Assembly: GCA_003553525.1 (NCBI GenBank)
Contig: PWEO01000020.1
Coordinates: 1 to 60,587 of the forward strand
DNA: 60,587 bases
Reading direction: 5' to 3'
From: Clostridiaceae bacterium
GTDB lineage: Bacteria > Bacillota > Clostridia > Peptostreptococcales > T1SED10-28
Part shown: in pieces, positions 1-60,587 of the stretch
How positions within the stretch are numbered: position 1 is the stretch's first letter
Layout: each line of letters opens with the position of its first letter
Made by a program: the position numbers and the translations under genes
Notes under the pieces: model-generated
What the model was told of the DNA's origin: nothing
Databases searched by the model: none
Seen by the model: the letters and a program-made list of their open reading frames with translations, nothing else

Positions 1-737
1 CCTTCTGTTTCCGAGATGCCTACATCTCCGAACTCATTAACTATCTCCAGGGATGAGAAAATTTTGCCCTCGGGGATAAGTATCCGGTAATTCATTCTAA
101 GACTGTTCACCCTTGCGTCCTCCAAATACCGTCGATTGTTAGAAGTTAAAACCAAAGTTCCTTCCGGGAGAATCTCCGAGGACAGGAGTTCCTCTCTTAG
201 ATCCTCTACGTACTCTTCATCCTCATTGTTGGACTGCACCTGTATGATCACCCTTATGTCTTCTTCCTCCCAAGGTTCGACAAATACATCTCCAAATGCA
301 TTTTGAACCTTGATGGCATTCAAATCCTCCGGAATGAAAGACTCTTCTATCTCATAGTCTGTATTAAATCTTCCAATACCCTCAAAATTAATGACAAAAT
401 TCCCTTGGGAAAGCTCTCGAAAAAACTCACCTACCGGGTGATCCTCAGAAAAAAGATCATTGGATCGGGGACCAAAAAAGGAAAAGGGCATCACATTAAT
501 AAAAATCATGATCAGTACCAGCAGAAGAATACTCCCTCCCTCTAAGGATACCGGTCTCCCTTTTCGAACCAGCGCTTTGATAATTAACTCCAGTCCTAAA
601 AATACGAACACCAGGGGATAAAAATCTGCAACGGCAATCTGCGGCGTTCCATACATATTCCATAAAATACTCACTCCAAGCAAAATAAAGGTAATGGCTA
701 AGGTCCATTTACCTGCGTACACTTTTTTCACCTTCAT
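1..737 (-). CDS. Membrane protein with DUF4097/LiaF-like adhesin-type C-terminal region (3' end cut by window edge)
   Basis: Open minus frame from ATG at 737 to window edge (MKVKKVYAGKWTLAITFILLGVSILWNMYG...NAFGDVFVEPWEEEDIRVIIQVQSNNE...); TM helices then beta-rich NAFGDV/NEFGDVG repeats. Missing from ORF track because it runs off the edge. Confidence 0.7.
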   Translation of the reverse strand, partial: MKVKKVYAGKWTLAITFILLGVSILWNMYGTPQIAVADFYPLVFVFLGLELIIKALVRKGRPVSLEGGSILLLVLIMIFINVMPFSFFGPRSNDLFSEDHPVGEFFRELSQGNFVINFEGIGRFNTDYEIEESFIPEDLNAIKVQNAFGDVFVEPWEEEDIRVIIQVQSNNEDEEYVEDLREELLSSEILPEGTLVLTSNNRRYLEDARVNSLRMNYRILIPEGKIFSSLEIVNEFGDVGISETE

Positions 738-875
738 CCCTCCATTCCGGTTTTACACCTGTTATACTATTAATATACGCAAAAAAGATTAATTTGTCTT
801 AGCATTTTGATTTTTGTTACAACTAAGGTACAATATTAATATCTTATTAAGAATCCAAGTAAAAGCAGGTGCAAT

Positions 876-1928
876 ATGAAAACCATAACCATTGAAAAAG
901 TTTTACCGGGCAGCGCTGAACCGATTATTGACCTTCGAACCCCTAAAGAGTTTGAAGAGGACCATATCCCCGGTGCCATCAATTTTCCGATTCTGACTAA
1001 TGAAGAACGTCACGAGGTAGGAACCCTCTATAAAAAAGATCCCGATCGTGCGAAAAATTTAGCCTTGGTCTATGGCCATGAAAAGTTGGAAGATCTACAA
1101 AAAAAAATCCGCATCTATTCCAGGGAAAATCGTCAAGTGATCTTTTATTGTTATCGGGGCGGTATGCGCAGCGGCTTATTGGTAGCCCACCTTCAGTCCT
1201 TAGGCTTTCCCGTAGTGAAGCTGGACGGGGGCTATAAGAGCTACCGGGGCTTTGTTCGGCGAGAGCTGGCGGCCTTCGGAGAAAAAATGAACTTCATAGT
1301 ACTCCATGGTTATACCGGGGTAGGCAAGACAGAAATCTTAAACCTTCTTCAAAAAAGAAGCGTTCCGGTACTGGACCTTGAAGGATTGGCCCAAAATAGC
1401 GGATCCGTCTTCGGAGAAATCATGTATCCGGGCTCCTCCCCTTCTCAAAAGTATTTCGAGTCCTTGATGTATGCTACCCTATCATCACTTAGCCAAAACT
1501 ATTGTTTTGTGGAAATGGAGAGTCGGCGAATCGGAAAGGTTATGGTTCCCGAGGAACTTTACCAAGGCTTAATCACGTCAAAAAATCATGTATTGGTAAA
1601 GACCTCTCTTAAGAACCGCATTGCCCTCCTTTATCAGGATTATGTAACCGATCAGAATTTGTCCCGGGATGATCTTATGTATAAAATTCAACGTTTAAAA
1701 AAAATCCTCGGGAAGGAAAAAGTGGAGGATCTGGCCTTGGCTTTACAGACCAAGAATTATGAAAGGATGATTGAACGTTTGATACTGGATTATTATGACC
1801 CCCTCTATCGAAAGTCCCTTAAAAACTATGAAGGGAAACTAGAGGAGTTTACCTATGAAAATTTAGCCGAGGACCTGTTTTCTTGGCTTGAAACCAAGAA
1901 TTTTTCTAAAAATTTTAAACGGGAGTGA
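876..1928 (+). CDS. mnmH: tRNA 2-selenouridine synthase (rhodanese + P-loop domain)
   Basis: Rhodanese motif FYCYRGGMRSG, Walker A GYTGVGKT, full-length match to MnmH/SelU organisation. Confidence 0.9.
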   Translation: MKTITIEKVLPGSAEPIIDLRTPKEFEEDHIPGAINFPILTNEERHEVGTLYKKDPDRAKNLALVYGHEKLEDLQKKIRIYSRENRQVIFYCYRGGMRSGLLVAHLQSLGFPVVKLDGGYKSYRGFVRRELAAFGEKMNFIVLHGYTGVGKTEILNLLQKRSVPVLDLEGLAQNSGSVFGEIMYPGSSPSQKYFESLMYATLSSLSQNYCFVEMESRRIGKVMVPEELYQGLITSKNHVLVKTSLKNRIALLYQDYVTDQNLSRDDLMYKIQRLKKILGKEKVEDLALALQTKNYERMIERLILDYYDPLYRKSLKNYEGKLEEFTYENLAEDLFSWLETKNFSKNFKRE

Positions 1929-3997
1929 TGGATCTTATGACAACGTCCAACGACAACAAATCCAATAACTACAAAAAAGAAGAGATAATTCATGGAACCA
2001 ACGTATCCGACCCTTACCGCTATTTAGAGGATTTAGATCTAAAAGAAACTAAAGAATGGTTAAAAACTCAGGAATATCAATCAGCGGAGTATTTTTCTAA
2101 AATTGAAAAAAGGGAAGATTACAAATTCCGGTTGCAAAACCATTTTCACTATACCAAATATTATGTGCCCGAGCGGGTACAAAGCTCTTTGTATTTCCTA
2201 AAAGCTTCGGAGAAAGAGAATCAGCCTAAGCTCTATGTTAAAAAAGATCGGGATCCTATGACTAAGGTATTAATAGACCCCAACAAGTTCAGTGATGATC
2301 AAACCGTTGCCCTTAGCAATTATTTTGTCAGCAAAGACGGAAAATATGTTGCCTATGGCCGTTCAAAACAGGGCAGTGACTGGCAAGAAATTCGAATAAT
2401 CGACAGCGATACCTTAGAAGAATTTTCCGAGAAAATCACCCGGGTGAAATTTACCGCAATTGCCTGGGACGGAGATTCCAAAGGCTTTTATTATACCCGT
2501 TTCCCTGACCCTTCCACCCAAGCTGAGGAGAATGAGGGAAATTATGCTAAGGTTTATTACCACCAACTGGGCAGCCCTCAGGAAGAGGACCGGTTAATCT
2601 ATGAAGATTCCGAGGATAAGGAACTGGGTTTTCAACCTCTGATCACTGACGATTATCGATTTTTATGTCTTTACCTTCGCCGGGGAACCTCTCCGAAAAA
2701 TGGTTTCTATGTAATGGATCTGGATCGAATTGAAAAAGGATTTTTGCCGGTCTTTGAAGAAGGAGAGGCTGAAGTTCGCTACATTTCCAATAACGGTACC
2801 GACTTTTATTTTTTAACGGATTTAGACGCGGGTAAAAAGCGTGTGATACAGATCTCTATTAACGGCACCAATGGTGCCCTGAAGGAAATCATTCCCGAAG
2901 GAACCGCGGTTATTCAAGAGGCTCGTATGGTACACCAGCATTTTGTCCTAACCCTCTTAAGAGATTGTTGTAATGAGCTGGTTATCTATAACTTCCAAGG
3001 AGAATACCAAGGCATGATTAACATTCCGGAGTTCTCCAGTATTATAGGCCTCAGCGGGAAACGAAACCATCGGGAGATGTATATCGGAACGACGGATTTT
3101 TTATCTCCTGCAACTGTTTATAAATACAACTTTGTGGTTGACGACCTTACGGAAATTTGCCGATCAAAGGTCCTCTTTGATCAAGAAGAATATGAAACCC
3201 GTCAAGTGTTCATTCCGTCCAAGGACGGTACAGAAATCCCTCTGTTTATTACGGGGAAAAAGGAACTGTCTCTGGATCAGCCCCACAAAACCTTGCTCTA
3301 CGGTTACGGCGGCTTTAACATCTCCTTAACCCCCCAGTACAACCCGGGAATCCTTCCCTGGTTACAAGAGGGCGGCCTGTATGTGGTGGCCAACCTTCGT
3401 GGCGGTGGAGAGTACGGTGATGTTTGGCACCAGGGAGGTATGCTTTCCAATAAACAAAGGGTTTATGAGGACTTTATTGCCGCCGGGGAGTGGTTAGTGG
3501 ATCAAGGCTATACTTCCCCTGAAAAGCTGGGGATCTACGGTCGTAGCAACGGCGGACTTTTAGTTGCCGCATCCATGATTCAGCGTCCGGATTTATTCGG
3601 TGCAGTAATTTCCTCTGTACCGGTGATTGATATGCTCCGTTACCATAAGTTTACCATCGGCCGCTACTGGGTTCCGGAATATGGTACGGCGGATAACCCG
3701 GAACACTTTAAGTTCTTATATAAGTATTCTCCACTTCATAACGTTGATGAAAAAAAGATCTATCCACCGATTTTAATATCCTCGGCGGAAGGAGATAACC
3801 GGGTGGTTCCCGCCCATGCCATGAAATTTGCGGCAACCTTGCAAGAGGCGGCAAAGAATCATCCCGATGCTTCCAATCCCGTAATTTTTCGACTGGAGAA
3901 AAAAGCGGGCCACGGACATGGAAAACCCATATACAAAATCATCGAAGAATGGGCGGACTTTTTGAGCTTTCTACATCAGGAACTAACAGACGAGTAA
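1925..3997 (+). CDS. Prolyl oligopeptidase (S9A family)
   Basis: Beta-propeller N-terminus plus GRSNGGLL nucleophile and C-terminal GHGHG His; overlaps mnmH stop (GTG 1925 / ATG 1928 or 1937 start). Confidence 0.93.
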   Translation: MMDLMTTSNDNKSNNYKKEEIIHGTNVSDPYRYLEDLDLKETKEWLKTQEYQSAEYFSKIEKREDYKFRLQNHFHYTKYYVPERVQSSLYFLKASEKENQPKLYVKKDRDPMTKVLIDPNKFSDDQTVALSNYFVSKDGKYVAYGRSKQGSDWQEIRIIDSDTLEEFSEKITRVKFTAIAWDGDSKGFYYTRFPDPSTQAEENEGNYAKVYYHQLGSPQEEDRLIYEDSEDKELGFQPLITDDYRFLCLYLRRGTSPKNGFYVMDLDRIEKGFLPVFEEGEAEVRYISNNGTDFYFLTDLDAGKKRVIQISINGTNGALKEIIPEGTAVIQEARMVHQHFVLTLLRDCCNELVIYNFQGEYQGMINIPEFSSIIGLSGKRNHREMYIGTTDFLSPATVYKYNFVVDDLTEICRSKVLFDQEEYETRQVFIPSKDGTEIPLFITGKKELSLDQPHKTLLYGYGGFNISLTPQYNPGILPWLQEGGLYVVANLRGGGEYGDVWHQGGMLSNKQRVYEDFIAAGEWLVDQGYTSPEKLGIYGRSNGGLLVAASMIQRPDLFGAVISSVPVIDMLRYHKFTIGRYWVPEYGTADNPEHFKFLYKYSPLHNVDEKKIYPPILISSAEGDNRVVPAHAMKFAATLQEAAKNHPDASNPVIFRLEKKAGHGHGKPIYKIIEEWADFLSFLHQELTDE

Positions 3998-4010
3998 AAC
4001 GCAAAGGTGA

Positions 4011-4592
4011 TCACGCCTTGGCGGTGACAATATAGAAGGTGTTTGAAACCTCATGAAGTTCTATTGTTTCAGGATTATTAAACCCTGCTTGAAGCAAATA
4101 ACTTTTCGTCTCCCGGGTATCCAGGCGATGTTTAAGAGGCGGACCTTGTTCCGTCTCTTTTTTATCCCATTCAATGATCAAGATTTTCCCCGAGGGCTTT
4201 AAGGTTCGCCGGGCTTCCTGTAAAAACCTCTTTTTATTCTCCACTTCGTGAAGGACCATGGACATCAACAACATATCTCCTGTTTCCCCCGCCAGGGGAA
4301 AACCGTACTCTGTAGACTTTAATACCTCCACATTCTCGATCCCTGAGGTATTTAACTCCGCTGTTAAAAACTCCGTCATTTCCTCGGAAGTATCCAAGGC
4401 GTAAACTTTTCCCTTTGCCTTTACCATCTCTGCTGCAGGAATACTAAAGTATCCCACACCGCAGCCGATATCAATCATATAATCCCCCGACTGTAACCCC
4501 GCTTTCTGTAGAATTATTTCCGGAGGCAGTTTTTCTCTTCTCTCCTTGGAATTAAGCTTTTCTTTATTCTTCGGGTCAAATTTATGTGCCAT
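4011..4592 (-). CDS. Class I SAM-dependent methyltransferase
   Basis: DIGCGVGYFSIPAA motif I, ALDTSEEM acidic loop. Confidence 0.85.
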   Translation of the reverse strand: MAHKFDPKNKEKLNSKERREKLPPEIILQKAGLQSGDYMIDIGCGVGYFSIPAAEMVKAKGKVYALDTSEEMTEFLTAELNTSGIENVEVLKSTEYGFPLAGETGDMLLMSMVLHEVENKKRFLQEARRTLKPSGKILIIEWDKKETEQGPPLKHRLDTRETKSYLLQAGFNNPETIELHEVSNTFYIVTAKA

Positions 4593-4725
4593 AATTTTCC
4601 TTCCTTTCCGTATCTATGTGTTTACAACGTTACTTTTATAAAATCTCCTCTACTCTGTAGCAATTGATTTTTCTGTTCGCCTTTTAATCCTAGTACTTTT
4701 TACTTTCCCTCTTTATGTCAACAGC

Positions 4726-4989
4726 CTAGATAACCTTTTCGATTTTATGGAAACTTTCCATTCGATAAAGGGCTTTCTTCTCGATTTTCAATTCCTCCAA
4801 CAAACTCTCCAGATCCTCTTGGGCGATACCGGAAATTTTTATGGATAGACCGAAGTTTGCCGTAATTTGTCTAGGGGTAGGAATCACATGGACTTTCGCC
4901 TCGGTTTTTATTAGCCTCTTCTCCGCTTCCATAGCGGCATGGGTAGAGTCAAAGGTGATTACATAGGGAATTTCATTTTTTATAGTCAT
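4726..4989 (-). CDS. DUF3343 (putative Se/S carrier-like) protein
   Basis: YVITFDSTHAAMEAEKRL...HVIPTPRQITANFGLSI resembles the DUF3343 pattern. Confidence 0.75.
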   Translation of the reverse strand: MTIKNEIPYVITFDSTHAAMEAEKRLIKTEAKVHVIPTPRQITANFGLSIKISGIAQEDLESLLEELKIEKKALYRMESFHKIEKVI

Positions 4990-5085
4990 ATTCTTGTGCT
5001 CCTTTATACTTTTTTCTTTAGTGTATCATTCTTAGTCTTGTATTTCCCTATTTATCAAGATCTTTCATAGAAGGAAAAAAAAGCA

Positions 5086-5562
5086 TTAATTTCTTTGATA
5101 GTCCTTTACATCTTCAATCTCTAACAATTTTTCTTTTATATCCAATCCGCCCCGGTACCCTATCAATTTCCTGTTGCTTCCGATCACCCGATGACAGGGA
5201 ATAAGAATCGGCAGAGGGTTTTTATTATTGGCCATGCCTACGGCTCGAAAAGCCTTTGGACTTCGAATTTTTATCGCTAAATCCTTATAGGTTCTTGTTT
5301 GCCCATGAGGAATGTCCAGCAGGGCGGACCATACCCGTCGTTGAAAATCCGTACCCTGAGGCCTTAGGGGCAAGTCAAAAACTCTTCTCTTCCTTTGAAA
5401 ATACTCCAGTAACTGACGATAAGCGTTTGTTATTAAAGGGGTCTCTTCCAATGGAAAAGGAGCTTTTTCCTCTTTTCCAAAACGGATTTCCACCAGATAT
5501 CCATCATTTTCAATCATCGTAATGTAGCCAATTATGGTCTCATAGCTATAACATTTTATCAT
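5086..5562 (-). CDS. ogt: Methylated-DNA--[protein]-cysteine S-methyltransferase
   Basis: Active site IPCHRVIGSNRKLIGYRGGLDIK. Confidence 0.93.
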   Translation of the reverse strand: MIKCYSYETIIGYITMIENDGYLVEIRFGKEEKAPFPLEETPLITNAYRQLLEYFQRKRRVFDLPLRPQGTDFQRRVWSALLDIPHGQTRTYKDLAIKIRSPKAFRAVGMANNKNPLPILIPCHRVIGSNRKLIGYRGGLDIKEKLLEIEDVKDYQRN

Positions 5563-5772
5563 TTCCCCAACTCCTCCAAGCTTCTTTTTATCTTATTAAA
5601 ATCATATAACAAGCTAAGCCTTTTTAAAAGCTTTTTCCAAAGCATCCTAGGAAAAAGGTTCTTATACCCCTTTGATTATTTTAATATATTTCGGGTATCA
5701 ATGCTATTATATTCTTCGGGTTTCGAAAAACTCGAAAGTCTTTTATCGTAATTATTTAAAGGAGGTAATCAT

Positions 5773-6291
5773 GTGAAAAAAATTGGTGTTTTAATCGGAA
5801 AACTTTATGAAGAGTCGGAGTACAGTAAGCCCGCTGAAGCTTTTAAAGATGCAGGCTACGAATTAGTTCATATCGGAAAGGAAAAAGGAGAACAGGTTGT
5901 GGATAAAAATCGGGAAAATCCCGTCACAATTGATGAAGTCCCAAGTAATGTCTCCGTAGAGGATTTTGAAGCCCTCTTGATTCCCGGGGGTTTTTCTCCC
6001 GATGTCCTTCGTTCCGATGACAAAATTGTGGATTTTCTTCGAAACTACTTTACCCTGGGAAAACCGGTATTTACCATTTGTCATGGGCCTCAGTTACTGG
6101 TAACCGCTGAAGTATTAAGCGGTAGAACCCTGACATGCTACAAGTCCGTTATCGTGGATGTGAAAAACGCCGGAGCCAATTACGTGGACCGGGAAGTGGT
6201 TATAGACCGAAATCTTATTACCAGTCGAACCCCTAAGGATTTGCCCGCATTTATCGAAGCATCCTTACAAATGTTAAAGGAACTGTCTTAA
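5773..6291 (+). CDS. DJ-1/PfpI family glutamine amidotransferase-like protein
   Basis: LIPGGFSPD, FTICHGPQLL nucleophile elbow; GTG start after GGAGG. Confidence 0.9.
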   Translation: MKKIGVLIGKLYEESEYSKPAEAFKDAGYELVHIGKEKGEQVVDKNRENPVTIDEVPSNVSVEDFEALLIPGGFSPDVLRSDDKIVDFLRNYFTLGKPVFTICHGPQLLVTAEVLSGRTLTCYKSVIVDVKNAGANYVDREVVIDRNLITSRTPKDLPAFIEASLQMLKELS

Positions 6292-6323
6292 ACTCATAGA
6301 AAAAATTATTTCTCTTACTATTT

Positions 6324-6366
6324 AAAAAAACCCCTAGGGAGGCATCAACCGTCCTTAGGGGTTTTT
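6324..6366. terminator. Bidirectional intrinsic terminator
   Basis: AAAAACCCCTA...TAGGGGTTTTT hairpin between convergent genes. Confidence 0.85.
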
Positions 6367-6383
6367 ATTGCAGCGCTGTTTGT

Positions 6384-6890
6384 TTAGAATGGAGAGAATC
6401 CCTGATCAAACCAGTTATCCTTCATGGCTTTTTGATACTCTTCATAAAATACTTTTCGGTGCTCATTTTCCCATTCATAAAGGGTCTCCAGCATTTTTTT
6501 ACCTTTGGGATCTTCGGTATTTTCAATTGCTTTTTTATAAAACTCCGCAAAGTCATTTTCAATTAGATAAGCCATTCTAAGAATGGATATATCCGAGGTG
6601 GAGGTTTTCAGATCCTCCGGAGAAATATCCTCCGCTTCCTTACGAACCTCAAATATACTTTCCCCTTTGTATTCATCAAGATCTTCCAGCCCTGACCATT
6701 CCTGGTTCACTTCAATATTATCATGCTCTTTTTTTAGAATATCATAATGTCTTTTCTCTTCCTTAGCTAAGGACTCGAACATTTTCTTAGCCACGGGGTT
6801 TTCCACTTTATCACTGAAACTTACATAAAAGTTTTGCCCCTGGAGTTCCATATTCATTGCAAATTGTAGAATATCTAATGCGTTTTTCAA
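6384..6890 (-). CDS. Ferritin-like/rubrerythrin-type diiron protein
   Basis: Repeated E...ExxH motifs (MELQGQNFY, KEEKRHYDIL, ENDFAEFYKKA, EWENEHRKVF). Confidence 0.85.
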   Translation of the reverse strand: MKNALDILQFAMNMELQGQNFYVSFSDKVENPVAKKMFESLAKEEKRHYDILKKEHDNIEVNQEWSGLEDLDEYKGESIFEVRKEAEDISPEDLKTSTSDISILRMAYLIENDFAEFYKKAIENTEDPKGKKMLETLYEWENEHRKVFYEEYQKAMKDNWFDQGFSPF

Positions 6891-6965
6891 AAAAAAACCT
6901 CCCTCATAATATTTTAAAAATCCTGTTCATTTCATTGTTATAATACCCATATCTCCTGTTATTAA

Positions 6966-8012
6966 TCAGGAAATCATTTCATTGATCTCCTGATAGTCTG
7001 CGGATGAAAGCTGAATGTATTCCTGCCCCACCTGAATAATGGGTTTGTTGCCTTTCATTACGGAAACGATTCTCCCCACCTCTCCGCTTTTCATCTTTAC
7101 CTTGGATCCGATGTAATAATCCGTTATATTTTCTAAAAAAACCATTAAAAGCTTTGTATCAAAATGATTGTATCCATAAACCTTCATCTCTTTGATGGTT
7201 TCGAAGGGGTTTTTTTTCTTTTTATACACCCGCTTAGAGGTGAGGGCATCATACACATCACAAATAGCAATAATTCGAGTATATAAATCTAATTCTTTAG
7301 TTTTTTCCGGATATCCTGAACCGTCCAAGCGCTCATGATGAGAAAGCACAGGGGATTTTACCGCGTTTGGAATCGTTTTGTTGCCCTTTATAATCTCATA
7401 CCCCAACTGAGCATGCGCTTTCATTACGGCAAATTCCTTTTCCGTCAACCGGCCTTTTTTATTAAGAATTTCATTAGGAATCTTTGCCTTCCCCATATCA
7501 TGTAGTAGTCCCGCCTGTACAATGTTTATAATGTCTTTATTTTTTAAACCTGACCACTTGCCTAAAAGCATTCCGTAAATCGATACGTTAATACTGTGGT
7601 TATAGGTATATTCATCGGCACTGCGCAGTTCATTCATACAGTCTACCACATAGGAGTATCGGTCCATACCTTCTAAAATAACTTGAGAGATTTCTTTCAC
7701 TTCTCTAAAATCTAAGGTTTCTCCTCCCGCAATGCTTTGCATAATATTTTTCATCGAGGTCGTATTTTTTTGGTACTCCTCCTTAACCTGCACTTGTAGT
7801 TTCTTTCGGTGGGTCGCCACTTCCTGTTCATCGCTATAAGTCCAAAGTTTTTTGATCCCTTGGTGTTGTAGCTTTTTTAAATAATACCGGTTAATAATCG
7901 TACCTTTTTTCATAAACAACATATTTTGATGGATATATAAATCCCGGGATAAGATTTCCCCTATAGCTTTTTCATAAACATAAATCTGTTGCTCTTTCAT
8001 GGTAGCTCTCAC
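6966..8012 (-). CDS. HD-GYP domain putative c-di-GMP phosphodiesterase
   Basis: LLHDMGKAKIP and HHERLDGSGYP motifs. Confidence 0.92.
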   Translation of the reverse strand: MRATMKEQQIYVYEKAIGEILSRDLYIHQNMLFMKKGTIINRYYLKKLQHQGIKKLWTYSDEQEVATHRKKLQVQVKEEYQKNTTSMKNIMQSIAGGETLDFREVKEISQVILEGMDRYSYVVDCMNELRSADEYTYNHSINVSIYGMLLGKWSGLKNKDIINIVQAGLLHDMGKAKIPNEILNKKGRLTEKEFAVMKAHAQLGYEIIKGNKTIPNAVKSPVLSHHERLDGSGYPEKTKELDLYTRIIAICDVYDALTSKRVYKKKKNPFETIKEMKVYGYNHFDTKLLMVFLENITDYYIGSKVKMKSGEVGRIVSVMKGNKPIIQVGQEYIQLSSADYQEINEMIS

Positions 8013-8089
8013 CTACTCCCCCCGGATTTTCGATTGCTTTTTTTTATCTTCCCGATTCCCTCTTGCTCTTTGAATCTGTTTCTACTAGA

Positions 8090-8899
8090 TTAATTTTCAA
8101 CAGCATTCATATGCACATCCATTTGAGGATAGGGAATGCTGATATTCTCTTCATCAAACCGAATTTTAACCGCTTCTTGAAGATCGTAAAAAATTGTCCA
8201 ATAATCTTCTTTTTTACACCAGGCTCGAACGGTAAAATTTACCGAGCTTTCTCCATGTTCTATAACCCGAATCATCGGTTCCGGATCCTTTAAGGTTAGT
8301 TCATGGCTTTCCACCAACTCCGTCAAGATGGTTTTTACCTGACGAATGTCATCATCATAGCCCACACCATAGGTAAGGTCCACCCTTCTTAAGTCCTCAG
8401 CACTAAAGTTTGTGATGTTTCCGTTGGCCAGAGGCCCGTTGGGGATCACCACTTTTTTATTATCCGGGGTTGACAGACGGGTATGTAAAATTAAAATTTC
8501 TTTTACCGTACCCATTTCTCCTTGGGCGCTGATAAAGTCTCCTACATTAAAGGGCCTTGCCGTAAGAATAATAATTCCTCCCGCAATATTTCCCAAGCTG
8601 TCCCGTAATGCAAAACCGATGGCTAGACCTGCGGCACCCAGTATGGCTACGAAGGTGGCCATGGGGATCCCTAAAAAGCCCAACACTGTAATAAACAATA
8701 CAATGTTTAGTCCGAAGGACGATAACGACTTGATAAACCCGTGTAAAGATTCATTTAGTTTGCTAGCCTTCAGAGATTTCTCCAGCATTTTAAGCAGGGC
8801 TTTGATCACTGCCAATCCGATGAGTAAAATAACCAAACCGATTAGTACTCGCAGACCGTATTGAATAATCATTTCTTGAAAGTCTTGTGATATATCCAT
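8090..8899 (-). CDS. Small-conductance mechanosensitive ion channel (MscS family)
   Basis: Gly/Ala-rich TM3 (ILGAAGLAIGFALRDSLGNIAGGIIIL), PFNVGDFI, VVIPNG. Confidence 0.93.
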   Translation of the reverse strand: MDISQDFQEMIIQYGLRVLIGLVILLIGLAVIKALLKMLEKSLKASKLNESLHGFIKSLSSFGLNIVLFITVLGFLGIPMATFVAILGAAGLAIGFALRDSLGNIAGGIIILTARPFNVGDFISAQGEMGTVKEILILHTRLSTPDNKKVVIPNGPLANGNITNFSAEDLRRVDLTYGVGYDDDIRQVKTILTELVESHELTLKDPEPMIRVIEHGESSVNFTVRAWCKKEDYWTIFYDLQEAVKIRFDEENISIPYPQMDVHMNAVEN

Positions 8900-9133
8900 T
8901 TTTTTACCTCCTTTTTAATTCTTTTTTCATTATACCCGATACCTTCTCTATTACACAAGTTCCCTCTTCAATTCATACTCCTTTATTTATCGGTACCCTC
9001 AATAATTATTATGCAAAGGGATTTCCTGTTTTATATTCTTTTAATCTAAAATATATCTTAAATAATGTTTATCTTTAACCTTTTTCAGGGTATATATGTA
9101 CAACGTTTCCACAACAACCGAAGGAGGACCATT

Positions 9134-10501
9134 ATGGACAAAAGAAGAATTATTAAGCATTTTGAAGGTTCAAAAAAAACGCAATCCTCAGGCCCTGTTC
9201 TATACTGGATGAGCCGGGAACAACGAAGCGAGGACCATTGGCCCTTATCCTATGCCCAGGAGCTGGCGTTAGTGAAAAAGCAGCCTTTAATTGTGGTTTT
9301 CACTCTAATGGAGAATTTCCTAGAGGCTAACCATTCTCACTACGAATTTATGCTAAGGGGACTTAAGGAGGTGGCAAAAAACCTGAAGAACAATCAAATT
9401 TCTTTTATCCTTTTACTAGGAATTCCGGAGAAAACGCTCCCCCGGTTCATCGATGAACATCATATTTCCCATTTGGTCACGGATTTTGATCCTTTGAAAA
9501 AGAAACGGATCCTGCAGGAAAATATCGCCGATAAAATATCCATTCCCTTAGACATTGTGGACGGACACAACATTGTTCCCATAACCACAGCCTCGGAGAA
9601 ACAGGAATACGGGGCTTATACCCTGCGACCAAAACTTCATAAACGTTTAGAGGAATTCTTACATCAGATCCCAGAAATTCAAAAACATCCCCTGATCTAT
9701 GAAAATGAACTACCGGAGATTTCCTGGGATACTTTATTAAAATCCCTGGATTTAAAGAAAAACCCCTATTTAGAGGTTACCTATCCTTCCGGACCGAGGG
9801 CTGCCAGGAATCAATTGCAGGACTTTATCGAAAATCGGTTACGGAACTACAGCGCTCACAGTAATGATCCCACGAAGGAAGTGTTATCCGGACTTTCCCC
9901 CTATTTGCATTTCGGTCAACTTTCCTCCCAACGGGTGCTTTTGGCCTTGGAAGAAAGTGATTTTACACCCTCCGCCACTTCCGATTTCGTGGAACAAATT
10001 TTTGTGCGAAAGGAACTATCGGATAATTACTGCTATTATAATTCAAACTATGATAACCCCCTGGGCTTTCCCGATTGGGCTAAGCAAAGTCTTAATGCCC
10101 ACCGTGGAGATCCCCGGGAATATTTATATGACTATCAGGATTTTTTATATGGAAAAACCCATGATGAACTATGGAATGCCGCCCAATGGGAACTGTTAAA
10201 AACCGGAAAAATTCACAGTTATCTTAGAATGTACTGGTGCAAAAAAATATTTGAATGGACGAAAAGTCCTGAAGTAGCCATGGAAATTGCCATCAAGCTC
10301 AATGATGGTTACAGTATTGACGGTCGGGATCCAAACGGTTATACCGGCGTTGCCTGGAGCATCGGCGGTGTCCATGATCGGGCTTGGAAGGAACGCCCTG
10401 TATTTGGAAAAATCCGTTATATGAATTATAACGGAGCGAAAAGAAAATTTGATGTGAATACATACATTCACACCTACCTGAAGGATGAGGATCATGAATA
10501 A
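9134..10501 (+). CDS. Class II deoxyribodipyrimidine (CPD) photolyase
   Basis: SIGGVHDRAWKERPVFGKIRYMNYNGAKRKFD and DPRE..YDYQDF are class II signatures; ATG 9134 has AAGGAGGA SD (ORF track start 9065 is likely too far upstream). Confidence 0.93.
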   Translation: MDKRRIIKHFEGSKKTQSSGPVLYWMSREQRSEDHWPLSYAQELALVKKQPLIVVFTLMENFLEANHSHYEFMLRGLKEVAKNLKNNQISFILLLGIPEKTLPRFIDEHHISHLVTDFDPLKKKRILQENIADKISIPLDIVDGHNIVPITTASEKQEYGAYTLRPKLHKRLEEFLHQIPEIQKHPLIYENELPEISWDTLLKSLDLKKNPYLEVTYPSGPRAARNQLQDFIENRLRNYSAHSNDPTKEVLSGLSPYLHFGQLSSQRVLLALEESDFTPSATSDFVEQIFVRKELSDNYCYYNSNYDNPLGFPDWAKQSLNAHRGDPREYLYDYQDFLYGKTHDELWNAAQWELLKTGKIHSYLRMYWCKKIFEWTKSPEVAMEIAIKLNDGYSIDGRDPNGYTGVAWSIGGVHDRAWKERPVFGKIRYMNYNGAKRKFDVNTYIHTYLKDEDHE

Positions 10502-11372
10502 AGTTCTGGGAAGACTGATTAAATGGAAATTCTTAGTGCTGCATCTGAAACAGCAGTTTAAAAAAAATGAACTGACGGCTTTAGGGGCTCAGCTGAGCTA
10601 CTATTTGATTCTGTCTTTTTTCCCTTTTTTAATTGTTCTGATCGTTTTGCTGAACTTCACTCCCTTAACCGAGGGGCAAACCATCAGTCAGCTGTCTTAT
10701 ATCCTTCCCGACGAAGTCTTTCAACTGACCTTAACAATTCTGGATGAAATAAGAAGCGGTCTGAACGCCACATTACTCTCAGCCAGCTCCCTGGCTACCA
10801 TCTGGGCTGCTTCTAAGGGCACATCGGCTCTTATCAAAGGCCTGAACAAAGCCTATCAAGTTTCGGAAAACCGGTCATTTTTTCGTCTCCGGGCCATGGG
10901 CATCGTTTTCACCTTCGCTTTGGCCTTCATCATTATCTTTTCTCTGTTTTTTCTGGTTTTTGGCCGCTTTATCGGTTTGGCCATCTCGGAGTATTTAGGC
11001 TTTCCCGAGGCTTTTTTATCCCTTTGGGAATACTTACGTTACGGGATTCCGCTACTGGTGTTGTTTTTTATTTTCACCCTGTTGTTCCGCATTGGTCCTA
11101 ATTACGCTTTAGGTTTTAGAGATGTCTATCCCGGAGCCATTTTTTCCACCCTGGGATGGATTATCATTTCCTTGATTTTTTCCTCTTATGTAAACAACTA
11201 CGGAGCATTTTCTCGGCTTTACGGAAGTATCGGTGCTGTAATTGCTTTGCTTATCTGGCTGAATATCAGCAGTCTGATTGTGCTGATCGGTGGAGAAATT
11301 AATGCCACCCGATTATGGTATAAGAACTCAAACCGTCAAACTGGCGATGCCTCGAATTCCGATTCTAACTAA
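10494..11372 (+). CDS. YihY/BrkB family membrane protein
   Basis: LGAQLSYYLILSFFPFLIV...IWAASKGTSALIKGLNKAY; overlaps photolyase stop. Confidence 0.9.
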   Translation: MNKVLGRLIKWKFLVLHLKQQFKKNELTALGAQLSYYLILSFFPFLIVLIVLLNFTPLTEGQTISQLSYILPDEVFQLTLTILDEIRSGLNATLLSASSLATIWAASKGTSALIKGLNKAYQVSENRSFFRLRAMGIVFTFALAFIIIFSLFFLVFGRFIGLAISEYLGFPEAFLSLWEYLRYGIPLLVLFFIFTLLFRIGPNYALGFRDVYPGAIFSTLGWIIISLIFSSYVNNYGAFSRLYGSIGAVIALLIWLNISSLIVLIGGEINATRLWYKNSNRQTGDASNSDSN

Positions 11373-11440
11373 TTTACATCAAAGCTAAAAATGCCAACCT
11401 AATATTAAATGTATGAGCATGGATATCGACTTCTTCAAAT

Positions 11441-11476
11441 AAAAAACCGCCGAATTTCAAACTTCGGCGGTTTCAT
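11441..11476. terminator. Bidirectional intrinsic terminator
   Basis: AAACCGCCGAA-TTTCAAAC-TTCGGCGGTTT. Confidence 0.88.
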
Positions 11477-11520
11477 TCTAGGATTTTCGATTTTATTTTA
11501 AACCTTTTTCAGCATAATTT

Positions 11521-11913
11521 TCAGTCCGTAATAATACTGAAATCCGGAGGATCCATCATATGCTTTTTTACAGAGCATAAATTCATAGACCGGATAATGG
11601 CCTTTTCATATTTCTCAGGAAATCCCACCGGAAGAGTCAACTTTAGTTCCATTTTCCCAATCATTCCCGTATCGGGATTCTTTTCCGTATCTAAAACCAG
11701 CTTCATCCCCTCCATGTTGATATTCTTACTCTCGCAAAACCGCAGGGCATAAAATCCGCTACAAGTGGCAATGGAACTTAAAAACAAATCAAAAGGGGAA
11801 GGATTCTCTCCTCCGCCGCCCTCTTCTACCGGCTGATCCGTCTCTATGGTAAATCCTTTTATATTTGCACTTACCTTTTTTCCTTTAGGAAATCCTATTT
11901 CTACTGTGGGCAT
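11521..11913 (-). CDS. OsmC family protein
   Basis: GGGENPSPFDLFLSSIATCSGFYALRFCESKNI. Confidence 0.9.
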   Translation of the reverse strand: MPTVEIGFPKGKKVSANIKGFTIETDQPVEEGGGGENPSPFDLFLSSIATCSGFYALRFCESKNINMEGMKLVLDTEKNPDTGMIGKMELKLTLPVGFPEKYEKAIIRSMNLCSVKKHMMDPPDFSIITD

Positions 11914-11982
11914 ATTTTTCTCTCCTTTATTGTTCTCATATTTACTACGCCTTTACGCCTTCTCTGAGTTGCTTGCAAATTA

Positions 11983-12690
11983 CTATTTATCTCCTATTAA
12001 TTCAACTATTGAACTGGGATACAGCGGTTTACTCAATTCTAATATTGCCTTTGCATAATGTTGTATCTCTTTTTGAGCATCATATTTCAGTCTCTGGTCT
12101 AAAAAATGACAGATGGATTGAAGAGATGCTGTCCAATACCATCTAACATACATCCCATAAGCGGGTAAAAAGAGTCTTGCTTGTTCAGCGCATAGTCCAT
12201 CCTCTAATGCTGATTCATACTTTTGAAGGCCTGATTCGATGTAGTCTTGTAATTCTGTTGATAGTTTAGCGCCGATATCCTCACTTAAAATATCTCCGCT
12301 TCCTTGCTTGGAGTTTTCAGGTTTGCTTCTCCATTCATCGGATTTGGGAATATAGAATGTGGGTTCCTCCGTAATATATCTTCGACTTGATTCATTCCAA
12401 GCTTCCATACTGTCACCTGTTCCCTCCAAGTGTGCTGAACCGATTACATATTTCCACCATTGTCTCGCTACCATTAAAGGAGCATATACCTCAAATTGTA
12501 ATATTACATGCCTGAATGGTGAAGTATGTCCTTCTCTTGCCAAAAACTTTATTAATCTAATATCTTTTTCACTGAGTTCGTTTGATTCCTTTGCATAAGA
12601 AACCCGTGCTGCATTAACTACCGTTAAGTCAGAACCCATATGATTTACAAGTCTTACATAGCCTTTATCTAACACATTAATTTTTGACAC
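11983..12690 (-). CDS. thyX: FAD-dependent thymidylate synthase (atypical signature)
   Basis: VNAARVSYAKES, EGHTSPFRHVILQFEVYAPLMVARQWWKYVIGS...AWNESSRRYI; whole-length ThyX layout. Confidence 0.9.
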   Translation of the reverse strand: MSKINVLDKGYVRLVNHMGSDLTVVNAARVSYAKESNELSEKDIRLIKFLAREGHTSPFRHVILQFEVYAPLMVARQWWKYVIGSAHLEGTGDSMEAWNESSRRYITEEPTFYIPKSDEWRSKPENSKQGSGDILSEDIGAKLSTELQDYIESGLQKYESALEDGLCAEQARLFLPAYGMYVRWYWTASLQSICHFLDQRLKYDAQKEIQHYAKAILELSKPLYPSSIVELIGDK

Positions 12691-12836
12691 ATCATCTACT
12701 CCTTATTTTTCTTTATTTTACTTTTCAAAATTTCCTATAAGGTTGCTGGGTAATATTTGGTTTCGCTGATTCAGCTACCTCCTATCTTGCTTTAATTATA
12801 ACACCCCTCCCCACCCGGGTAAAGTTTACAGAATCT

Positions 12837-13526
12837 TTATTTTTGGGATACATCGGTATAGACCCTACCGTCTTTTAGTTCAATAATCCGGTCGGTACGC
12901 TCCGCTATTTTCTTATCATGGGTAATCACGATAAAGGTGGATTGAAATTCTTTATTGATATCCTTAAGCAGTCGGTAAATACTGTCGCTGGTTTCAGAAT
13001 CCAGGTTTCCTGTGGGTTCGTCGGCCAATAAAATCCTCGGTCGATTCATCAACGCTCGGGCAATAGCGGCCCGTTGCTGCTGTCCTCCCGACATATCCGT
13101 AGCCAGATTATTCTTGACCTTTTCCAAGCCGACGACTTCGATTAACTCCTCCGCCCGTCGTTGAATCTCCGGTTCAATTTTTTTATTCTTTATCCACTGG
13201 GGCATTAAAATATTTTCCAAAGTGGTAAACTCCGGAAGAAGATAATGAAACTGAAATACAAATCCTATGGCTTCATTTCGAAGCTTAGCCAAGTCCTTTT
13301 TCTTTAAGTCACCGATATTTTGCCCCTCAATTAAAACCGTACCCTTGGTGGGCCGGTCCAATGTCCCCATAATATTCAACAAAGTACTCTTTCCGCTTCC
13401 GGATTGCCCGATAATGGAGTTAAAGGATCCGGAATTAAAATCAAGGCTCAGATCAAAAATCACCTGGGTTTTAATTTTCCTTCCGTAGACCTTATCAATG
13501 TTTTGCAGAGTTAAAATACTATCCAT
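12837..13526 (-). CDS. ABC transporter ATP-binding protein (MacB/LolD type)
   Basis: [41 protein letters not shown]. Confidence 0.95.
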
Positions 13527-14676
13527 TTCGTATCACCTCAATCGGTTGCAATTTTGAAGATTTCTTCGCAGGAATCAACGCGGCTAAGGTTGAGGCCGCC
13601 ACCGCAATCACAAAAGAAAGTGCAATAAAATTGTAGTTGATTACAATCTCCACCACGGGGCTTCCATCGGGGTTCGTTGCGAAAATCATAAAACTGAAAG
13701 AAAGTAGCAAGCCCAGAGCAATTCCGATCAGACCTCCCAGGATTCCCAAAATTAGTCCTTGAAATAAAAAAATCAGACTGGCGGATTGGTCATTGACCCC
13801 CATGGCTTTCAGTATACCAATTTGTTTGGAACGCTGTAATACAGAAATCGCCAGTACACTGGAGATACCCAGCACCACAGCCACTACAACAAAAATCTGG
13901 ATCATTATACTGGAAATATCCTGCCCCTGCAAGCCGCTAAGAAGGTCCTGATTAGCCTCTTTCCAATTGGTAACCTTCACATCTTCACCCAGCAGTCCTT
14001 GAATCTCTTCACTTATGGTGTCCGCCTCAAATACTTCCCCCACCTGAATTTCTAAGGCGGTAACCGAAGCCTCCCGCTGAAATATTTCCTGGGCGGTCTG
14101 TAATTCGCTGACAATCCATGATTCATTTAAGTTCGTCACGCCGAAATCAAAAATACCGGTAATCTCAACGTCACCCTGATCTCCGTCAAAATTGAATATT
14201 TCCAATACATCCCTGATTTTCAGGTTTAAGTTTTCAGCCAAACCGATACCTACCATAACTTCTCCCGAGTTCTCCGGCAGACTTCCTTCAGTGATTTTTT
14301 CCTGAAACCCGTAAATTCCTTCTGCTTTTTCAAATTCAAAGCCTCGGATCAAGGCGGATTCCGCCTCCTCTTCAAGACTTATAAAAGCGGGCAACGTTAA
14401 GGTTGGAGAAAGCTCCTCCACCCCTTCAATTTCATCCCGTACTGTATCTTCCTTCTCCTGATAATCAAAAATTTCTCCGTTGTTTTCCACGGCTTCAATG
14501 GTAATTTGGGATGAGTTCCCGATGGTGGAATCCACCAAGCTGGCTTGCAGTCCCTGGATCAGCAAACCGATAAATACCTGAACAGAAATCCCGATGGCAA
14601 TCCCCGCCAGAATCAGCAGGGTCTGTCCCTTCCCCGACTTTAAGAAACGCCAGGCAATTTTAAGAGGAAACTTCAT
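13519..14676 (-). CDS. ABC transporter permease (FtsX/MacB-like, MacB-PCD)
   Basis: N-terminal TM, large periplasmic-type domain, C-terminal SVLQRSKQIGILKAMG...TLAALIPAKKSSKLQPIEVIR. Confidence 0.93.
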   Translation of the reverse strand: MKFPLKIAWRFLKSGKGQTLLILAGIAIGISVQVFIGLLIQGLQASLVDSTIGNSSQITIEAVENNGEIFDYQEKEDTVRDEIEGVEELSPTLTLPAFISLEEEAESALIRGFEFEKAEGIYGFQEKITEGSLPENSGEVMVGIGLAENLNLKIRDVLEIFNFDGDQGDVEITGIFDFGVTNLNESWIVSELQTAQEIFQREASVTALEIQVGEVFEADTISEEIQGLLGEDVKVTNWKEANQDLLSGLQGQDISSIMIQIFVVVAVVLGISSVLAISVLQRSKQIGILKAMGVNDQSASLIFLFQGLILGILGGLIGIALGLLLSFSFMIFATNPDGSPVVEIVINYNFIALSFVIAVAASTLAALIPAKKSSKLQPIEVIRNG

Positions 14677-15328
14677 TGATATTCTCTCCTAGGGCTTTGA
14701 TTTCTTCAAAGGTTTTCAGATATAAATCCGCACCCATTTCCTTTGCTACATCTTTTTTATTCTCCAGAGCATATCCGCCGACGATGATTTTCGGAACCTT
14801 CTTTAATTTATTTCGAAGAAACTCGATGCTTCTTTTAGCAGGTACGATATTATAATAATTCGATACGCTGATGGCCACATAGTCCGGCTGCAACTCTTCC
14901 ATTAATTCGATTAAATTTTCCCTCGGGGTGTTCCCCCCTAGAAATAGGGTCTCAAAACCACTTAAAGCAAAATAGTCCTCCACCATGCGGGGCCCGATTT
15001 CATGGTATTCGTCTTCGGGACAATAAATAACCACTCTTTTCCGATTCAATGCATCGGTATCAAAGCTCAAGCTTCGCTCTGCAATCACGAAGGGGTAACA
15101 ACACTCTACAATGGTTCGTACAATAGCGGTTCGGATATGCTCTTGGCCGATGGTTATGCTTTGTTCCTTTTCGTTAGAGGCAATCTCATAAAGAGCGGGT
15201 CTTAAAATTTCGTCATATAACGTAACAATATCCAGTTCTTTCCCGGAAACCAACTGCATAGCATAATTTACACTGTTCTCCTTGTCTTCCATTTTCAGAT
15301 GTTTCGTAAACTCCTGATAATATTTCAT
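14660..15328 (-). CDS. Cobalamin(B12)-binding domain protein, stand-alone sensor-like
   Basis: Helical cap domain ending IGQEHIRTAIVR, then YCPEDEYHEIGPRMVEDYFALSGFETLFLGGNTP (E/DxHxxG) and IIVGGYAL. Confidence 0.88.
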   Translation of the reverse strand: MKYYQEFTKHLKMEDKENSVNYAMQLVSGKELDIVTLYDEILRPALYEIASNEKEQSITIGQEHIRTAIVRTIVECCYPFVIAERSLSFDTDALNRKRVVIYCPEDEYHEIGPRMVEDYFALSGFETLFLGGNTPRENLIELMEELQPDYVAISVSNYYNIVPAKRSIEFLRNKLKKVPKIIVGGYALENKKDVAKEMGADLYLKTFEEIKALGENINEVSS

Positions 15329-15437
15329 AAATTATCTCCTTTCATGCTTGCTATGATGATTAATTGTTACCCTTCTTTAATACTATTTACTCTCTATTTC
15401 AAAAAGTTAATAAGAAGTTTCATCTTTAACTCAAAAT

Positions 15438-15467
15438 AAAACTTTGTCGGTCCCCCGACAAAGTTTT
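15438..15467 (-). terminator. Intrinsic terminator
   Basis: Perfect 13-bp hairpin AAAACTTTGTCGG-TCCC-CCGACAAAGTTTT. Confidence 0.88.
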
Positions 15468-15481
15468 ATGGCTCTATTTTC

Positions 15482-17005
15482 CTATGCGGTTTTTTTTTGC
15501 TTTTTTTTATTCCCTATATCATCGGATTCCTTAATTTTTTCTTCACTTTCATAGAAAATCCGATCCTTCGGTACCCCTTTTTCTACTAAAAGGTTGAGGG
15601 TATCCGTAATCATTCGAGGAGATCCGCACATATACACATGATGATCCTTCAGATCCAGATCTTTGATTCCATCCATCACATAGCCTTTGGTGGTTTCCGA
15701 CTTTTCCGGTCGTGAAGCGATGGGTAGATAAGTGAATCCATCATAGGATTTTTCCAGATCTAAAAAATAATCCTGGTAATAAAAATCCTTTTCCTTGCGT
15801 TGCCCATGCACGAAGGTCACCTGATCAATTTCCTCACGATGCTTAAGGATGTCCTTGGTTAACCCGATAAAGGGGGTCATCCCAATACCGTTTCCGACGA
15901 ATAGCACTTTTTTTACGTTTTCTTTTATTACCAATTCTTCACCCATGGGTCCTTCCAGCTCTACTGTGTCTCCCAACGTAAACCGATCAAAGATGTTTTC
16001 CGTACCGTATCCTCCCGGAATCTTTTTAATTATCACGCTTAAGCTTCGGTTATCTTCATTATATGATGCAATAGAATAGGCTCGGTACATTTTTTCATGT
16101 CCCTTTAGTTTCACCAGGATAAACTGGCCCGCTTTGTAAGCTACACTGTGCGGACTTTTAAATTCAAAGGTAAACGCCTTGATGTTTTCCCCTAAATCCC
16201 GAATTCCGGTTAAGGTGGATACAATTTTTTGTCGTTCTTCATAGCCTTCCAAGTCTGCATTTATTTTCAATTCCCATGCATCTCTTTCGATTTCAAAAGA
16301 TAAGATTCCCGCGGGACAATTTTCTACACAGGTTCCGCAGCGTATACAGTTGATATCATCAAATTGATTATTCTCTGAAAAATTTGTGTAGGGTTCTAAT
16401 TGGAAAGGACATACCCGAGCACATTTCCCACAGGCATGGCATTTCTCTTTTGATTCGATAGTCAGTTTTTCATCTGTATTTTTATTGGCATTCAGTTTGG
16501 TTCCCAGGGAATAACTTACTTTTTCCAAGGTTCCCATAGGGCAGAACTGACACCAGGTTCGAGGATTTTTAACAAGGCCCAGTAGACCTCCTACCACAAA
16601 CACCATTAAATAGGTTCGGGAAAATACCATCCCCAATCGATCCCAAAATGAAACGTCACCCCAGTGTTCTAAGGCATTAAGGGTATTCCCTCCAAAGTTA
16701 TACATGAAAAATAAAAAAAATCCGATCACCATGGGTTTCGATTTTAAAAATCCGGGGATATTTTTATTTAAACTGATTGGGTGAATCAACGAATCAAATA
16801 AACTTCCATGGGGACAGATATTTCCACACCAGTAACGACCTTTGAAAAAAGATGTTCCGATCAGTCCCGCCATAATTCCAATCACTGCCAAACCCAGCTT
16901 CGGTTCCACAAAGGTTCCCCCCAATGCCACCAACACTGTAAATATCCATCCGTATTTTCTAAGGGTTGTAAAGACTCGATTTGTTTTAATGTAATAAGTT
17001 GCCAA
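15482..17005 (-). CDS. NapH-like membrane Fe-S domain + 2x[4Fe-4S] ferredoxin + FAD/NAD(P) ferredoxin-reductase fusion
   Basis: CGNICPHG, CQFCPMG (NapH-type), CHACGKCARVCP and CIRCGTCVENCP, then RAYSIAS...VGNGIGMTPF...YMCGSPRM (FNR). Confidence 0.92.
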   Translation of the reverse strand: MATYYIKTNRVFTTLRKYGWIFTVLVALGGTFVEPKLGLAVIGIMAGLIGTSFFKGRYWCGNICPHGSLFDSLIHPISLNKNIPGFLKSKPMVIGFFLFFMYNFGGNTLNALEHWGDVSFWDRLGMVFSRTYLMVFVVGGLLGLVKNPRTWCQFCPMGTLEKVSYSLGTKLNANKNTDEKLTIESKEKCHACGKCARVCPFQLEPYTNFSENNQFDDINCIRCGTCVENCPAGILSFEIERDAWELKINADLEGYEERQKIVSTLTGIRDLGENIKAFTFEFKSPHSVAYKAGQFILVKLKGHEKMYRAYSIASYNEDNRSLSVIIKKIPGGYGTENIFDRFTLGDTVELEGPMGEELVIKENVKKVLFVGNGIGMTPFIGLTKDILKHREEIDQVTFVHGQRKEKDFYYQDYFLDLEKSYDGFTYLPIASRPEKSETTKGYVMDGIKDLDLKDHHVYMCGSPRMITDTLNLLVEKGVPKDRIFYESEEKIKESDDIGNKKKQKKTA

Positions 17006-17027
17006 AAAACCACCTCCGAATTATATC

Positions 17028-17045
17028 CCACCCCGCAGGGGGTGG
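17028..17045. promoter_or_regulatory. Inverted repeat CCACCCC-GCAG-GGGGTGG (putative operator)
   Basis: 7-bp perfect arms lying just downstream of the -10 element. Confidence 0.45.
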
Positions 17046-17053
17046 TCTAATTT

Positions 17054-17082
17054 ATTATAAGTTTTCCCTCGGGATTTGTCAA
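17054..17082 (-). promoter_or_regulatory. Consensus sigma-A promoter TTGACA-17-TATAAT
   Basis: Revcomp reads TTGACAAATCCCGAGGGAAAACTTATAAT. Confidence 0.85.
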
Positions 17083-17103
17083 CGGTTTTCTACTAAGCAT
17101 ATT

Positions 17104-17146
17104 AAAACCCCTAAGCACCGGTTCAGTAACCGTAACTTAAGGGTTT
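17104..17146 (-). terminator. Intrinsic terminator after GGDEF gene
   Basis: AAACCCTTAAG...CTTAGGGGTTTTAAT on minus strand. Confidence 0.7.
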
Positions 17147-17172
17147 AAGGCCTAAACTTTTCTTATCATTTA

Positions 17173-19404
17173 TTATTTCGCTTCAACATTTTCTTCAAAA
17201 AAAACCGAAATCTGGTTTCTTCCCTTATCTTTGGATTCATACAATCCTTTATCTGCCCGATCAATAAGCTCCTTTTTGTGCATCTTAACTTCCGGCTTAA
17301 TAGTGGCGGCTCCAATGGATAATGTGATTCTATCGGAAATATCCGAGTGACTGTGGCAGAGTTTTAGGGTTTGCACCTGTTTTTTAATATGCTCCGCCAC
17401 CCTTAATGCGCCGGATCGATCGGTATTCGGAAGCAATACGACAAATTCATCCCCGCCGTAACGGGCTATCAGATCCGTTGATCGCTTCAAACTCTTCTCA
17501 ATGGTTTTGGCAATCCTCTGCAGTGCACGGTCTCCTTCCAAATGCCCGTAATGATCATTGTACTCTTTAAAGTAGTCTACATCCAGGAGTAATAGGGATA
17601 CCTTCTCCTGTTCCCTCAGGGAGTTATTCCATACGTATTCAAAAGTTTTATCGAAACATCTTCGATTAGGAATATTGGTCAACCCATCCAATTCCGAAAT
17701 TTTTTGCAATTTATTGTTTAGTATTTTTAATGTCTGCTCGGTTTTTTCTCTAATTTGTATTTCTTTTTTAAGAGCTTTTGATTTCTGAGCATTATTAATG
17801 GCGATAGCCAAATAGGAGGACAAAGTTTTTAGAGTCTCCAGCTGATTTTCTGTATAAACATCTTTTTGCTGGCTTTGCACCGTTACAACACCAATGGCTC
17901 GATCCTCAATCATCAAGGGTGAAAAAAGAACCGACTGCATAGGATCTCCTACGGTATGGGAGGTTCCCTCTAAATAACTGTCGTACTCCGACTCCACATC
18001 ATTTATTAATACATCTTTATTGTTTTTCAGACACCAGGCAGCCCAGCTATGTTTGCTATCAATGGGTACTCCGAAAGAGGCTTGTTTTACTCCATTTTCA
18101 ATGTACAGTTCATAAAGTATCGTTTCTTCTTTATCGTCCACCAATCCGATCCCCAAAACCGTAGCTTCCATTAACTGATTTAAACTTTCATATAAGAGAT
18201 CGAATATTTTTTCCAAATCCAAGGTGGCCGTAATATTCTGTCCGATTTCCCCTACCACTTCCATCTGCTTATAAGAGTAACCAAGTTCCTTTGTTTTCTT
18301 CTCCAATTCCTGAACCAGATAACGATAGGTTTTCGTCTCTTTTTGAGATTTCCCCAATTGCAGCTGAAAAGAAATACTGCGAAGTTTTTCATTTCTTCTT
18401 TTGGTTTCGGTTTCCACAGTGGTTTGATAAAAGCCTTTATAATATTTATAGGCTAAGGACTCCTGACCCATCTTTTCATACACCCGAGCCATGGATGCAT
18501 ATATATCGGGAATTAAAGCATCCCCATCAATACTCTTTGCAACTTCCAGGGCCTTATTCAAGTTTTCAATAGCGTTTACCAGATCATCTTTATCCAACAT
18601 GATCTCGTAAACATCCTTATAAATTACCACTTGGTGATGATAGTCTTTGGTCTCTTTAGCCAACTTCAAACTTTTTCGAAATTCTTCCAGAGACCTATCC
18701 GCTTTTCCTTGATTTTTATACATTTTTCCTAACAGATGTAAACTATAGGAATACATGACTTTCGCATCATTTTCCTTGCATATTTCCAAAACCTGTTCAA
18801 TGTTGTTCTTGGCCCGGTCCCAATTTTCCTTTTCAAGATATACCTCCGCCGTGTTAAACAGAGGAATCGCCTGACCATATATATCTTGATTCATTCCGTA
18901 TTTTTCAAGACTATCCTGATAATAGCCTAAGGCGGAATCCAAATCATGGAGCTCCTTATGAAGCCCTCCTAAATTATTTAAAATTCCGGCTTCCAGTTCT
19001 AATAATTTTTCACTTTTTGCTACTTCTAAGGCCTGTCCATAGTAATCCATGGCATGATCATAGGTTTTCATATAAAGATGGACATTGCCCAGCGCATTTA
19101 GAGCCTCAGTTTCGATCTTCCCGCTGGGTAACAGTTTGGAGGTTTCCAGAGCAAGATTCAAGGATTCAATGGCTTCATTAAGCTTTCCCGTCATCCATAA
19201 ACAGCGACCGATTCGAGTTAAGCTTTCCGCCTTTTCCTCTTTGTAAAAGTTCATCTCCGCCATATTCAGAGCTTCCTTAGCTAAAACCAGAGCATCCTCC
19301 GGGTGGCTTCTTTCTTTAAACTTCGCCTTGTCTAGCAAGTCCCGCACTTTGGTCTTACGATTCACTTTTTGACGCTCTTGATTTTTTTTCACTGCACTCT
19401 GCAT
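17173..19404 (-). CDS. TPR-GAF-GGDEF diguanylate cyclase
   Basis: TPR repeats, GAF (IGVVTVQSQQ), RSTDLIARYGGDEFVVLLP (I-site RxxD + GGDEF). Start corrected to ATG 19404 (GGAGGGATAAT SD); ORF-track start at 19479 lies inside the riboswitch. Confidence 0.93.
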   Translation of the reverse strand: MQSAVKKNQERQKVNRKTKVRDLLDKAKFKERSHPEDALVLAKEALNMAEMNFYKEEKAESLTRIGRCLWMTGKLNEAIESLNLALETSKLLPSGKIETEALNALGNVHLYMKTYDHAMDYYGQALEVAKSEKLLELEAGILNNLGGLHKELHDLDSALGYYQDSLEKYGMNQDIYGQAIPLFNTAEVYLEKENWDRAKNNIEQVLEICKENDAKVMYSYSLHLLGKMYKNQGKADRSLEEFRKSLKLAKETKDYHHQVVIYKDVYEIMLDKDDLVNAIENLNKALEVAKSIDGDALIPDIYASMARVYEKMGQESLAYKYYKGFYQTTVETETKRRNEKLRSISFQLQLGKSQKETKTYRYLVQELEKKTKELGYSYKQMEVVGEIGQNITATLDLEKIFDLLYESLNQLMEATVLGIGLVDDKEETILYELYIENGVKQASFGVPIDSKHSWAAWCLKNNKDVLINDVESEYDSYLEGTSHTVGDPMQSVLFSPLMIEDRAIGVVTVQSQQKDVYTENQLETLKTLSSYLAIAINNAQKSKALKKEIQIREKTEQTLKILNNKLQKISELDGLTNIPNRRCFDKTFEYVWNNSLREQEKVSLLLLDVDYFKEYNDHYGHLEGDRALQRIAKTIEKSLKRSTDLIARYGGDEFVVLLPNTDRSGALRVAEHIKKQVQTLKLCHSHSDISDRITLSIGAATIKPEVKMHKKELIDRADKGLYESKDKGRNQISVFFEENVEAK

Positions 19405-19415
19405 ATTATCCCTCC

Positions 19416-19424
19416 TTAAACCAT
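19416..19424 (-). other. Two-codon leader ORF ATG GTT TAA with SD
   Basis: Minus: AAGGAGG ATTTTTT ATG GTT TAA GGAGGG ATAAT ATG. Confidence 0.5.
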
Positions 19425-19445
19425 AAAAAATCCTCCTTATAAACA

Positions 19446-19542
19446 CAACGAGGCAAATAAACTCGCAGCTGGCTGCCATAGTGATGCCACTTTAGGCCCT
19501 GTTAGCTTTGCGTCTTTGCCTTTCGGCAAATTTGCCTATGAA
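19446..19542 (-). ncRNA. Cyclic di-GMP-I (GEMM-I) riboswitch
   Basis: Minus reads AGGCAAATTTGCCGAAAGGCAAAGACGCAAAGCTAACAGGGCCTAAAGTGGCATCACTATGGCAGCCAGCTGCGAGTTTATTTGCCT: GAAA tetraloop stem, GACGCAAAGC, GGCCTAAA, P1 AGGCAAAT/ATTTGCCT. Confidence 0.93.
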
Positions 19543-19624
19543 ATTATGTTTAGGAAAACCGCTGATATTCTCTCCTCTAATAACTCATTTATAATCATTT
19601 CTCTTTTTTATAATACATAGTACT

Positions 19625-19652
19625 ATTATACCATTTTTCAGAAAAATTACAA
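19625..19652 (-). promoter_or_regulatory. Putative promoter TTGTAA-16-TATAAT for riboswitch/GGDEF transcript
   Basis: Upstream of riboswitch on minus strand. Confidence 0.5.
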
Positions 19653-19766
19653 TTCTTTTCTGCTCTTTTTCAAAATATTTCAAAATATTTCAAAAAACAT
19701 CAAAGACTATTGATTTCCGATTCCACAAAGCATCCATCCAGGAGCGCCCTCTCCACCGGCTCTATT

Positions 19767-20648
19767 TTAGGAAACATCTCCCTGCTCATTCATTAAAAGA
19801 TCTGAGACATTCACAATTATTTCTTCCAACTCCCTTTCCTCAATTCCTAAGTTATCCAGTGCCCAAGGATTGAATCGATAATTCAAACCCTCCACCCCGA
19901 CGTTTTCGATCAGCATCATGGTTATTGCATCGGCAACGTGAACGATAGAAACCAATTGTGTATATTCCTTTGCCTCTTGGGGTCGATGGTGGTAGGCAAT
20001 GGCTTCCCGTAAATTTTCAGGAAGATTCCATTTTTCAGCGATTCGGTATCCGATTTCTGCATGATTAAATCCCAAAACCTCTTCTTCCCCTGTTAAAAAA
20101 CTTATTTTCTTCAGTTCAACTTTTTCTAATATATCCCGGTAACCTTCTTTCATATGATAATCTAAAATCACTTTCCCGATATCTCTTAAGAGTCCGGCAA
20201 TATAGGCTTCCTCTACTTTTTTATATTTGATTTTTTTCGCCAGATAGCGTGCAATAATAGCTCCTGACTGAGATTGCTTCCACAGGTCTTCTTTTTTCAG
20301 GCCGTAGGAACCTAAATCTTTAATATACATCGTATTAACAGTGCTGGCTAAAACAATATTTTTAATCGTGTTAAAGCCCAGTAAAACCACAGCCTCAGAT
20401 ACGGTTCCGATTTTGCTGGGGTACCCGTAATGAAGAGAGTTTGAAAGTTTCAATACTCGGGTGGTTAAACTCTGATCCTTTAAAATTTCCCTTTCCAAAT
20501 CCTTTATATCGGAATTCGGATCCTCTGTAAGGCGAATAACATTTCTCAGTGCCACAGGCCAAGACGGCATTTCTTCAATACTTGATAGAATTTCTTCCAT
20601 ACTTACCTTTTTCATCGTAAAAACCCCCTCGGTTGGTCTTACCTTCAT
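19767..20648 (-). CDS. HDOD domain protein
   Basis: [41 protein letters not shown]; degenerate HD; alternative start 20615. Confidence 0.9.
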
Positions 20649-21133
20649 CTGCTTTTATCTTCCGATCTTTTATTTGAACCGGTTCTTTCAGTAAGGTTCT
20701 TTGTGACGATTTTTCGCTCATATACCTCGTTGAACAACCGGGAGCTTACGATAAAATCCGCCGTAGCCTTGTTCGCCGCTATGGGGATATCATATAGTGC
20801 GGCGATTCGAAGAAGAGCCTTCACATCGGGGTCGTGGGGTTGCGCTTCCAGGGGATCCCAGAAAAAAATCATCATGTCGATTTTTTCCTCTGCAATAGCG
20901 GCACCCACCTGCTGGTCTCCCCCTAAGGGGCCGCTTTTGAAGCCACTGACGGATAGTTTTGTATGCTCCTCCAATAGTTTAGCCGTTGTTCCCGTTCCTA
21001 CTAAGGTATGGGGTTCTAGAATTTCTTTGTGTTTTTGTGCCCAGTCCATCAGTTCCTGTTTCCGATTGTCATGGGCGATCAAAGCAATATTTTTAATGCT
21101 GTTGGATTTCGATATTCGGTAACCGTATTTCAT
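20645..21133 (-). CDS. mgsA: Methylglyoxal synthase
   Basis: [57 protein letters not shown]. Confidence 0.96.
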
Positions 21134-21250
21134 TCCTTAAGCCTCCAGTATCAGTTAATTTAGTGCAGCTTGTCAGTTGCCCACCCGTTAGTCCTTTAAT
21201 AAATTCACTTTTCATTCCATTGTTTTTACTCTATTGTTTTCTTTACTCTA

Positions 21251-21646
21251 TTATAACAGATTCCTCCAAAAAATATGCAAAAGTGCCAGAACATATACCA
21301 CGCCGCCCAAACTTCGATGGACCAGCCGCCAATGTTTTTTAAAGGGCTTAATACGGGGTCCGACTAAGGCAACAATGGCCATTAAAAGCAGTGTATACAA
21401 TAACAGGGTACCGGTGTGCCATACGGTTAAACTGAAAGCTTGAAAACCGTGATAAAAACCCAAAGCTAAAACGGCCAAGCCTAGAGCCGGATGAGCTTTT
21501 CTGGAGAACCGGTAAATCTTTCCCAATGGTTCGGCTTTTTCCTTGCCATCCTTCTTGAGTTTCTTTAAGTACATTTGTTTAACAGGGTATATGCTTCCCA
21601 TTAAAACAATAAATGCGATATTTATCCATCCGATCATTACAACCAT
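21251..21646 (-). CDS. Four-TM protein, cytochrome b561/ferric-reductase-like
   Basis: TM helices carrying spaced His (KAHPALG, GFYHGF, VHRSLGG, LLHIFW). Confidence 0.5.
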   Translation of the reverse strand: MVVMIGWINIAFIVLMGSIYPVKQMYLKKLKKDGKEKAEPLGKIYRFSRKAHPALGLAVLALGFYHGFQAFSLTVWHTGTLLLYTLLLMAIVALVGPRIKPFKKHWRLVHRSLGGVVYVLALLHIFWRNLL

Positions 21647-21713
21647 TACATAACCTCCTCATTTTTTTAATTTAAGCCAGTGCATAGAATTTTTTACCCA
21701 TTCCCAAAATATA

Positions 21714-22553
21714 TCAATCAGCTCTTCCCAGATTTTCAATATTTCTTTGCAGTCCATGGGTCAGCTTCTCTGTAAGAGTCTTCGCCTCTTCCCCTTCATC
21801 AGGGTAGGTTACAAAGTTTATTCCCAGTTGATAGTCTTTCATTTTTCCCTGCTCTTTTTTCAGTTCTTTAAACCGCTGTTGCACCTTGTTTTGAACGATT
21901 TTCCGCTTCTGCTGATCACAGAAGGGTAAAATTCCTACAAAGGTTTGATTTCCATATTGTAGAAAGTGATCGGTTTCAAACAGTAGCCTTTCCATTTCTT
22001 CTTTGATTTGGAATGCGAGGCTATAATACTCATTTTCAATATTAGGACCCTGCATAGCTTTGGGCTTAAAAAAAGATGCAATCATTATTGAAACCGGATA
22101 ATTTCCTTTTTGCCCTTTAAATAATTCTTTTCTTAGCAGGGCGGGAAAGTCCAAATGAATCTTTTCCCTGGCAAAATCTTCTTTTTTCATCATCATCTTT
22201 TTAGTTTTTTCAATCAGAACTTTTTCAGAAAAAGGTTTCACGATGATCTCCGATGCTCCAGCCATAATCAAAGATAAAATTTTCTCCTTTTTTGTATCCC
22301 CAGTTAGAGCGAGAATGGGAATATGGGGATATTGCAATTGAACTTTTTTGAGTTCTTCCACTCGGCTTTCTTTCCTAGCATCCACATCCATAAAAACCAA
22401 TGGGATTTCTTCTTTTCCTAAGGCCTCTATGTGTCCCCTTAACTGTAAAACATCCTCAAACTCGAAAGAATCCATATCCATTGTACGTAGTGCATATTTA
22501 ATATTTTCTCTAAGACTTGTTATGGAGGCCAAAATTAGAGCCTTGGGCTTCAT
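21714..22553 (-). CDS. Receiver-domain protein with degenerate GGDEF-like C-terminus
   Basis: VFMDVDARKESRVEELK..ALTGDTKKEK..ASEIIVKPFSEK receiver-like; C-terminal FLQYGNQTFVGILP. Confidence 0.7.
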   Translation of the reverse strand: MKPKALILASITSLRENIKYALRTMDMDSFEFEDVLQLRGHIEALGKEEIPLVFMDVDARKESRVEELKKVQLQYPHIPILALTGDTKKEKILSLIMAGASEIIVKPFSEKVLIEKTKKMMMKKEDFAREKIHLDFPALLRKELFKGQKGNYPVSIMIASFFKPKAMQGPNIENEYYSLAFQIKEEMERLLFETDHFLQYGNQTFVGILPFCDQQKRKIVQNKVQQRFKELKKEQGKMKDYQLGINFVTYPDEGEEAKTLTEKLTHGLQRNIENLGRAD

Positions 22554-22694
22554 CTTCCATCACTTCCTTTTTATTTGCTTTTGATTAATATACCCTTTTG
22601 ACTCCCGATGTTAACAAATTCCCGTTTTTTAGTGTAAGGGCTTCTCTTTTATAGACTTACCTTCTCTCTTATCCCAAATTTTCCCTGCATACAA

Positions 22695-22724
22695 AAAACT
22701 CTGCAGTCTATACTACAGAGTTTT
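22695..22724 (-). terminator. Intrinsic terminator
   Basis: AAAACTCTG...CAGAGTTTT hairpin downstream of parC. Confidence 0.75.
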
Positions 22725-22760
22725 AAAAAGAAGTTTGAAATTTTTTTAGAATATTCTTCT

Positions 22761-24944
22761 TTACAATAGTTGTAATTGTTCTCCAAGATCTTTACGATCC
22801 GTCTTTTTTAAGTAAGTTCCGATGGTGGCAATACTTCCCCGATAATAGGCCACATCTTCAAAATCAACATCTTCCAGTTGTTTGATGTCTTTTAAGAAAC
22901 TATCCTTCTTCGGTTTCAGAACCTGGATTCCCCGAGAATGACGAGTGTTCTTTTCACTTATTTTTTTCGTGTTAAAAACCAGTACTTTTTCAATGCTGCT
23001 TATGGCCACCAAGTCCTTATCTTCCTTGATAAACTCCAGATGTATCAGAGGAAACTCAGCATTGTAAGCCTTTGCCAGTTTTTTTCGATTGGTTTTGGTT
23101 TCATAACTGGAAAGAGGAATACGAGCAGCTTTTCCTGTTTTATATAAGAACAGCATCCATCCGGAGTAGTCCATCGTGGAAGTCATATAAATAATTTCTT
23201 CCCCTTCCTCCAGTCCCAGCAGGTTTGGAAGGTAATCTCCTAACACGCTGGCTTTTGCATCTTCCAGCTCATGGGCTTTCATTTTATATACCACATGTTT
23301 ATTGGAAAAGAATAGCAGATCTTCTTTATTACTGCCTTCCACTGCCTGCATAACCTTGTCATAATCCTTCAGTTTATGATCATTGCTAACTCTAAGAGAG
23401 GTTAAGGGAATCTTTTTAAAGTACTGATCCTTAGTGATGAAAAACTTCACATTGTATTCACTGACGAAGATCTCCTCTTTATATTCCTCTACTTTCTCTT
23501 CGTGAATCAATGTGGTCCGTCTTTCCTGACCATATTTCTCCATCACCCGCTGTAAATCCTTACCAATTAGGTTTTTAACCTTTTTCTCGCTGTTTAAAGT
23601 GTTTTCCAAGCTTAGAATCTCTTTTTCCAGCCGTCTAATATCCTTGGTTTTCTTTAGGATATATTCCTGGTTAAAGTTTCGAAGTTTTATTTCCGCAATA
23701 AAATCGGCCTGCACCTGATCAATGTAAAATCCCTCCATCAAGTTCGGCACTACTTCCCGGTCCACCTTGGTATCCTTAACGATTTTTACCGCTTTATCAA
23801 TATCCAAAAGAATTTTCTCCAAACCCTTTAACAAATGCAGTTCTTTGGTTTTATCCGTGATATCATACTGCAGTTTTCTTCGGATGCAGTCCATACGAAA
23901 ACTTGTCCACTCCTTAAGAATCTCCCGGACACCCAATACTCTCGGGGAGCTGTTGATCAAAATGTTAAAGTTGCAGCTGAAGGAATCCTCCAGGGCGGTT
24001 AAGCGAAAAATCTTGGTCATCAGTTTTTCCTGATCCACTCCCCGTTTTAAATCCAGAGTGATTTTCAGTCCGTTTTTATCGGTCTCATCCCGAAGGTCGG
24101 ATATTTCTTTGATCTTGCCGCTTTTAATATATTCAATGAGTTTTTCCATAATGGCTTCCACCGTGGTGGTATAGGGTATCTCATAAATATCGATGCAGTT
24201 ATTTTTCTCATCATAGCGATACTTCCCTCGGACTTTAAAACTTCCCCTGCCCTTATTATATATCTGTTTCATGGTCTCTTTACTGTAGACGATCTCTCCC
24301 CCGCTGGGAAAATCCGGAGCGAGAAGATGCTCTTCGATTTGTACGTTTTCATCCTTCAGATATTCTATGGTGGTTTTACAGATCTCTTTTAGATTAAAGC
24401 TGGGAATATTACTGGCCATCCCCACGGCGATACCTAAGTTCGGCGTGGTTAGAATATTGGGGTAACTGGTAGGGAGTAGTCGCGGTTCCGTTGTGGTATT
24501 ATCATAATTCGCGATAAAGTCCACGGTGTTTTTCTGAATATCATTGAAGAACTCTTCCGTTAACTTCTCCAGTTTTGCCTCGGTATAACGGTGGGCAGCA
24601 TAGCTCATATCTCTGGAATATCGTTTCCCAAAATTCCCCTTACTCTCCACAAAGGGATGAAGCAATGCCTCGTTTCCCCGGGTTAGACGAACCATGGTTT
24701 CATAAATGGCTCCGTCACCATGGGGGTTTAAACGCATGGTTTGTCCCACAATATTGGCACTTTTGGTTTTTGCGCCTTTGATCAAACCCATTTTATACAT
24801 GGTATATAAAAGTTTTCGATGGGAGGGTTTAAACCCGTCGATTTCCGGTAAAGCCCTGGAAACAATAACACTCATTGAGTAGGGCATATAATTTACTTTT
24901 AAGGTGTCTATAATATTGGTCTGATTCACATTTCCTTGCAACAT
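22761..24944 (-). CDS. parC: Type IIA topoisomerase subunit A (topoisomerase IV ParC-like)
   Basis: MSVIVSRALPEIDGFKPSHRKLLYTMYKMG, NPHGDGAIYETMVRL, AAHRYTEAKL active Tyr. Confidence 0.88.
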   Translation of the reverse strand: MLQGNVNQTNIIDTLKVNYMPYSMSVIVSRALPEIDGFKPSHRKLLYTMYKMGLIKGAKTKSANIVGQTMRLNPHGDGAIYETMVRLTRGNEALLHPFVESKGNFGKRYSRDMSYAAHRYTEAKLEKLTEEFFNDIQKNTVDFIANYDNTTTEPRLLPTSYPNILTTPNLGIAVGMASNIPSFNLKEICKTTIEYLKDENVQIEEHLLAPDFPSGGEIVYSKETMKQIYNKGRGSFKVRGKYRYDEKNNCIDIYEIPYTTTVEAIMEKLIEYIKSGKIKEISDLRDETDKNGLKITLDLKRGVDQEKLMTKIFRLTALEDSFSCNFNILINSSPRVLGVREILKEWTSFRMDCIRRKLQYDITDKTKELHLLKGLEKILLDIDKAVKIVKDTKVDREVVPNLMEGFYIDQVQADFIAEIKLRNFNQEYILKKTKDIRRLEKEILSLENTLNSEKKVKNLIGKDLQRVMEKYGQERRTTLIHEEKVEEYKEEIFVSEYNVKFFITKDQYFKKIPLTSLRVSNDHKLKDYDKVMQAVEGSNKEDLLFFSNKHVVYKMKAHELEDAKASVLGDYLPNLLGLEEGEEIIYMTSTMDYSGWMLFLYKTGKAARIPLSSYETKTNRKKLAKAYNAEFPLIHLEFIKEDKDLVAISSIEKVLVFNTKKISEKNTRHSRGIQVLKPKKDSFLKDIKQLEDVDFEDVAYYRGSIATIGTYLKKTDRKDLGEQLQLL

Positions 24945-24983
24945 TCACGCCTCCTAATTCTTGCCTGTTCATAAATCTATACT

Positions 24984-26972
24984 TTAAATGACATCAACTT
25001 CGTCAATATATTCTGAGCCGTGGGCTTCAATGTACTCTTTTCTACCTTCTAAGTTGTCTCCTAAAAACAGATCAAAAGCCGCTTTCGTCAATTGGATATC
25101 CGCAGGGGTTACTTGAATAAGTCTTCTTGTCTCTGGATTCATCGTGGTCTCCCACATCATATCCGCCTCATTTTCTCCAAGACCCTTGGATCGTTGCAGA
25201 CTGTATTTTCCCTTGATTTTTTTCACAATCTCCCGTTTTTCGCCCTCATCAAAGGCAAAATAGGTATTTTTTTTATCGGTAATTTCATATAAAGGAGATT
25301 CCACAATATAGACAAAGCCCTTTTCAATCAGACTGGGGGTCAAGACATAAAGCATAGTCAAAATTAAGGTTCGAATTTGAAATCCATCCACGTCGGCATC
25401 GGTACAAATAATGATTTTATTCCAGTTCAGACGATCAATATCAAAGGTATTCAGATCTTTCTGTTTTGAGTTTAGTTCCACCCCACACTCTAAAACCTTT
25501 AACAGATCTACGATTATATCATTTTTAAAAATTTTATCGTAATCAGATTTCAAGCAATTGAGTATTTTTCCCCGAACGGGCATGATTCCTTGAAAATCTG
25601 AATTCCGTCCCATTTTCGTGCTCCCCAGGGCCGAATCACCCTCCACGATAAAAAGCTCTCTGAGGTTTTTATCCTTACTTCTGCAGTCCACAAACTTCTT
25701 CGGCTTGTTGGTAATATTATCGATTCTTTTATTCAGTTTCTTCTTGATATCTATTCGAGTTTTTTCCGCTTTTTCCCGACTGCGTTTATTAATCAGTACC
25801 TGCTCTAGTATAACCTTGGTATCCTTAGCATTTTCGATGAAATATATTTCCAGTTTTTCTTTTAAAAACGCGGTCATGGTCTGTTGGATAAAGCCGTTAG
25901 TAATGGCTTTTTTTGTCTGATTCTCGTAACTTGTTTCCGTAGAGAAGGTGTTGCTTACCAGAATTAAACTGTCTTCAATATCCGTAAAGGAAATCTTTTT
26001 TTCTCCCTTTTTATACAGATTCCGCTCTTTTAAACTTTGGTCCACCGAAGCGATAAAGGCATTTTTCACCGCTCTATCGGGAGATCCTCCATGCTCTAAA
26101 AAACTGGAGTTATGAAAATACTCCAGGGTAGGCTCTTCATTGCTAAACACAAAAGCCACTTCCATTTTTACGTGGTATTCCGGTTTATCCTGACGATCCC
26201 GACCTTTGGTTTCCGCTTCATAATATTTAAGCTCGGTCAGTGCAGCTTCTTCACTGTGCTCTTTAACATAGTCCACAATTCCCCTTGGATAGAGATAAGT
26301 AAAGGTTTCACCTGAAAACTCATCGTAAAGTTCAAAGATAATCCCTTTATTCACAATGGCTTGCCGTTTCAAAATCTTTTGAAAATACTCCAGGGGAATC
26401 TTAATCTCATTAAAAACCTGATAATCCGGTTTCCAGCGAATTCTTGTACCCGTGGGATCCGAAGGGTTTTTTTCTTTGATGTATCCCTCAGGGGTTCCCG
26501 TTATATTTTCTCCCTGTTTAAAATTTAATGTATATTGATATCCGTCCCGGACTACTTCCACGTCCATAAATTCTGAAGCAAATTGAGTGGCTGCGGTACC
26601 GAGACCATTTAATCCCACACTGAACTTATAACTGCTTCCCGCTTGATTGTTATGGTATTTTCCTCCACCATACAAAATGCTAAATACAATTTCCCAGTTA
26701 TATTTTTCTTCTTTTTCATTATACTCTATAGGGATTCCCCGTCCAAAATCGATTACCTCAATGGAATGGTCCCGATAGCGATTGATCATGATTTTATCCC
26801 CGAACCCTGCATTGGCTTCATCTCTGGAGTTACCCACAATTTCACTTAAGGTATGTTGACAGCCTTCCAAACCGTCGGATCCGAAAATTACTCCGGGACG
26901 TAGCCGCACCTTATTCTTTTCCGATAATGTAGATAAACTATGATTGCCATAGGTGTTTTTTTTCACTGACAT
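24984..26972 (-). CDS. parE: Type IIA topoisomerase subunit B (topoisomerase IV ParE-like)
   Basis: VIDFGRGIPIEYNE, GLNGLGTAATQF, FIVEGDSALGSTKMGR, CTDADVDGFQI, RSKGLGENEADMMW. Confidence 0.9.
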   Translation of the reverse strand: MSVKKNTYGNHSLSTLSEKNKVRLRPGVIFGSDGLEGCQHTLSEIVGNSRDEANAGFGDKIMINRYRDHSIEVIDFGRGIPIEYNEKEEKYNWEIVFSILYGGGKYHNNQAGSSYKFSVGLNGLGTAATQFASEFMDVEVVRDGYQYTLNFKQGENITGTPEGYIKEKNPSDPTGTRIRWKPDYQVFNEIKIPLEYFQKILKRQAIVNKGIIFELYDEFSGETFTYLYPRGIVDYVKEHSEEAALTELKYYEAETKGRDRQDKPEYHVKMEVAFVFSNEEPTLEYFHNSSFLEHGGSPDRAVKNAFIASVDQSLKERNLYKKGEKKISFTDIEDSLILVSNTFSTETSYENQTKKAITNGFIQQTMTAFLKEKLEIYFIENAKDTKVILEQVLINKRSREKAEKTRIDIKKKLNKRIDNITNKPKKFVDCRSKDKNLRELFIVEGDSALGSTKMGRNSDFQGIMPVRGKILNCLKSDYDKIFKNDIIVDLLKVLECGVELNSKQKDLNTFDIDRLNWNKIIICTDADVDGFQIRTLILTMLYVLTPSLIEKGFVYIVESPLYEITDKKNTYFAFDEGEKREIVKKIKGKYSLQRSKGLGENEADMMWETTMNPETRRLIQVTPADIQLTKAAFDLFLGDNLEGRKEYIEAHGSEYIDEVDVI

Positions 26973-27054
26973 CCTATTTCCTCCTAAACTGCCTTTTCAA
27001 AATAATCTTTACCTACACCATTCTATATATTTCTTAGCTGTTTGTCCACAGAAA

Positions 27055-28533
27055 TTACTCTAAAAGTAAATCCCCCATCACAATTCCCATGATTTTTTCA
27101 TCAAAATCATATACCGGTACCGCTACGGTAACGCAGTACTGATAGCTATAATCAGATATATAAGGCTTTGACGTGAAAATCTCCCCTCGAATGCTTTCTT
27201 TAAAATAAGGTCGGTGTTTAAAATTTCCTGTCATTTCCTCTTTGGAATCTTTAATGGCAATGCATTGCAAATCTCCTTCTCTGTCCATAACACTGACCAA
27301 TTGGAAATAAAGGTGGTTTTGAATCCGGTCCCTAAGAATACCCCGAAAGACCCCGGGATTCATTCTCCGTACATCGGAATGGTTGGCAATATTTTTGATT
27401 TCTTTTCTGCCCGCCTCCATGATTTTTCGGGTTTCTTCAGTAATTCTATAATCCTGAACAAATCCTTCCACCAGTTGGTCCACTTCCTTCGTCATAGCCC
27501 CCAACTTTTTAATGTCTTCAAAAATCAGTTCGATGGCAGCGGTCTGTTCCTGGGAAGAAGATGCGGCCTCTTGAGAAAAACTGGATGTTTTCTCCATGGC
27601 CAGGGCGATGGTATCAATCGACCCTTTTACTTTTTCCACCAGGTCATACTGATTTTTCGCAAGACTTCGAATGTTTCCGATGGCCTTTGCCGTCTCTTCC
27701 GTAGACTCTACGATCATATCCAATTCCTCTTTACTTTGATTGACTAAGGTTAATTCCTCCGCAATTTTATCATTTTGCTGTTCAATTTCTTTCGCTATGA
27801 CTTTAGTGTTGCTGACCATATCATGAATAATCTTCTCTATATCCCCGGAATGTTCAGCGGACTCCGTGGCTAATTTTTTCACTTCCTCCGCCACAACGGA
27901 AAAACCCTTACCCATATCTCCAGCTCGTGCAGCTTCTATGGAAGCGTTTAACGCCAATAAATTGGTATTATCACTGATCCCCGCTACAAGACTGGTAATC
28001 TTTTGAATATTGTTTGCCTGGGATTCCAAATTTTTCATTTTTTTGCCTAAATTCTCACTCCATATTCCATTTTCCTTATAACTGTCTATAATCTTTTCCA
28101 ATAGTTCCACGCTGTTATGTATCACTTTCAATGTGTTATTTGCCATTTTTTCCGTCTTTTCACTGTACTTAAGGATTCCCTCCATACCCTCAGACATGAT
28201 CTCCGATACCCTTTTTATTTTCCCCAGGGCTTCATTTTGATCCGTAGCTTCGGAAGCAATATCCATAACCGCTTGGGAAATTTCCTGGGAAGCATCAAAA
28301 ATCTGTTTGGTATTGCTTTCAATTTCTCCGGTGAAAATTACGTTTTTTTCATTGGCACCATTAATATTTCCCACAAGTTTTTTCATACTGCCCAATAACT
28401 CTCCCAGAGAATCTTGGATTTTTCCTAATTCTTTTACTTCTTTTTCATTGAAATTCAGAGTTAAATCTCCCTTGGCTACCTGGGCAACTTTTTTTTCTAA
28501 GGATTGAATTTTCTTATTATGTAACAATAACAT
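27055..28533 (-). CDS. Soluble methyl-accepting chemotaxis-type protein with C-terminal Cache-like sensor
   Basis: [32 protein letters not shown] hairpin tip; C-terminal [50 protein letters not shown]; no obvious TM. Confidence 0.88.
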
Positions 28534-28676
28534 TTTTCTACCTCCCTTATGAGTTCCTTAAGTTTTTTTCAGTTCTGTTTTAACTTACTCTTCAAAATAC
28601 TATTCTAGATTGGTATTAAAATTCCCTGCATTTATTTCGAATTTATTTTCGATGAAGTCCCCGAGGCCAAAAAAAC

Positions 28677-28710
28677 AAGCTATGGAGTCCGAAAGGGACC
28701 CCACAGCTTT
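28677..28710. terminator. Intrinsic terminator
   Basis: AAGCTATGGAGTCC-GAAA-GGGACCCCACAGCTT. Confidence 0.8.
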
Positions 28711-28760
28711 ATTTAATAAAAATTAACTTTAAGTTTATTTACTTTCGCTAAACCGATTAC

Positions 28761-29894
28761 TTAATACCGAAAAACCGCTGCAATCTTGTGGTTTTCGGGC
28801 ATTTTTTCTTCCTCAAGAATATAAACTTTCCCGCTGTTTATGAAGGTGTGAATCGATGCGAAATTAAATAACTCTTCTTGGTTATCATCGTTTTTTTCTC
28901 CAATTTCCACCTTTTGTTCCTTCGCATCATAGGTTCCCCATAAATAGGAGTTTTCTCTGACCAATAAAGTTTCCACTCTTTGGTTATAGGCGCCGTTGAT
29001 GATCTCCTCAACGTCATGGGAAGCTTTTCCTGATCCGATCAGCTGATGGTACTTATCCAATGCCTCGTGTTCCTCTTTTTCTAAATGAGGTTTGATAATT
29101 TCCCATCCTTCCTTTTGCAGTTCCTTTGCCTTTTTATTATCGGGATTGCCCACAATGCCTTCATCCATCAAGTGGGGATATTTGTTGTTATCTTTAAATA
29201 TCGGATGTAAAAAGTCCACCGCTGCCAATACCATTGGAAGTGACTTATCCTCCAAAGCTTTGTAAAGACTTTGACTTACCACTTGGAAATACTTGGCGAT
29301 ATCAACCTTTTCATCTTCCATACCGTAACCGTGACCATGGAAAACTGCAGAGCCGTTTCCGGTCCTTGCCCCGTGTTGCAGGGTCGGGGCCGGAGTGTCG
29401 TATTGCAGGGCATCGGTAAAGTTTTTTGGTACATCTTCTAATTCAACTTCCGATACTTCATACCTGGTACAATGAAGCAGTCGAACATTGTTTTGACTGA
29501 TAGCTAAAATATAAAACTGTCCATTTCGTTGAAATACGGGGAACAAAGGTTTAATATAAAAATCATCTTTTGCCACTACGGTGTCTTCAAATTCTACAGG
29601 CATGTTGTAGTGGAACATTCCGTCCTCCGTGGCAAAAATTGCAAAGCCTTTATCCAGGGTATTCCAAAATTTTGTATAGTCCACCAGCTCTTCCATAGGG
29701 GCTGTGAATTTTTTAATCTCCGTCTCTTTTAACCCTTGTTTTTCAAGTTGGTTTGCTCCTTCTTTAATAAGGTTTTTAAACCGGATCTTTCCTTGTTGGG
29801 GATTTCCTTCCTTTACCCCGGTAGATAAAAAAATCGACAGGTTTACTTTTTTTCGATTCTCTAATAGCTTATCCAACTCATTTCTTGTAAACAC
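28761..29894 (-). CDS. baeRF-family (bacterial archaeo-eukaryotic release factor-like) protein
   Basis: N-terminal VNLSIFLSTGVKEGNPQQGKIRFKNLIKEA-type motif, SAVFHGHGYGMEDEKVDIAKYF, C-terminal eL30-like fold pattern. Confidence 0.7.
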   Translation of the reverse strand: MFTRNELDKLLENRKKVNLSIFLSTGVKEGNPQQGKIRFKNLIKEGANQLEKQGLKETEIKKFTAPMEELVDYTKFWNTLDKGFAIFATEDGMFHYNMPVEFEDTVVAKDDFYIKPLFPVFQRNGQFYILAISQNNVRLLHCTRYEVSEVELEDVPKNFTDALQYDTPAPTLQHGARTGNGSAVFHGHGYGMEDEKVDIAKYFQVVSQSLYKALEDKSLPMVLAAVDFLHPIFKDNNKYPHLMDEGIVGNPDNKKAKELQKEGWEIIKPHLEKEEHEALDKYHQLIGSGKASHDVEEIINGAYNQRVETLLVRENSYLWGTYDAKEQKVEIGEKNDDNQEELFNFASIHTFINSGKVYILEEEKMPENHKIAAVFRY

Positions 29895-30168
29895 TATGAT
29901 TCCTCCTCTTTTATTTTTTAAATACCCTTAAGATAAGGTTGTAAACAACAGCTGATTCTTCTTTTTTTATCAAAGGGTATTTATTATCGGTTATTTCTTC
30001 TCTTATACCCTGTTTCAAAGAAAAATACACATTTAGCCTGCGTTCTTTATTGATTTAAACTCTTTTCTTTGAATTTTCTTAGTATTTTGTATTGAACGCT
30101 GAAAGGAATATGAAAACATGATATAATAGTACTATATAAAATAAAAGTATTCAGAAAGGTGATGAGTT

Positions 30169-30993
30169 ATGAAAATTGTAACCGATAGTTCTTGTGATTT
30201 ACCTAAAGACCTTATAGAGAAACACAACATTGATGTAATACCATTGAAAATTGAAATCGACGGTAAGGATTATACCGATGGCGTAGACTTAAGCCACGAA
30301 GAATTTTTTACGAAAATGAAAACTTCTCCAACCCTGCCGAAGACCTCTCAACCCTCTCCTCAATCGTTTTTTGACTCCTTTAAAAACGGAGTGGAGGATT
30401 ACAAGGAAGTATTAAGCATCCATCTTTCATCTAAGCTTAGTGCTACCTTCGATGCGGCCAATGTGGCAAAGGAAAAAGTTGAAGGGGACATTGAAACCTT
30501 TGATACTTTAAGCGGATCCATTGGAGTAGGCCTACAGGTTTTAAAGGCTGCCGAACTCGCAAAAGAAGGGGTAACCAAGTCCGAACTCCTGAAAAGCCTT
30601 CGAGACTACCGAGACCAAATGAATGTGGTAGTATATCTGGAAACCCTGGAGAATGCAGTGAAGGGCGGACGGGTCAGCAAACCGAAGGAGTTTGTTGCCA
30701 ACCTTTTCAATCTTAAGCCAATCGTTCATGTGGATAACGGCCATGTTAAAATTCTTAAAACCTTAAGAGGAAAAAAACGGGGACTTCGCACTTTAATTGA
30801 GGAGATGGAAAAGAAAAACATCGACTTTAAAGATCGAATCATCGGTATTACCCATTGTGATTGTTTGGAAGACGCCTTAGCCCTAAAAGAAGAAATCATG
30901 GAAAAATTCAGTCCAAAGGAAATTCTCCTAACAACCATGGGGCCTGTAATCGGTACCCACGCCGGTCCTGGCGGACTGTTGGTTTGTTTTTAG
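30169..30993 (+). CDS. DegV family fatty-acid-binding protein
   Basis: MKIVTDSSCDLPKDL, TSQPSPQSF, SIHLSSKLSATF, GPVIGTHAGPGGL. Confidence 0.96.
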   Translation: MKIVTDSSCDLPKDLIEKHNIDVIPLKIEIDGKDYTDGVDLSHEEFFTKMKTSPTLPKTSQPSPQSFFDSFKNGVEDYKEVLSIHLSSKLSATFDAANVAKEKVEGDIETFDTLSGSIGVGLQVLKAAELAKEGVTKSELLKSLRDYRDQMNVVVYLETLENAVKGGRVSKPKEFVANLFNLKPIVHVDNGHVKILKTLRGKKRGLRTLIEEMEKKNIDFKDRIIGITHCDCLEDALALKEEIMEKFSPKEILLTTMGPVIGTHAGPGGLLVCF

Positions 30994-31010
30994 AGCATGG
31001 AATATGTGAA

Positions 31011-31047
31011 AAAAAGCATTGCGGGGAAATTCCCTGCAATGCTTTTT
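31011..31047. terminator. Bidirectional intrinsic terminator
   Basis: AAAAAGCATTGCGGGGAAATTCCCTGCAATGCTTTTTATTTTTTT. Confidence 0.88.
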
Positions 31048-31089
31048 ATTTTTTTGTTGTATAGTCTCTAACTATGGTTACTATACCCC

Positions 31090-32157
31090 TTAGTCCCGAC
31101 GATATAAAAATTCCGGGATATCAAATTCCTTCATGGGCTCTTTTTCTTTCTTCTCCTCTTGATTTTCTCCCTTCGAGATCTTTGTTTCCGAAGCAGCTTC
31201 TCCTTCTTCAAATCCCGTGGCGATAATGGTCACTTTTATCTTATCTCCTATGGTTTCATCAATCACGGAACCGAAGATAATATTTGCTTCAGGATCCGCT
31301 TTGTCGGTGATAATTTCTGCGGCTTCATTAATTTCGAACAGATTCATATCCGCATTACCTGTTATGTTTAATAAAACACCCTTTGCTCCTTTAATCGAAG
31401 TTGATAGTAAAGGACTATCAATCGCTTTGTTCACCGCTTTAACCGCTTTATTTTCCCCTTCTGCAACGCCGACCCCCATATGAGCTATCCCTTGAGCCCG
31501 CATTACTGTGCTGACATCAGCAAAGTCCAGGTTTACAAGTCCGGGTATGGTAATCAAGTCGGAAATCCCCTGAACGCCTTGTCGAAGTACATTGTCCGCC
31601 AGTTTAAAAGCATCCAGCATACTGGTATTGCTTTCCGCAACTTCCAACAATTTATCATTAGGAACCATTACTAATGTATCCACATGCTGTTTTAGTTCTT
31701 CCAGACCGGCTTTCGCTGCCCGGGCTCTTCTTTTTCCCTCAAATTTGAAAGGCTCGGTCACCACCCCTACGGTAAGAATCCCTAGCCGCTTGGCCACCTC
31801 TGCAATTACCGGTGCTGAGCCGGTACCGGTGCCGCCACCCATACCTGCTGTAATAAAGACCATATCCGCCCCTTGTAATAGCGCTTCAATTTCTCCTTCA
31901 CTTTCATTGGCCGCTTTCTTTCCAATTTCCGGATTGGCTCCGGCTCCCAAGCCTTTGGTTATTTTATTTCCGATTTGCAGTTTGTGGTCCGCGACGGAAT
32001 TAAAAAGTGCCTGTTTATCCGTATTTACCGCTATGTATTCTACCCCTTGCAGGCCGGAATTCACCATGTGATTCAGAGCATTGTTTCCTCCTCCTCCGGT
32101 TCCGATTACTTTAATTTTCGCAATATGGCTATCATCATTTATATCAAACTCCAACAT
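31090..32157 (-). CDS. ftsZ: Cell division protein FtsZ
   Basis: [22 protein letters not shown] tubulin signature, C-terminal [11 protein letters not shown]. Confidence 0.97.
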
Positions 32158-32455
32158 CTCTACCCACTCCTTTTAAATAGTCTAAAAGCCTTTATTTTCT
32201 ACATTATACTATATTTTCTGATAGGTTCAAACATAAAAATAGAATCAATTTTTTATTTAGCCCAAACTACCTAGTAAACGACAGCTATATTACTTCATTT
32301 TGTATTTCCAAGTTGTTTACACATTTATATGATTCCCGCCACTTTGTCTATTATTTAACGCTTGCAATGATATTCTGAAGAATATAAAATGATTCTCGTT
32401 GGTCATTTTCCCAGCATCTGTACCAATATTCTAAAAATTCAAGGAGGTTTTACAA

Positions 32456-33808
32456 TTGGCATCTTTAGAACAACCGCAGGAGAGAGGACAATGGAATTCT
32501 AAAATCGGTTTTATTTTAGCCGCTGCAGGTTCCGCCGTAGGTCTTGGTAATTTATGGCGTTTTCCCGTAGAAGCCGGCCGCAACGGCGGGGGAGCATTTT
32601 TGATCGTGTATTTTGCAATTTTATTATTAGTAGGTTTCACCTTAATGTTAGCCGAGTTAGTCATCGGTCGTCATACCCAGCTGAACGCCATCGGAGCTTA
32701 TAAGAAGATTCGTTCGAAATGGGCTTGGGTCGGAGGAATCGGAGTGTTGGCATCTTTTTTGATATTATCTTTTTACAGTGTTATCGGTGGATGGATTATC
32801 AATTATTTCTTTCAAACTGTAACCGGAGGGCTTAGTGGAATAGACTCCGGAGCCTATGGAGGAGTCTTTATGGACTTTGTAGGAAGTTCTTTTAAACCGG
32901 TAATGTTTCACGGTATTTTCACTTTATTAACCTTAAGCATTGTTATGGGCGGTATTAGCGGCGGTATTGAGAAGTACAGTAAAATATTAATGCCCGGATT
33001 GTTTATTATGATGATCATTGTAATGGTCCGTTCCTTAACTTTGGACGGAGCCATGGAAGGAGTTCGATTCTTCCTGGAACCAAATTTTTCAGCTATTACC
33101 GGAGATGTGATTCTTAGTGCGCTGGGGCAGGTGTTCTTTTCGTTGAGTCTTGGTATGGGTGTAATTATCACATACGGAAGCTATCTCCCCAAAAGTGAGA
33201 ACCTTCCCCTAAACTCTTTTTATATTCCTTTACTGGATACGTTAATTGCTTTAGTTGCAGGTCTTACCATATTACCTGCAGTATTTGCCTTAGGTCATGA
33301 GCCTGATGCGGGAGCCGGACTGCTATTTATTACTTTACCTGAAGTATTCGCTGAAATGCCTATGGGCATTGTATTCGGAGGATTCTTCTTTTTACTGGTA
33401 TTGTTTGCAGCGTTAACCTCTTCAATTTCCCTTTTAGAGGCCTCCGTATCCTTTGTGGTGGATAAATTTAGCATGAATCGCAAGGCTGCTGCCTTCTTAA
33501 TGGGAGCTTTGGTCTTTATTGTGGGTCTTCCTTCCTCCTTGGGAATGGGTGCCTTAAGTCATGTTACTTTAATCCGGGGTCTCGATATTATGGACTCCAT
33601 TGATTTCATTGCAAGTAATCTATTACTGCCCATCGGCGGATTCTTCCTATGTATTTTCATCGGATGGATCTGGGGTATTGAAAATGCAATCAAAGAAGCC
33701 ACCAATGAAGGAACCATCAGTTTCAAACTTGCAGGGGTATGGCGCTTTTTAATTAAGTTTGTTGCTCCAGTTGCCATCTTTGTAGTCTTTATCCAAGGCT
33801 TGACGTAA
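32456..33808 (+). CDS. Neurotransmitter:sodium symporter (NSS/SNF) family transporter
   Basis: IGFILAAAGSAVGLGNLWRFPVEAGRNGGGAF; TTG start after AAGGAGG. Confidence 0.95.
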   Translation: MASLEQPQERGQWNSKIGFILAAAGSAVGLGNLWRFPVEAGRNGGGAFLIVYFAILLLVGFTLMLAELVIGRHTQLNAIGAYKKIRSKWAWVGGIGVLASFLILSFYSVIGGWIINYFFQTVTGGLSGIDSGAYGGVFMDFVGSSFKPVMFHGIFTLLTLSIVMGGISGGIEKYSKILMPGLFIMMIIVMVRSLTLDGAMEGVRFFLEPNFSAITGDVILSALGQVFFSLSLGMGVIITYGSYLPKSENLPLNSFYIPLLDTLIALVAGLTILPAVFALGHEPDAGAGLLFITLPEVFAEMPMGIVFGGFFFLLVLFAALTSSISLLEASVSFVVDKFSMNRKAAAFLMGALVFIVGLPSSLGMGALSHVTLIRGLDIMDSIDFIASNLLLPIGGFFLCIFIGWIWGIENAIKEATNEGTISFKLAGVWRFLIKFVAPVAIFVVFIQGLT

Positions 33809-33880
33809 ATTTGTCTTTGTAATAGCCGTTCTTTTACGGTTATTCGGTAATGAAAATATTTCTAATGCATCTTAAACCCC

Positions 33881-33923
33881 AAAGAGCAACCGACCATCTC
33901 AAATTACTGGTCGGTTGCTCTTT
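33881..33923. terminator. Bidirectional intrinsic terminator
   Basis: AAAGAGCAACCGACCA...TGGTCGGTTGCTCTTT (16-bp stem). Confidence 0.92.
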
Positions 33924-33931
33924 GCATTTTT

Positions 33932-34543
33932 TTATTCTTCGATTCTGAAACCTTCATTTTTAAGCGCCTGCCGGACTTTATCCAGATCCTTATCCGGTTG
34001 AATGATCAACCGATATAGATTCAGCACTTTGGCATCTTCCGCCACAATTTTTTTGATGTTGACATTTAATTTTTTAAAGGTTTCCAAGACCTTGGCCAAT
34101 TGTCCCGACATATTTTCTATGTACACCACAATTTTATCCTCGGTGATGCCGAATAAGTCCACTAGATACTTGAATATCGCTTTATGGGTTACAATTCCTG
34201 CGAAGGTTCCGTCTTCCCGATTTACAGGGATGAAGGTCAGTTGATTGTCTACAAACTCTTTTGCTGCCAGTTCCACTTGAGTTTCCAACGTAGTAAAGCC
34301 CTTGGGTTTTACAATCAAGGAAGAATTAATTTCTTGATTTTTATAAGCTTCTCCATCTTCATGATCCGCCAATACCCTGTAAAGTTTTTCTTTATAAATG
34401 GTTCCGATTAATTCATTTCCTTTAACTACGGGCAAAGAAAAAATTCCCGTCTTTTCAAACTTTTCTAATACATCCTTAACCTTATCCGTTTTGTTTACCA
34501 AGTTTAGATCTTCCTTCGGTACATAAATGCTTTTGATCTTCAT
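33932..34543 (-). CDS. CBS-domain pair protein with C-terminal ACT-like region
   Basis: Two CBS motifs (GIFSLPVVKGNELIGTIYKEKL; LTFIPVNREDGTFAGIVTHKAIF) and ENMSGQLAKVLETFKKLNVNI. Confidence 0.85.
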   Translation of the reverse strand: MKIKSIYVPKEDLNLVNKTDKVKDVLEKFEKTGIFSLPVVKGNELIGTIYKEKLYRVLADHEDGEAYKNQEINSSLIVKPKGFTTLETQVELAAKEFVDNQLTFIPVNREDGTFAGIVTHKAIFKYLVDLFGITEDKIVVYIENMSGQLAKVLETFKKLNVNIKKIVAEDAKVLNLYRLIIQPDKDLDKVRQALKNEGFRIEE

Positions 34544-34641
34544 GTTCCACTCTCCTTTTGATTATACTTCTTTCATAATCTTACTATACCCCATACCCTA
34601 TATTTTACACAACCTAATTAAGCAGGAAAAAATATATAAAG

Positions 34642-34678
34642 AAAAAATGTACCGAGGTCAGCCCCGCGGTACATTTTT
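34642..34678. terminator. Intrinsic terminator
   Basis: AAAAATGTACCG...CGGTACATTTTT. Confidence 0.8.
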
Positions 34679-34708
34679 ATGTCTTAAATTTTTATGTCTC
34701 AAATTTTC

Positions 34709-36367
34709 TTATCCCAGGAACTGCTCCATATCTTCCTCCACGGTTTGAATTCCGTTTATTCCAAAGGTCTCCACTAATACATTGGCGACATTGGGTGATA
34801 AGAAGGCCGGTAAGGTTGGTCCGAGTTTAATATTTTTTACTCCTAGGTGTAATAAGGCTAATAAAACGATTACCGCTTTTTGCTCATACCAGGCAATATT
34901 GTAAGAGATCGGCAATTCATTGATATCATTTAACTCGAATACTTCTTTAAGTTTCATGGCAATAACTGCAAGGGAATAGGAATCGTTACACTGTCCCGCA
35001 TCCAGTACCCTAGGAATACCGCCGATATCTCCAAGGTTTAATTTATTGTATCGATATTTTGCACAACCGGCGGTTAAAATAACGGTATCCTTCGGTAGTT
35101 CCTCGGCAAATTCCGTATAGTAATCTCTGGATTTCATTCTTCCATCGCAACCGGCCATTACGAAAAATTGCTTAATGGCTCCGGATTTCACAGCCTCCAC
35201 CACTTTATCCGCTAGCTGCATTACTTGATTGTGGGCAAATCCGCCGACAATTTTTCCTTCTTCAATTCCTGTTGGGGCTTGTGTGTTTTTCGCATGCTCA
35301 ATCACTACAGAAAAATCTTTCTTTCCACCCTCTGCTCGGTTAGGAATATGCTTGAATCCGGGATATCCCGATGCTCCCGTGGTGTAAATCCGATCACTGT
35401 AGCTTGCTTTTGGAGGCACAATACAATTAGTAGTAAACAGTACCGGTCCGTTAAAGCTTTCAAATTCTTCCTTTTGCTTCCACCAGGCATTTCCGTAGTT
35501 TCCTACAAAGTGTTCATACTTTTTAAAGGCCGGATAGTAGTTTGCCGGAAGCATTTCTGAATGTGTGTATATATCTACTCCGCTTCCTGATGTTTGTTCC
35601 AATAACTCTTCAAAGTCTTTTAAATCATGACCGCTTACCAGGATTCCGGGGTTATTTCGAACTCCGATTTCCACTTCCGTAATTTCCGGATTTCCATAGC
35701 TGGAAGTATGGGCTTCATCAAGAAGTGCCATAACGTCTACTCCGTATTTACCGGTTTCCAGTACCAAAGCTACCAGGTCATCTGCACTGAGACTGTCGTC
35801 TTCCGTTGCAACCAAGGCTCTCTCAATAAACTGGGAAATTTCCGGCTTATGCATATTAAGGTTTAACGCATGCTCTCCATATGCGGCCATACCCTTTAAT
35901 CCAAAGATCACTAAGGATCTTAGACTTCGTACATCTTCATTTTCAGTGGCCAGGATTCCAACATCCGTTTCTTCGGATTTTCTTTCAAAGTCATTTCTTT
36001 CTCCTGTCCATGTTACGAAACCATTATAGCTTTTATTTTCTAGTTTTCCTTCTTTTTGAAGTCGACTTTTCAGTTCTTCTCTTTCGGAAAGGGCTTTTTC
36101 GATTCGGTCTTTAATGGCTTCCCCGTCAAAGTTTGCATTAGTGATTGTGGAAAATAATCCGTCCATCATCAGACGGTCGGTTTTTCCTTGATTCAGTCCT
36201 GCTTTACGAGCCTGAAGGTTTAGCTCAGCTACCCCTTTTAGCGTATAGATTAATAAATCCTGAAGGTTGGAAACGTCGCTGGGCTTTCCACAGGCTCCTG
36301 TTTTAGCACTGCAACCAATATTTCCTGCCGCTTCTTGACATTGATGACAAAACATTTCATTACTCAT
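34709..36367 (-). CDS. hcp: Hydroxylamine reductase / hybrid-cluster protein
   Basis: [22 protein letters not shown], hybrid-cluster Cys/Glu motifs ([33 protein letters not shown]). Confidence 0.96.
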
Positions 36368-36437
36368 TGTCTAATCTCTCCTTTAATGTAATATTTCTTG
36401 CTTAAACTCATCATAAGGGATTTTCATTTTTGGTTCC

Positions 36438-36451
36438 GTGATGAAACTCAC
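36438..36451. promoter_or_regulatory. CRP/FNR-family-like palindrome GTGA-N6-TCAC
   Basis: CCGTGATGAAACTCACAC between hcp and divergent membrane gene. Confidence 0.55.
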
Positions 36452-36465
36452 ACTTTTGAAATTTC

Positions 36466-36494
36466 TTGATGGTTTAAAAATTTCGTTATATAAT
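36466..36494 (+). promoter_or_regulatory. Putative promoter TTGATG-17-TATAAT
   Basis: Upstream of 36537 CDS. Confidence 0.55.
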
Positions 36495-36536
36495 GATACT
36501 CTAAGCAAACTTGAAAATTAAGGAAAGAGGTGCCCT

Positions 36537-37067
36537 ATGAAATTACTCGACCTTCAGCTTAAGGATCTGGTATTGATTGCCTTAACCGTCTCCACAATCT
36601 TTGTTTTAGGTTATATTTTAATACCTCTAATGCAGTTTATGCCTCTTCCCGCCTACAAAGCCATCATCGTTTCTCCGATTTATGCCGGGGGATTGACCCT
36701 ACTCGCAAAAAAAATACCGAAATTCGGTATTTCATCTTTGTTAGGACTCCTAATCGGCATATTATTAAGCGGATTTTTTATCGGCATGTTTTTTATCGCT
36801 TTTTTCGGTGGGATTTTAACCGATATTTTCTCCAAGGTTTTTTTTCGGGGATATAAAAGTAAAAAAGGGGTTATCTTATCCGCTGCATTTTTCCCCGCTA
36901 TTCAACTTCCCCTTACTTTTTATATGGCGGCATACACCATCGGCGGGATCTCGGGCGAAGCCCTCAGACATCCCTTATTGGTAATTATTCCTACAGCTTT
37001 AACTTTTTCCCTCGGGTATTTATCCTCCATGGGAACCTACGGTTTACTGGACCGAAGAAATCTTTAG
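36537..37067 (+). CDS. Multi-TM protein, MptD/Trep_Strep-like ECF S-component candidate
   Basis: MKLLDLQLKDLVLIALTVSTIFVLGYI... ~6 TM, S-component-like length and layout. Confidence 0.55.
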   Translation: MKLLDLQLKDLVLIALTVSTIFVLGYILIPLMQFMPLPAYKAIIVSPIYAGGLTLLAKKIPKFGISSLLGLLIGILLSGFFIGMFFIAFFGGILTDIFSKVFFRGYKSKKGVILSAAFFPAIQLPLTFYMAAYTIGGISGEALRHPLLVIIPTALTFSLGYLSSMGTYGLLDRRNL

Positions 37068-37078
37068 GATGGGCTCCT

Positions 37079-37537
37079 TTAATTAATGAGGAACTCATAA
37101 AAATAAATGTTCTCTACCGGGATACCGGTTTCCTTATGAATAAGTTTTTTTAACTCTACTTTAAAGAGTTCCATCCCTTCCCGAGAGCCTATATCTTCAT
37201 CCCCCCAGGCTAAGAGTTTTTTTATAATCAAATCCCGAATCACATGTTCTTTCGTGACCATAACCTCTTTATAGGTCTCTTCCGACTCCAAGTAAAAGCT
37301 CATTCGAACACGGCCCTGTCCTCCGGGACCGCTGCTTTTTATTTCAATATTTTGACTATAGGTAAGGGCAGGGCCTTCCTCCGGTAAGGAATCTTCCGCT
37401 TCTCCTTGGGTAAAGAATAGATATACCACGAGTATGACCAGCAGAATTGCCCCCGCGGCCACAACCATGGGAGCATAGTCATGTTTCAGCCATTTTTTTA
37501 ACAGATTCGATTTTTTATTTTTATCCAACTTCCACAC
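37079..37537 (-). CDS. Single-TM FliL-like protein
   Basis: N-terminal TM, C-terminal KEHVIRDLIIKKLL...GMELFKVELKKLIHKETGIPVENIYFYEFLIN. Confidence 0.5.
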   Translation of the reverse strand: MWKLDKNKKSNLLKKWLKHDYAPMVVAAGAILLVILVVYLFFTQGEAEDSLPEEGPALTYSQNIEIKSSGPGGQGRVRMSFYLESEETYKEVMVTKEHVIRDLIIKKLLAWGDEDIGSREGMELFKVELKKLIHKETGIPVENIYFYEFLIN

Positions 37538-37559
37538 ATCCTCTATTTCTGGTGATTGA

Positions 37560-38420
37560 TTATTTTTCTCTATAGTTGTCTTTTAACCATATCTTTCTTA
37601 GTTTTTTTATTTCCTCCTCATATCCTGATAAATCATTAGGGGTTTCTAAGTTAAAAGGAAGTCTCCGAAGTTTAGGATGGCGGATAATTCTCTCAATCGC
37701 TTCCCAACCGATGGTCCCCTTCCCTAAGACCTCATGTCGATCCTTGTTGGAATGAAAAGAGGTTTTGCTGTCATTTAAATGAATGGCTTTTAGTCTCCTC
37801 AATCCCAGGGTACGGTCAATTTCCCCCAAAACTTCCTCCAGACGGTCCACAATATCATATCCTGCGGAATACAGGTGGCAAGTATCTAAACAGATTCCCA
37901 GTCTTTCAGAATCCTCAACCCCCTGAATAATCTGTTGCAGTTCTTTAATATTTCCTCCGATTTCCGTTCCCTTCCCCGACATTCCTTCCAATAAAATCGG
38001 GGTGGACTGATTATTATCATGGGCTTCGTTCAAGGCCTCTATAATATATTGGATTCCCTGATCAACCCCCTGTTTAACATGGGATCCGGGATGAAAAATA
38101 TAGTAACAGTTGGTAATCGTCTCCACCCGTTTTAGATCCTCTTTCAGTAAGTCCTTGGAAAATTCCCGGGTCTCCTTTTTATTGGACGCGAGATTCATGG
38201 TATAGGATCCATGAGCAAAAATTCGAGCAAAATTCTCTTCTTTCATCAGCTTTTGAAGTTTCTCAAGATCCTCCGGATCCAAAGCTTTTGCTTTCCCTCC
38301 CCTAGGATTTCTTGTGAAAAACTGGAAGGTATTGGCACCGATGGAGCTGGCTTCTTTTCCTGCATGAAAAAACCCCTTGGCAATGGAAATATGACAACCG
38401 ATATTTAGCACGGACAACAC
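37560..38420 (-). CDS. nfo: Endonuclease IV
   Basis: GCHISIAKGF, FFTRNPRGGK, GICLDTCHLYSAGYDI, HLNDSKTSFHSNKDRHEVLGKGTIG. Confidence 0.95.
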   Translation of the reverse strand: MLSVLNIGCHISIAKGFFHAGKEASSIGANTFQFFTRNPRGGKAKALDPEDLEKLQKLMKEENFARIFAHGSYTMNLASNKKETREFSKDLLKEDLKRVETITNCYYIFHPGSHVKQGVDQGIQYIIEALNEAHDNNQSTPILLEGMSGKGTEIGGNIKELQQIIQGVEDSERLGICLDTCHLYSAGYDIVDRLEEVLGEIDRTLGLRRLKAIHLNDSKTSFHSNKDRHEVLGKGTIGWEAIERIIRHPKLRRLPFNLETPNDLSGYEEEIKKLRKIWLKDNYREK

Positions 38421-38445
38421 TCCTCATATGATATATTCATTACTA

Positions 38446-39306
38446 TTAAATGATTAATCGAATTTTTTTCTCTTTTTTTAAATACAAACTCTCTACCTGA
38501 CGAAGGGTTCCATCCTCCTGGATGACTGTGGGTCTTGGGAACTTAACAATAATTTGCCGTCCCTTTAAGATATGTATCCCTTTAACGGTGCCGTGGGTTC
38601 CTTTGAAAATCTTTGAAAAATGACGAAGTAGCGTTCTTAGGGGCATTTTCTCCACTATACAAGCTTCCAGTTCCTGATCTGTAGGATTTGCTCCGGGACA
38701 AATTTTCATCCCGTTGCCTACGTACCGGCCGTTGCCCACCGCCACAAGATAAACTTCCTTGGTGTAAACTTTTTCATCGATGGTAAAGGTAACCTCCCTG
38801 GGCTTGTAGATCATTAACATTTTCAATGTGCTGAATAAATAATTCAGTTTCCCCTCACGAATAATATTTTTCTCCTTTTCTTTAATTATTTCCGTATCCA
38901 CTCCCCATCCTAAAACATTAATAAAGTAATGTTCGTTTACGGAGGGTGCATAGATTTCCTTAGTCAAACCCTTTTCTATGGCTAAAAGGCGCTCTTCAAA
39001 GTCTTCAGAAAGACCCAAAGTCTTAATGAAATCGTTTCCGGAACCAAGGGGAAGCACCCCCACGGTAATATCTTTATCCACTACCCCGTTGATCACTTCA
39101 CCCAGGGTTCCGTCTCCTCCCACGGCAATGATGTCAGTGTAGTTTTTTTCCAGTTCATCCTGTACCAATTTTGTGATGCCATTGGCTTCCTTTGAAATAA
39201 TGATTTCATAATCGAACTTTTTAAACCGCTGCTGAATTCGGGGAATTTCCTTAATGCCCCTGCCTTTACCCGCAGCGGGATTTATAATAAAGAGTAGTTT
39301 TCTCAT
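38446..39306 (-). CDS. YegS/BmrU-type lipid (diacylglycerol) kinase
   Basis: FIINPAAGKGRG, IIAVGGDGTLGEVINGV, LPLGSGNDF; likely start 39306. Confidence 0.93.
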   Translation of the reverse strand: MRKLLFIINPAAGKGRGIKEIPRIQQRFKKFDYEIIISKEANGITKLVQDELEKNYTDIIAVGGDGTLGEVINGVVDKDITVGVLPLGSGNDFIKTLGLSEDFEERLLAIEKGLTKEIYAPSVNEHYFINVLGWGVDTEIIKEKEKNIIREGKLNYLFSTLKMLMIYKPREVTFTIDEKVYTKEVYLVAVGNGRYVGNGMKICPGANPTDQELEACIVEKMPLRTLLRHFSKIFKGTHGTVKGIHILKGRQIIVKFPRPTVIQEDGTLRQVESLYLKKEKKIRLII

Positions 39307-39450
39307 AATAATTCTCCATTCTCGATTTTTAGTAGCCCATGATTCTGCTATCAATCCTGTTTAATTATAGCACAATGGGTATTAAATATATAATACCTAC
39401 AGTGATAATACTGACTTATTAAAAAACTTTTCATCTTATACCAAAAGGAT

Positions 39451-39480
39451 TTGCAACAAAACTTTCAATCATGATATAAT
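39451..39480 (+). promoter_or_regulatory. Putative promoter TTGCAA-18-TATAAT
   Basis: Upstream of BCCT transporter. Confidence 0.5.
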
Positions 39481-39622
39481 GCGTTTTAAACGGCGAAATC
39501 TTTACCCAGTAATCCTGACCGTCGATAACTACAATCATTATAACCAAAGAAAAATAATTTCTTTGTTATTCTTTTTAAGGATTTTATAAAAACAAGTAGA
39601 TTGGAGCGTGATGTAAAAGATT

Positions 39623-41467
39623 ATGAATGAAAAACGAGAAAAAGAAATTGCTTCCAAACGGGCCTTGGCAAAAAAGCTTAAACAGGCGGAAGTCGAAGCC
39701 CGAAAAAAAGCCATTAAGGAACGTCCTCCTTTCAAAGGCTTGCAAATTCGACCTACGGCTTCCCTATTCGATGATTCTGGAAAAAAAGAACCGGGAGAGA
39801 ACAACTGGACCGGATACGGTTTTGATCTTCATCCCCAGGTTACTTTTATTTCTTCCTGTGTACTTATTATCTTTATTTTTCTGACTTTAATGTTTCAAGA
39901 CCAGGCCGCTTTACTTTTCAGCAACGTCTTGGGTTCCATTACCAAGCAGGCGGGATGGTTTTTTATCCTTGTGGCCAATATTTTCATTGTGGCTGCTCTG
40001 TATTTTGCCTTTGGGAGATTCAGAAACATCAAAATCGGCGGAGCCGATGCCCAGCCTGAATTCAGCAAGCCCGGTTGGTATGCTATGCTTCTAAGTGCCG
40101 GAATGGGAATCGGTCTCCTTTTTTGGAGTATCGCAGAGCCCATCTCCCACTTCGGTAATCCCTCTCCGATGTTTAATTTAGCCCCCGGTGCTCCGGGTGC
40201 CGCAGAAGCCGCCATGACCACCACATTTTTTCACTGGGGCATTCACCCCTGGGCTATTTACTCTATTGTAGGTCTTGGCTTGGCCTTTTTCGCTTTTAAT
40301 CGTGGGCTTCCCTTGACCATCCGTTCCATATTTTATCCGATTTTAGGAAATCGGATTTACGGTTTCTGGGGAAACCTGATCGATGTCCTTTCGGTACTTG
40401 CCACCTTAACCGGACTTGCCACTTCCTTAGGCCTCGGTGTGCAGCAGATCAATGCAGGGCTGAATTTTTTATTCGGCTTTGAAATTGCCACCTCCACCCA
40501 GGTCATTCTGATCGCTATCATTACCGGGTTTGCCACCCTTTCCGTAGTTGCGGGACTGGACGGCGGGGTTAAACGTCTGAGCGAGCTTAATATGGGCCTT
40601 GCGGGGATTTTTATGCTTCTGATTCTATTTTTAGGTCCTACGGTATATATCTTAAGCGGCTTTACCCAAAACCTCGGCCATTATATTACGAGCCTGCCTC
40701 AAATGAGTTTATGGACGGAAACCTTTAAAGACAGCGACTGGCAGGGAGGATGGACCATCTTTTATTGGGCTTGGTGGATTTCCTGGTCTCCCTTTGTAGG
40801 GATGTTTATTGCTCGAATTTCCAAAGGACGTACCGTACAGGAGTTTATACTTGGAGTCATGCTGTTTCCCACATTGCTGTCCTTTTTCTGGATGGCGGTC
40901 TTTGGAAACACCGCCCTTTTTATGCAGACCACCGGTGTGGCGGATATCGCCTCTGCCGTAGCTATTGATGAAGCCATCGCTCTATTCGCCATGGTGGAAA
41001 ATCTGCCTCTCACCGGTTTATTATCCATCATAGGTATTGTTCTGGTTACGGTATTTTTTGTTACGTCTTCGGACTCCGGTTCCTTAGTAGTGGACCATTT
41101 AACCTCCGGAGGGAAGCTGGACTCCCCGGTACCCCAAAGAGTTTTTTGGGCTATTATGGAAGGTGTCGTGGCCGCCACACTATTAATCGGGGGAGGTCTG
41201 ACTACCTTACAGACTGCCTCCATCGCTACAGGGCTTCCCTTTGCCATGATTTTACTGCTCATTGTTTATTCCCTCAGGGCAGGTCTCGTCCAGGAATTCG
41301 ATGTGGAAGAAACCGTACGAAAACAGCTGGAATCCGTTGAGGAGAGTCACCTCCTGAATGAAGCCATAGCCTCCGCAGTACAGGATGAGGCCTTAGTGAA
41401 CGTTCCAAACAATCTAACGGATACAAGCAAAACGAATGGATCTTTAAACAATAAGGATCCAAAATAA
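39623..41467 (+). CDS. BCCT family (glycine betaine/choline) transporter
   Basis: GMGIGLLFWSIAEPISHF, TTFFHWGIHPWAIYSI, FYWAWWISWSPFVGMFIARISKGRT, TSSDSGS. Confidence 0.96.
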   Translation: MNEKREKEIASKRALAKKLKQAEVEARKKAIKERPPFKGLQIRPTASLFDDSGKKEPGENNWTGYGFDLHPQVTFISSCVLIIFIFLTLMFQDQAALLFSNVLGSITKQAGWFFILVANIFIVAALYFAFGRFRNIKIGGADAQPEFSKPGWYAMLLSAGMGIGLLFWSIAEPISHFGNPSPMFNLAPGAPGAAEAAMTTTFFHWGIHPWAIYSIVGLGLAFFAFNRGLPLTIRSIFYPILGNRIYGFWGNLIDVLSVLATLTGLATSLGLGVQQINAGLNFLFGFEIATSTQVILIAIITGFATLSVVAGLDGGVKRLSELNMGLAGIFMLLILFLGPTVYILSGFTQNLGHYITSLPQMSLWTETFKDSDWQGGWTIFYWAWWISWSPFVGMFIARISKGRTVQEFILGVMLFPTLLSFFWMAVFGNTALFMQTTGVADIASAVAIDEAIALFAMVENLPLTGLLSIIGIVLVTVFFVTSSDSGSLVVDHLTSGGKLDSPVPQRVFWAIMEGVVAATLLIGGGLTTLQTASIATGLPFAMILLLIVYSLRAGLVQEFDVEETVRKQLESVEESHLLNEAIASAVQDEALVNVPNNLTDTSKTNGSLNNKDPK

Positions 41468-41493
41468 CAAAGTAGTTCCTCCTTTGATGTTTT

Positions 41494-41526
41494 GCCCCTT
41501 TCGTCTTTTTATGGACCTAAGGGGCC
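41494..41526 (+). terminator. Intrinsic terminator
   Basis: GCCCCTT...AAGGGGC followed by T-rich tract. Confidence 0.65.
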
Positions 41527-41716
41527 TTTTATATTTCTTTAGGATTCTTCCTGGTTTTGGGTATAAACTTTACAAACGGAATGATTCTTTGTATTTTGCT
41601 ACGCTACGTGTTAAACTAATTCTTATTCTATTAAAAAATTCCATATTTTTTTCCATTGAAATCTAACCTTAAGAAATCCATAAATTATAAAAACAGTTCA
41701 GGAAGGAGCACCACTT

Positions 41717-42391
41717 ATGAAGTTTAAAAATACCTTTACAAACTCTTTGATTTTTATCAATGCCTTAGTTTTTTTACTCATGTTTCTGATTGGCGGTTCC
41801 AATGTATTTATGGATATCCGCTGGCTGTTGGTTTTCGGAGCCCACTTTGGACCGCTGATGTTTGAAGAAGGCCAGTGGTTCCGCTTAATAACTTCCATGT
41901 TTATTCATGGAGGCATGATGCACATTTTTTTCAATATGTATATCCTCTATATCTTCGGTAATTTAGCGGAAAAGGTCTACGGTTCTTATAAATTTCTGAC
42001 CATTTATGTAAGCACGGGGATTATAGCGGGCCTTGCCACTCTGGTTGTAAATCCCGAGACCATTTCCGTAGGAGCCTCCGGAGCCATCTTCGGACTGATT
42101 GGACTGCTCTTCGGTACCGGTTTTCGGAAGGATACTCCCAGTTTGCTGAAATCCATCACCGGCACCACCTTGCTACCCATGATTTTGATTAACGTGTTTC
42201 TAGGGTTTACCGTCCCTTCGATCAATAATGCGGCCCATTTAGGCGGACTCTTCAGCGGCTTTGCTTTTGGACTTTTAACCCCGGTTTTCAAACATTACTC
42301 CCGGTACAGCCTCTGGAAATTCACTTACGTCGCCTCCTTAATTGTATTAGTTGGAAGCTTCGCTTCTTTATTGGCTTTTATTCTTTTATAG
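41717..42391 (+). CDS. Rhomboid family intramembrane serine protease
   Basis: MFIHGGMMHIFFNMYILYIFG, VGASGAIFGLIG, NNAAHLGGLFSGF. Confidence 0.95.
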   Translation: MKFKNTFTNSLIFINALVFLLMFLIGGSNVFMDIRWLLVFGAHFGPLMFEEGQWFRLITSMFIHGGMMHIFFNMYILYIFGNLAEKVYGSYKFLTIYVSTGIIAGLATLVVNPETISVGASGAIFGLIGLLFGTGFRKDTPSLLKSITGTTLLPMILINVFLGFTVPSINNAAHLGGLFSGFAFGLLTPVFKHYSRYSLWKFTYVASLIVLVGSFASLLAFILL

Positions 42392-42443
42392 TATTCTATT
42401 TTTTAATTAAGATGAATAATGACGATTGTATCACTGAAACCTA

Positions 42444-42475
42444 AAAAAACTGCTCTTACAGAGCAGTTTTTTTTA
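42444..42475. terminator. Bidirectional intrinsic terminator
   Basis: AAAAAACTGCTCTTACAGAGCAGTTTTTTT. Confidence 0.85.
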
Positions 42476-43049
42476 TCTTTCCCCTACCACCGATAAAAAT
42501 ATTTTTGATGGATTTATCTTCCAAGATCAAATCAAATCCCATGTTTTTTAAAGTTTTTTCGGTGTCTCGATTCAAGTGGCAGCCCCTGGCCAGCTTTTTC
42601 CAAAGGGGAGTCAGCGTGTCAAAGGCGCTCCCTAAAGGTTCGGTTTCCGGACGAACATGTTCGATAAAAATAATGGTTCCCTCTTTTTTCAGTACCCGCT
42701 TTATTTCCTTGAGTCCTTTTTCAACATCGGCTACGGTACAAAATACCAGGGTGAATACTACAGTATCAAAGCTTTCCGAGGGAAAGGACAAACTCATAAC
42801 ATTTTCTTCCTTTAAAGCGGTATTCAAATTTCCATACTCTTTTATCTTTTTTTCCAGTGCTCGGGAATTTAAATCCCGATCGATCATCACCAGAGAAGAT
42901 ACTTTTTTACTGTCATAATAATCCAGATTCAACCCGGTACCTGCTCCAATCTCCAAAACTTTTCCCCTTGCCTTGAAAACCAGTTTTTTTCTCAGCCTTC
43001 GTAATCCTCTTCTTTCCAAGGGCTCCATAAAAAGATCATAGATTGCCAT
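42456..43049 (-). CDS. Class I SAM-dependent methyltransferase
   Basis: VLEIGAGTGLNLDYY motif I, ALKEENVMSLSFPSESFDTVVFTL. Confidence 0.88.
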   Translation of the reverse strand: MAIYDLFMEPLERRGLRRLRKKLVFKARGKVLEIGAGTGLNLDYYDSKKVSSLVMIDRDLNSRALEKKIKEYGNLNTALKEENVMSLSFPSESFDTVVFTLVFCTVADVEKGLKEIKRVLKKEGTIIFIEHVRPETEPLGSAFDTLTPLWKKLARGCHLNRDTEKTLKNMGFDLILEDKSIKNIFIGGRGKIKKTAL

Positions 43050-43111
43050 GGCCGCTCCTCCTTAAAAAAGAAGGATTGCCGGCTATATCAGTGTTCATCT
43101 GATCTTTCATG

Positions 43112-43447
43112 CTATGGAAGCTCAATTTCATCCACCTTAGCGGCAAATACAAAGTCGCTTTCACTTAAGCCGTCGATTTTGTGAGTCAACACCGTAAGTT
43201 CCACCTTTCCCCAGGCAAGGAAAATATCCGGGTGATGTCCTTCCTCTTCTGCAATTTCTCCAACCTTATTGGTGAAATCCAGGGCTTCCTTGAAATTTTT
43301 GAACTTCAGCTTTTTTTCTAAATGATGGTTATCCACTACGTCCCAATCATCCTTTAATTCCTTTTGATACTTTTTAATCTCCTCTTCTTCCATAGGGGGT
43401 GTCCCTACACTGCATGGTACACATTTTTGTTCTGATAACTTACTCAT
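43112..43447 (-). CDS. 4a-hydroxytetrahydrobiopterin (pterin-4a-carbinolamine) dehydratase
   Basis: EEEGHHPDIFLAWGKVELTVLTHKIDGLSESDFVFAAKVD. Confidence 0.92.
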   Translation of the reverse strand: MSKLSEQKCVPCSVGTPPMEEEEIKKYQKELKDDWDVVDNHHLEKKLKFKNFKEALDFTNKVGEIAEEEGHHPDIFLAWGKVELTVLTHKIDGLSESDFVFAAKVDEIELP

Positions 43448-43728
43448 ATTACTACCTCCTTAATTATTGATTTCCGCTGATTTCTTTTGCTCAACGGGCT
43501 TTACAACACTACAGTTTCCATGTTTTATCGGGTCTTTACCTCATATGTCTATTTAACTCTGTGTGGAGTTTATAATGTCTCCTATATTAATTTTTATCCT
43601 ATTTTTCTTTTTCTAAACATATCTGCTCAGACTCAATCCTTCTAAAAGTTCTGTTTGCTTTGATTATTTCCTCATGCTACAATTATGTTGATAACAGATC
43701 CTTACCAATAAATTAAAGGAGGCCTATT

Positions 43729-44277
43729 ATGAATGAATTTACTCTTACCCCTAAGGACACATCTCTTTTAGTCATTGATTTTCAAGAAAAGTTAGTTCCG
43801 GCCATGTACCGCACGGAGGATACCTTGAAAAATGCGGGAACTCTAATGAAGATCGCTAAATCTTTAGAACTTCCCACCATTGTTACGGAGCAATACCCTA
43901 AAGGCATTGGACATACGGTGGAAAATCTTTCCGCTTTAATCGGCGATCTATCCCCTATTGAGAAAATGGCCTTTAGCGCCTGCACAAAAGAGGTTACGGA
44001 TCAACTTTCCAAGGATCCGAGACAAAAGATTCTTGTATGCGGGATTGAAGCCCATGTTTGTGTTTTTCAAACCGTAAGGGCTTTGCTTGCGAAGGACTAC
44101 CAGGTGTTTGTGGTATCCGATGCGGTTTCTTCCAGGACGGAAGCAAACTATCGAAACGGACTGGACCAAATGCGGCAAATGGGTGCGGTTATCACCAATA
44201 CAGAAACCGTGCTTTTTGATTTATTAAAAGAATCCACCCACCCCAAATTCAAGGAACTGTCCAAACTAATTCGCTAA
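43729..44277 (+). CDS. Isochorismatase-family cysteine hydrolase
   Basis: SLLVIDFQEKLVPAMY, VCGIEAHVCVFQTVRAL. Confidence 0.92.
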   Translation: MNEFTLTPKDTSLLVIDFQEKLVPAMYRTEDTLKNAGTLMKIAKSLELPTIVTEQYPKGIGHTVENLSALIGDLSPIEKMAFSACTKEVTDQLSKDPRQKILVCGIEAHVCVFQTVRALLAKDYQVFVVSDAVSSRTEANYRNGLDQMRQMGAVITNTETVLFDLLKESTHPKFKELSKLIR

Positions 44278-44359
44278 CCCGATATAATAGAGCGGACTTA
44301 AACTGAATAATTCACATTTCATTTTAGAAATGATGAAATTTGTAATGGAGGAATCGCCT

Positions 44360-45658
44360 ATGAACTATCAGGAGGCCTTGAATTACATTCACGGCACATA
44401 CAAATTCGGCAAAAAAATCGGACTTACCAATATTCGAGATCTCCTTCAACGCTTGGGGAATCCGGAAAAACAGCTTAAAATCATCCATATTGCCGGCACT
44501 AACGGAAAAGGCTCCGTATCATCTTTTATACATGGTGGACTCAGTGCCGCAGGCTATCGGGTGGGACTTTTCACATCCCCTTACTTAGAAACCTTTCGGG
44601 AACGGATGCAGATCAATGGCATGAAAATTTCAGAAGATCATTTAATACAATCCACATCTAAGGTGAAAAAAACGATCGAAGAAATGGTTAAAGAGGGAAA
44701 ACATCACCCATCGGAGTTCGAAGTAGTTACCGCCATTGCCCTGGACTATTTTCACAACCGGTCGGTAGATTACTTGGTCTTTGAGGTGGGTTTAGGAGGA
44801 CGCTTCGACGCCACTAATGCCGTGGATCATCCGATACTCTCCATTATCACCAATATCGGATATGACCATACCGAGTATTTAGGTGATACCCTGGATAAAA
44901 TTGCTTATGAGAAGGCGGGGATTATCAAGGAAAAAACCCCGGTGATTGTTTATCCTCAAGCAAAAGAGGCTTGGGAAACCATTGAAAGGGTCGCCAAAAA
45001 CAAAAAAGCACCAATTATTCCCGTAGACTTTTCTACCCTGGTGCCGGAGGAAAGTTCTCTAAAAGAACAGAGCTTTTCCGTAACCCTTGGAAAAACCGCT
45101 TATGCCTCGATAAGAATTCGTCTTTTAGGCCCTTACCAAATCTATAACTGCATCACAGCCTTAACTGCTTTGGATTACCTTAAAAGCCAAGGGGAAATTA
45201 CCTACAGCCTTGAGAACATTCAAGAAGGCTTCTACAACACGACCTGGCCCGGACGTTTCGAAATTCTTAGAGATAAGCCCTTAACCATAATTGACGGAGC
45301 CCATAACCCACAAGCAGCCAAAGCTTTAAGAGAAACCTTGGGAAAACATTTATCCAATACCTCCATCACTTTTGTTATCGGTATGCTTTTAGATAAGGAT
45401 GTCCTAAGTTTCCTTCAGGAGATCGCTCCCCTGGGCGCCCGCTTTATCCTTACCAAGCCCTTTGGGCCCCGGGCTGCGGAACCAAAATATTTAGAGAAAA
45501 AACTCCTTCCCTATGGAAAACCCCTATATTTAGAGCCCGCCGTTGCCAAAGCTATCGATCAGGCTTTTCTTGTCAACCCTGAGGGGGATGCCATTGTTAT
45601 TGTAGGCTCCTTATATATGATTGGAGAGGCTCGTACCTACATCCGTAACATGGCGTAA
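44360..45658 (+). CDS. folC: Bifunctional folylpolyglutamate/dihydrofolate synthase
   Basis: HIAGTNGKGSVSSFI, FEVGLGGRFDATNAV, NIGYDHTEYLGDT, IDGAHNPQA; ATG 44360 after GGAGGAA (ORF track start 44330). Confidence 0.94.
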   Translation: MNYQEALNYIHGTYKFGKKIGLTNIRDLLQRLGNPEKQLKIIHIAGTNGKGSVSSFIHGGLSAAGYRVGLFTSPYLETFRERMQINGMKISEDHLIQSTSKVKKTIEEMVKEGKHHPSEFEVVTAIALDYFHNRSVDYLVFEVGLGGRFDATNAVDHPILSIITNIGYDHTEYLGDTLDKIAYEKAGIIKEKTPVIVYPQAKEAWETIERVAKNKKAPIIPVDFSTLVPEESSLKEQSFSVTLGKTAYASIRIRLLGPYQIYNCITALTALDYLKSQGEITYSLENIQEGFYNTTWPGRFEILRDKPLTIIDGAHNPQAAKALRETLGKHLSNTSITFVIGMLLDKDVLSFLQEIAPLGARFILTKPFGPRAAEPKYLEKKLLPYGKPLYLEPAVAKAIDQAFLVNPEGDAIVIVGSLYMIGEARTYIRNMA

Positions 45659-45713
45659 ACAAGGGCACTAACACGCCTTGACAAAGAGCCAGTTTCCCCT
45701 GCTTTTATTTGCA

Positions 45714-45752
45714 AAAGAGCCCCCCTTGTCCCGACGACAGACAGTGGGTGCT
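45714..45752. terminator. Intrinsic terminator
   Basis: AAGAGC...GCTCTT stem followed by T9 on plus strand. Confidence 0.75.
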
Positions 45753-45774
45753 CTTTTTTTTTGTAATCCCTTAA

Positions 45775-46536
45775 TTAGTACCGCGTTCTTCTCTTGTAAA
45801 ACTTTAACATCCCGCTCCCTATGACAATACACACTGCGGCAACCAAGGGTAGAATTTGAAGTGCTAAGGTTCCGCTATTATTTTGAATACTGATTCCTAT
45901 AAAAGCCCAAACAAATACTGCGGCAAAAATCAGATCACCGTAATACTTTACAAATACCAGGGCCAGTATTGTTGCAATACCAATTAGCAGGCCGGTCCAA
46001 ATCCCTTCTCCGAACAGCCAATAATTCCAATCCATATAATCAAAAAATATAAAAACATTGGCAATAGTGGCCACGCAAATCCAGGCTAGATAAATGGAGA
46101 ACGGTGCTTTAACAAAGAAGCTTTCCTCCTGAGGAACCCCTTGTGTTTTTTGGTTCAGTTTCCCGTATATTACAGCTAAATTAAGTAAAAGTAAAACTAT
46201 AATCCCTAAAGCAGTACCGATATATAAATAGTGCCAGGCAATAATCCAAGCACTGTTTAAAACACAGGATAAGACGAACCAGGCACTGATTCTGTCAATA
46301 TTTCCACTCCTGCGGGAACCGGGAAGCAACTGATAGATGCCAAACATGATAAGACCAAGATAAATTAATCCCCAGATGGCAAATACATAACCTGCAGGTG
46401 TAAAGTATACCCCGAATCGATCTGATACTTCTCCGGAAGTGACTTCGTTGATCGGCAGTGCATTGGCTAAATAGTTTACGGTTAACACCAGACCTAAGGC
46501 TAGTATATTAATTATTTTGCCTAGATTTCTCTTCAC
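45775..46536 (-). CDS. TspO/MBR-like tryptophan-rich membrane protein
   Basis: TPAGYVFAIWGLIYLGL..WFVLSCVLNSAWIIAWHY..FSIYLAWICVATIANV. Confidence 0.8.
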   Translation of the reverse strand: MKRNLGKIINILALGLVLTVNYLANALPINEVTSGEVSDRFGVYFTPAGYVFAIWGLIYLGLIMFGIYQLLPGSRRSGNIDRISAWFVLSCVLNSAWIIAWHYLYIGTALGIIVLLLLNLAVIYGKLNQKTQGVPQEESFFVKAPFSIYLAWICVATIANVFIFFDYMDWNYWLFGEGIWTGLLIGIATILALVFVKYYGDLIFAAVFVWAFIGISIQNNSGTLALQILPLVAAVCIVIGSGMLKFYKRRTRY

Positions 46537-46549
46537 ATTGTCACCTCCT

Positions 46550-47518
46550 TTAAGACTTTAATTTCGAGTCTCTTTTTACATAATGTTCTCCTGCTTTCTC
46601 TGTAAGCCAGTTCAGAATATCCTGATAGACTTCCTCTTTATTATTTTCATGAAGCATTTCATGTCTTCCCTCAGGATATAATCGGACTTGAAGATCCTTT
46701 ACTCCGTGTTCTTCAAATATCTTTTGAACCTCCCGAACCCCTTCTCCTTCTTTTCCTACAGGGTCAAGCGCTCCGGAAAACATCATCACTGGCAAATCCT
46801 TCGGCATCTTTTCTATATTCCTCGATTGATGAATTTTTTTTATACCCTTCAGTAAGTCCACATAAAACCCTGCAGTCATAATGTTTCCACATAGGGGGTC
46901 TTCCACATAGGCTCTCACCTCCCATTCATTGGTACTCAGCCAATCAAAGGGAGTCTCCGTCGGTTCGAATTCTTTATTGTATTTTCCAAAAATCAATTTA
47001 TCCAACAAAGGACTTTTCCGCCTCTTACCTCTTAGAAGTTTTTCCAGTTTTGCCAGCCATAATCCCAGGTTTCCAAGCATCCCCAACTTCCCTCCGGTTC
47101 CGCTTAAAATCAAACCTTGTAAATGATCCCCAAACTCCTGAACATAATCCCTGGCTAAAAAGGAACCCATACTGTGCCCCAACATAATAACCGGTTCCTC
47201 AGGGTATTGCTTTTCAATTTCCTCCCGAAGATAATTCAAATCCCTTACGGTTTTTCTCCATCCCTTTTCATCGGCTAAATGTCCAAAAACCTCCGTTTTA
47301 TCCAAGGTTTTTCCATGTCCCCGGTGATCATTACCAAAAACCACATAACCTTTTTGAACCATAAATCTGGCAAAATCATCGTATCGATCGATATGCTCCG
47401 CCATACCGTGGGAAATTTGTATTACGGCCTTGGGTTCGGTATTGCCAAGATCACTCCATTTTTTACAGTATATGCTTTTGTCTTGGTAGCCCTTAATATA
47501 AAAACCCTTCGTGTCCAT
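46550..47518 (-). CDS. Alpha/beta hydrolase (monoacylglycerol lipase/lysophospholipase-like)
   Basis: ISHGMAEHIDRYDDFA, FGNDHRGHGKT, MLGHSMGSFLARDYV. Confidence 0.93.
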   Translation of the reverse strand: MDTKGFYIKGYQDKSIYCKKWSDLGNTEPKAVIQISHGMAEHIDRYDDFARFMVQKGYVVFGNDHRGHGKTLDKTEVFGHLADEKGWRKTVRDLNYLREEIEKQYPEEPVIMLGHSMGSFLARDYVQEFGDHLQGLILSGTGGKLGMLGNLGLWLAKLEKLLRGKRRKSPLLDKLIFGKYNKEFEPTETPFDWLSTNEWEVRAYVEDPLCGNIMTAGFYVDLLKGIKKIHQSRNIEKMPKDLPVMMFSGALDPVGKEGEGVREVQKIFEEHGVKDLQVRLYPEGRHEMLHENNKEEVYQDILNWLTEKAGEHYVKRDSKLKS

Positions 47519-47612
47519 ATGTATTCCCTCCTGTCCTTACTGCTGCTTTCTATTTCTATACCCGATTCCTTATATCTCAATCGAAGGACATCTTCCATTA
47601 GATGAAAAAGTA

Positions 47613-47640
47613 AAGAGCAACAGATTTTTCTGTTGCTCTT
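47613..47640 (-). terminator. Intrinsic terminator of the B12-regulated operon
   Basis: AAGAGCAACAG-AAAAAT-CTGTTGCTCTT then TTACTTTTT on minus. Confidence 0.8.
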
Positions 47641-47649
47641 AGCATATTG

Positions 47650-48153
47650 TTATCTTATATAATATTGTTTCAGTTGAGAGCTGAAGATTTTTACCAAGGG
47701 ATTAAAAAGGATTATGGCTATAATATAATTCGACGCCCCGTGGAGTATATCCAATGGAATACCCCGAGCCCAATAAGCCATTCCATAGGCGATGCCATAG
47801 AAAAAGGATTCAAACACCGCAAAGAAAAACCCGAAGGAGAGTCCGAAGATACCTGAAATTATGGCAAATCCGTACTCGCTTTTGACTTTCCCCTTCAAAA
47901 CTCCTGTGGCCAAAATAAGAATCGGCCAGATAAGATAGTAACCCAGTACCCAGGTAGAAAAACCGTATAAAAATATTTCCGTGGTTGCAAAAATAACCGA
48001 AATCAATAGGGTCCTCTTTACTCCCAAAGCCACGGTGTATACCATAAACAGCAGGCTGACCACTTCCACGTTGGGAACGAAGCTGAGGGCTAACTTCCCG
48101 GCGGTTAGTGAGGCGCTTAAAATACTTATTAATACTAAATCTTGAACTTTCAT
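47650..48153 (-). CDS. ECF transporter S-component-like membrane protein, candidate corrinoid uptake subunit
   Basis: MKVQDLVLISILSASLTAGKLALSFVPNVEVVSLLFMVYTV... 5-6 TM; immediately downstream of B12-riboswitch-led gene; start chosen at MKV (ORF track 48195). Confidence 0.75.
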   Translation of the reverse strand: MKVQDLVLISILSASLTAGKLALSFVPNVEVVSLLFMVYTVALGVKRTLLISVIFATTEIFLYGFSTWVLGYYLIWPILILATGVLKGKVKSEYGFAIISGIFGLSFGFFFAVFESFFYGIAYGMAYWARGIPLDILHGASNYIIAIILFNPLVKIFSSQLKQYYIR

Positions 48154-48157
48154 TCCA

Positions 48158-49225
48158 TTAAAAGTCTCTACGTTGGAGTTCATATACATCTCCATCCTTT
48201 ATTTCAATTCCCGAAAGTCCGGTTTCTGCATCTTCTCCGTTAACTAAAATGTGAAGATATTCTCCATCACTATTCATTTCATACCCTAATATTTCCGTAA
48301 TTGACATTCCAAAGTCTGTCATTTCATATTCCAATTCTAATACTTCTGCTTCATCTTCAATCATTTCCGATACATATGCCTGCTCTGTTTGAAACGTAAA
48401 CTCTTCGGCAATATCTTCCGTGTCGATGGTCACTATAAAGGTCACTTCCATTGTATCAGAGACTTCCCCTTCGTCCTCTTCATCATCCATTGGGGCAAAG
48501 CTTCTAAGCTCAAGTTCATATTCATCCCCATCGATCATCTCAATTCCCGAAACTCCAGTCTCCGCATCCTCTCCGTTCACTAAGATATGAAGATACTCTG
48601 TACTTGCGTCAAGCTCATAGCCTAGAATTTCCGTAATGGATAGACCAAAATCCGTATCCTCATATTCCGCTTCTAAGGTTTCTCCTTCCTCTTCAATTAA
48701 CTGTGAGAGGTATTCCTGCTCCGTTTGAAACGTAAATTCCTCTGCAATATTTTCTTTTTCGATGGTAACTCTGAAAGTTACTTCCTTATCTTCTGCCTCT
48801 TCCCCTTCATCGGGATCATCCATCTCACCGAATCCTCGAAGCTCCAGTACATATTCATCTCCATCTATTAACGGTATCCCGGAAGCGCCGTACTCCGCAT
48901 CTTCACCATTTACTAAAATATGAAAGTACTCCGAAGAACTGTCCACTTCATATCCCAGCGCACCGGTAATCATCATCCCTAAGGTGCTGTGTTCATCATA
49001 GCTTAACTTCAAAGTCTCTTGTTCTTCCTCTAAAAGTTCTCCAAAAAATTCATGATCCGTTTGAAAAGTAAACTCTTCGTTGATGTTTTCCTTATCGACG
49101 ATTACCTGCAGGCTTACTTCTTTTTCTCCTTCAACCCCTGAGGGTCCTAAATAAGTATTGTATAATGCCCCTAAAATAATTACTGCTGCAATAACACCGA
49201 TAATCGATAATATTTTCTTATTCAT
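48158..49225 (-). CDS. N-terminally anchored protein with three DUF4430 (transcobalamin-C-like) repeats
   Basis: N-terminal signal-anchor then three ~97-aa repeats each with [FL]HILVNGEDAE.G.SGI...DGD.Y.L. Confidence 0.8.
   Translation of the reverse strand: MNKKILSIIGVIAAVIILGALYNTYLGPSGVEGEKEVSLQVIVDKENINEEFTFQTDHEFFGELLEEEQETLKLSYDEHSTLGMMITGALGYEVDSSSEYFHILVNGEDAEYGASGIPLIDGDEYVLELRGFGEMDDPDEGEEAEDKEVTFRVTIEKENIAEEFTFQTEQEYLSQLIEEEGETLEAEYEDTDFGLSITEILGYELDASTEYLHILVNGEDAETGVSGIEMIDGDEYELELRSFAPMDDEEDEGEVSDTMEVTFIVTIDTEDIAEEFTFQTEQAYVSEMIEDEAEVLELEYEMTDFGMSITEILGYEMNSDGEYLHILVNGEDAETGLSGIEIKDGDVYELQRRDF
48161..49123 (-). repeat. Threefold intragenic domain repeat (approx. 49123-48830, 48790-48497, 48451-48161)
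   Basis: Aligned repeats EEFTFQT(D/E)(H/Q)...ITxxLGYE..S.EY(F/L)HILVNGEDAE. Confidence 0.85.
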
Positions 49226-49256
49226 GTTGAAACCTCCTGTTTTTTTAATTAAAAAT

Positions 49257-49282
49257 CCCCTCTCAACCGAAGTTGAAAGGGG
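49257..49282 (-). terminator. Riboswitch expression-platform terminator
   Basis: CCCCTTTCAACTTCGGTTGAGAGGGG followed by ATTTTT on minus strand, upstream of the DUF4430 gene. Confidence 0.85.
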
Positions 49283-49384
49283 TAGATTGTTAAATCCTTT
49301 ACTGAGTAATTGTCCAGCTTTAGATTTCCTGCAGTTTCTGCAGATCTCCCTTCCTTCAATCCCTCGTGAAGTGTAATGGCATTT

Positions 49385-49530
49385 TTTTTCGGCAGGTCTT
49401 CCGGCTTAGCATATTGGATATTTTCCTTCCCGGTTTCCCAGTGGTTTAATAAATATCCCTTTCATGCCTTACGGCGGCGAGGACCGCGCAGGTATCACAC
49501 CTGCTTCCCTTTTCATGTACGTTCTACAAC
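49385..49530 (-). ncRNA. Cobalamin (B12) riboswitch
   Basis: Minus reads GAAAAGGGAAGCAGGTGTGATACCTGCGCGGTCCTCGCCGCCGTAAGG...CCACTGGGAAACCGGGAAGG...AAGCCGGAAGACCTGCC (B12 box). Confidence 0.95.
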
Positions 49531-49596
49531 CCAAAAAAAATCTCTATGAAATTGTCTACTTATCCATCTTAATATGAATGGAATTAAAATGCAATG

Positions 49597-51294
49597 TTAT
49601 TTCTTCCCTTTTTTCCAGGAATCCTTTAAGGGTACGATGCGATTAAATATCAGTTTATCCTCCGTGGTGTGTTTATTATCCACGGTATAAAATCCTTGTC
49701 GGATAAACTGGAACTTATCTTCTTTCTTTGCTTCAGCCAAGGCTTTTTCAATTTTAATATCAGCTAATACTTCTAAGGAGTCTGTGTTGATTCTTTCTTC
49801 CCAGCTTAAGGTTTTATCCTTTAACAGCTCCTCATCTTCAATAAGCTTTTCATAAAGGCGGGCTTCAGCACTTAGGCAGTTGTTAGCGTCTACCCAGTGG
49901 AGGGTCGCTTTCGGTTTCCTGTCCGTAAAACCGGAACCGCTTTTCGTCTCCGGGTCATAGGTGCATCGAAGTTCTTTAATCTCACCCTTTTCATCTTTTA
50001 TGACTGCTGTCAATTTTATAAAATAGGCTCCCCGCAGACGAACTTCATGCTCCGGAGCAAATCGTTTAAAGCCTTTTACCGGTTTCTCCATAAAGTCATC
50101 TTCTTCAATATACACTTCCCGTGAAAAAGTGATCTCCCTTGTACCCATCCCCGGATCTTTCGGATGATTTTGGACTTCCAGGAGTTCATTTTGTCCTTCG
50201 GGATAATTCTCAATTACCACTTTTAAGGGTTTCAGCACCGCCATCATGGATGGAGCTCGGTCCCGTAAGTCTTCCCTGACACTATGTTCCAGCATAGAAA
50301 CGTCAACAGTACTTTCGTCTTTGGATATACCGATTTCTCCAAGAAAATGTTTGATACTCTCGGGGGTATAACCTCTTCTTCGCATCCCTCTAAGGGTCGG
50401 AAGTCTCGGATCGTCCCATCCGTCCACATAGCCTCCGGATACCAGTTCCCGTAAATAACGCTTGCTTGTTACCACTCCAGTCAGGTTCATCCGCCCAAAT
50501 TCCCTCTGCTTAGGGGGCTCTACCAGTTCGAGTTCTTCTAATGTCCAGTTGTACAGCGGACGATGATCTTTAAATTCAATGGAACAAAGTGAATGGGTTA
50601 CCCCTTCAATGGCATCCTGCAAGGGATGAGCATAATCATACATCGGATAGATGCACCACTGATCTCCCTGTCGGTAATGATTTTCATGTAATATTCGAAA
50701 AATTATCGGATCCCGGAGATTGATATTAGGGGATTTCATATCAATCTTAGCCCGCAAAACCTTCTCTCCGGTTTTAAATTCCCCGGCTTTCATTCGTTTA
50801 AAAAGGTCTAAGTTTTCCTCAACACTTCGGTCCCGATAAGGGCTGTTTTTTCCCTTCTCTGTCAATGTACCCCTATACTGACGAATTTCCTCCGGAGAAA
50901 GATCACAAACATAGGCCTTTCCTTTTTCAATAAGCTGAACAGCATAATCATAGAGCTTCTCAAAATAATCGGACCCGTAAAAAATCCGGTCTCCGGGATC
51001 AAATCCTGCCCACTTCATATCTTCTATAATAGCGTCTACGTATTCCTTATCTTCTTTTAACGGATTGGTATCATCAAAGCGTAAATTGAATTTTCCTCCG
51101 TATTTTTTTGCGATGTTATAGCTGATATTAATGGCGTAGGCACTTCCAATATGCAAATATCCGTTGGGTTCCGGGGGAAATCGGGTACATATTTCACGAC
51201 TGTATATTCCTTCTTCCAAATCCTTTTCTACAATTCTTTGGAGAAAACTGGATTGTTCTTTTTCTGTTGTGTTATCAAATTCTTCTTTTTCCAT
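49597..51294 (-). CDS. glnS: Glutaminyl-tRNA synthetase
   Basis: RFPPEPNGYLHIGSAYAI, RFDDTNPLKE, VTHSLCSIEFKDHRPLYNW, GVVTSKRYL. Confidence 0.95.
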   Translation of the reverse strand: MEKEEFDNTTEKEQSSFLQRIVEKDLEEGIYSREICTRFPPEPNGYLHIGSAYAINISYNIAKKYGGKFNLRFDDTNPLKEDKEYVDAIIEDMKWAGFDPGDRIFYGSDYFEKLYDYAVQLIEKGKAYVCDLSPEEIRQYRGTLTEKGKNSPYRDRSVEENLDLFKRMKAGEFKTGEKVLRAKIDMKSPNINLRDPIIFRILHENHYRQGDQWCIYPMYDYAHPLQDAIEGVTHSLCSIEFKDHRPLYNWTLEELELVEPPKQREFGRMNLTGVVTSKRYLRELVSGGYVDGWDDPRLPTLRGMRRRGYTPESIKHFLGEIGISKDESTVDVSMLEHSVREDLRDRAPSMMAVLKPLKVVIENYPEGQNELLEVQNHPKDPGMGTREITFSREVYIEEDDFMEKPVKGFKRFAPEHEVRLRGAYFIKLTAVIKDEKGEIKELRCTYDPETKSGSGFTDRKPKATLHWVDANNCLSAEARLYEKLIEDEELLKDKTLSWEERINTDSLEVLADIKIEKALAEAKKEDKFQFIRQGFYTVDNKHTTEDKLIFNRIVPLKDSWKKGKK

Positions 51295-51383
51295 TAGTAA
51301 TCCTCCTAAAATAGATTCCTGTAATCTTTTCTTATACTAGCATTATACTGAATATGCCTAGGGAATGAAAGGTTTTTCTAGAC

Positions 51384-52295
51384 TCATTTCCTCTCTTCTT
51401 CCAAAGATACCTCCATAAAAAGGTTTAACAAATTTTCATCGTATTTTTTTCCCCCTAACGATAAAAGTTCCTGCAATGCCTCTTTCGTTGACTTTCCTTT
51501 TCTGTAGATCCGGTTCGTAGTCATGGCATCAAAGCTGTCACATATGGCCAAAATTCTCGCCTCTTCCCGAATTTCCTCTTCTTTTAGTCCCTTGGGGTAG
51601 CCGCTTCCGTCTAAACGTTCATGATGCTGCAGAATAATTTCGTATATTTCAGGGTTAAAATACTCTAAGATCAAATCTTTACCCTTGATGGTATGTTCCC
51701 GCATGACTTCAAATTCATCGTCTGTTAAGGCTCCGGGCTTATTCAGAATCTCATCGGGGATGAATATTTTTCCAATATCATGATATTTTGCCGCCCATAA
51801 AAAGTTCTGAAGTGCAGTTCCCGAATAATTTAACCGCTCTGCTGTTTTTCGTGCAAGATCGTACACCCTTAAAGAATGGTCATGGGTGTAGGCATCCTTT
51901 CGTTGAATCTGTACAAGAATATCGTAAATAAACTGAAAACTGTTTTCTGTGCTTTCATAGGAATCCTCTTGTAAAGAGTGCACTAATAAATAGGTATCCT
52001 CCTCTGCAACAACATTCAGTAAATCATCCTGATGATTTAATATAATCAAATCTCCAGCCTTGTAATACTTCTTAACTCCCATACCATAGAGCATCCCTTT
52101 TTCAATATAATAGGATTTCATACCAATTTCTTTTTTCGGAGGTTTAAGATAGAAATTACCGTCTTTTTTCAGTATGTAGATATTGATCTCCATCAAGGGG
52201 TCCTTATACTTGTTGATAATTTCTGCCGATCCGTCCGCCGTGGTGGCATACCTTTCATAGTCCTCTTTTAAAATGATTTTATAATTGGTCTCCAT
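51384..52295 (-). CDS. HD-GYP domain putative c-di-GMP phosphodiesterase
   Basis: KYHDIGKIFIPDEILNKPGALT and HHERLDGSGYPKG motifs. Confidence 0.92.
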   Translation of the reverse strand: METNYKIILKEDYERYATTADGSAEIINKYKDPLMEINIYILKKDGNFYLKPPKKEIGMKSYYIEKGMLYGMGVKKYYKAGDLIILNHQDDLLNVVAEEDTYLLVHSLQEDSYESTENSFQFIYDILVQIQRKDAYTHDHSLRVYDLARKTAERLNYSGTALQNFLWAAKYHDIGKIFIPDEILNKPGALTDDEFEVMREHTIKGKDLILEYFNPEIYEIILQHHERLDGSGYPKGLKEEEIREEARILAICDSFDAMTTNRIYRKGKSTKEALQELLSLGGKKYDENLLNLFMEVSLEEERK

Positions 52296-52408
52296 AAAAA
52301 AACTCCTTTATTCCCGTAGGCTTTATTTTGTTCGGATTTTTATATGGCTGCAGTATCTGCCAATAGCATTGACTGAATATTATAATAATAAAGTATACCA
52401 TGAAAAAT

Positions 52409-53785
52409 TTAATTTTTATAGGGTAAGAGCTTAAAATTCGATATAATTCGACAAACCTTCCCCGTAGCTAACAGTACCATGGGAAAAGCCATCCAGTTTA
52501 AAAATGCAAACTTCCCGTAGGAAATAGCCGACACTCCGGTAATGGTATAAATAATAATGGCATTAACATTCCAAGGCATCAGCGGAGCTAAGGCCGTACC
52601 GCTGTTTGCAATGATCACGCCTAAGTCTTCCTTGGTCATTTCTTTGCTTTCATAGGCCTCTCCCAAGTGTTTTCCGGGTATTAAGATACCCACGGTCTGG
52701 TCACAGGTCAGGGCATTCAGGATCACGGACAACAAGCCGGTATTAAGCAGTAGGCTTCTTTCGCTCCCACGTTTAACCCGATCAATAATCGGTGCTATCC
52801 AACCACAGCCTTCATAGATTTTACTGATGGAAATCCCTCCCATGACCACCAATACCACTTCCACCATTTGCAGGGCTCCACCGATTTCCAGTGTGCTTAG
52901 GAAGGCATTGTTTACCGGGGATCGGAACCCAAAGAAAAGATAGTTTATGCCTTGAGTCGGTGTAATTCCCTGAACAGCTAAAGCCGCAACAAAACCCATG
53001 GAAATACCGAACAGCAAAACAATACCCGAAGAGATTTTTTTAAAACTCAGCCACAATACCCCTATAGGGATCATCAACAGCAGGGGGGATATTGCGAATG
53101 CTTCCTTTAGAAGATTTTGATAATAGAGCACATCCTCCGGTTGAATTTCGCCTTGATAATTTAGACCGATCAGATAATAGGCTATCAGAGATATCATTGC
53201 CGTAGGGATCATGATTTTTAACATTTTTACAAAATAAGCCCGAAAGGAAATTTCCAGCACTTTCATGGTAAAGTTTGCCAGAGCAGAAATCGGTGACATT
53301 CGGTCGGCTATATAGGCTCCTGAAACCAACGTCCCTAGCAGTAACCCGCCGGGAATATTGATGCTTACCCCTAATGTGAACAACACAATTCCAATGGTGC
53401 TGATGGTGCCCAGCCCCGTCCCGAGAAAGAAAGCCAGAATGCCGCTGATGATAAAGGCAACGGGTAAAAAGTTGACCCCGTAAATAACGTCAAAGCCAAA
53501 ATAAATAAGGGTTGGAACAATGCCCGAGGCAATCCACATGGAAACATTCAGTCCGATCAGAATAATCAATCCGTAAACTTCCTTTGCATCAAAAATCCCC
53601 TGCCACACCCAGCTCAGACTCTGCTTAATATGAATCCCTGAGCCATGGAGTACGACAAGAGCAATGGCTATGGTACCATAAATCCCCCATAAGAGGGAAT
53701 ACTGTAAAGCCATGGAAGTAATCACGCTGCCGATAAATAAGGCCCCGATTACAAAGGCCCATCGTGTACCGATTCTGCCGATCAT
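52409..53785 (-). CDS. NhaC-family Na+/H+ antiporter
   Basis: ~11 TM; GTLVSGAYIADRMSPISALANF, LTCDQTVGILIPGK, NSGTALAPLMPWNVNA. Confidence 0.9.
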   Translation of the reverse strand: MIGRIGTRWAFVIGALFIGSVITSMALQYSLLWGIYGTIAIALVVLHGSGIHIKQSLSWVWQGIFDAKEVYGLIILIGLNVSMWIASGIVPTLIYFGFDVIYGVNFLPVAFIISGILAFFLGTGLGTISTIGIVLFTLGVSINIPGGLLLGTLVSGAYIADRMSPISALANFTMKVLEISFRAYFVKMLKIMIPTAMISLIAYYLIGLNYQGEIQPEDVLYYQNLLKEAFAISPLLLMIPIGVLWLSFKKISSGIVLLFGISMGFVAALAVQGITPTQGINYLFFGFRSPVNNAFLSTLEIGGALQMVEVVLVVMGGISISKIYEGCGWIAPIIDRVKRGSERSLLLNTGLLSVILNALTCDQTVGILIPGKHLGEAYESKEMTKEDLGVIIANSGTALAPLMPWNVNAIIIYTITGVSAISYGKFAFLNWMAFPMVLLATGKVCRIISNFKLLPYKN

Positions 53786-54234
53786 TGATCTTTCCGTTCC
53801 CTTCCTTCGATAAGTTCTTGGTAGGCCTCCAATATTTTAAATACATGCTGACTGACTCCGATGAACTGTACTTCATCCTCTTTTAATTCAATAAATAATT
53901 TTGCCGTGTAAGCTCGTTCATGCCACTGAGGCTTTATGACTATAAAGTCTTCACTTTCTTCAACAATATCAAAATGTATAAAAGATACCGCATCTTTTAA
54001 ATCTTGGATGAATTGTTGCTTATCTTGGATTATCAGGGTTTTTCGTCGGACCTTATGACCCATCACATATATAATTGTATAGGAAAACACCGCGATGGTA
54101 ATAAAAGAAAAGTGAAAGGTTCCGCCGGTTAGGGCCATCATCAGAAAATACATTACCAGGATTAAACTTAGAAAATGGCTCAAGCCTTTGAAGAAAAAGC
54201 CCCGAAAAGCTTTTGCATAATACTGTTCATTCAT
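53782..54234 (-). CDS. Small two-TM protein of unknown function
   Basis: Two N-terminal TMs and soluble C-terminus; 4-nt overlap with antiporter start; likely start 54234. Confidence 0.7.
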   Translation of the reverse strand: MNEQYYAKAFRGFFFKGLSHFLSLILVMYFLMMALTGGTFHFSFITIAVFSYTIIYVMGHKVRRKTLIIQDKQQFIQDLKDAVSFIHFDIVEESEDFIVIKPQWHERAYTAKLFIELKEDEVQFIGVSQHVFKILEAYQELIEGRERKDQ

Positions 54235-54291
54235 GATACACACACATCCTATCCTTGGAATTTTCATATTTTTCCTTGATTTGATTACGGA

Positions 54292-55302
54292 TTATTTGTT
54301 TAAAATTGATGTAATATCGTTGATTTCAATCTTTATGGTTCCGTCTCCGTTGTTTAGGAATTTCACTTTACGGTCATCCAGATACTCCACGGGGACATGG
54401 AGTTCGATGCCCTCTTCGGTGATAATCTTCTGCTTTTTCATAACTTTTTCCGAAGTTTTTGGGGCCAGCTTTATACGTGGCTCCGTCAATCCTCTTTTTT
54501 CAATGGAATCCCGATAATCTTTTTGGGCTTCGGGATTATCCCGAAAAACCTTTTCACTGATTTCTTCAATCTCCAACTCGTCGGATTCCGTTAAATTCTC
54601 CACCATGGCCTTTTTTAAATCCGTAGTCTTTTTAAAATCATTATCATAGTGTTTTTTCAAAACTTCCTTATTGGTTTTGTTGATAATTGCCATCTTCTCT
54701 TTATCGGAAGGTTTTCCTTTACACAGGAGAAACTTTTCCGAAAGATAGTATATTTTTTCATCGTTGATTTTCACTTTCTTTTCTTTAAGAAGAATTTTCA
54801 TATCTTTAAGATCCATAACAAAAGCTTCTTCCATCCGTTGATTAATATTTGCGATGGTCCGCTTATATTGAATAATGGAGTTAATATTTCCATCCTCCTG
54901 ATGATTCACTTCATGGGTAAAGGTTTGTTTGTAATTAAATTTCAGCACCCCTAAATATTCCCGATTCTCTTGATGAAAGGACACCACGGCCAAATCCGAA
55001 GGAGGCACCTCGGAGTTACTCATCATATATTCGTATAAACTTTGAGCTAAAGCCTTACTCATGGAAAGAAAGGTGTCCGTATTCTGTTGGTAGTCTTGCA
55101 ATATTTTTCGAATCGGATTTTCCCGGTCTTCCAGCAACACGCACTCTTTAACTTCCGGATCCTCCATTAATCGTTTTAAATGTTCTGCTAAAAAAAACTC
55201 CGTATCCGTACTTTTGGGATGCAACTGCTCCGATAAAACCGGAAGGCCCACCTGGCTATCTAAGATGTGTAAAATGCTTTTGGTTATATAAACGTCTGCC
55301 AT
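54292..55302 (-). CDS. Nucleoid-associated protein (NdpA/YejK family)
   Basis: ITKSILHILDSQVGLPVLSEQ.. ; LAVVSFHQENREYLGVLKFNYKQ. Confidence 0.8.
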   Translation of the reverse strand: MADVYITKSILHILDSQVGLPVLSEQLHPKSTDTEFFLAEHLKRLMEDPEVKECVLLEDRENPIRKILQDYQQNTDTFLSMSKALAQSLYEYMMSNSEVPPSDLAVVSFHQENREYLGVLKFNYKQTFTHEVNHQEDGNINSIIQYKRTIANINQRMEEAFVMDLKDMKILLKEKKVKINDEKIYYLSEKFLLCKGKPSDKEKMAIINKTNKEVLKKHYDNDFKKTTDLKKAMVENLTESDELEIEEISEKVFRDNPEAQKDYRDSIEKRGLTEPRIKLAPKTSEKVMKKQKIITEEGIELHVPVEYLDDRKVKFLNNGDGTIKIEINDITSILNK

Positions 55303-55314
55303 TAATTACGCTCC

Positions 55315-55767
55315 TTACTCTAAGTTATATTGATAAATATTTACTTTTTCCATATCCTCGGTCCATCCGTAATCCAAAATTTTCCATCCTGTAGCTTCAT
55401 AGTACTCCACAAGGTCCGTATAGAGATAGACCTTCCCATAATTATTTTCCTTGCAATAATCAATGATAAAATTTTGCAGTTCTTTTCCGATTCCCCGACT
55501 CCGATATGCAGGGTCAACGTATAGAGAGGCCAGCCAGGGAAACAAATCCTGCCGACTCATCAGATCACAGCGCCAAAGTCCGACAGTGCCCACAGCACGC
55601 CCTTCTTCTATGGCCACAAAGGTTAATGGCAGGTTGTCAGGATCCACACTGTGTTTAATAATCATTTCGTAGCGCTTAAAATTCTTTTCATCTCCCCATT
55701 CCTTCCATAGCCACTGTACTACTTGAGACTCAAATTCTCTGCATTGGTATAATGGTCTTATTTCCAT
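55315..55767 (-). CDS. GNAT family N-acetyltransferase
   Basis: GTVGLWRCD...PWLASLYVDPAYRSRGIGKELQNFII. Confidence 0.93.
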   Translation of the reverse strand: MEIRPLYQCREFESQVVQWLWKEWGDEKNFKRYEMIIKHSVDPDNLPLTFVAIEEGRAVGTVGLWRCDLMSRQDLFPWLASLYVDPAYRSRGIGKELQNFIIDYCKENNYGKVYLYTDLVEYYEATGWKILDYGWTEDMEKVNIYQYNLE

Positions 55768-55842
55768 GAACTTCTTCCTCCTTCTACCCTATGTATATTA
55801 ATCGATCAAATATTTTCCTGGTCAAATGCTTATTTGAATGGT

Positions 55843-55891
55843 AAAAAGCCCCCATAGACTCAAAGCTCATTTGAGACTACGAAGGCGCTTT
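55843..55891 (-). terminator. Intrinsic terminator
   Basis: GCCTTCGTAGTCTCAAATGAGCTTTGAGTCTATGGGGGCTTTTT on minus. Confidence 0.75.
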
Positions 55892-55899
55892 CCCACAGC

Positions 55900-56352
55900 T
55901 TATTGAATTTCCATCACGGTTTCCTTTTCTTTTTCGTTAAGTACGTTTTCCAGGTCCAGTAAGATCACCATTCGGTCCTCAAGTTTTGCGATTCCTTCAA
56001 TGAATTCCTCCTGGATGTCCGTAACAATTTTCGGTGCAGGATCCACCATTTCCTGATCGATGGTCAGGACTTGAGATGCTTCATCCACTAAAAAGCCCAC
56101 TTGTTTTTCTTTTAAGTTGATAATGATGATTCGCGTTTGACTGTCGATTTCCCCTTCCGACAATTGGAATTTTTTTCTCAAATTTATGATAGGAGTAACC
56201 GCTCCCCGGTAGTTAATAATGCCTTCAATGAAGCTTGGAGTATGGGGGATTTTGTTGCATTTTTTAAATTCACTGATTTCCTTTACGTGCATGATATCCA
56301 CCCCATACTGCTCCTGTTCCAATGTAAATATTACGTATTGTCTTTCTGACAT
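55900..56352 (-). CDS. cheW: CheW-like chemotaxis coupling protein
   Basis: YVIFTLEQEQYGVDIMHVKEI, FIEGIINYRGAVTPIINLRKKF. Confidence 0.93.
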   Translation of the reverse strand: MSERQYVIFTLEQEQYGVDIMHVKEISEFKKCNKIPHTPSFIEGIINYRGAVTPIINLRKKFQLSEGEIDSQTRIIIINLKEKQVGFLVDEASQVLTIDQEMVDPAPKIVTDIQEEFIEGIAKLEDRMVILLDLENVLNEKEKETVMEIQ

Positions 56353-56522
56353 TGCAATTCCTCCTTGAGTTCGATTTTTATGTAAAGAAAGATTTTTTAA
56401 TATTATATCATAATTTCATCTTTCTCACAGTCTTAATCATGATAAATGCATATTTATTGTTGTTCTTTTCTTACAACCTCACCCAAGGTCCCCCCACACC
56501 ACGGGAAATCATCGTTAGCTCC

Positions 56523-57935
56523 TTAGCCCCGCTGTAGTGCTTCCTTAGGATGTAGTTCCACATGCTTCCATTTTCCAAGCTTAAAAAGATAGTAAGCCAT
56601 CATTGCGGAAATTACCGTAGATAAATTAATGGCCAGCCATACCCCTGTTGATTGTAAATTGAATGAAAAGGCCAAAATCACCGCAAGACTTACCCGGATA
56701 AACAGCCAGGAAATCAACGTGACATAAAAGGGTTTTTTGGTATATCCCGCCCCCTGCATGGTTCTCGACAAGATTATGGTCGCCGCATGAAAAGGTTCCG
56801 ACAGGGCAATGATATATAAGAAATTTTTCCCGATTCGTAGTACTTCGGGGTTATAATCATCCAGAAAAAACTGAATTAAGGGTTCCGCAAATACCACGAA
56901 GATCAAGGCGAAAAACATCATAAAACCGGCTCCCACAATGACGCAGCTTTTCCCGCTTTCTTCCGCCCGTTTCATTTTGTTTGCCCCGATATTCATACCC
57001 GATAGCGTGGCGGCGGCAGTACCCACCGCAAGTCCCGGCATCAAGGCGTATTGGCTTAAATTAGTGCCGATAACAAAGGCGGGTATGGCTGCCTCTCCAT
57101 GAACGGTTCTTGCCAGAATGGCAAAAAGAATGAAGGTGGTCACATTTCTGGTAACCCCTTGCAGGGCAGCGGGAAAACCGATATCAATAATCCGTTTTGA
57201 CCGCTGCCATTGTGGCTTTAACATATGCTTCAGCCGCACTTTTATAATGAATTTTCCGCTAAGTAAAGCGGACCATCCCAGGGTGGTTCCGATTCCACGG
57301 GAAAGGGCGGTTCCAATGGCCGCTCCCATAACTCCCATTTCAGGGAAAATCCAAGCCCCGAAAATAAACCCGTAGTTCAGAGCCACGTTGGATAGATTCA
57401 TTATGATATCAATCACTAAGGGAGTTTTGGTATCTCCGGCACCTTGAAAGATGGCCCGGGCAATAAAATTCAGCAAAAAAAAGGGTACGGAGATAAAAAA
57501 GATCATCATATAACCTTTTGCCAGCTCCAATACTTCATCCCCCACCCCTAAAAGCCCTAAGATCCATTCGTTCGTCAAAAGGCCCAGAGGGATCATTAAG
57601 AGGGAGGCCATAACCGACAGATAAAATGACTGCCCCGCTGTAATCGAAGCGTTCTTTTCATCATATCTCCCCACATAACGGGATACCATGGCGGTGGTTC
57701 CCGTGGATATGGCAATCACAATAACCATAATGACCATAACCACATTCCGGCCGGCCCCTACGGCGGCGATGGCATTCACTCCCAAACTCCCCACCATCTT
57801 AATATCAATGGTTCCGATGGTCACTTGAAGCAAGGACTGAAGTACAATGGGCCATGCCAGGTATAAGGCATTGGTATATAGATTGTTATTATTCAGTAAA
57901 AAGTCCCGTTTGTTCTCTAAGGTTCGGTTGCCCAT
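56523..57935 (-). CDS. MATE family efflux transporter
   Basis: 12 TM; AWPIVLQSLLQVTIGTIDIKMVGSLG, AIFQGAGDTKTPL. Confidence 0.94.
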   Translation of the reverse strand: MGNRTLENKRDFLLNNNNLYTNALYLAWPIVLQSLLQVTIGTIDIKMVGSLGVNAIAAVGAGRNVVMVIMVIVIAISTGTTAMVSRYVGRYDEKNASITAGQSFYLSVMASLLMIPLGLLTNEWILGLLGVGDEVLELAKGYMMIFFISVPFFLLNFIARAIFQGAGDTKTPLVIDIIMNLSNVALNYGFIFGAWIFPEMGVMGAAIGTALSRGIGTTLGWSALLSGKFIIKVRLKHMLKPQWQRSKRIIDIGFPAALQGVTRNVTTFILFAILARTVHGEAAIPAFVIGTNLSQYALMPGLAVGTAAATLSGMNIGANKMKRAEESGKSCVIVGAGFMMFFALIFVVFAEPLIQFFLDDYNPEVLRIGKNFLYIIALSEPFHAATIILSRTMQGAGYTKKPFYVTLISWLFIRVSLAVILAFSFNLQSTGVWLAINLSTVISAMMAYYLFKLGKWKHVELHPKEALQRG

Positions 57936-57947
57936 CCTTACGCTCCT

Positions 57948-58997
57948 TTAACTTCTTATTTTTTTCCATTCCTTTAGCTTCTTTTCATAGGAAGCAGTAT
58001 TTGCGGGACTGGATGAGGGAAGTTTAATGAACTCCTGGGAAAATCCTTCAAAACCCAGGTGTTTTTTAAAAAGCTCATAGGCCTTTCCCCCGTTAAAACA
58101 AACTTTTTCAATGGATTTGTGATTTTTCAGTAAGTCTTTTAAATCGTTCAACGCTTCCTCTTTAATGTCGGTATCCAAGCTGCCTTTTCGTCTACAGTGC
58201 TTGATCACATCCCATAGAGCCAATCCGTGATTTTTAATCATTTGAATCTTTTCTTCATACCCTTCCGGCACCTCTTCTTCAAAGGTCTCCCCAATAAGCT
58301 TCCAGAACTGATTCCGAGGGTTTCCGTAGTACTGCTGTTTTGCCAGGGATTTTACTCCGGGCATGGAACCTAAAATCAAAATCTTGCTGTTTTTTTCCAA
58401 TATCGGAGAAAAGGCTTCGATTTTTTCCCGGTTTACCTCCTTATGACGAAAGCAATCGGTTATATGGTCATTAATAAGCCCTGTAGCCTGCATATGGGCG
58501 TAAAGAATCGTAGAACCTACGAATTTAAAGCCCCGATTTTTCATGTCCTTCGCCAAGGCATCGGAGACTTGAGTTTTTGCCGGGACATCCGCTTCCTTTT
58601 CCCAGTGATTCACAATCGGTATATAGTCTGTAAAGCTCCAGATATATCCGCTAAAAGAACCAAACTCCTGCTGCACCTCTAAAAATCTTTTAGCATTATT
58701 TACGGAGGCCTCCACTTTTTTACGATTTCGAATAATCCCGGGATTTTGCAGCAACTCTTCAATTTTTTTCTCTGAAAATGCCGCTACTTTTTTGACATCA
58801 AAGTTCTCATAAGCTTTTCGATAGTTCTCTCTTTTTTTCAGGATCGTCAACCAATTCAGTCCCGCCTGGGCGGACTCCAGTACTAAAAACTCGAAGTGAG
58901 TTTCGTCATTGTAAACGGGAACTCCCCACTCCTTATCATGATACTTTTCATATAATTCGTTTCCCTCACACCAATTACATCGCTTCATAGACTTCAC
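57948..58997 (-). CDS. Fusion: DNA-3-methyladenine glycosylase I (Tag) + HDG-family (UDG family 6) DNA glycosylase
   Basis: aa 1-~190 Tag (RCNWCEG..YHDKEWGVPV..NDHITDCFRH); aa ~200-349 HDG (ILGSMPGVKSLAKQQYYGNPRNQFWKLI, LPSSSPANT). Confidence 0.9.
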   Translation of the reverse strand: MKSMKRCNWCEGNELYEKYHDKEWGVPVYNDETHFEFLVLESAQAGLNWLTILKKRENYRKAYENFDVKKVAAFSEKKIEELLQNPGIIRNRKKVEASVNNAKRFLEVQQEFGSFSGYIWSFTDYIPIVNHWEKEADVPAKTQVSDALAKDMKNRGFKFVGSTILYAHMQATGLINDHITDCFRHKEVNREKIEAFSPILEKNSKILILGSMPGVKSLAKQQYYGNPRNQFWKLIGETFEEEVPEGYEEKIQMIKNHGLALWDVIKHCRRKGSLDTDIKEEALNDLKDLLKNHKSIEKVCFNGGKAYELFKKHLGFEGFSQEFIKLPSSSPANTASYEKKLKEWKKIRS

Positions 58998-59103
58998 CTC
59001 GCAATGGATTTTTCTTTAAAATCGAAAATGTTCAAGTTTCATCCTGAAATCATACCGGTTCCATCGTTCTATATGTAATAAAACCTATCGCAGGAGATAG
59101 GTT

Positions 59104-60057
59104 TTACATGGATTCCAGTCTTTTGATCCGGTCCGTAATAGGAGGGTGGGTGGAAAACAGACTGCTTTGTTGATTTCGCCGCTGTTTTCTTGAGATCTCG
59201 GAATCCTTTTTTAAGGGTTTTGCAATATATAGATTTTCCGTTGCTTCATTGGCGGAGCGAAACACTTCTGTGTCTCCGGAAATTTTCCGAAGGGCTCCGG
59301 CCAGCGCCCTGGGGTTTCTCGTAAGAATGGCTCCGTTGGCATCGGCAAGATACTCTCTTTTTCTGGAAATTGCAAAGTTTAAAATTTGGGCAAACAATGG
59401 TGCTAAGATAATAACCACAATAGAGCCTAACATGATAATGGCCTGGGAGTTGTTATTTCCCCTTCCTCGACTTTGCCTTCTTCCCCCTCTCATGGAGGAC
59501 CAAAAAAGTTGCCTTCGAAGAAAACCCGCCAGCAGGGATACGATCCCCACCAGCATAATGGCGGTGGTGGATATTAAAATATCATAGTTAACCACATGGC
59601 TGATTTCATGGGCGATTACCCCTTCCAGCTCTTCTCTGTCCAGTTTATTGATAATACCTCGGGTCAAGGCAATGGCTGATTTCTCAGGTTTTCTTCCCGT
59701 GGCAAAGGCATTTAACGAATCGTCTTCAATAATATATACTTTTGGCGGCTTACTCATGCCCGCTGCAAGGCTTACGGACTCCACAAGATTATAGATATAG
59801 TTCGTATCATCCCGGGGAAGTTCCCTGGCATTATTCATTCGTAAAATCAGTTCATCGCCTTTGGTAAATAAGATAACTAACTGTACCGCAAGAATCGTTC
59901 CCGCAATCATCAATCCAAAAGTACCACTTCCCAGGAGGTACCCTGCAGCATAGCCGACCATAAAAACAAAGGCGGAAAAAATAAACAGTAACAACCAGGT
60001 TTTCCGTTTGTTGGAGTCCACCGCATCAAACATATCCAGTTTTTGATTAATATCCAT
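59104..60057 (-). CDS. htpX: M48 zinc metalloprotease HtpX
   Basis: GVIAHEISHVVNYDI (HExxH), EYLADANGA, STHPPITDRI; likely start 60057. Confidence 0.95.
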   Translation of the reverse strand: MDINQKLDMFDAVDSNKRKTWLLLFIFSAFVFMVGYAAGYLLGSGTFGLMIAGTILAVQLVILFTKGDELILRMNNARELPRDDTNYIYNLVESVSLAAGMSKPPKVYIIEDDSLNAFATGRKPEKSAIALTRGIINKLDREELEGVIAHEISHVVNYDILISTTAIMLVGIVSLLAGFLRRQLFWSSMRGGRRQSRGRGNNNSQAIIMLGSIVVIILAPLFAQILNFAISRKREYLADANGAILTRNPRALAGALRKISGDTEVFRSANEATENLYIAKPLKKDSEISRKQRRNQQSSLFSTHPPITDRIKRLESM

Positions 60058-60095
60058 TGTTTTTTCTCCTTTGATTAAATATTCCATCCAATCTG

Positions 60096-60587
60096 CTAAT
60101 CGAACTCTACCTTGGGAGCTTTTCGTACTTCTTCATTTTCCACTTCAAAGAGTTCCATGGGTTTAAAACCGAACATGGAGGCAATAAGATTTGCCGGAAA
60201 TTTTTCGATTTCCGTATTGTAACGGGTAACACTGTCGGAATAGTACTGCCGAACCGAGGCCAGTTTGTCTTCCATTCCTTTAAGCTTTTCCTGTAAATCT
60301 AAAAAATTGGTGTTGGCTTTCAGGTCCGGATAACTTTCTCGTAGGGCAAACAGGGATTTTAACGTGGATTGTAGATGATTTTCTGCTTTTGCAGCCTCTT
60401 TCACATTATCTTCGCTTTGGGCCGCCATCAGTTGATTTCTTGCCTGAATTACCCGCTCTAAGGTTTGGGATTCATGCTTTGCGTAACCCTTCACCGTATT
60501 GACCAGATTCGGGATGAGGTCGTTTCGTTGCTGTAGTCGGACATCAATCTGGGACCAGGCGTTCTTCCCTCGATTTCTTAAGGTAAC
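60096..60587 (-). CDS. lemA: LemA family protein (5' end beyond window)
   Basis: Frame open to window edge: VTLRNRGKNAWSQIDVRLQQRNDLIPNLVNTVKGYAKHESQTLERVIQARN; track ORF 60096..60494 is an internal start. Confidence 0.93.
   Translation of the reverse strand, partial: VTLRNRGKNAWSQIDVRLQQRNDLIPNLVNTVKGYAKHESQTLERVIQARNQLMAAQSEDNVKEAAKAENHLQSTLKSLFALRESYPDLKANTNFLDLQEKLKGMEDKLASVRQYYSDSVTRYNTEIEKFPANLIASMFGFKPMELFEVENEEVRKAPKVEFD

Follow-up and report, generated by a model that had tools for sequence, protein, structure and literature searches.

In the 2.69-Mb, 99% complete genome of a Clostridiaceae bacterium, a cobalamin riboswitch heads a two-gene unit that encodes an anchored surface protein with three DUF4430 repeats and a membrane protein homologous to CbrT, an ECF S component. 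The unit is likely a B12-repressed corrinoid salvage operon, in which the DUF4430 array would capture corrinoids and the CbrT-type S component together with EcfAA'T would import them. It lies on contig C86, whose 60,587 nucleotides make up the whole stretch of DNA analyzed here (the window). The features of the unit are as follows.

49374..49549, minus strand: cobalamin riboswitch aptamer, full length (RF00174, 104.3 bits, E=4.5e-25, model positions 1-189)
49257..49282, minus strand: intrinsic terminator of the leader, in the gap between aptamer and first gene (CCCCTTTCAACTTCGGTTGAGAGGGG followed by ATTTTT, 11 pairs, hairpin -18.0 kcal/mol)
49233..49238, minus strand: Shine-Dalgarno sequence AGGAGG of the DUF4430 gene, read from the sequence
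48158..49225, minus strand: anchored triple-DUF4430 surface protein of 355 aa, candidate ECF accessory component (open reading frame, PF14478 and models)
49148..49225, minus strand: N-terminal membrane anchor, residues 1-26 (helix 3-26 in the model; no lipobox Cys)
48830..49132, minus strand: DUF4430 domain 1, residues 32-132 (128.6 bits; pLDDT 91.9; transcobalamin beta matches)
48497..48796, minus strand: DUF4430 domain 2, residues 144-243 (123.7 bits)
48161..48460, minus strand: DUF4430 domain 3, residues 256-355 (111.4 bits)
47650..48195, minus strand: CbrT-like ECF S component (CbrT homology; 181 aa if counted from the first ATG)
47613..47640, minus strand: terminator closing the two-gene unit (12 pairs, then TACTTTTT)

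The riboswitch had been placed at 49530-49385 of the minus strand in a preliminary description of the sequence, and this range falls within the RF00174 match at 49549-49374 obtained in the covariance-model scan, for which the gathering score was 31.5 bits and, per clan, the RF00174 model alone was retained. The B12 box quoted there was found in the sequence, and the hairpin ending in ATTTTT was confirmed downstream of the aptamer (49282-49257). A hairpin followed by a T-run recurs in the related leaders analyzed. For an antiterminator, the best pairing between a terminator arm and the upstream leader was no better than in shuffled controls in most loci.

Control of the operon by B12, as initially proposed, is supported by the RF00174 match and by its recurrence before orthologous pairs. 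Among 98 genomes searched, the S component adjoins the DUF4430 protein in all 10 carriers, the host included, and the aptamer lies directly upstream of the orthologous pair in eight of the nine order-level relatives in which the pair was found. A scan of a named-genome collection gave 26 pair loci, 24 of which were scanned for RNA families, with RF00174 just upstream of the pair in 23. Since the 2.69-Mb host genome has only two cobalamin riboswitches, one before the C86 operon and one before an operon on contig C27, the association of riboswitch and pair in eight of nine relatives and 23 of 24 loci goes beyond chance. At the exception (L070/L046), a search relaxed to E≤1 still detected no riboswitch close to the pair; in that genome, the riboswitch is located at G067:C54:99220-99348, upstream of btuF, and heads a cluster in the order btuFCD, adenosyltransferase, DUF4430, and S component.

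The pair is a tight two-gene unit, the genes often overlapping, and some loci have a cobalamin-adenosyltransferase-like gene in between. At L044 and L046 (G038 contig C33 and G067 contig C54), the DUF4430/S pair shares a cluster with btuFCD-like genes and a cobalamin-adenosyltransferase-like gene, which brings two B12 importer types together. Adjacent DUF4430 and CbrT-like genes were also observed on a plasmid of Subdoligranulum variabile, a gut Oscillospiraceae (OY725838.1, positions 105410-106178, L152).

No family name was obtained for the S component from Pfam or NCBIfam. Among PDB sequences, CbrT (6fnp) was its sole match (phmmer E=3.6e-11, residues 14-168), and in a profile search the match to CbrT spanned almost the full length (E=1.5e-13), in agreement with the first reading of this membrane protein as an ECF S component. 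Its reported position a few nucleotides downstream of the DUF4430 gene holds for the start that the alignment shows to be common to all homologues (MKV..., ATG at 48153, 4 nt after the DUF4430 stop) and fails for the first ATG, which creates a 38-nt overlap with the DUF4430 gene. The terminator after the S gene was likewise confirmed (47640-47613). The shared motor, predicted to be encoded elsewhere in the genome, was found on contig C22, where EcfA, EcfA', and EcfT are encoded between rplQ and truA in the group II arrangement.

The FecCD/BtuC permease family (PF01032) had no match in the host genome or in five family relatives (0/6), and FecCD permeases are present in more distant relatives. 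A BtuFCD importer in the host genome was excluded on this ground, and as judged by sequence homology, the CbrT-like unit is the sole corrinoid importer recognized there.

Judging by its gene content, the host can probably make B12 itself by a near-complete anaerobic pathway. Contigs C209 and C107 carry cbiT, cbiL, cbiF, cbiG, cbiH, cbiJ, cbiP, and cbiB, together with genes for a CbiX-like chelatase, a cobA-hemD-like gene, and CobU-like and CobS-like genes; cbiA, cbiC, cbiD, and cbiE were not sought individually in this inventory. The B12-using enzymes encoded are methylmalonyl-CoA mutase, D-ornithine aminomutase OraE, and a MetH-like protein. For a probable B12 maker, the operon would therefore be a regulated salvage route and not the sole source of B12. 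Feeding of an auxotroph, considered as the role of the unit, was ruled out by the near-complete pathway and the CbiMQO genes on C209 and C107.

The B12 biosynthesis and CbiMQO genes (C209 and C107; L104, L089, and L109) showed no cobalamin riboswitch, whereas both salvage operons (C86 and C27) have one. In the C27 operon (C27:1-1578, L058), the riboswitch precedes two genes, one for an ECF S component and the other for a protein with an AIRS domain, and the contig stops inside the latter. The S component encoded there matches PF12822 and belongs to another S-component family than the CbrT-like one; we take the arrangement to be CblT/CblS-like and to serve alpha-ribazole salvage. The host habitat appears to be sediment from the sample codes of the nearest MAGs, labelled Clostridiales or Clostridiaceae bacterium, and a soda lake origin of these MAGs is a guess from the sample codes alone.

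The anchored protein with three DUF4430 repeats, the only DUF4430 protein encoded in the host genome, was borne out by PF14478, by the family profile, and by the helix at residues 3-26. The whole protein matched PF14478 with E=3.7e-16 and 59.8 bits against a gathering score of 23.8, single repeats scored 21.5 to 23.3 bits in the six-frame scan, slightly below that cut-off, and the family profile recovered three full-length domains at 111 to 129 bits each. From the N-terminal helix and the missing Cys, the protein is held by an anchor and is not a lipoprotein. Domain 2 is 61% identical to domain 1 and 70% identical to domain 3. The full-length model contains three like domains joined by low-confidence linkers, and with a pTM of 0.35, their mutual arrangement is unreliable.

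The usual form of the DUF4430 protein is an anchored protein of 131 to 132 aa with one domain, and the three-domain form occurs in the host genus and in one other genus (G038/G067). In the maximum-likelihood tree of domains, the 12 domains of the host genus form one group and the six of G038/G067 another, each set apart from the rest at support 100. Most simply, this branching suggests that triplication occurred twice and was lineage specific; gene conversion between repeats could exaggerate the grouping.

Kinship of DUF4430 to the C-terminal domain of transcobalamin, asserted at the outset, was examined at the level of fold. Domain 1 was modelled with AlphaFold2 from a 24-row alignment (pLDDT 91.9) and compared to the PDB with Foldseek, which gave 19 matches at E≤0.001. 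Two of them are the DUF4430 structure 3u7z, the nearest solved one, which is titled 'putative metal binding protein'. The others are without exception structures of transcobalamin, intrinsic factor, or haptocorrin, among them 5np4, in which isolated human TC-beta holds cyanocobalamin. The beta-domain matches had Foldseek E values of 4.6e-6 to 4.5e-4 and TMq of 0.72 to 0.84. The fold is thus common to the DUF4430 domain and human TC-beta (PDB 5no0 and 5np4), with TM-scores of 0.72 to 0.80 over the query for the TC entries and about 17 to 20% identity. The sequence search reached the haptocorrin C-terminal domain only at E=1, so the relation of DUF4430 to transcobalamin rests on fold.

The very high affinity of transcobalamin requires its alpha domain. 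An alpha6/alpha6 toroid is absent from the DUF4430 protein, and PF00432 had no match in the host genome or in four family genomes; a hidden alpha-domain partner encoded elsewhere in the host was ruled out by the same search. Without the toroid, the DUF4430 protein is not a transcobalamin and is at most TC-beta-like in action. The proposed transcobalamin analogue therefore stands as an analogue of the beta domain by fold and falls as a full transcobalamin. Isolated human TC-beta alone binds cobalamin and cobinamide with an affinity below that of the two-domain protein (PMC5599065), which makes a beta-only capture protein plausible.

Class-wide, DUF4430 was found in 67 of 147 genomes. Distant homologues of the S component are encoded in larger operons with a DUF4430 lipoprotein, EcfT, a fused EcfA pair, the S component, and an alpha-toroid protein, and RF00174 was present in four of nine distant loci combining DUF4430 with EcfT, EcfA, and S. 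The alpha-toroid proteins (Prenyltrans/SQHop) of these operons often have S-layer domains, and some operons encode a large surface protein that matches both SQHop and DUF4430. Among the class-wide DUF4430-ECF operons, RF00174 was detected within about 12 kb upstream in six of 11 and not in the other five; one of these five riboswitch-negative stretches has an FMN riboswitch before a different gene. Within 1.5-kb flanks, class-wide DUF4430 loci showed no riboswitch. In the order-level relatives at L051, L053, L055, and L056, riboswitch operons encode a DUF4430 lipoprotein, EcfT, EcfAA', the S component, and alpha-toroid proteins, and a single L051 polypeptide has DUF4430 after an SQHop match, the order seen in animal transcobalamin.

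The pairing of alpha-toroid and DUF4430 recalls the two halves of transcobalamin, of which the host uses the beta part alone. Tentatively, Clostridia may carry a true transcobalamin counterpart that feeds ECF transporters, made of surface alpha-toroid and beta parts that are split or fused in relatives, with the host retaining an anchored three-domain, beta-only array for multivalent capture and hand-over to CbrT; descent shared with animal transcobalamin would be possible.

For the operon itself, we propose the following course. At low (adenosyl)cobalamin, the riboswitch would permit read-through of the leader terminator, as expected from the known behavior of its family, and the DUF4430 array and the S component would be made together, with three beta-like domains displayed outside the cell. 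From their fold alone, these domains may bind cobalamin, cobinamide, or both, with moderate affinity like that of isolated human TC-beta; with no alpha-toroid encoded in the genome, the beta domain would have to achieve capture by itself. Binding would raise the local corrinoid concentration at the membrane, and the corrinoid would be passed to the S component, which by homology to CbrT is predicted to dock to EcfAA'T for import at the cost of ATP. Points against this reading are the very weak sequence likeness of DUF4430 to transcobalamin, the title of 3u7z, the five of 11 operons free of a cobalamin riboswitch, an antiterminator pairing indistinguishable from chance, the probable own synthesis of B12, and the lack of an alpha domain.

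It is also conceivable, if unlikely, that the S component alone imports corrinoids and that the DUF4430 protein is a non-binding structural or docking partner, either a stabilizer or a cell-wall spacer. The beta-grasp fold widely serves protein-protein contacts, the S gene overlaps or directly adjoins the DUF4430 gene, as would be expected if the products form a complex, and CbrT of L. delbrueckii transports B12 with the ECF module alone in liposomes and in E. coli (PMC5997447). Yet the significant structural matches beyond DUF4430 are all corrinoid carriers, and a threefold domain arising in two lineages is more in line with multivalent binding than with docking at a single contact.

Less probable still is a different ligand, such as free cobalt, another tetrapyrrole, or a corrinoid precursor, the riboswitch merely linking the system to B12 status. 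The metal-binding title of 3u7z fits such a ligand, precursors would profit a B12 producer, and the CblT/CblS-like operon on C27 shows that a B12-switched ECF system need not import B12. However, the S component matches CbrT specifically, cobalt is already covered by the importer genes CbiM/CbiQ/CbiO on contig C107, and neither Cys nor His is invariant in any column of the DUF4430 alignment. That the riboswitch is real and the genes a decaying, functionless remnant is very improbable: G001, a 98% complete genome of the same genus, unlike its congeners has neither the operon nor any cobalamin riboswitch, so the system is dispensable, but in four genomes of the genus the frames are open and conserved (S component 84 to 94% and DUF4430 protein 74 to 85% identical), with the riboswitches retained before them.

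Further features were observed in the window. The B12 operon is followed, two genes downstream and at a position kept in the genus, by a gene for a TspO/MBR-like membrane protein (45775-46536, minus strand; E=2.2e-4, under the Pfam cut-off); TspO proteins bind tetrapyrroles. A c-di-GMP-I riboswitch (19461-19546, minus strand, 72.7 bits) lies directly upstream of, or overlaps, the called start of the gene at 19479-17173 (minus strand) for a 768-aa TPR-GAF-GGDEF-like protein, and the two could form a c-di-GMP feedback loop. At 14660-15328 on the minus strand, a 222-aa corrinoid-binding-domain-like protein (PF02310, 46.5 bits) is encoded upstream of a MacB-like permease and an ATPase.

Corrinoid binding by DUF4430 proteins, if real, would give ECF-CbrT a partner dedicated to extracellular capture and built on the fold used in animals; to our knowledge, textbook ECF transporters have no such partner. 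The operon is a compact two-gene test case, and its single-domain homologues offer a natural comparison for the effect of domain repetition. In the literature searched, no work mentioning DUF4430 concerned bacterial B12 uptake, nothing relevant combined transcobalamin, ECF, and prenyltransferase, and no paper was found in which a DUF4430-type accessory protein of a cobalamin ECF transporter was tested.

Already known are ECF-CbrT (PMC5997447) and the annotation of an accessory lipoprotein (PMC9963975); new are the tandem, lipobox-free, beta-only accessory form, its two origins, and the link to surface alpha-toroid proteins. ECF-CbrT of Lactobacillus delbrueckii (PDB 6fnp), a group II transporter, imports cobalamin and cobinamide, and its genes are ordered nrdJ-cbrS-cbrT-pduO, where cbrS is named and left undiscussed (PMC5997447). 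The host system resembles it in the homologous S component, the shared EcfAA'T motor, and an accessory gene beside the S gene, and differs in being a unit of two genes with a cobalamin riboswitch, a three-DUF4430 accessory protein, and de novo B12 genes. In Lacticaseibacillus rhamnosus, a DUF4430 protein is encoded near rtpR, the gene of a B12-dependent reductase, and a Lacticaseibacillus protein is annotated as 'additional lipoprotein component of putative cobalamin ECF transporter' and not equated with the DUF4430 protein (PMC9963975). These entries are annotation only, as a lipoprotein, whereas the host protein has an uncleaved anchor, no lipobox Cys, and three domains. Human transcobalamin differs from the DUF4430 protein, which has tandem copies, is membrane anchored, and occurs in a genome without the alpha domain. 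The C27 operon shares a cobalamin riboswitch and an ECF S component with the unit but has an AIRS-domain partner in place of DUF4430 and an S component of another family. In Gram-negatives, BtuG serves a TonB-dependent outer-membrane transporter. The BtuG surface lipoproteins of Bacteroides (PMC6143338) are like the host system in the capture of B12 at the surface before an importer, a likeness of function alone.
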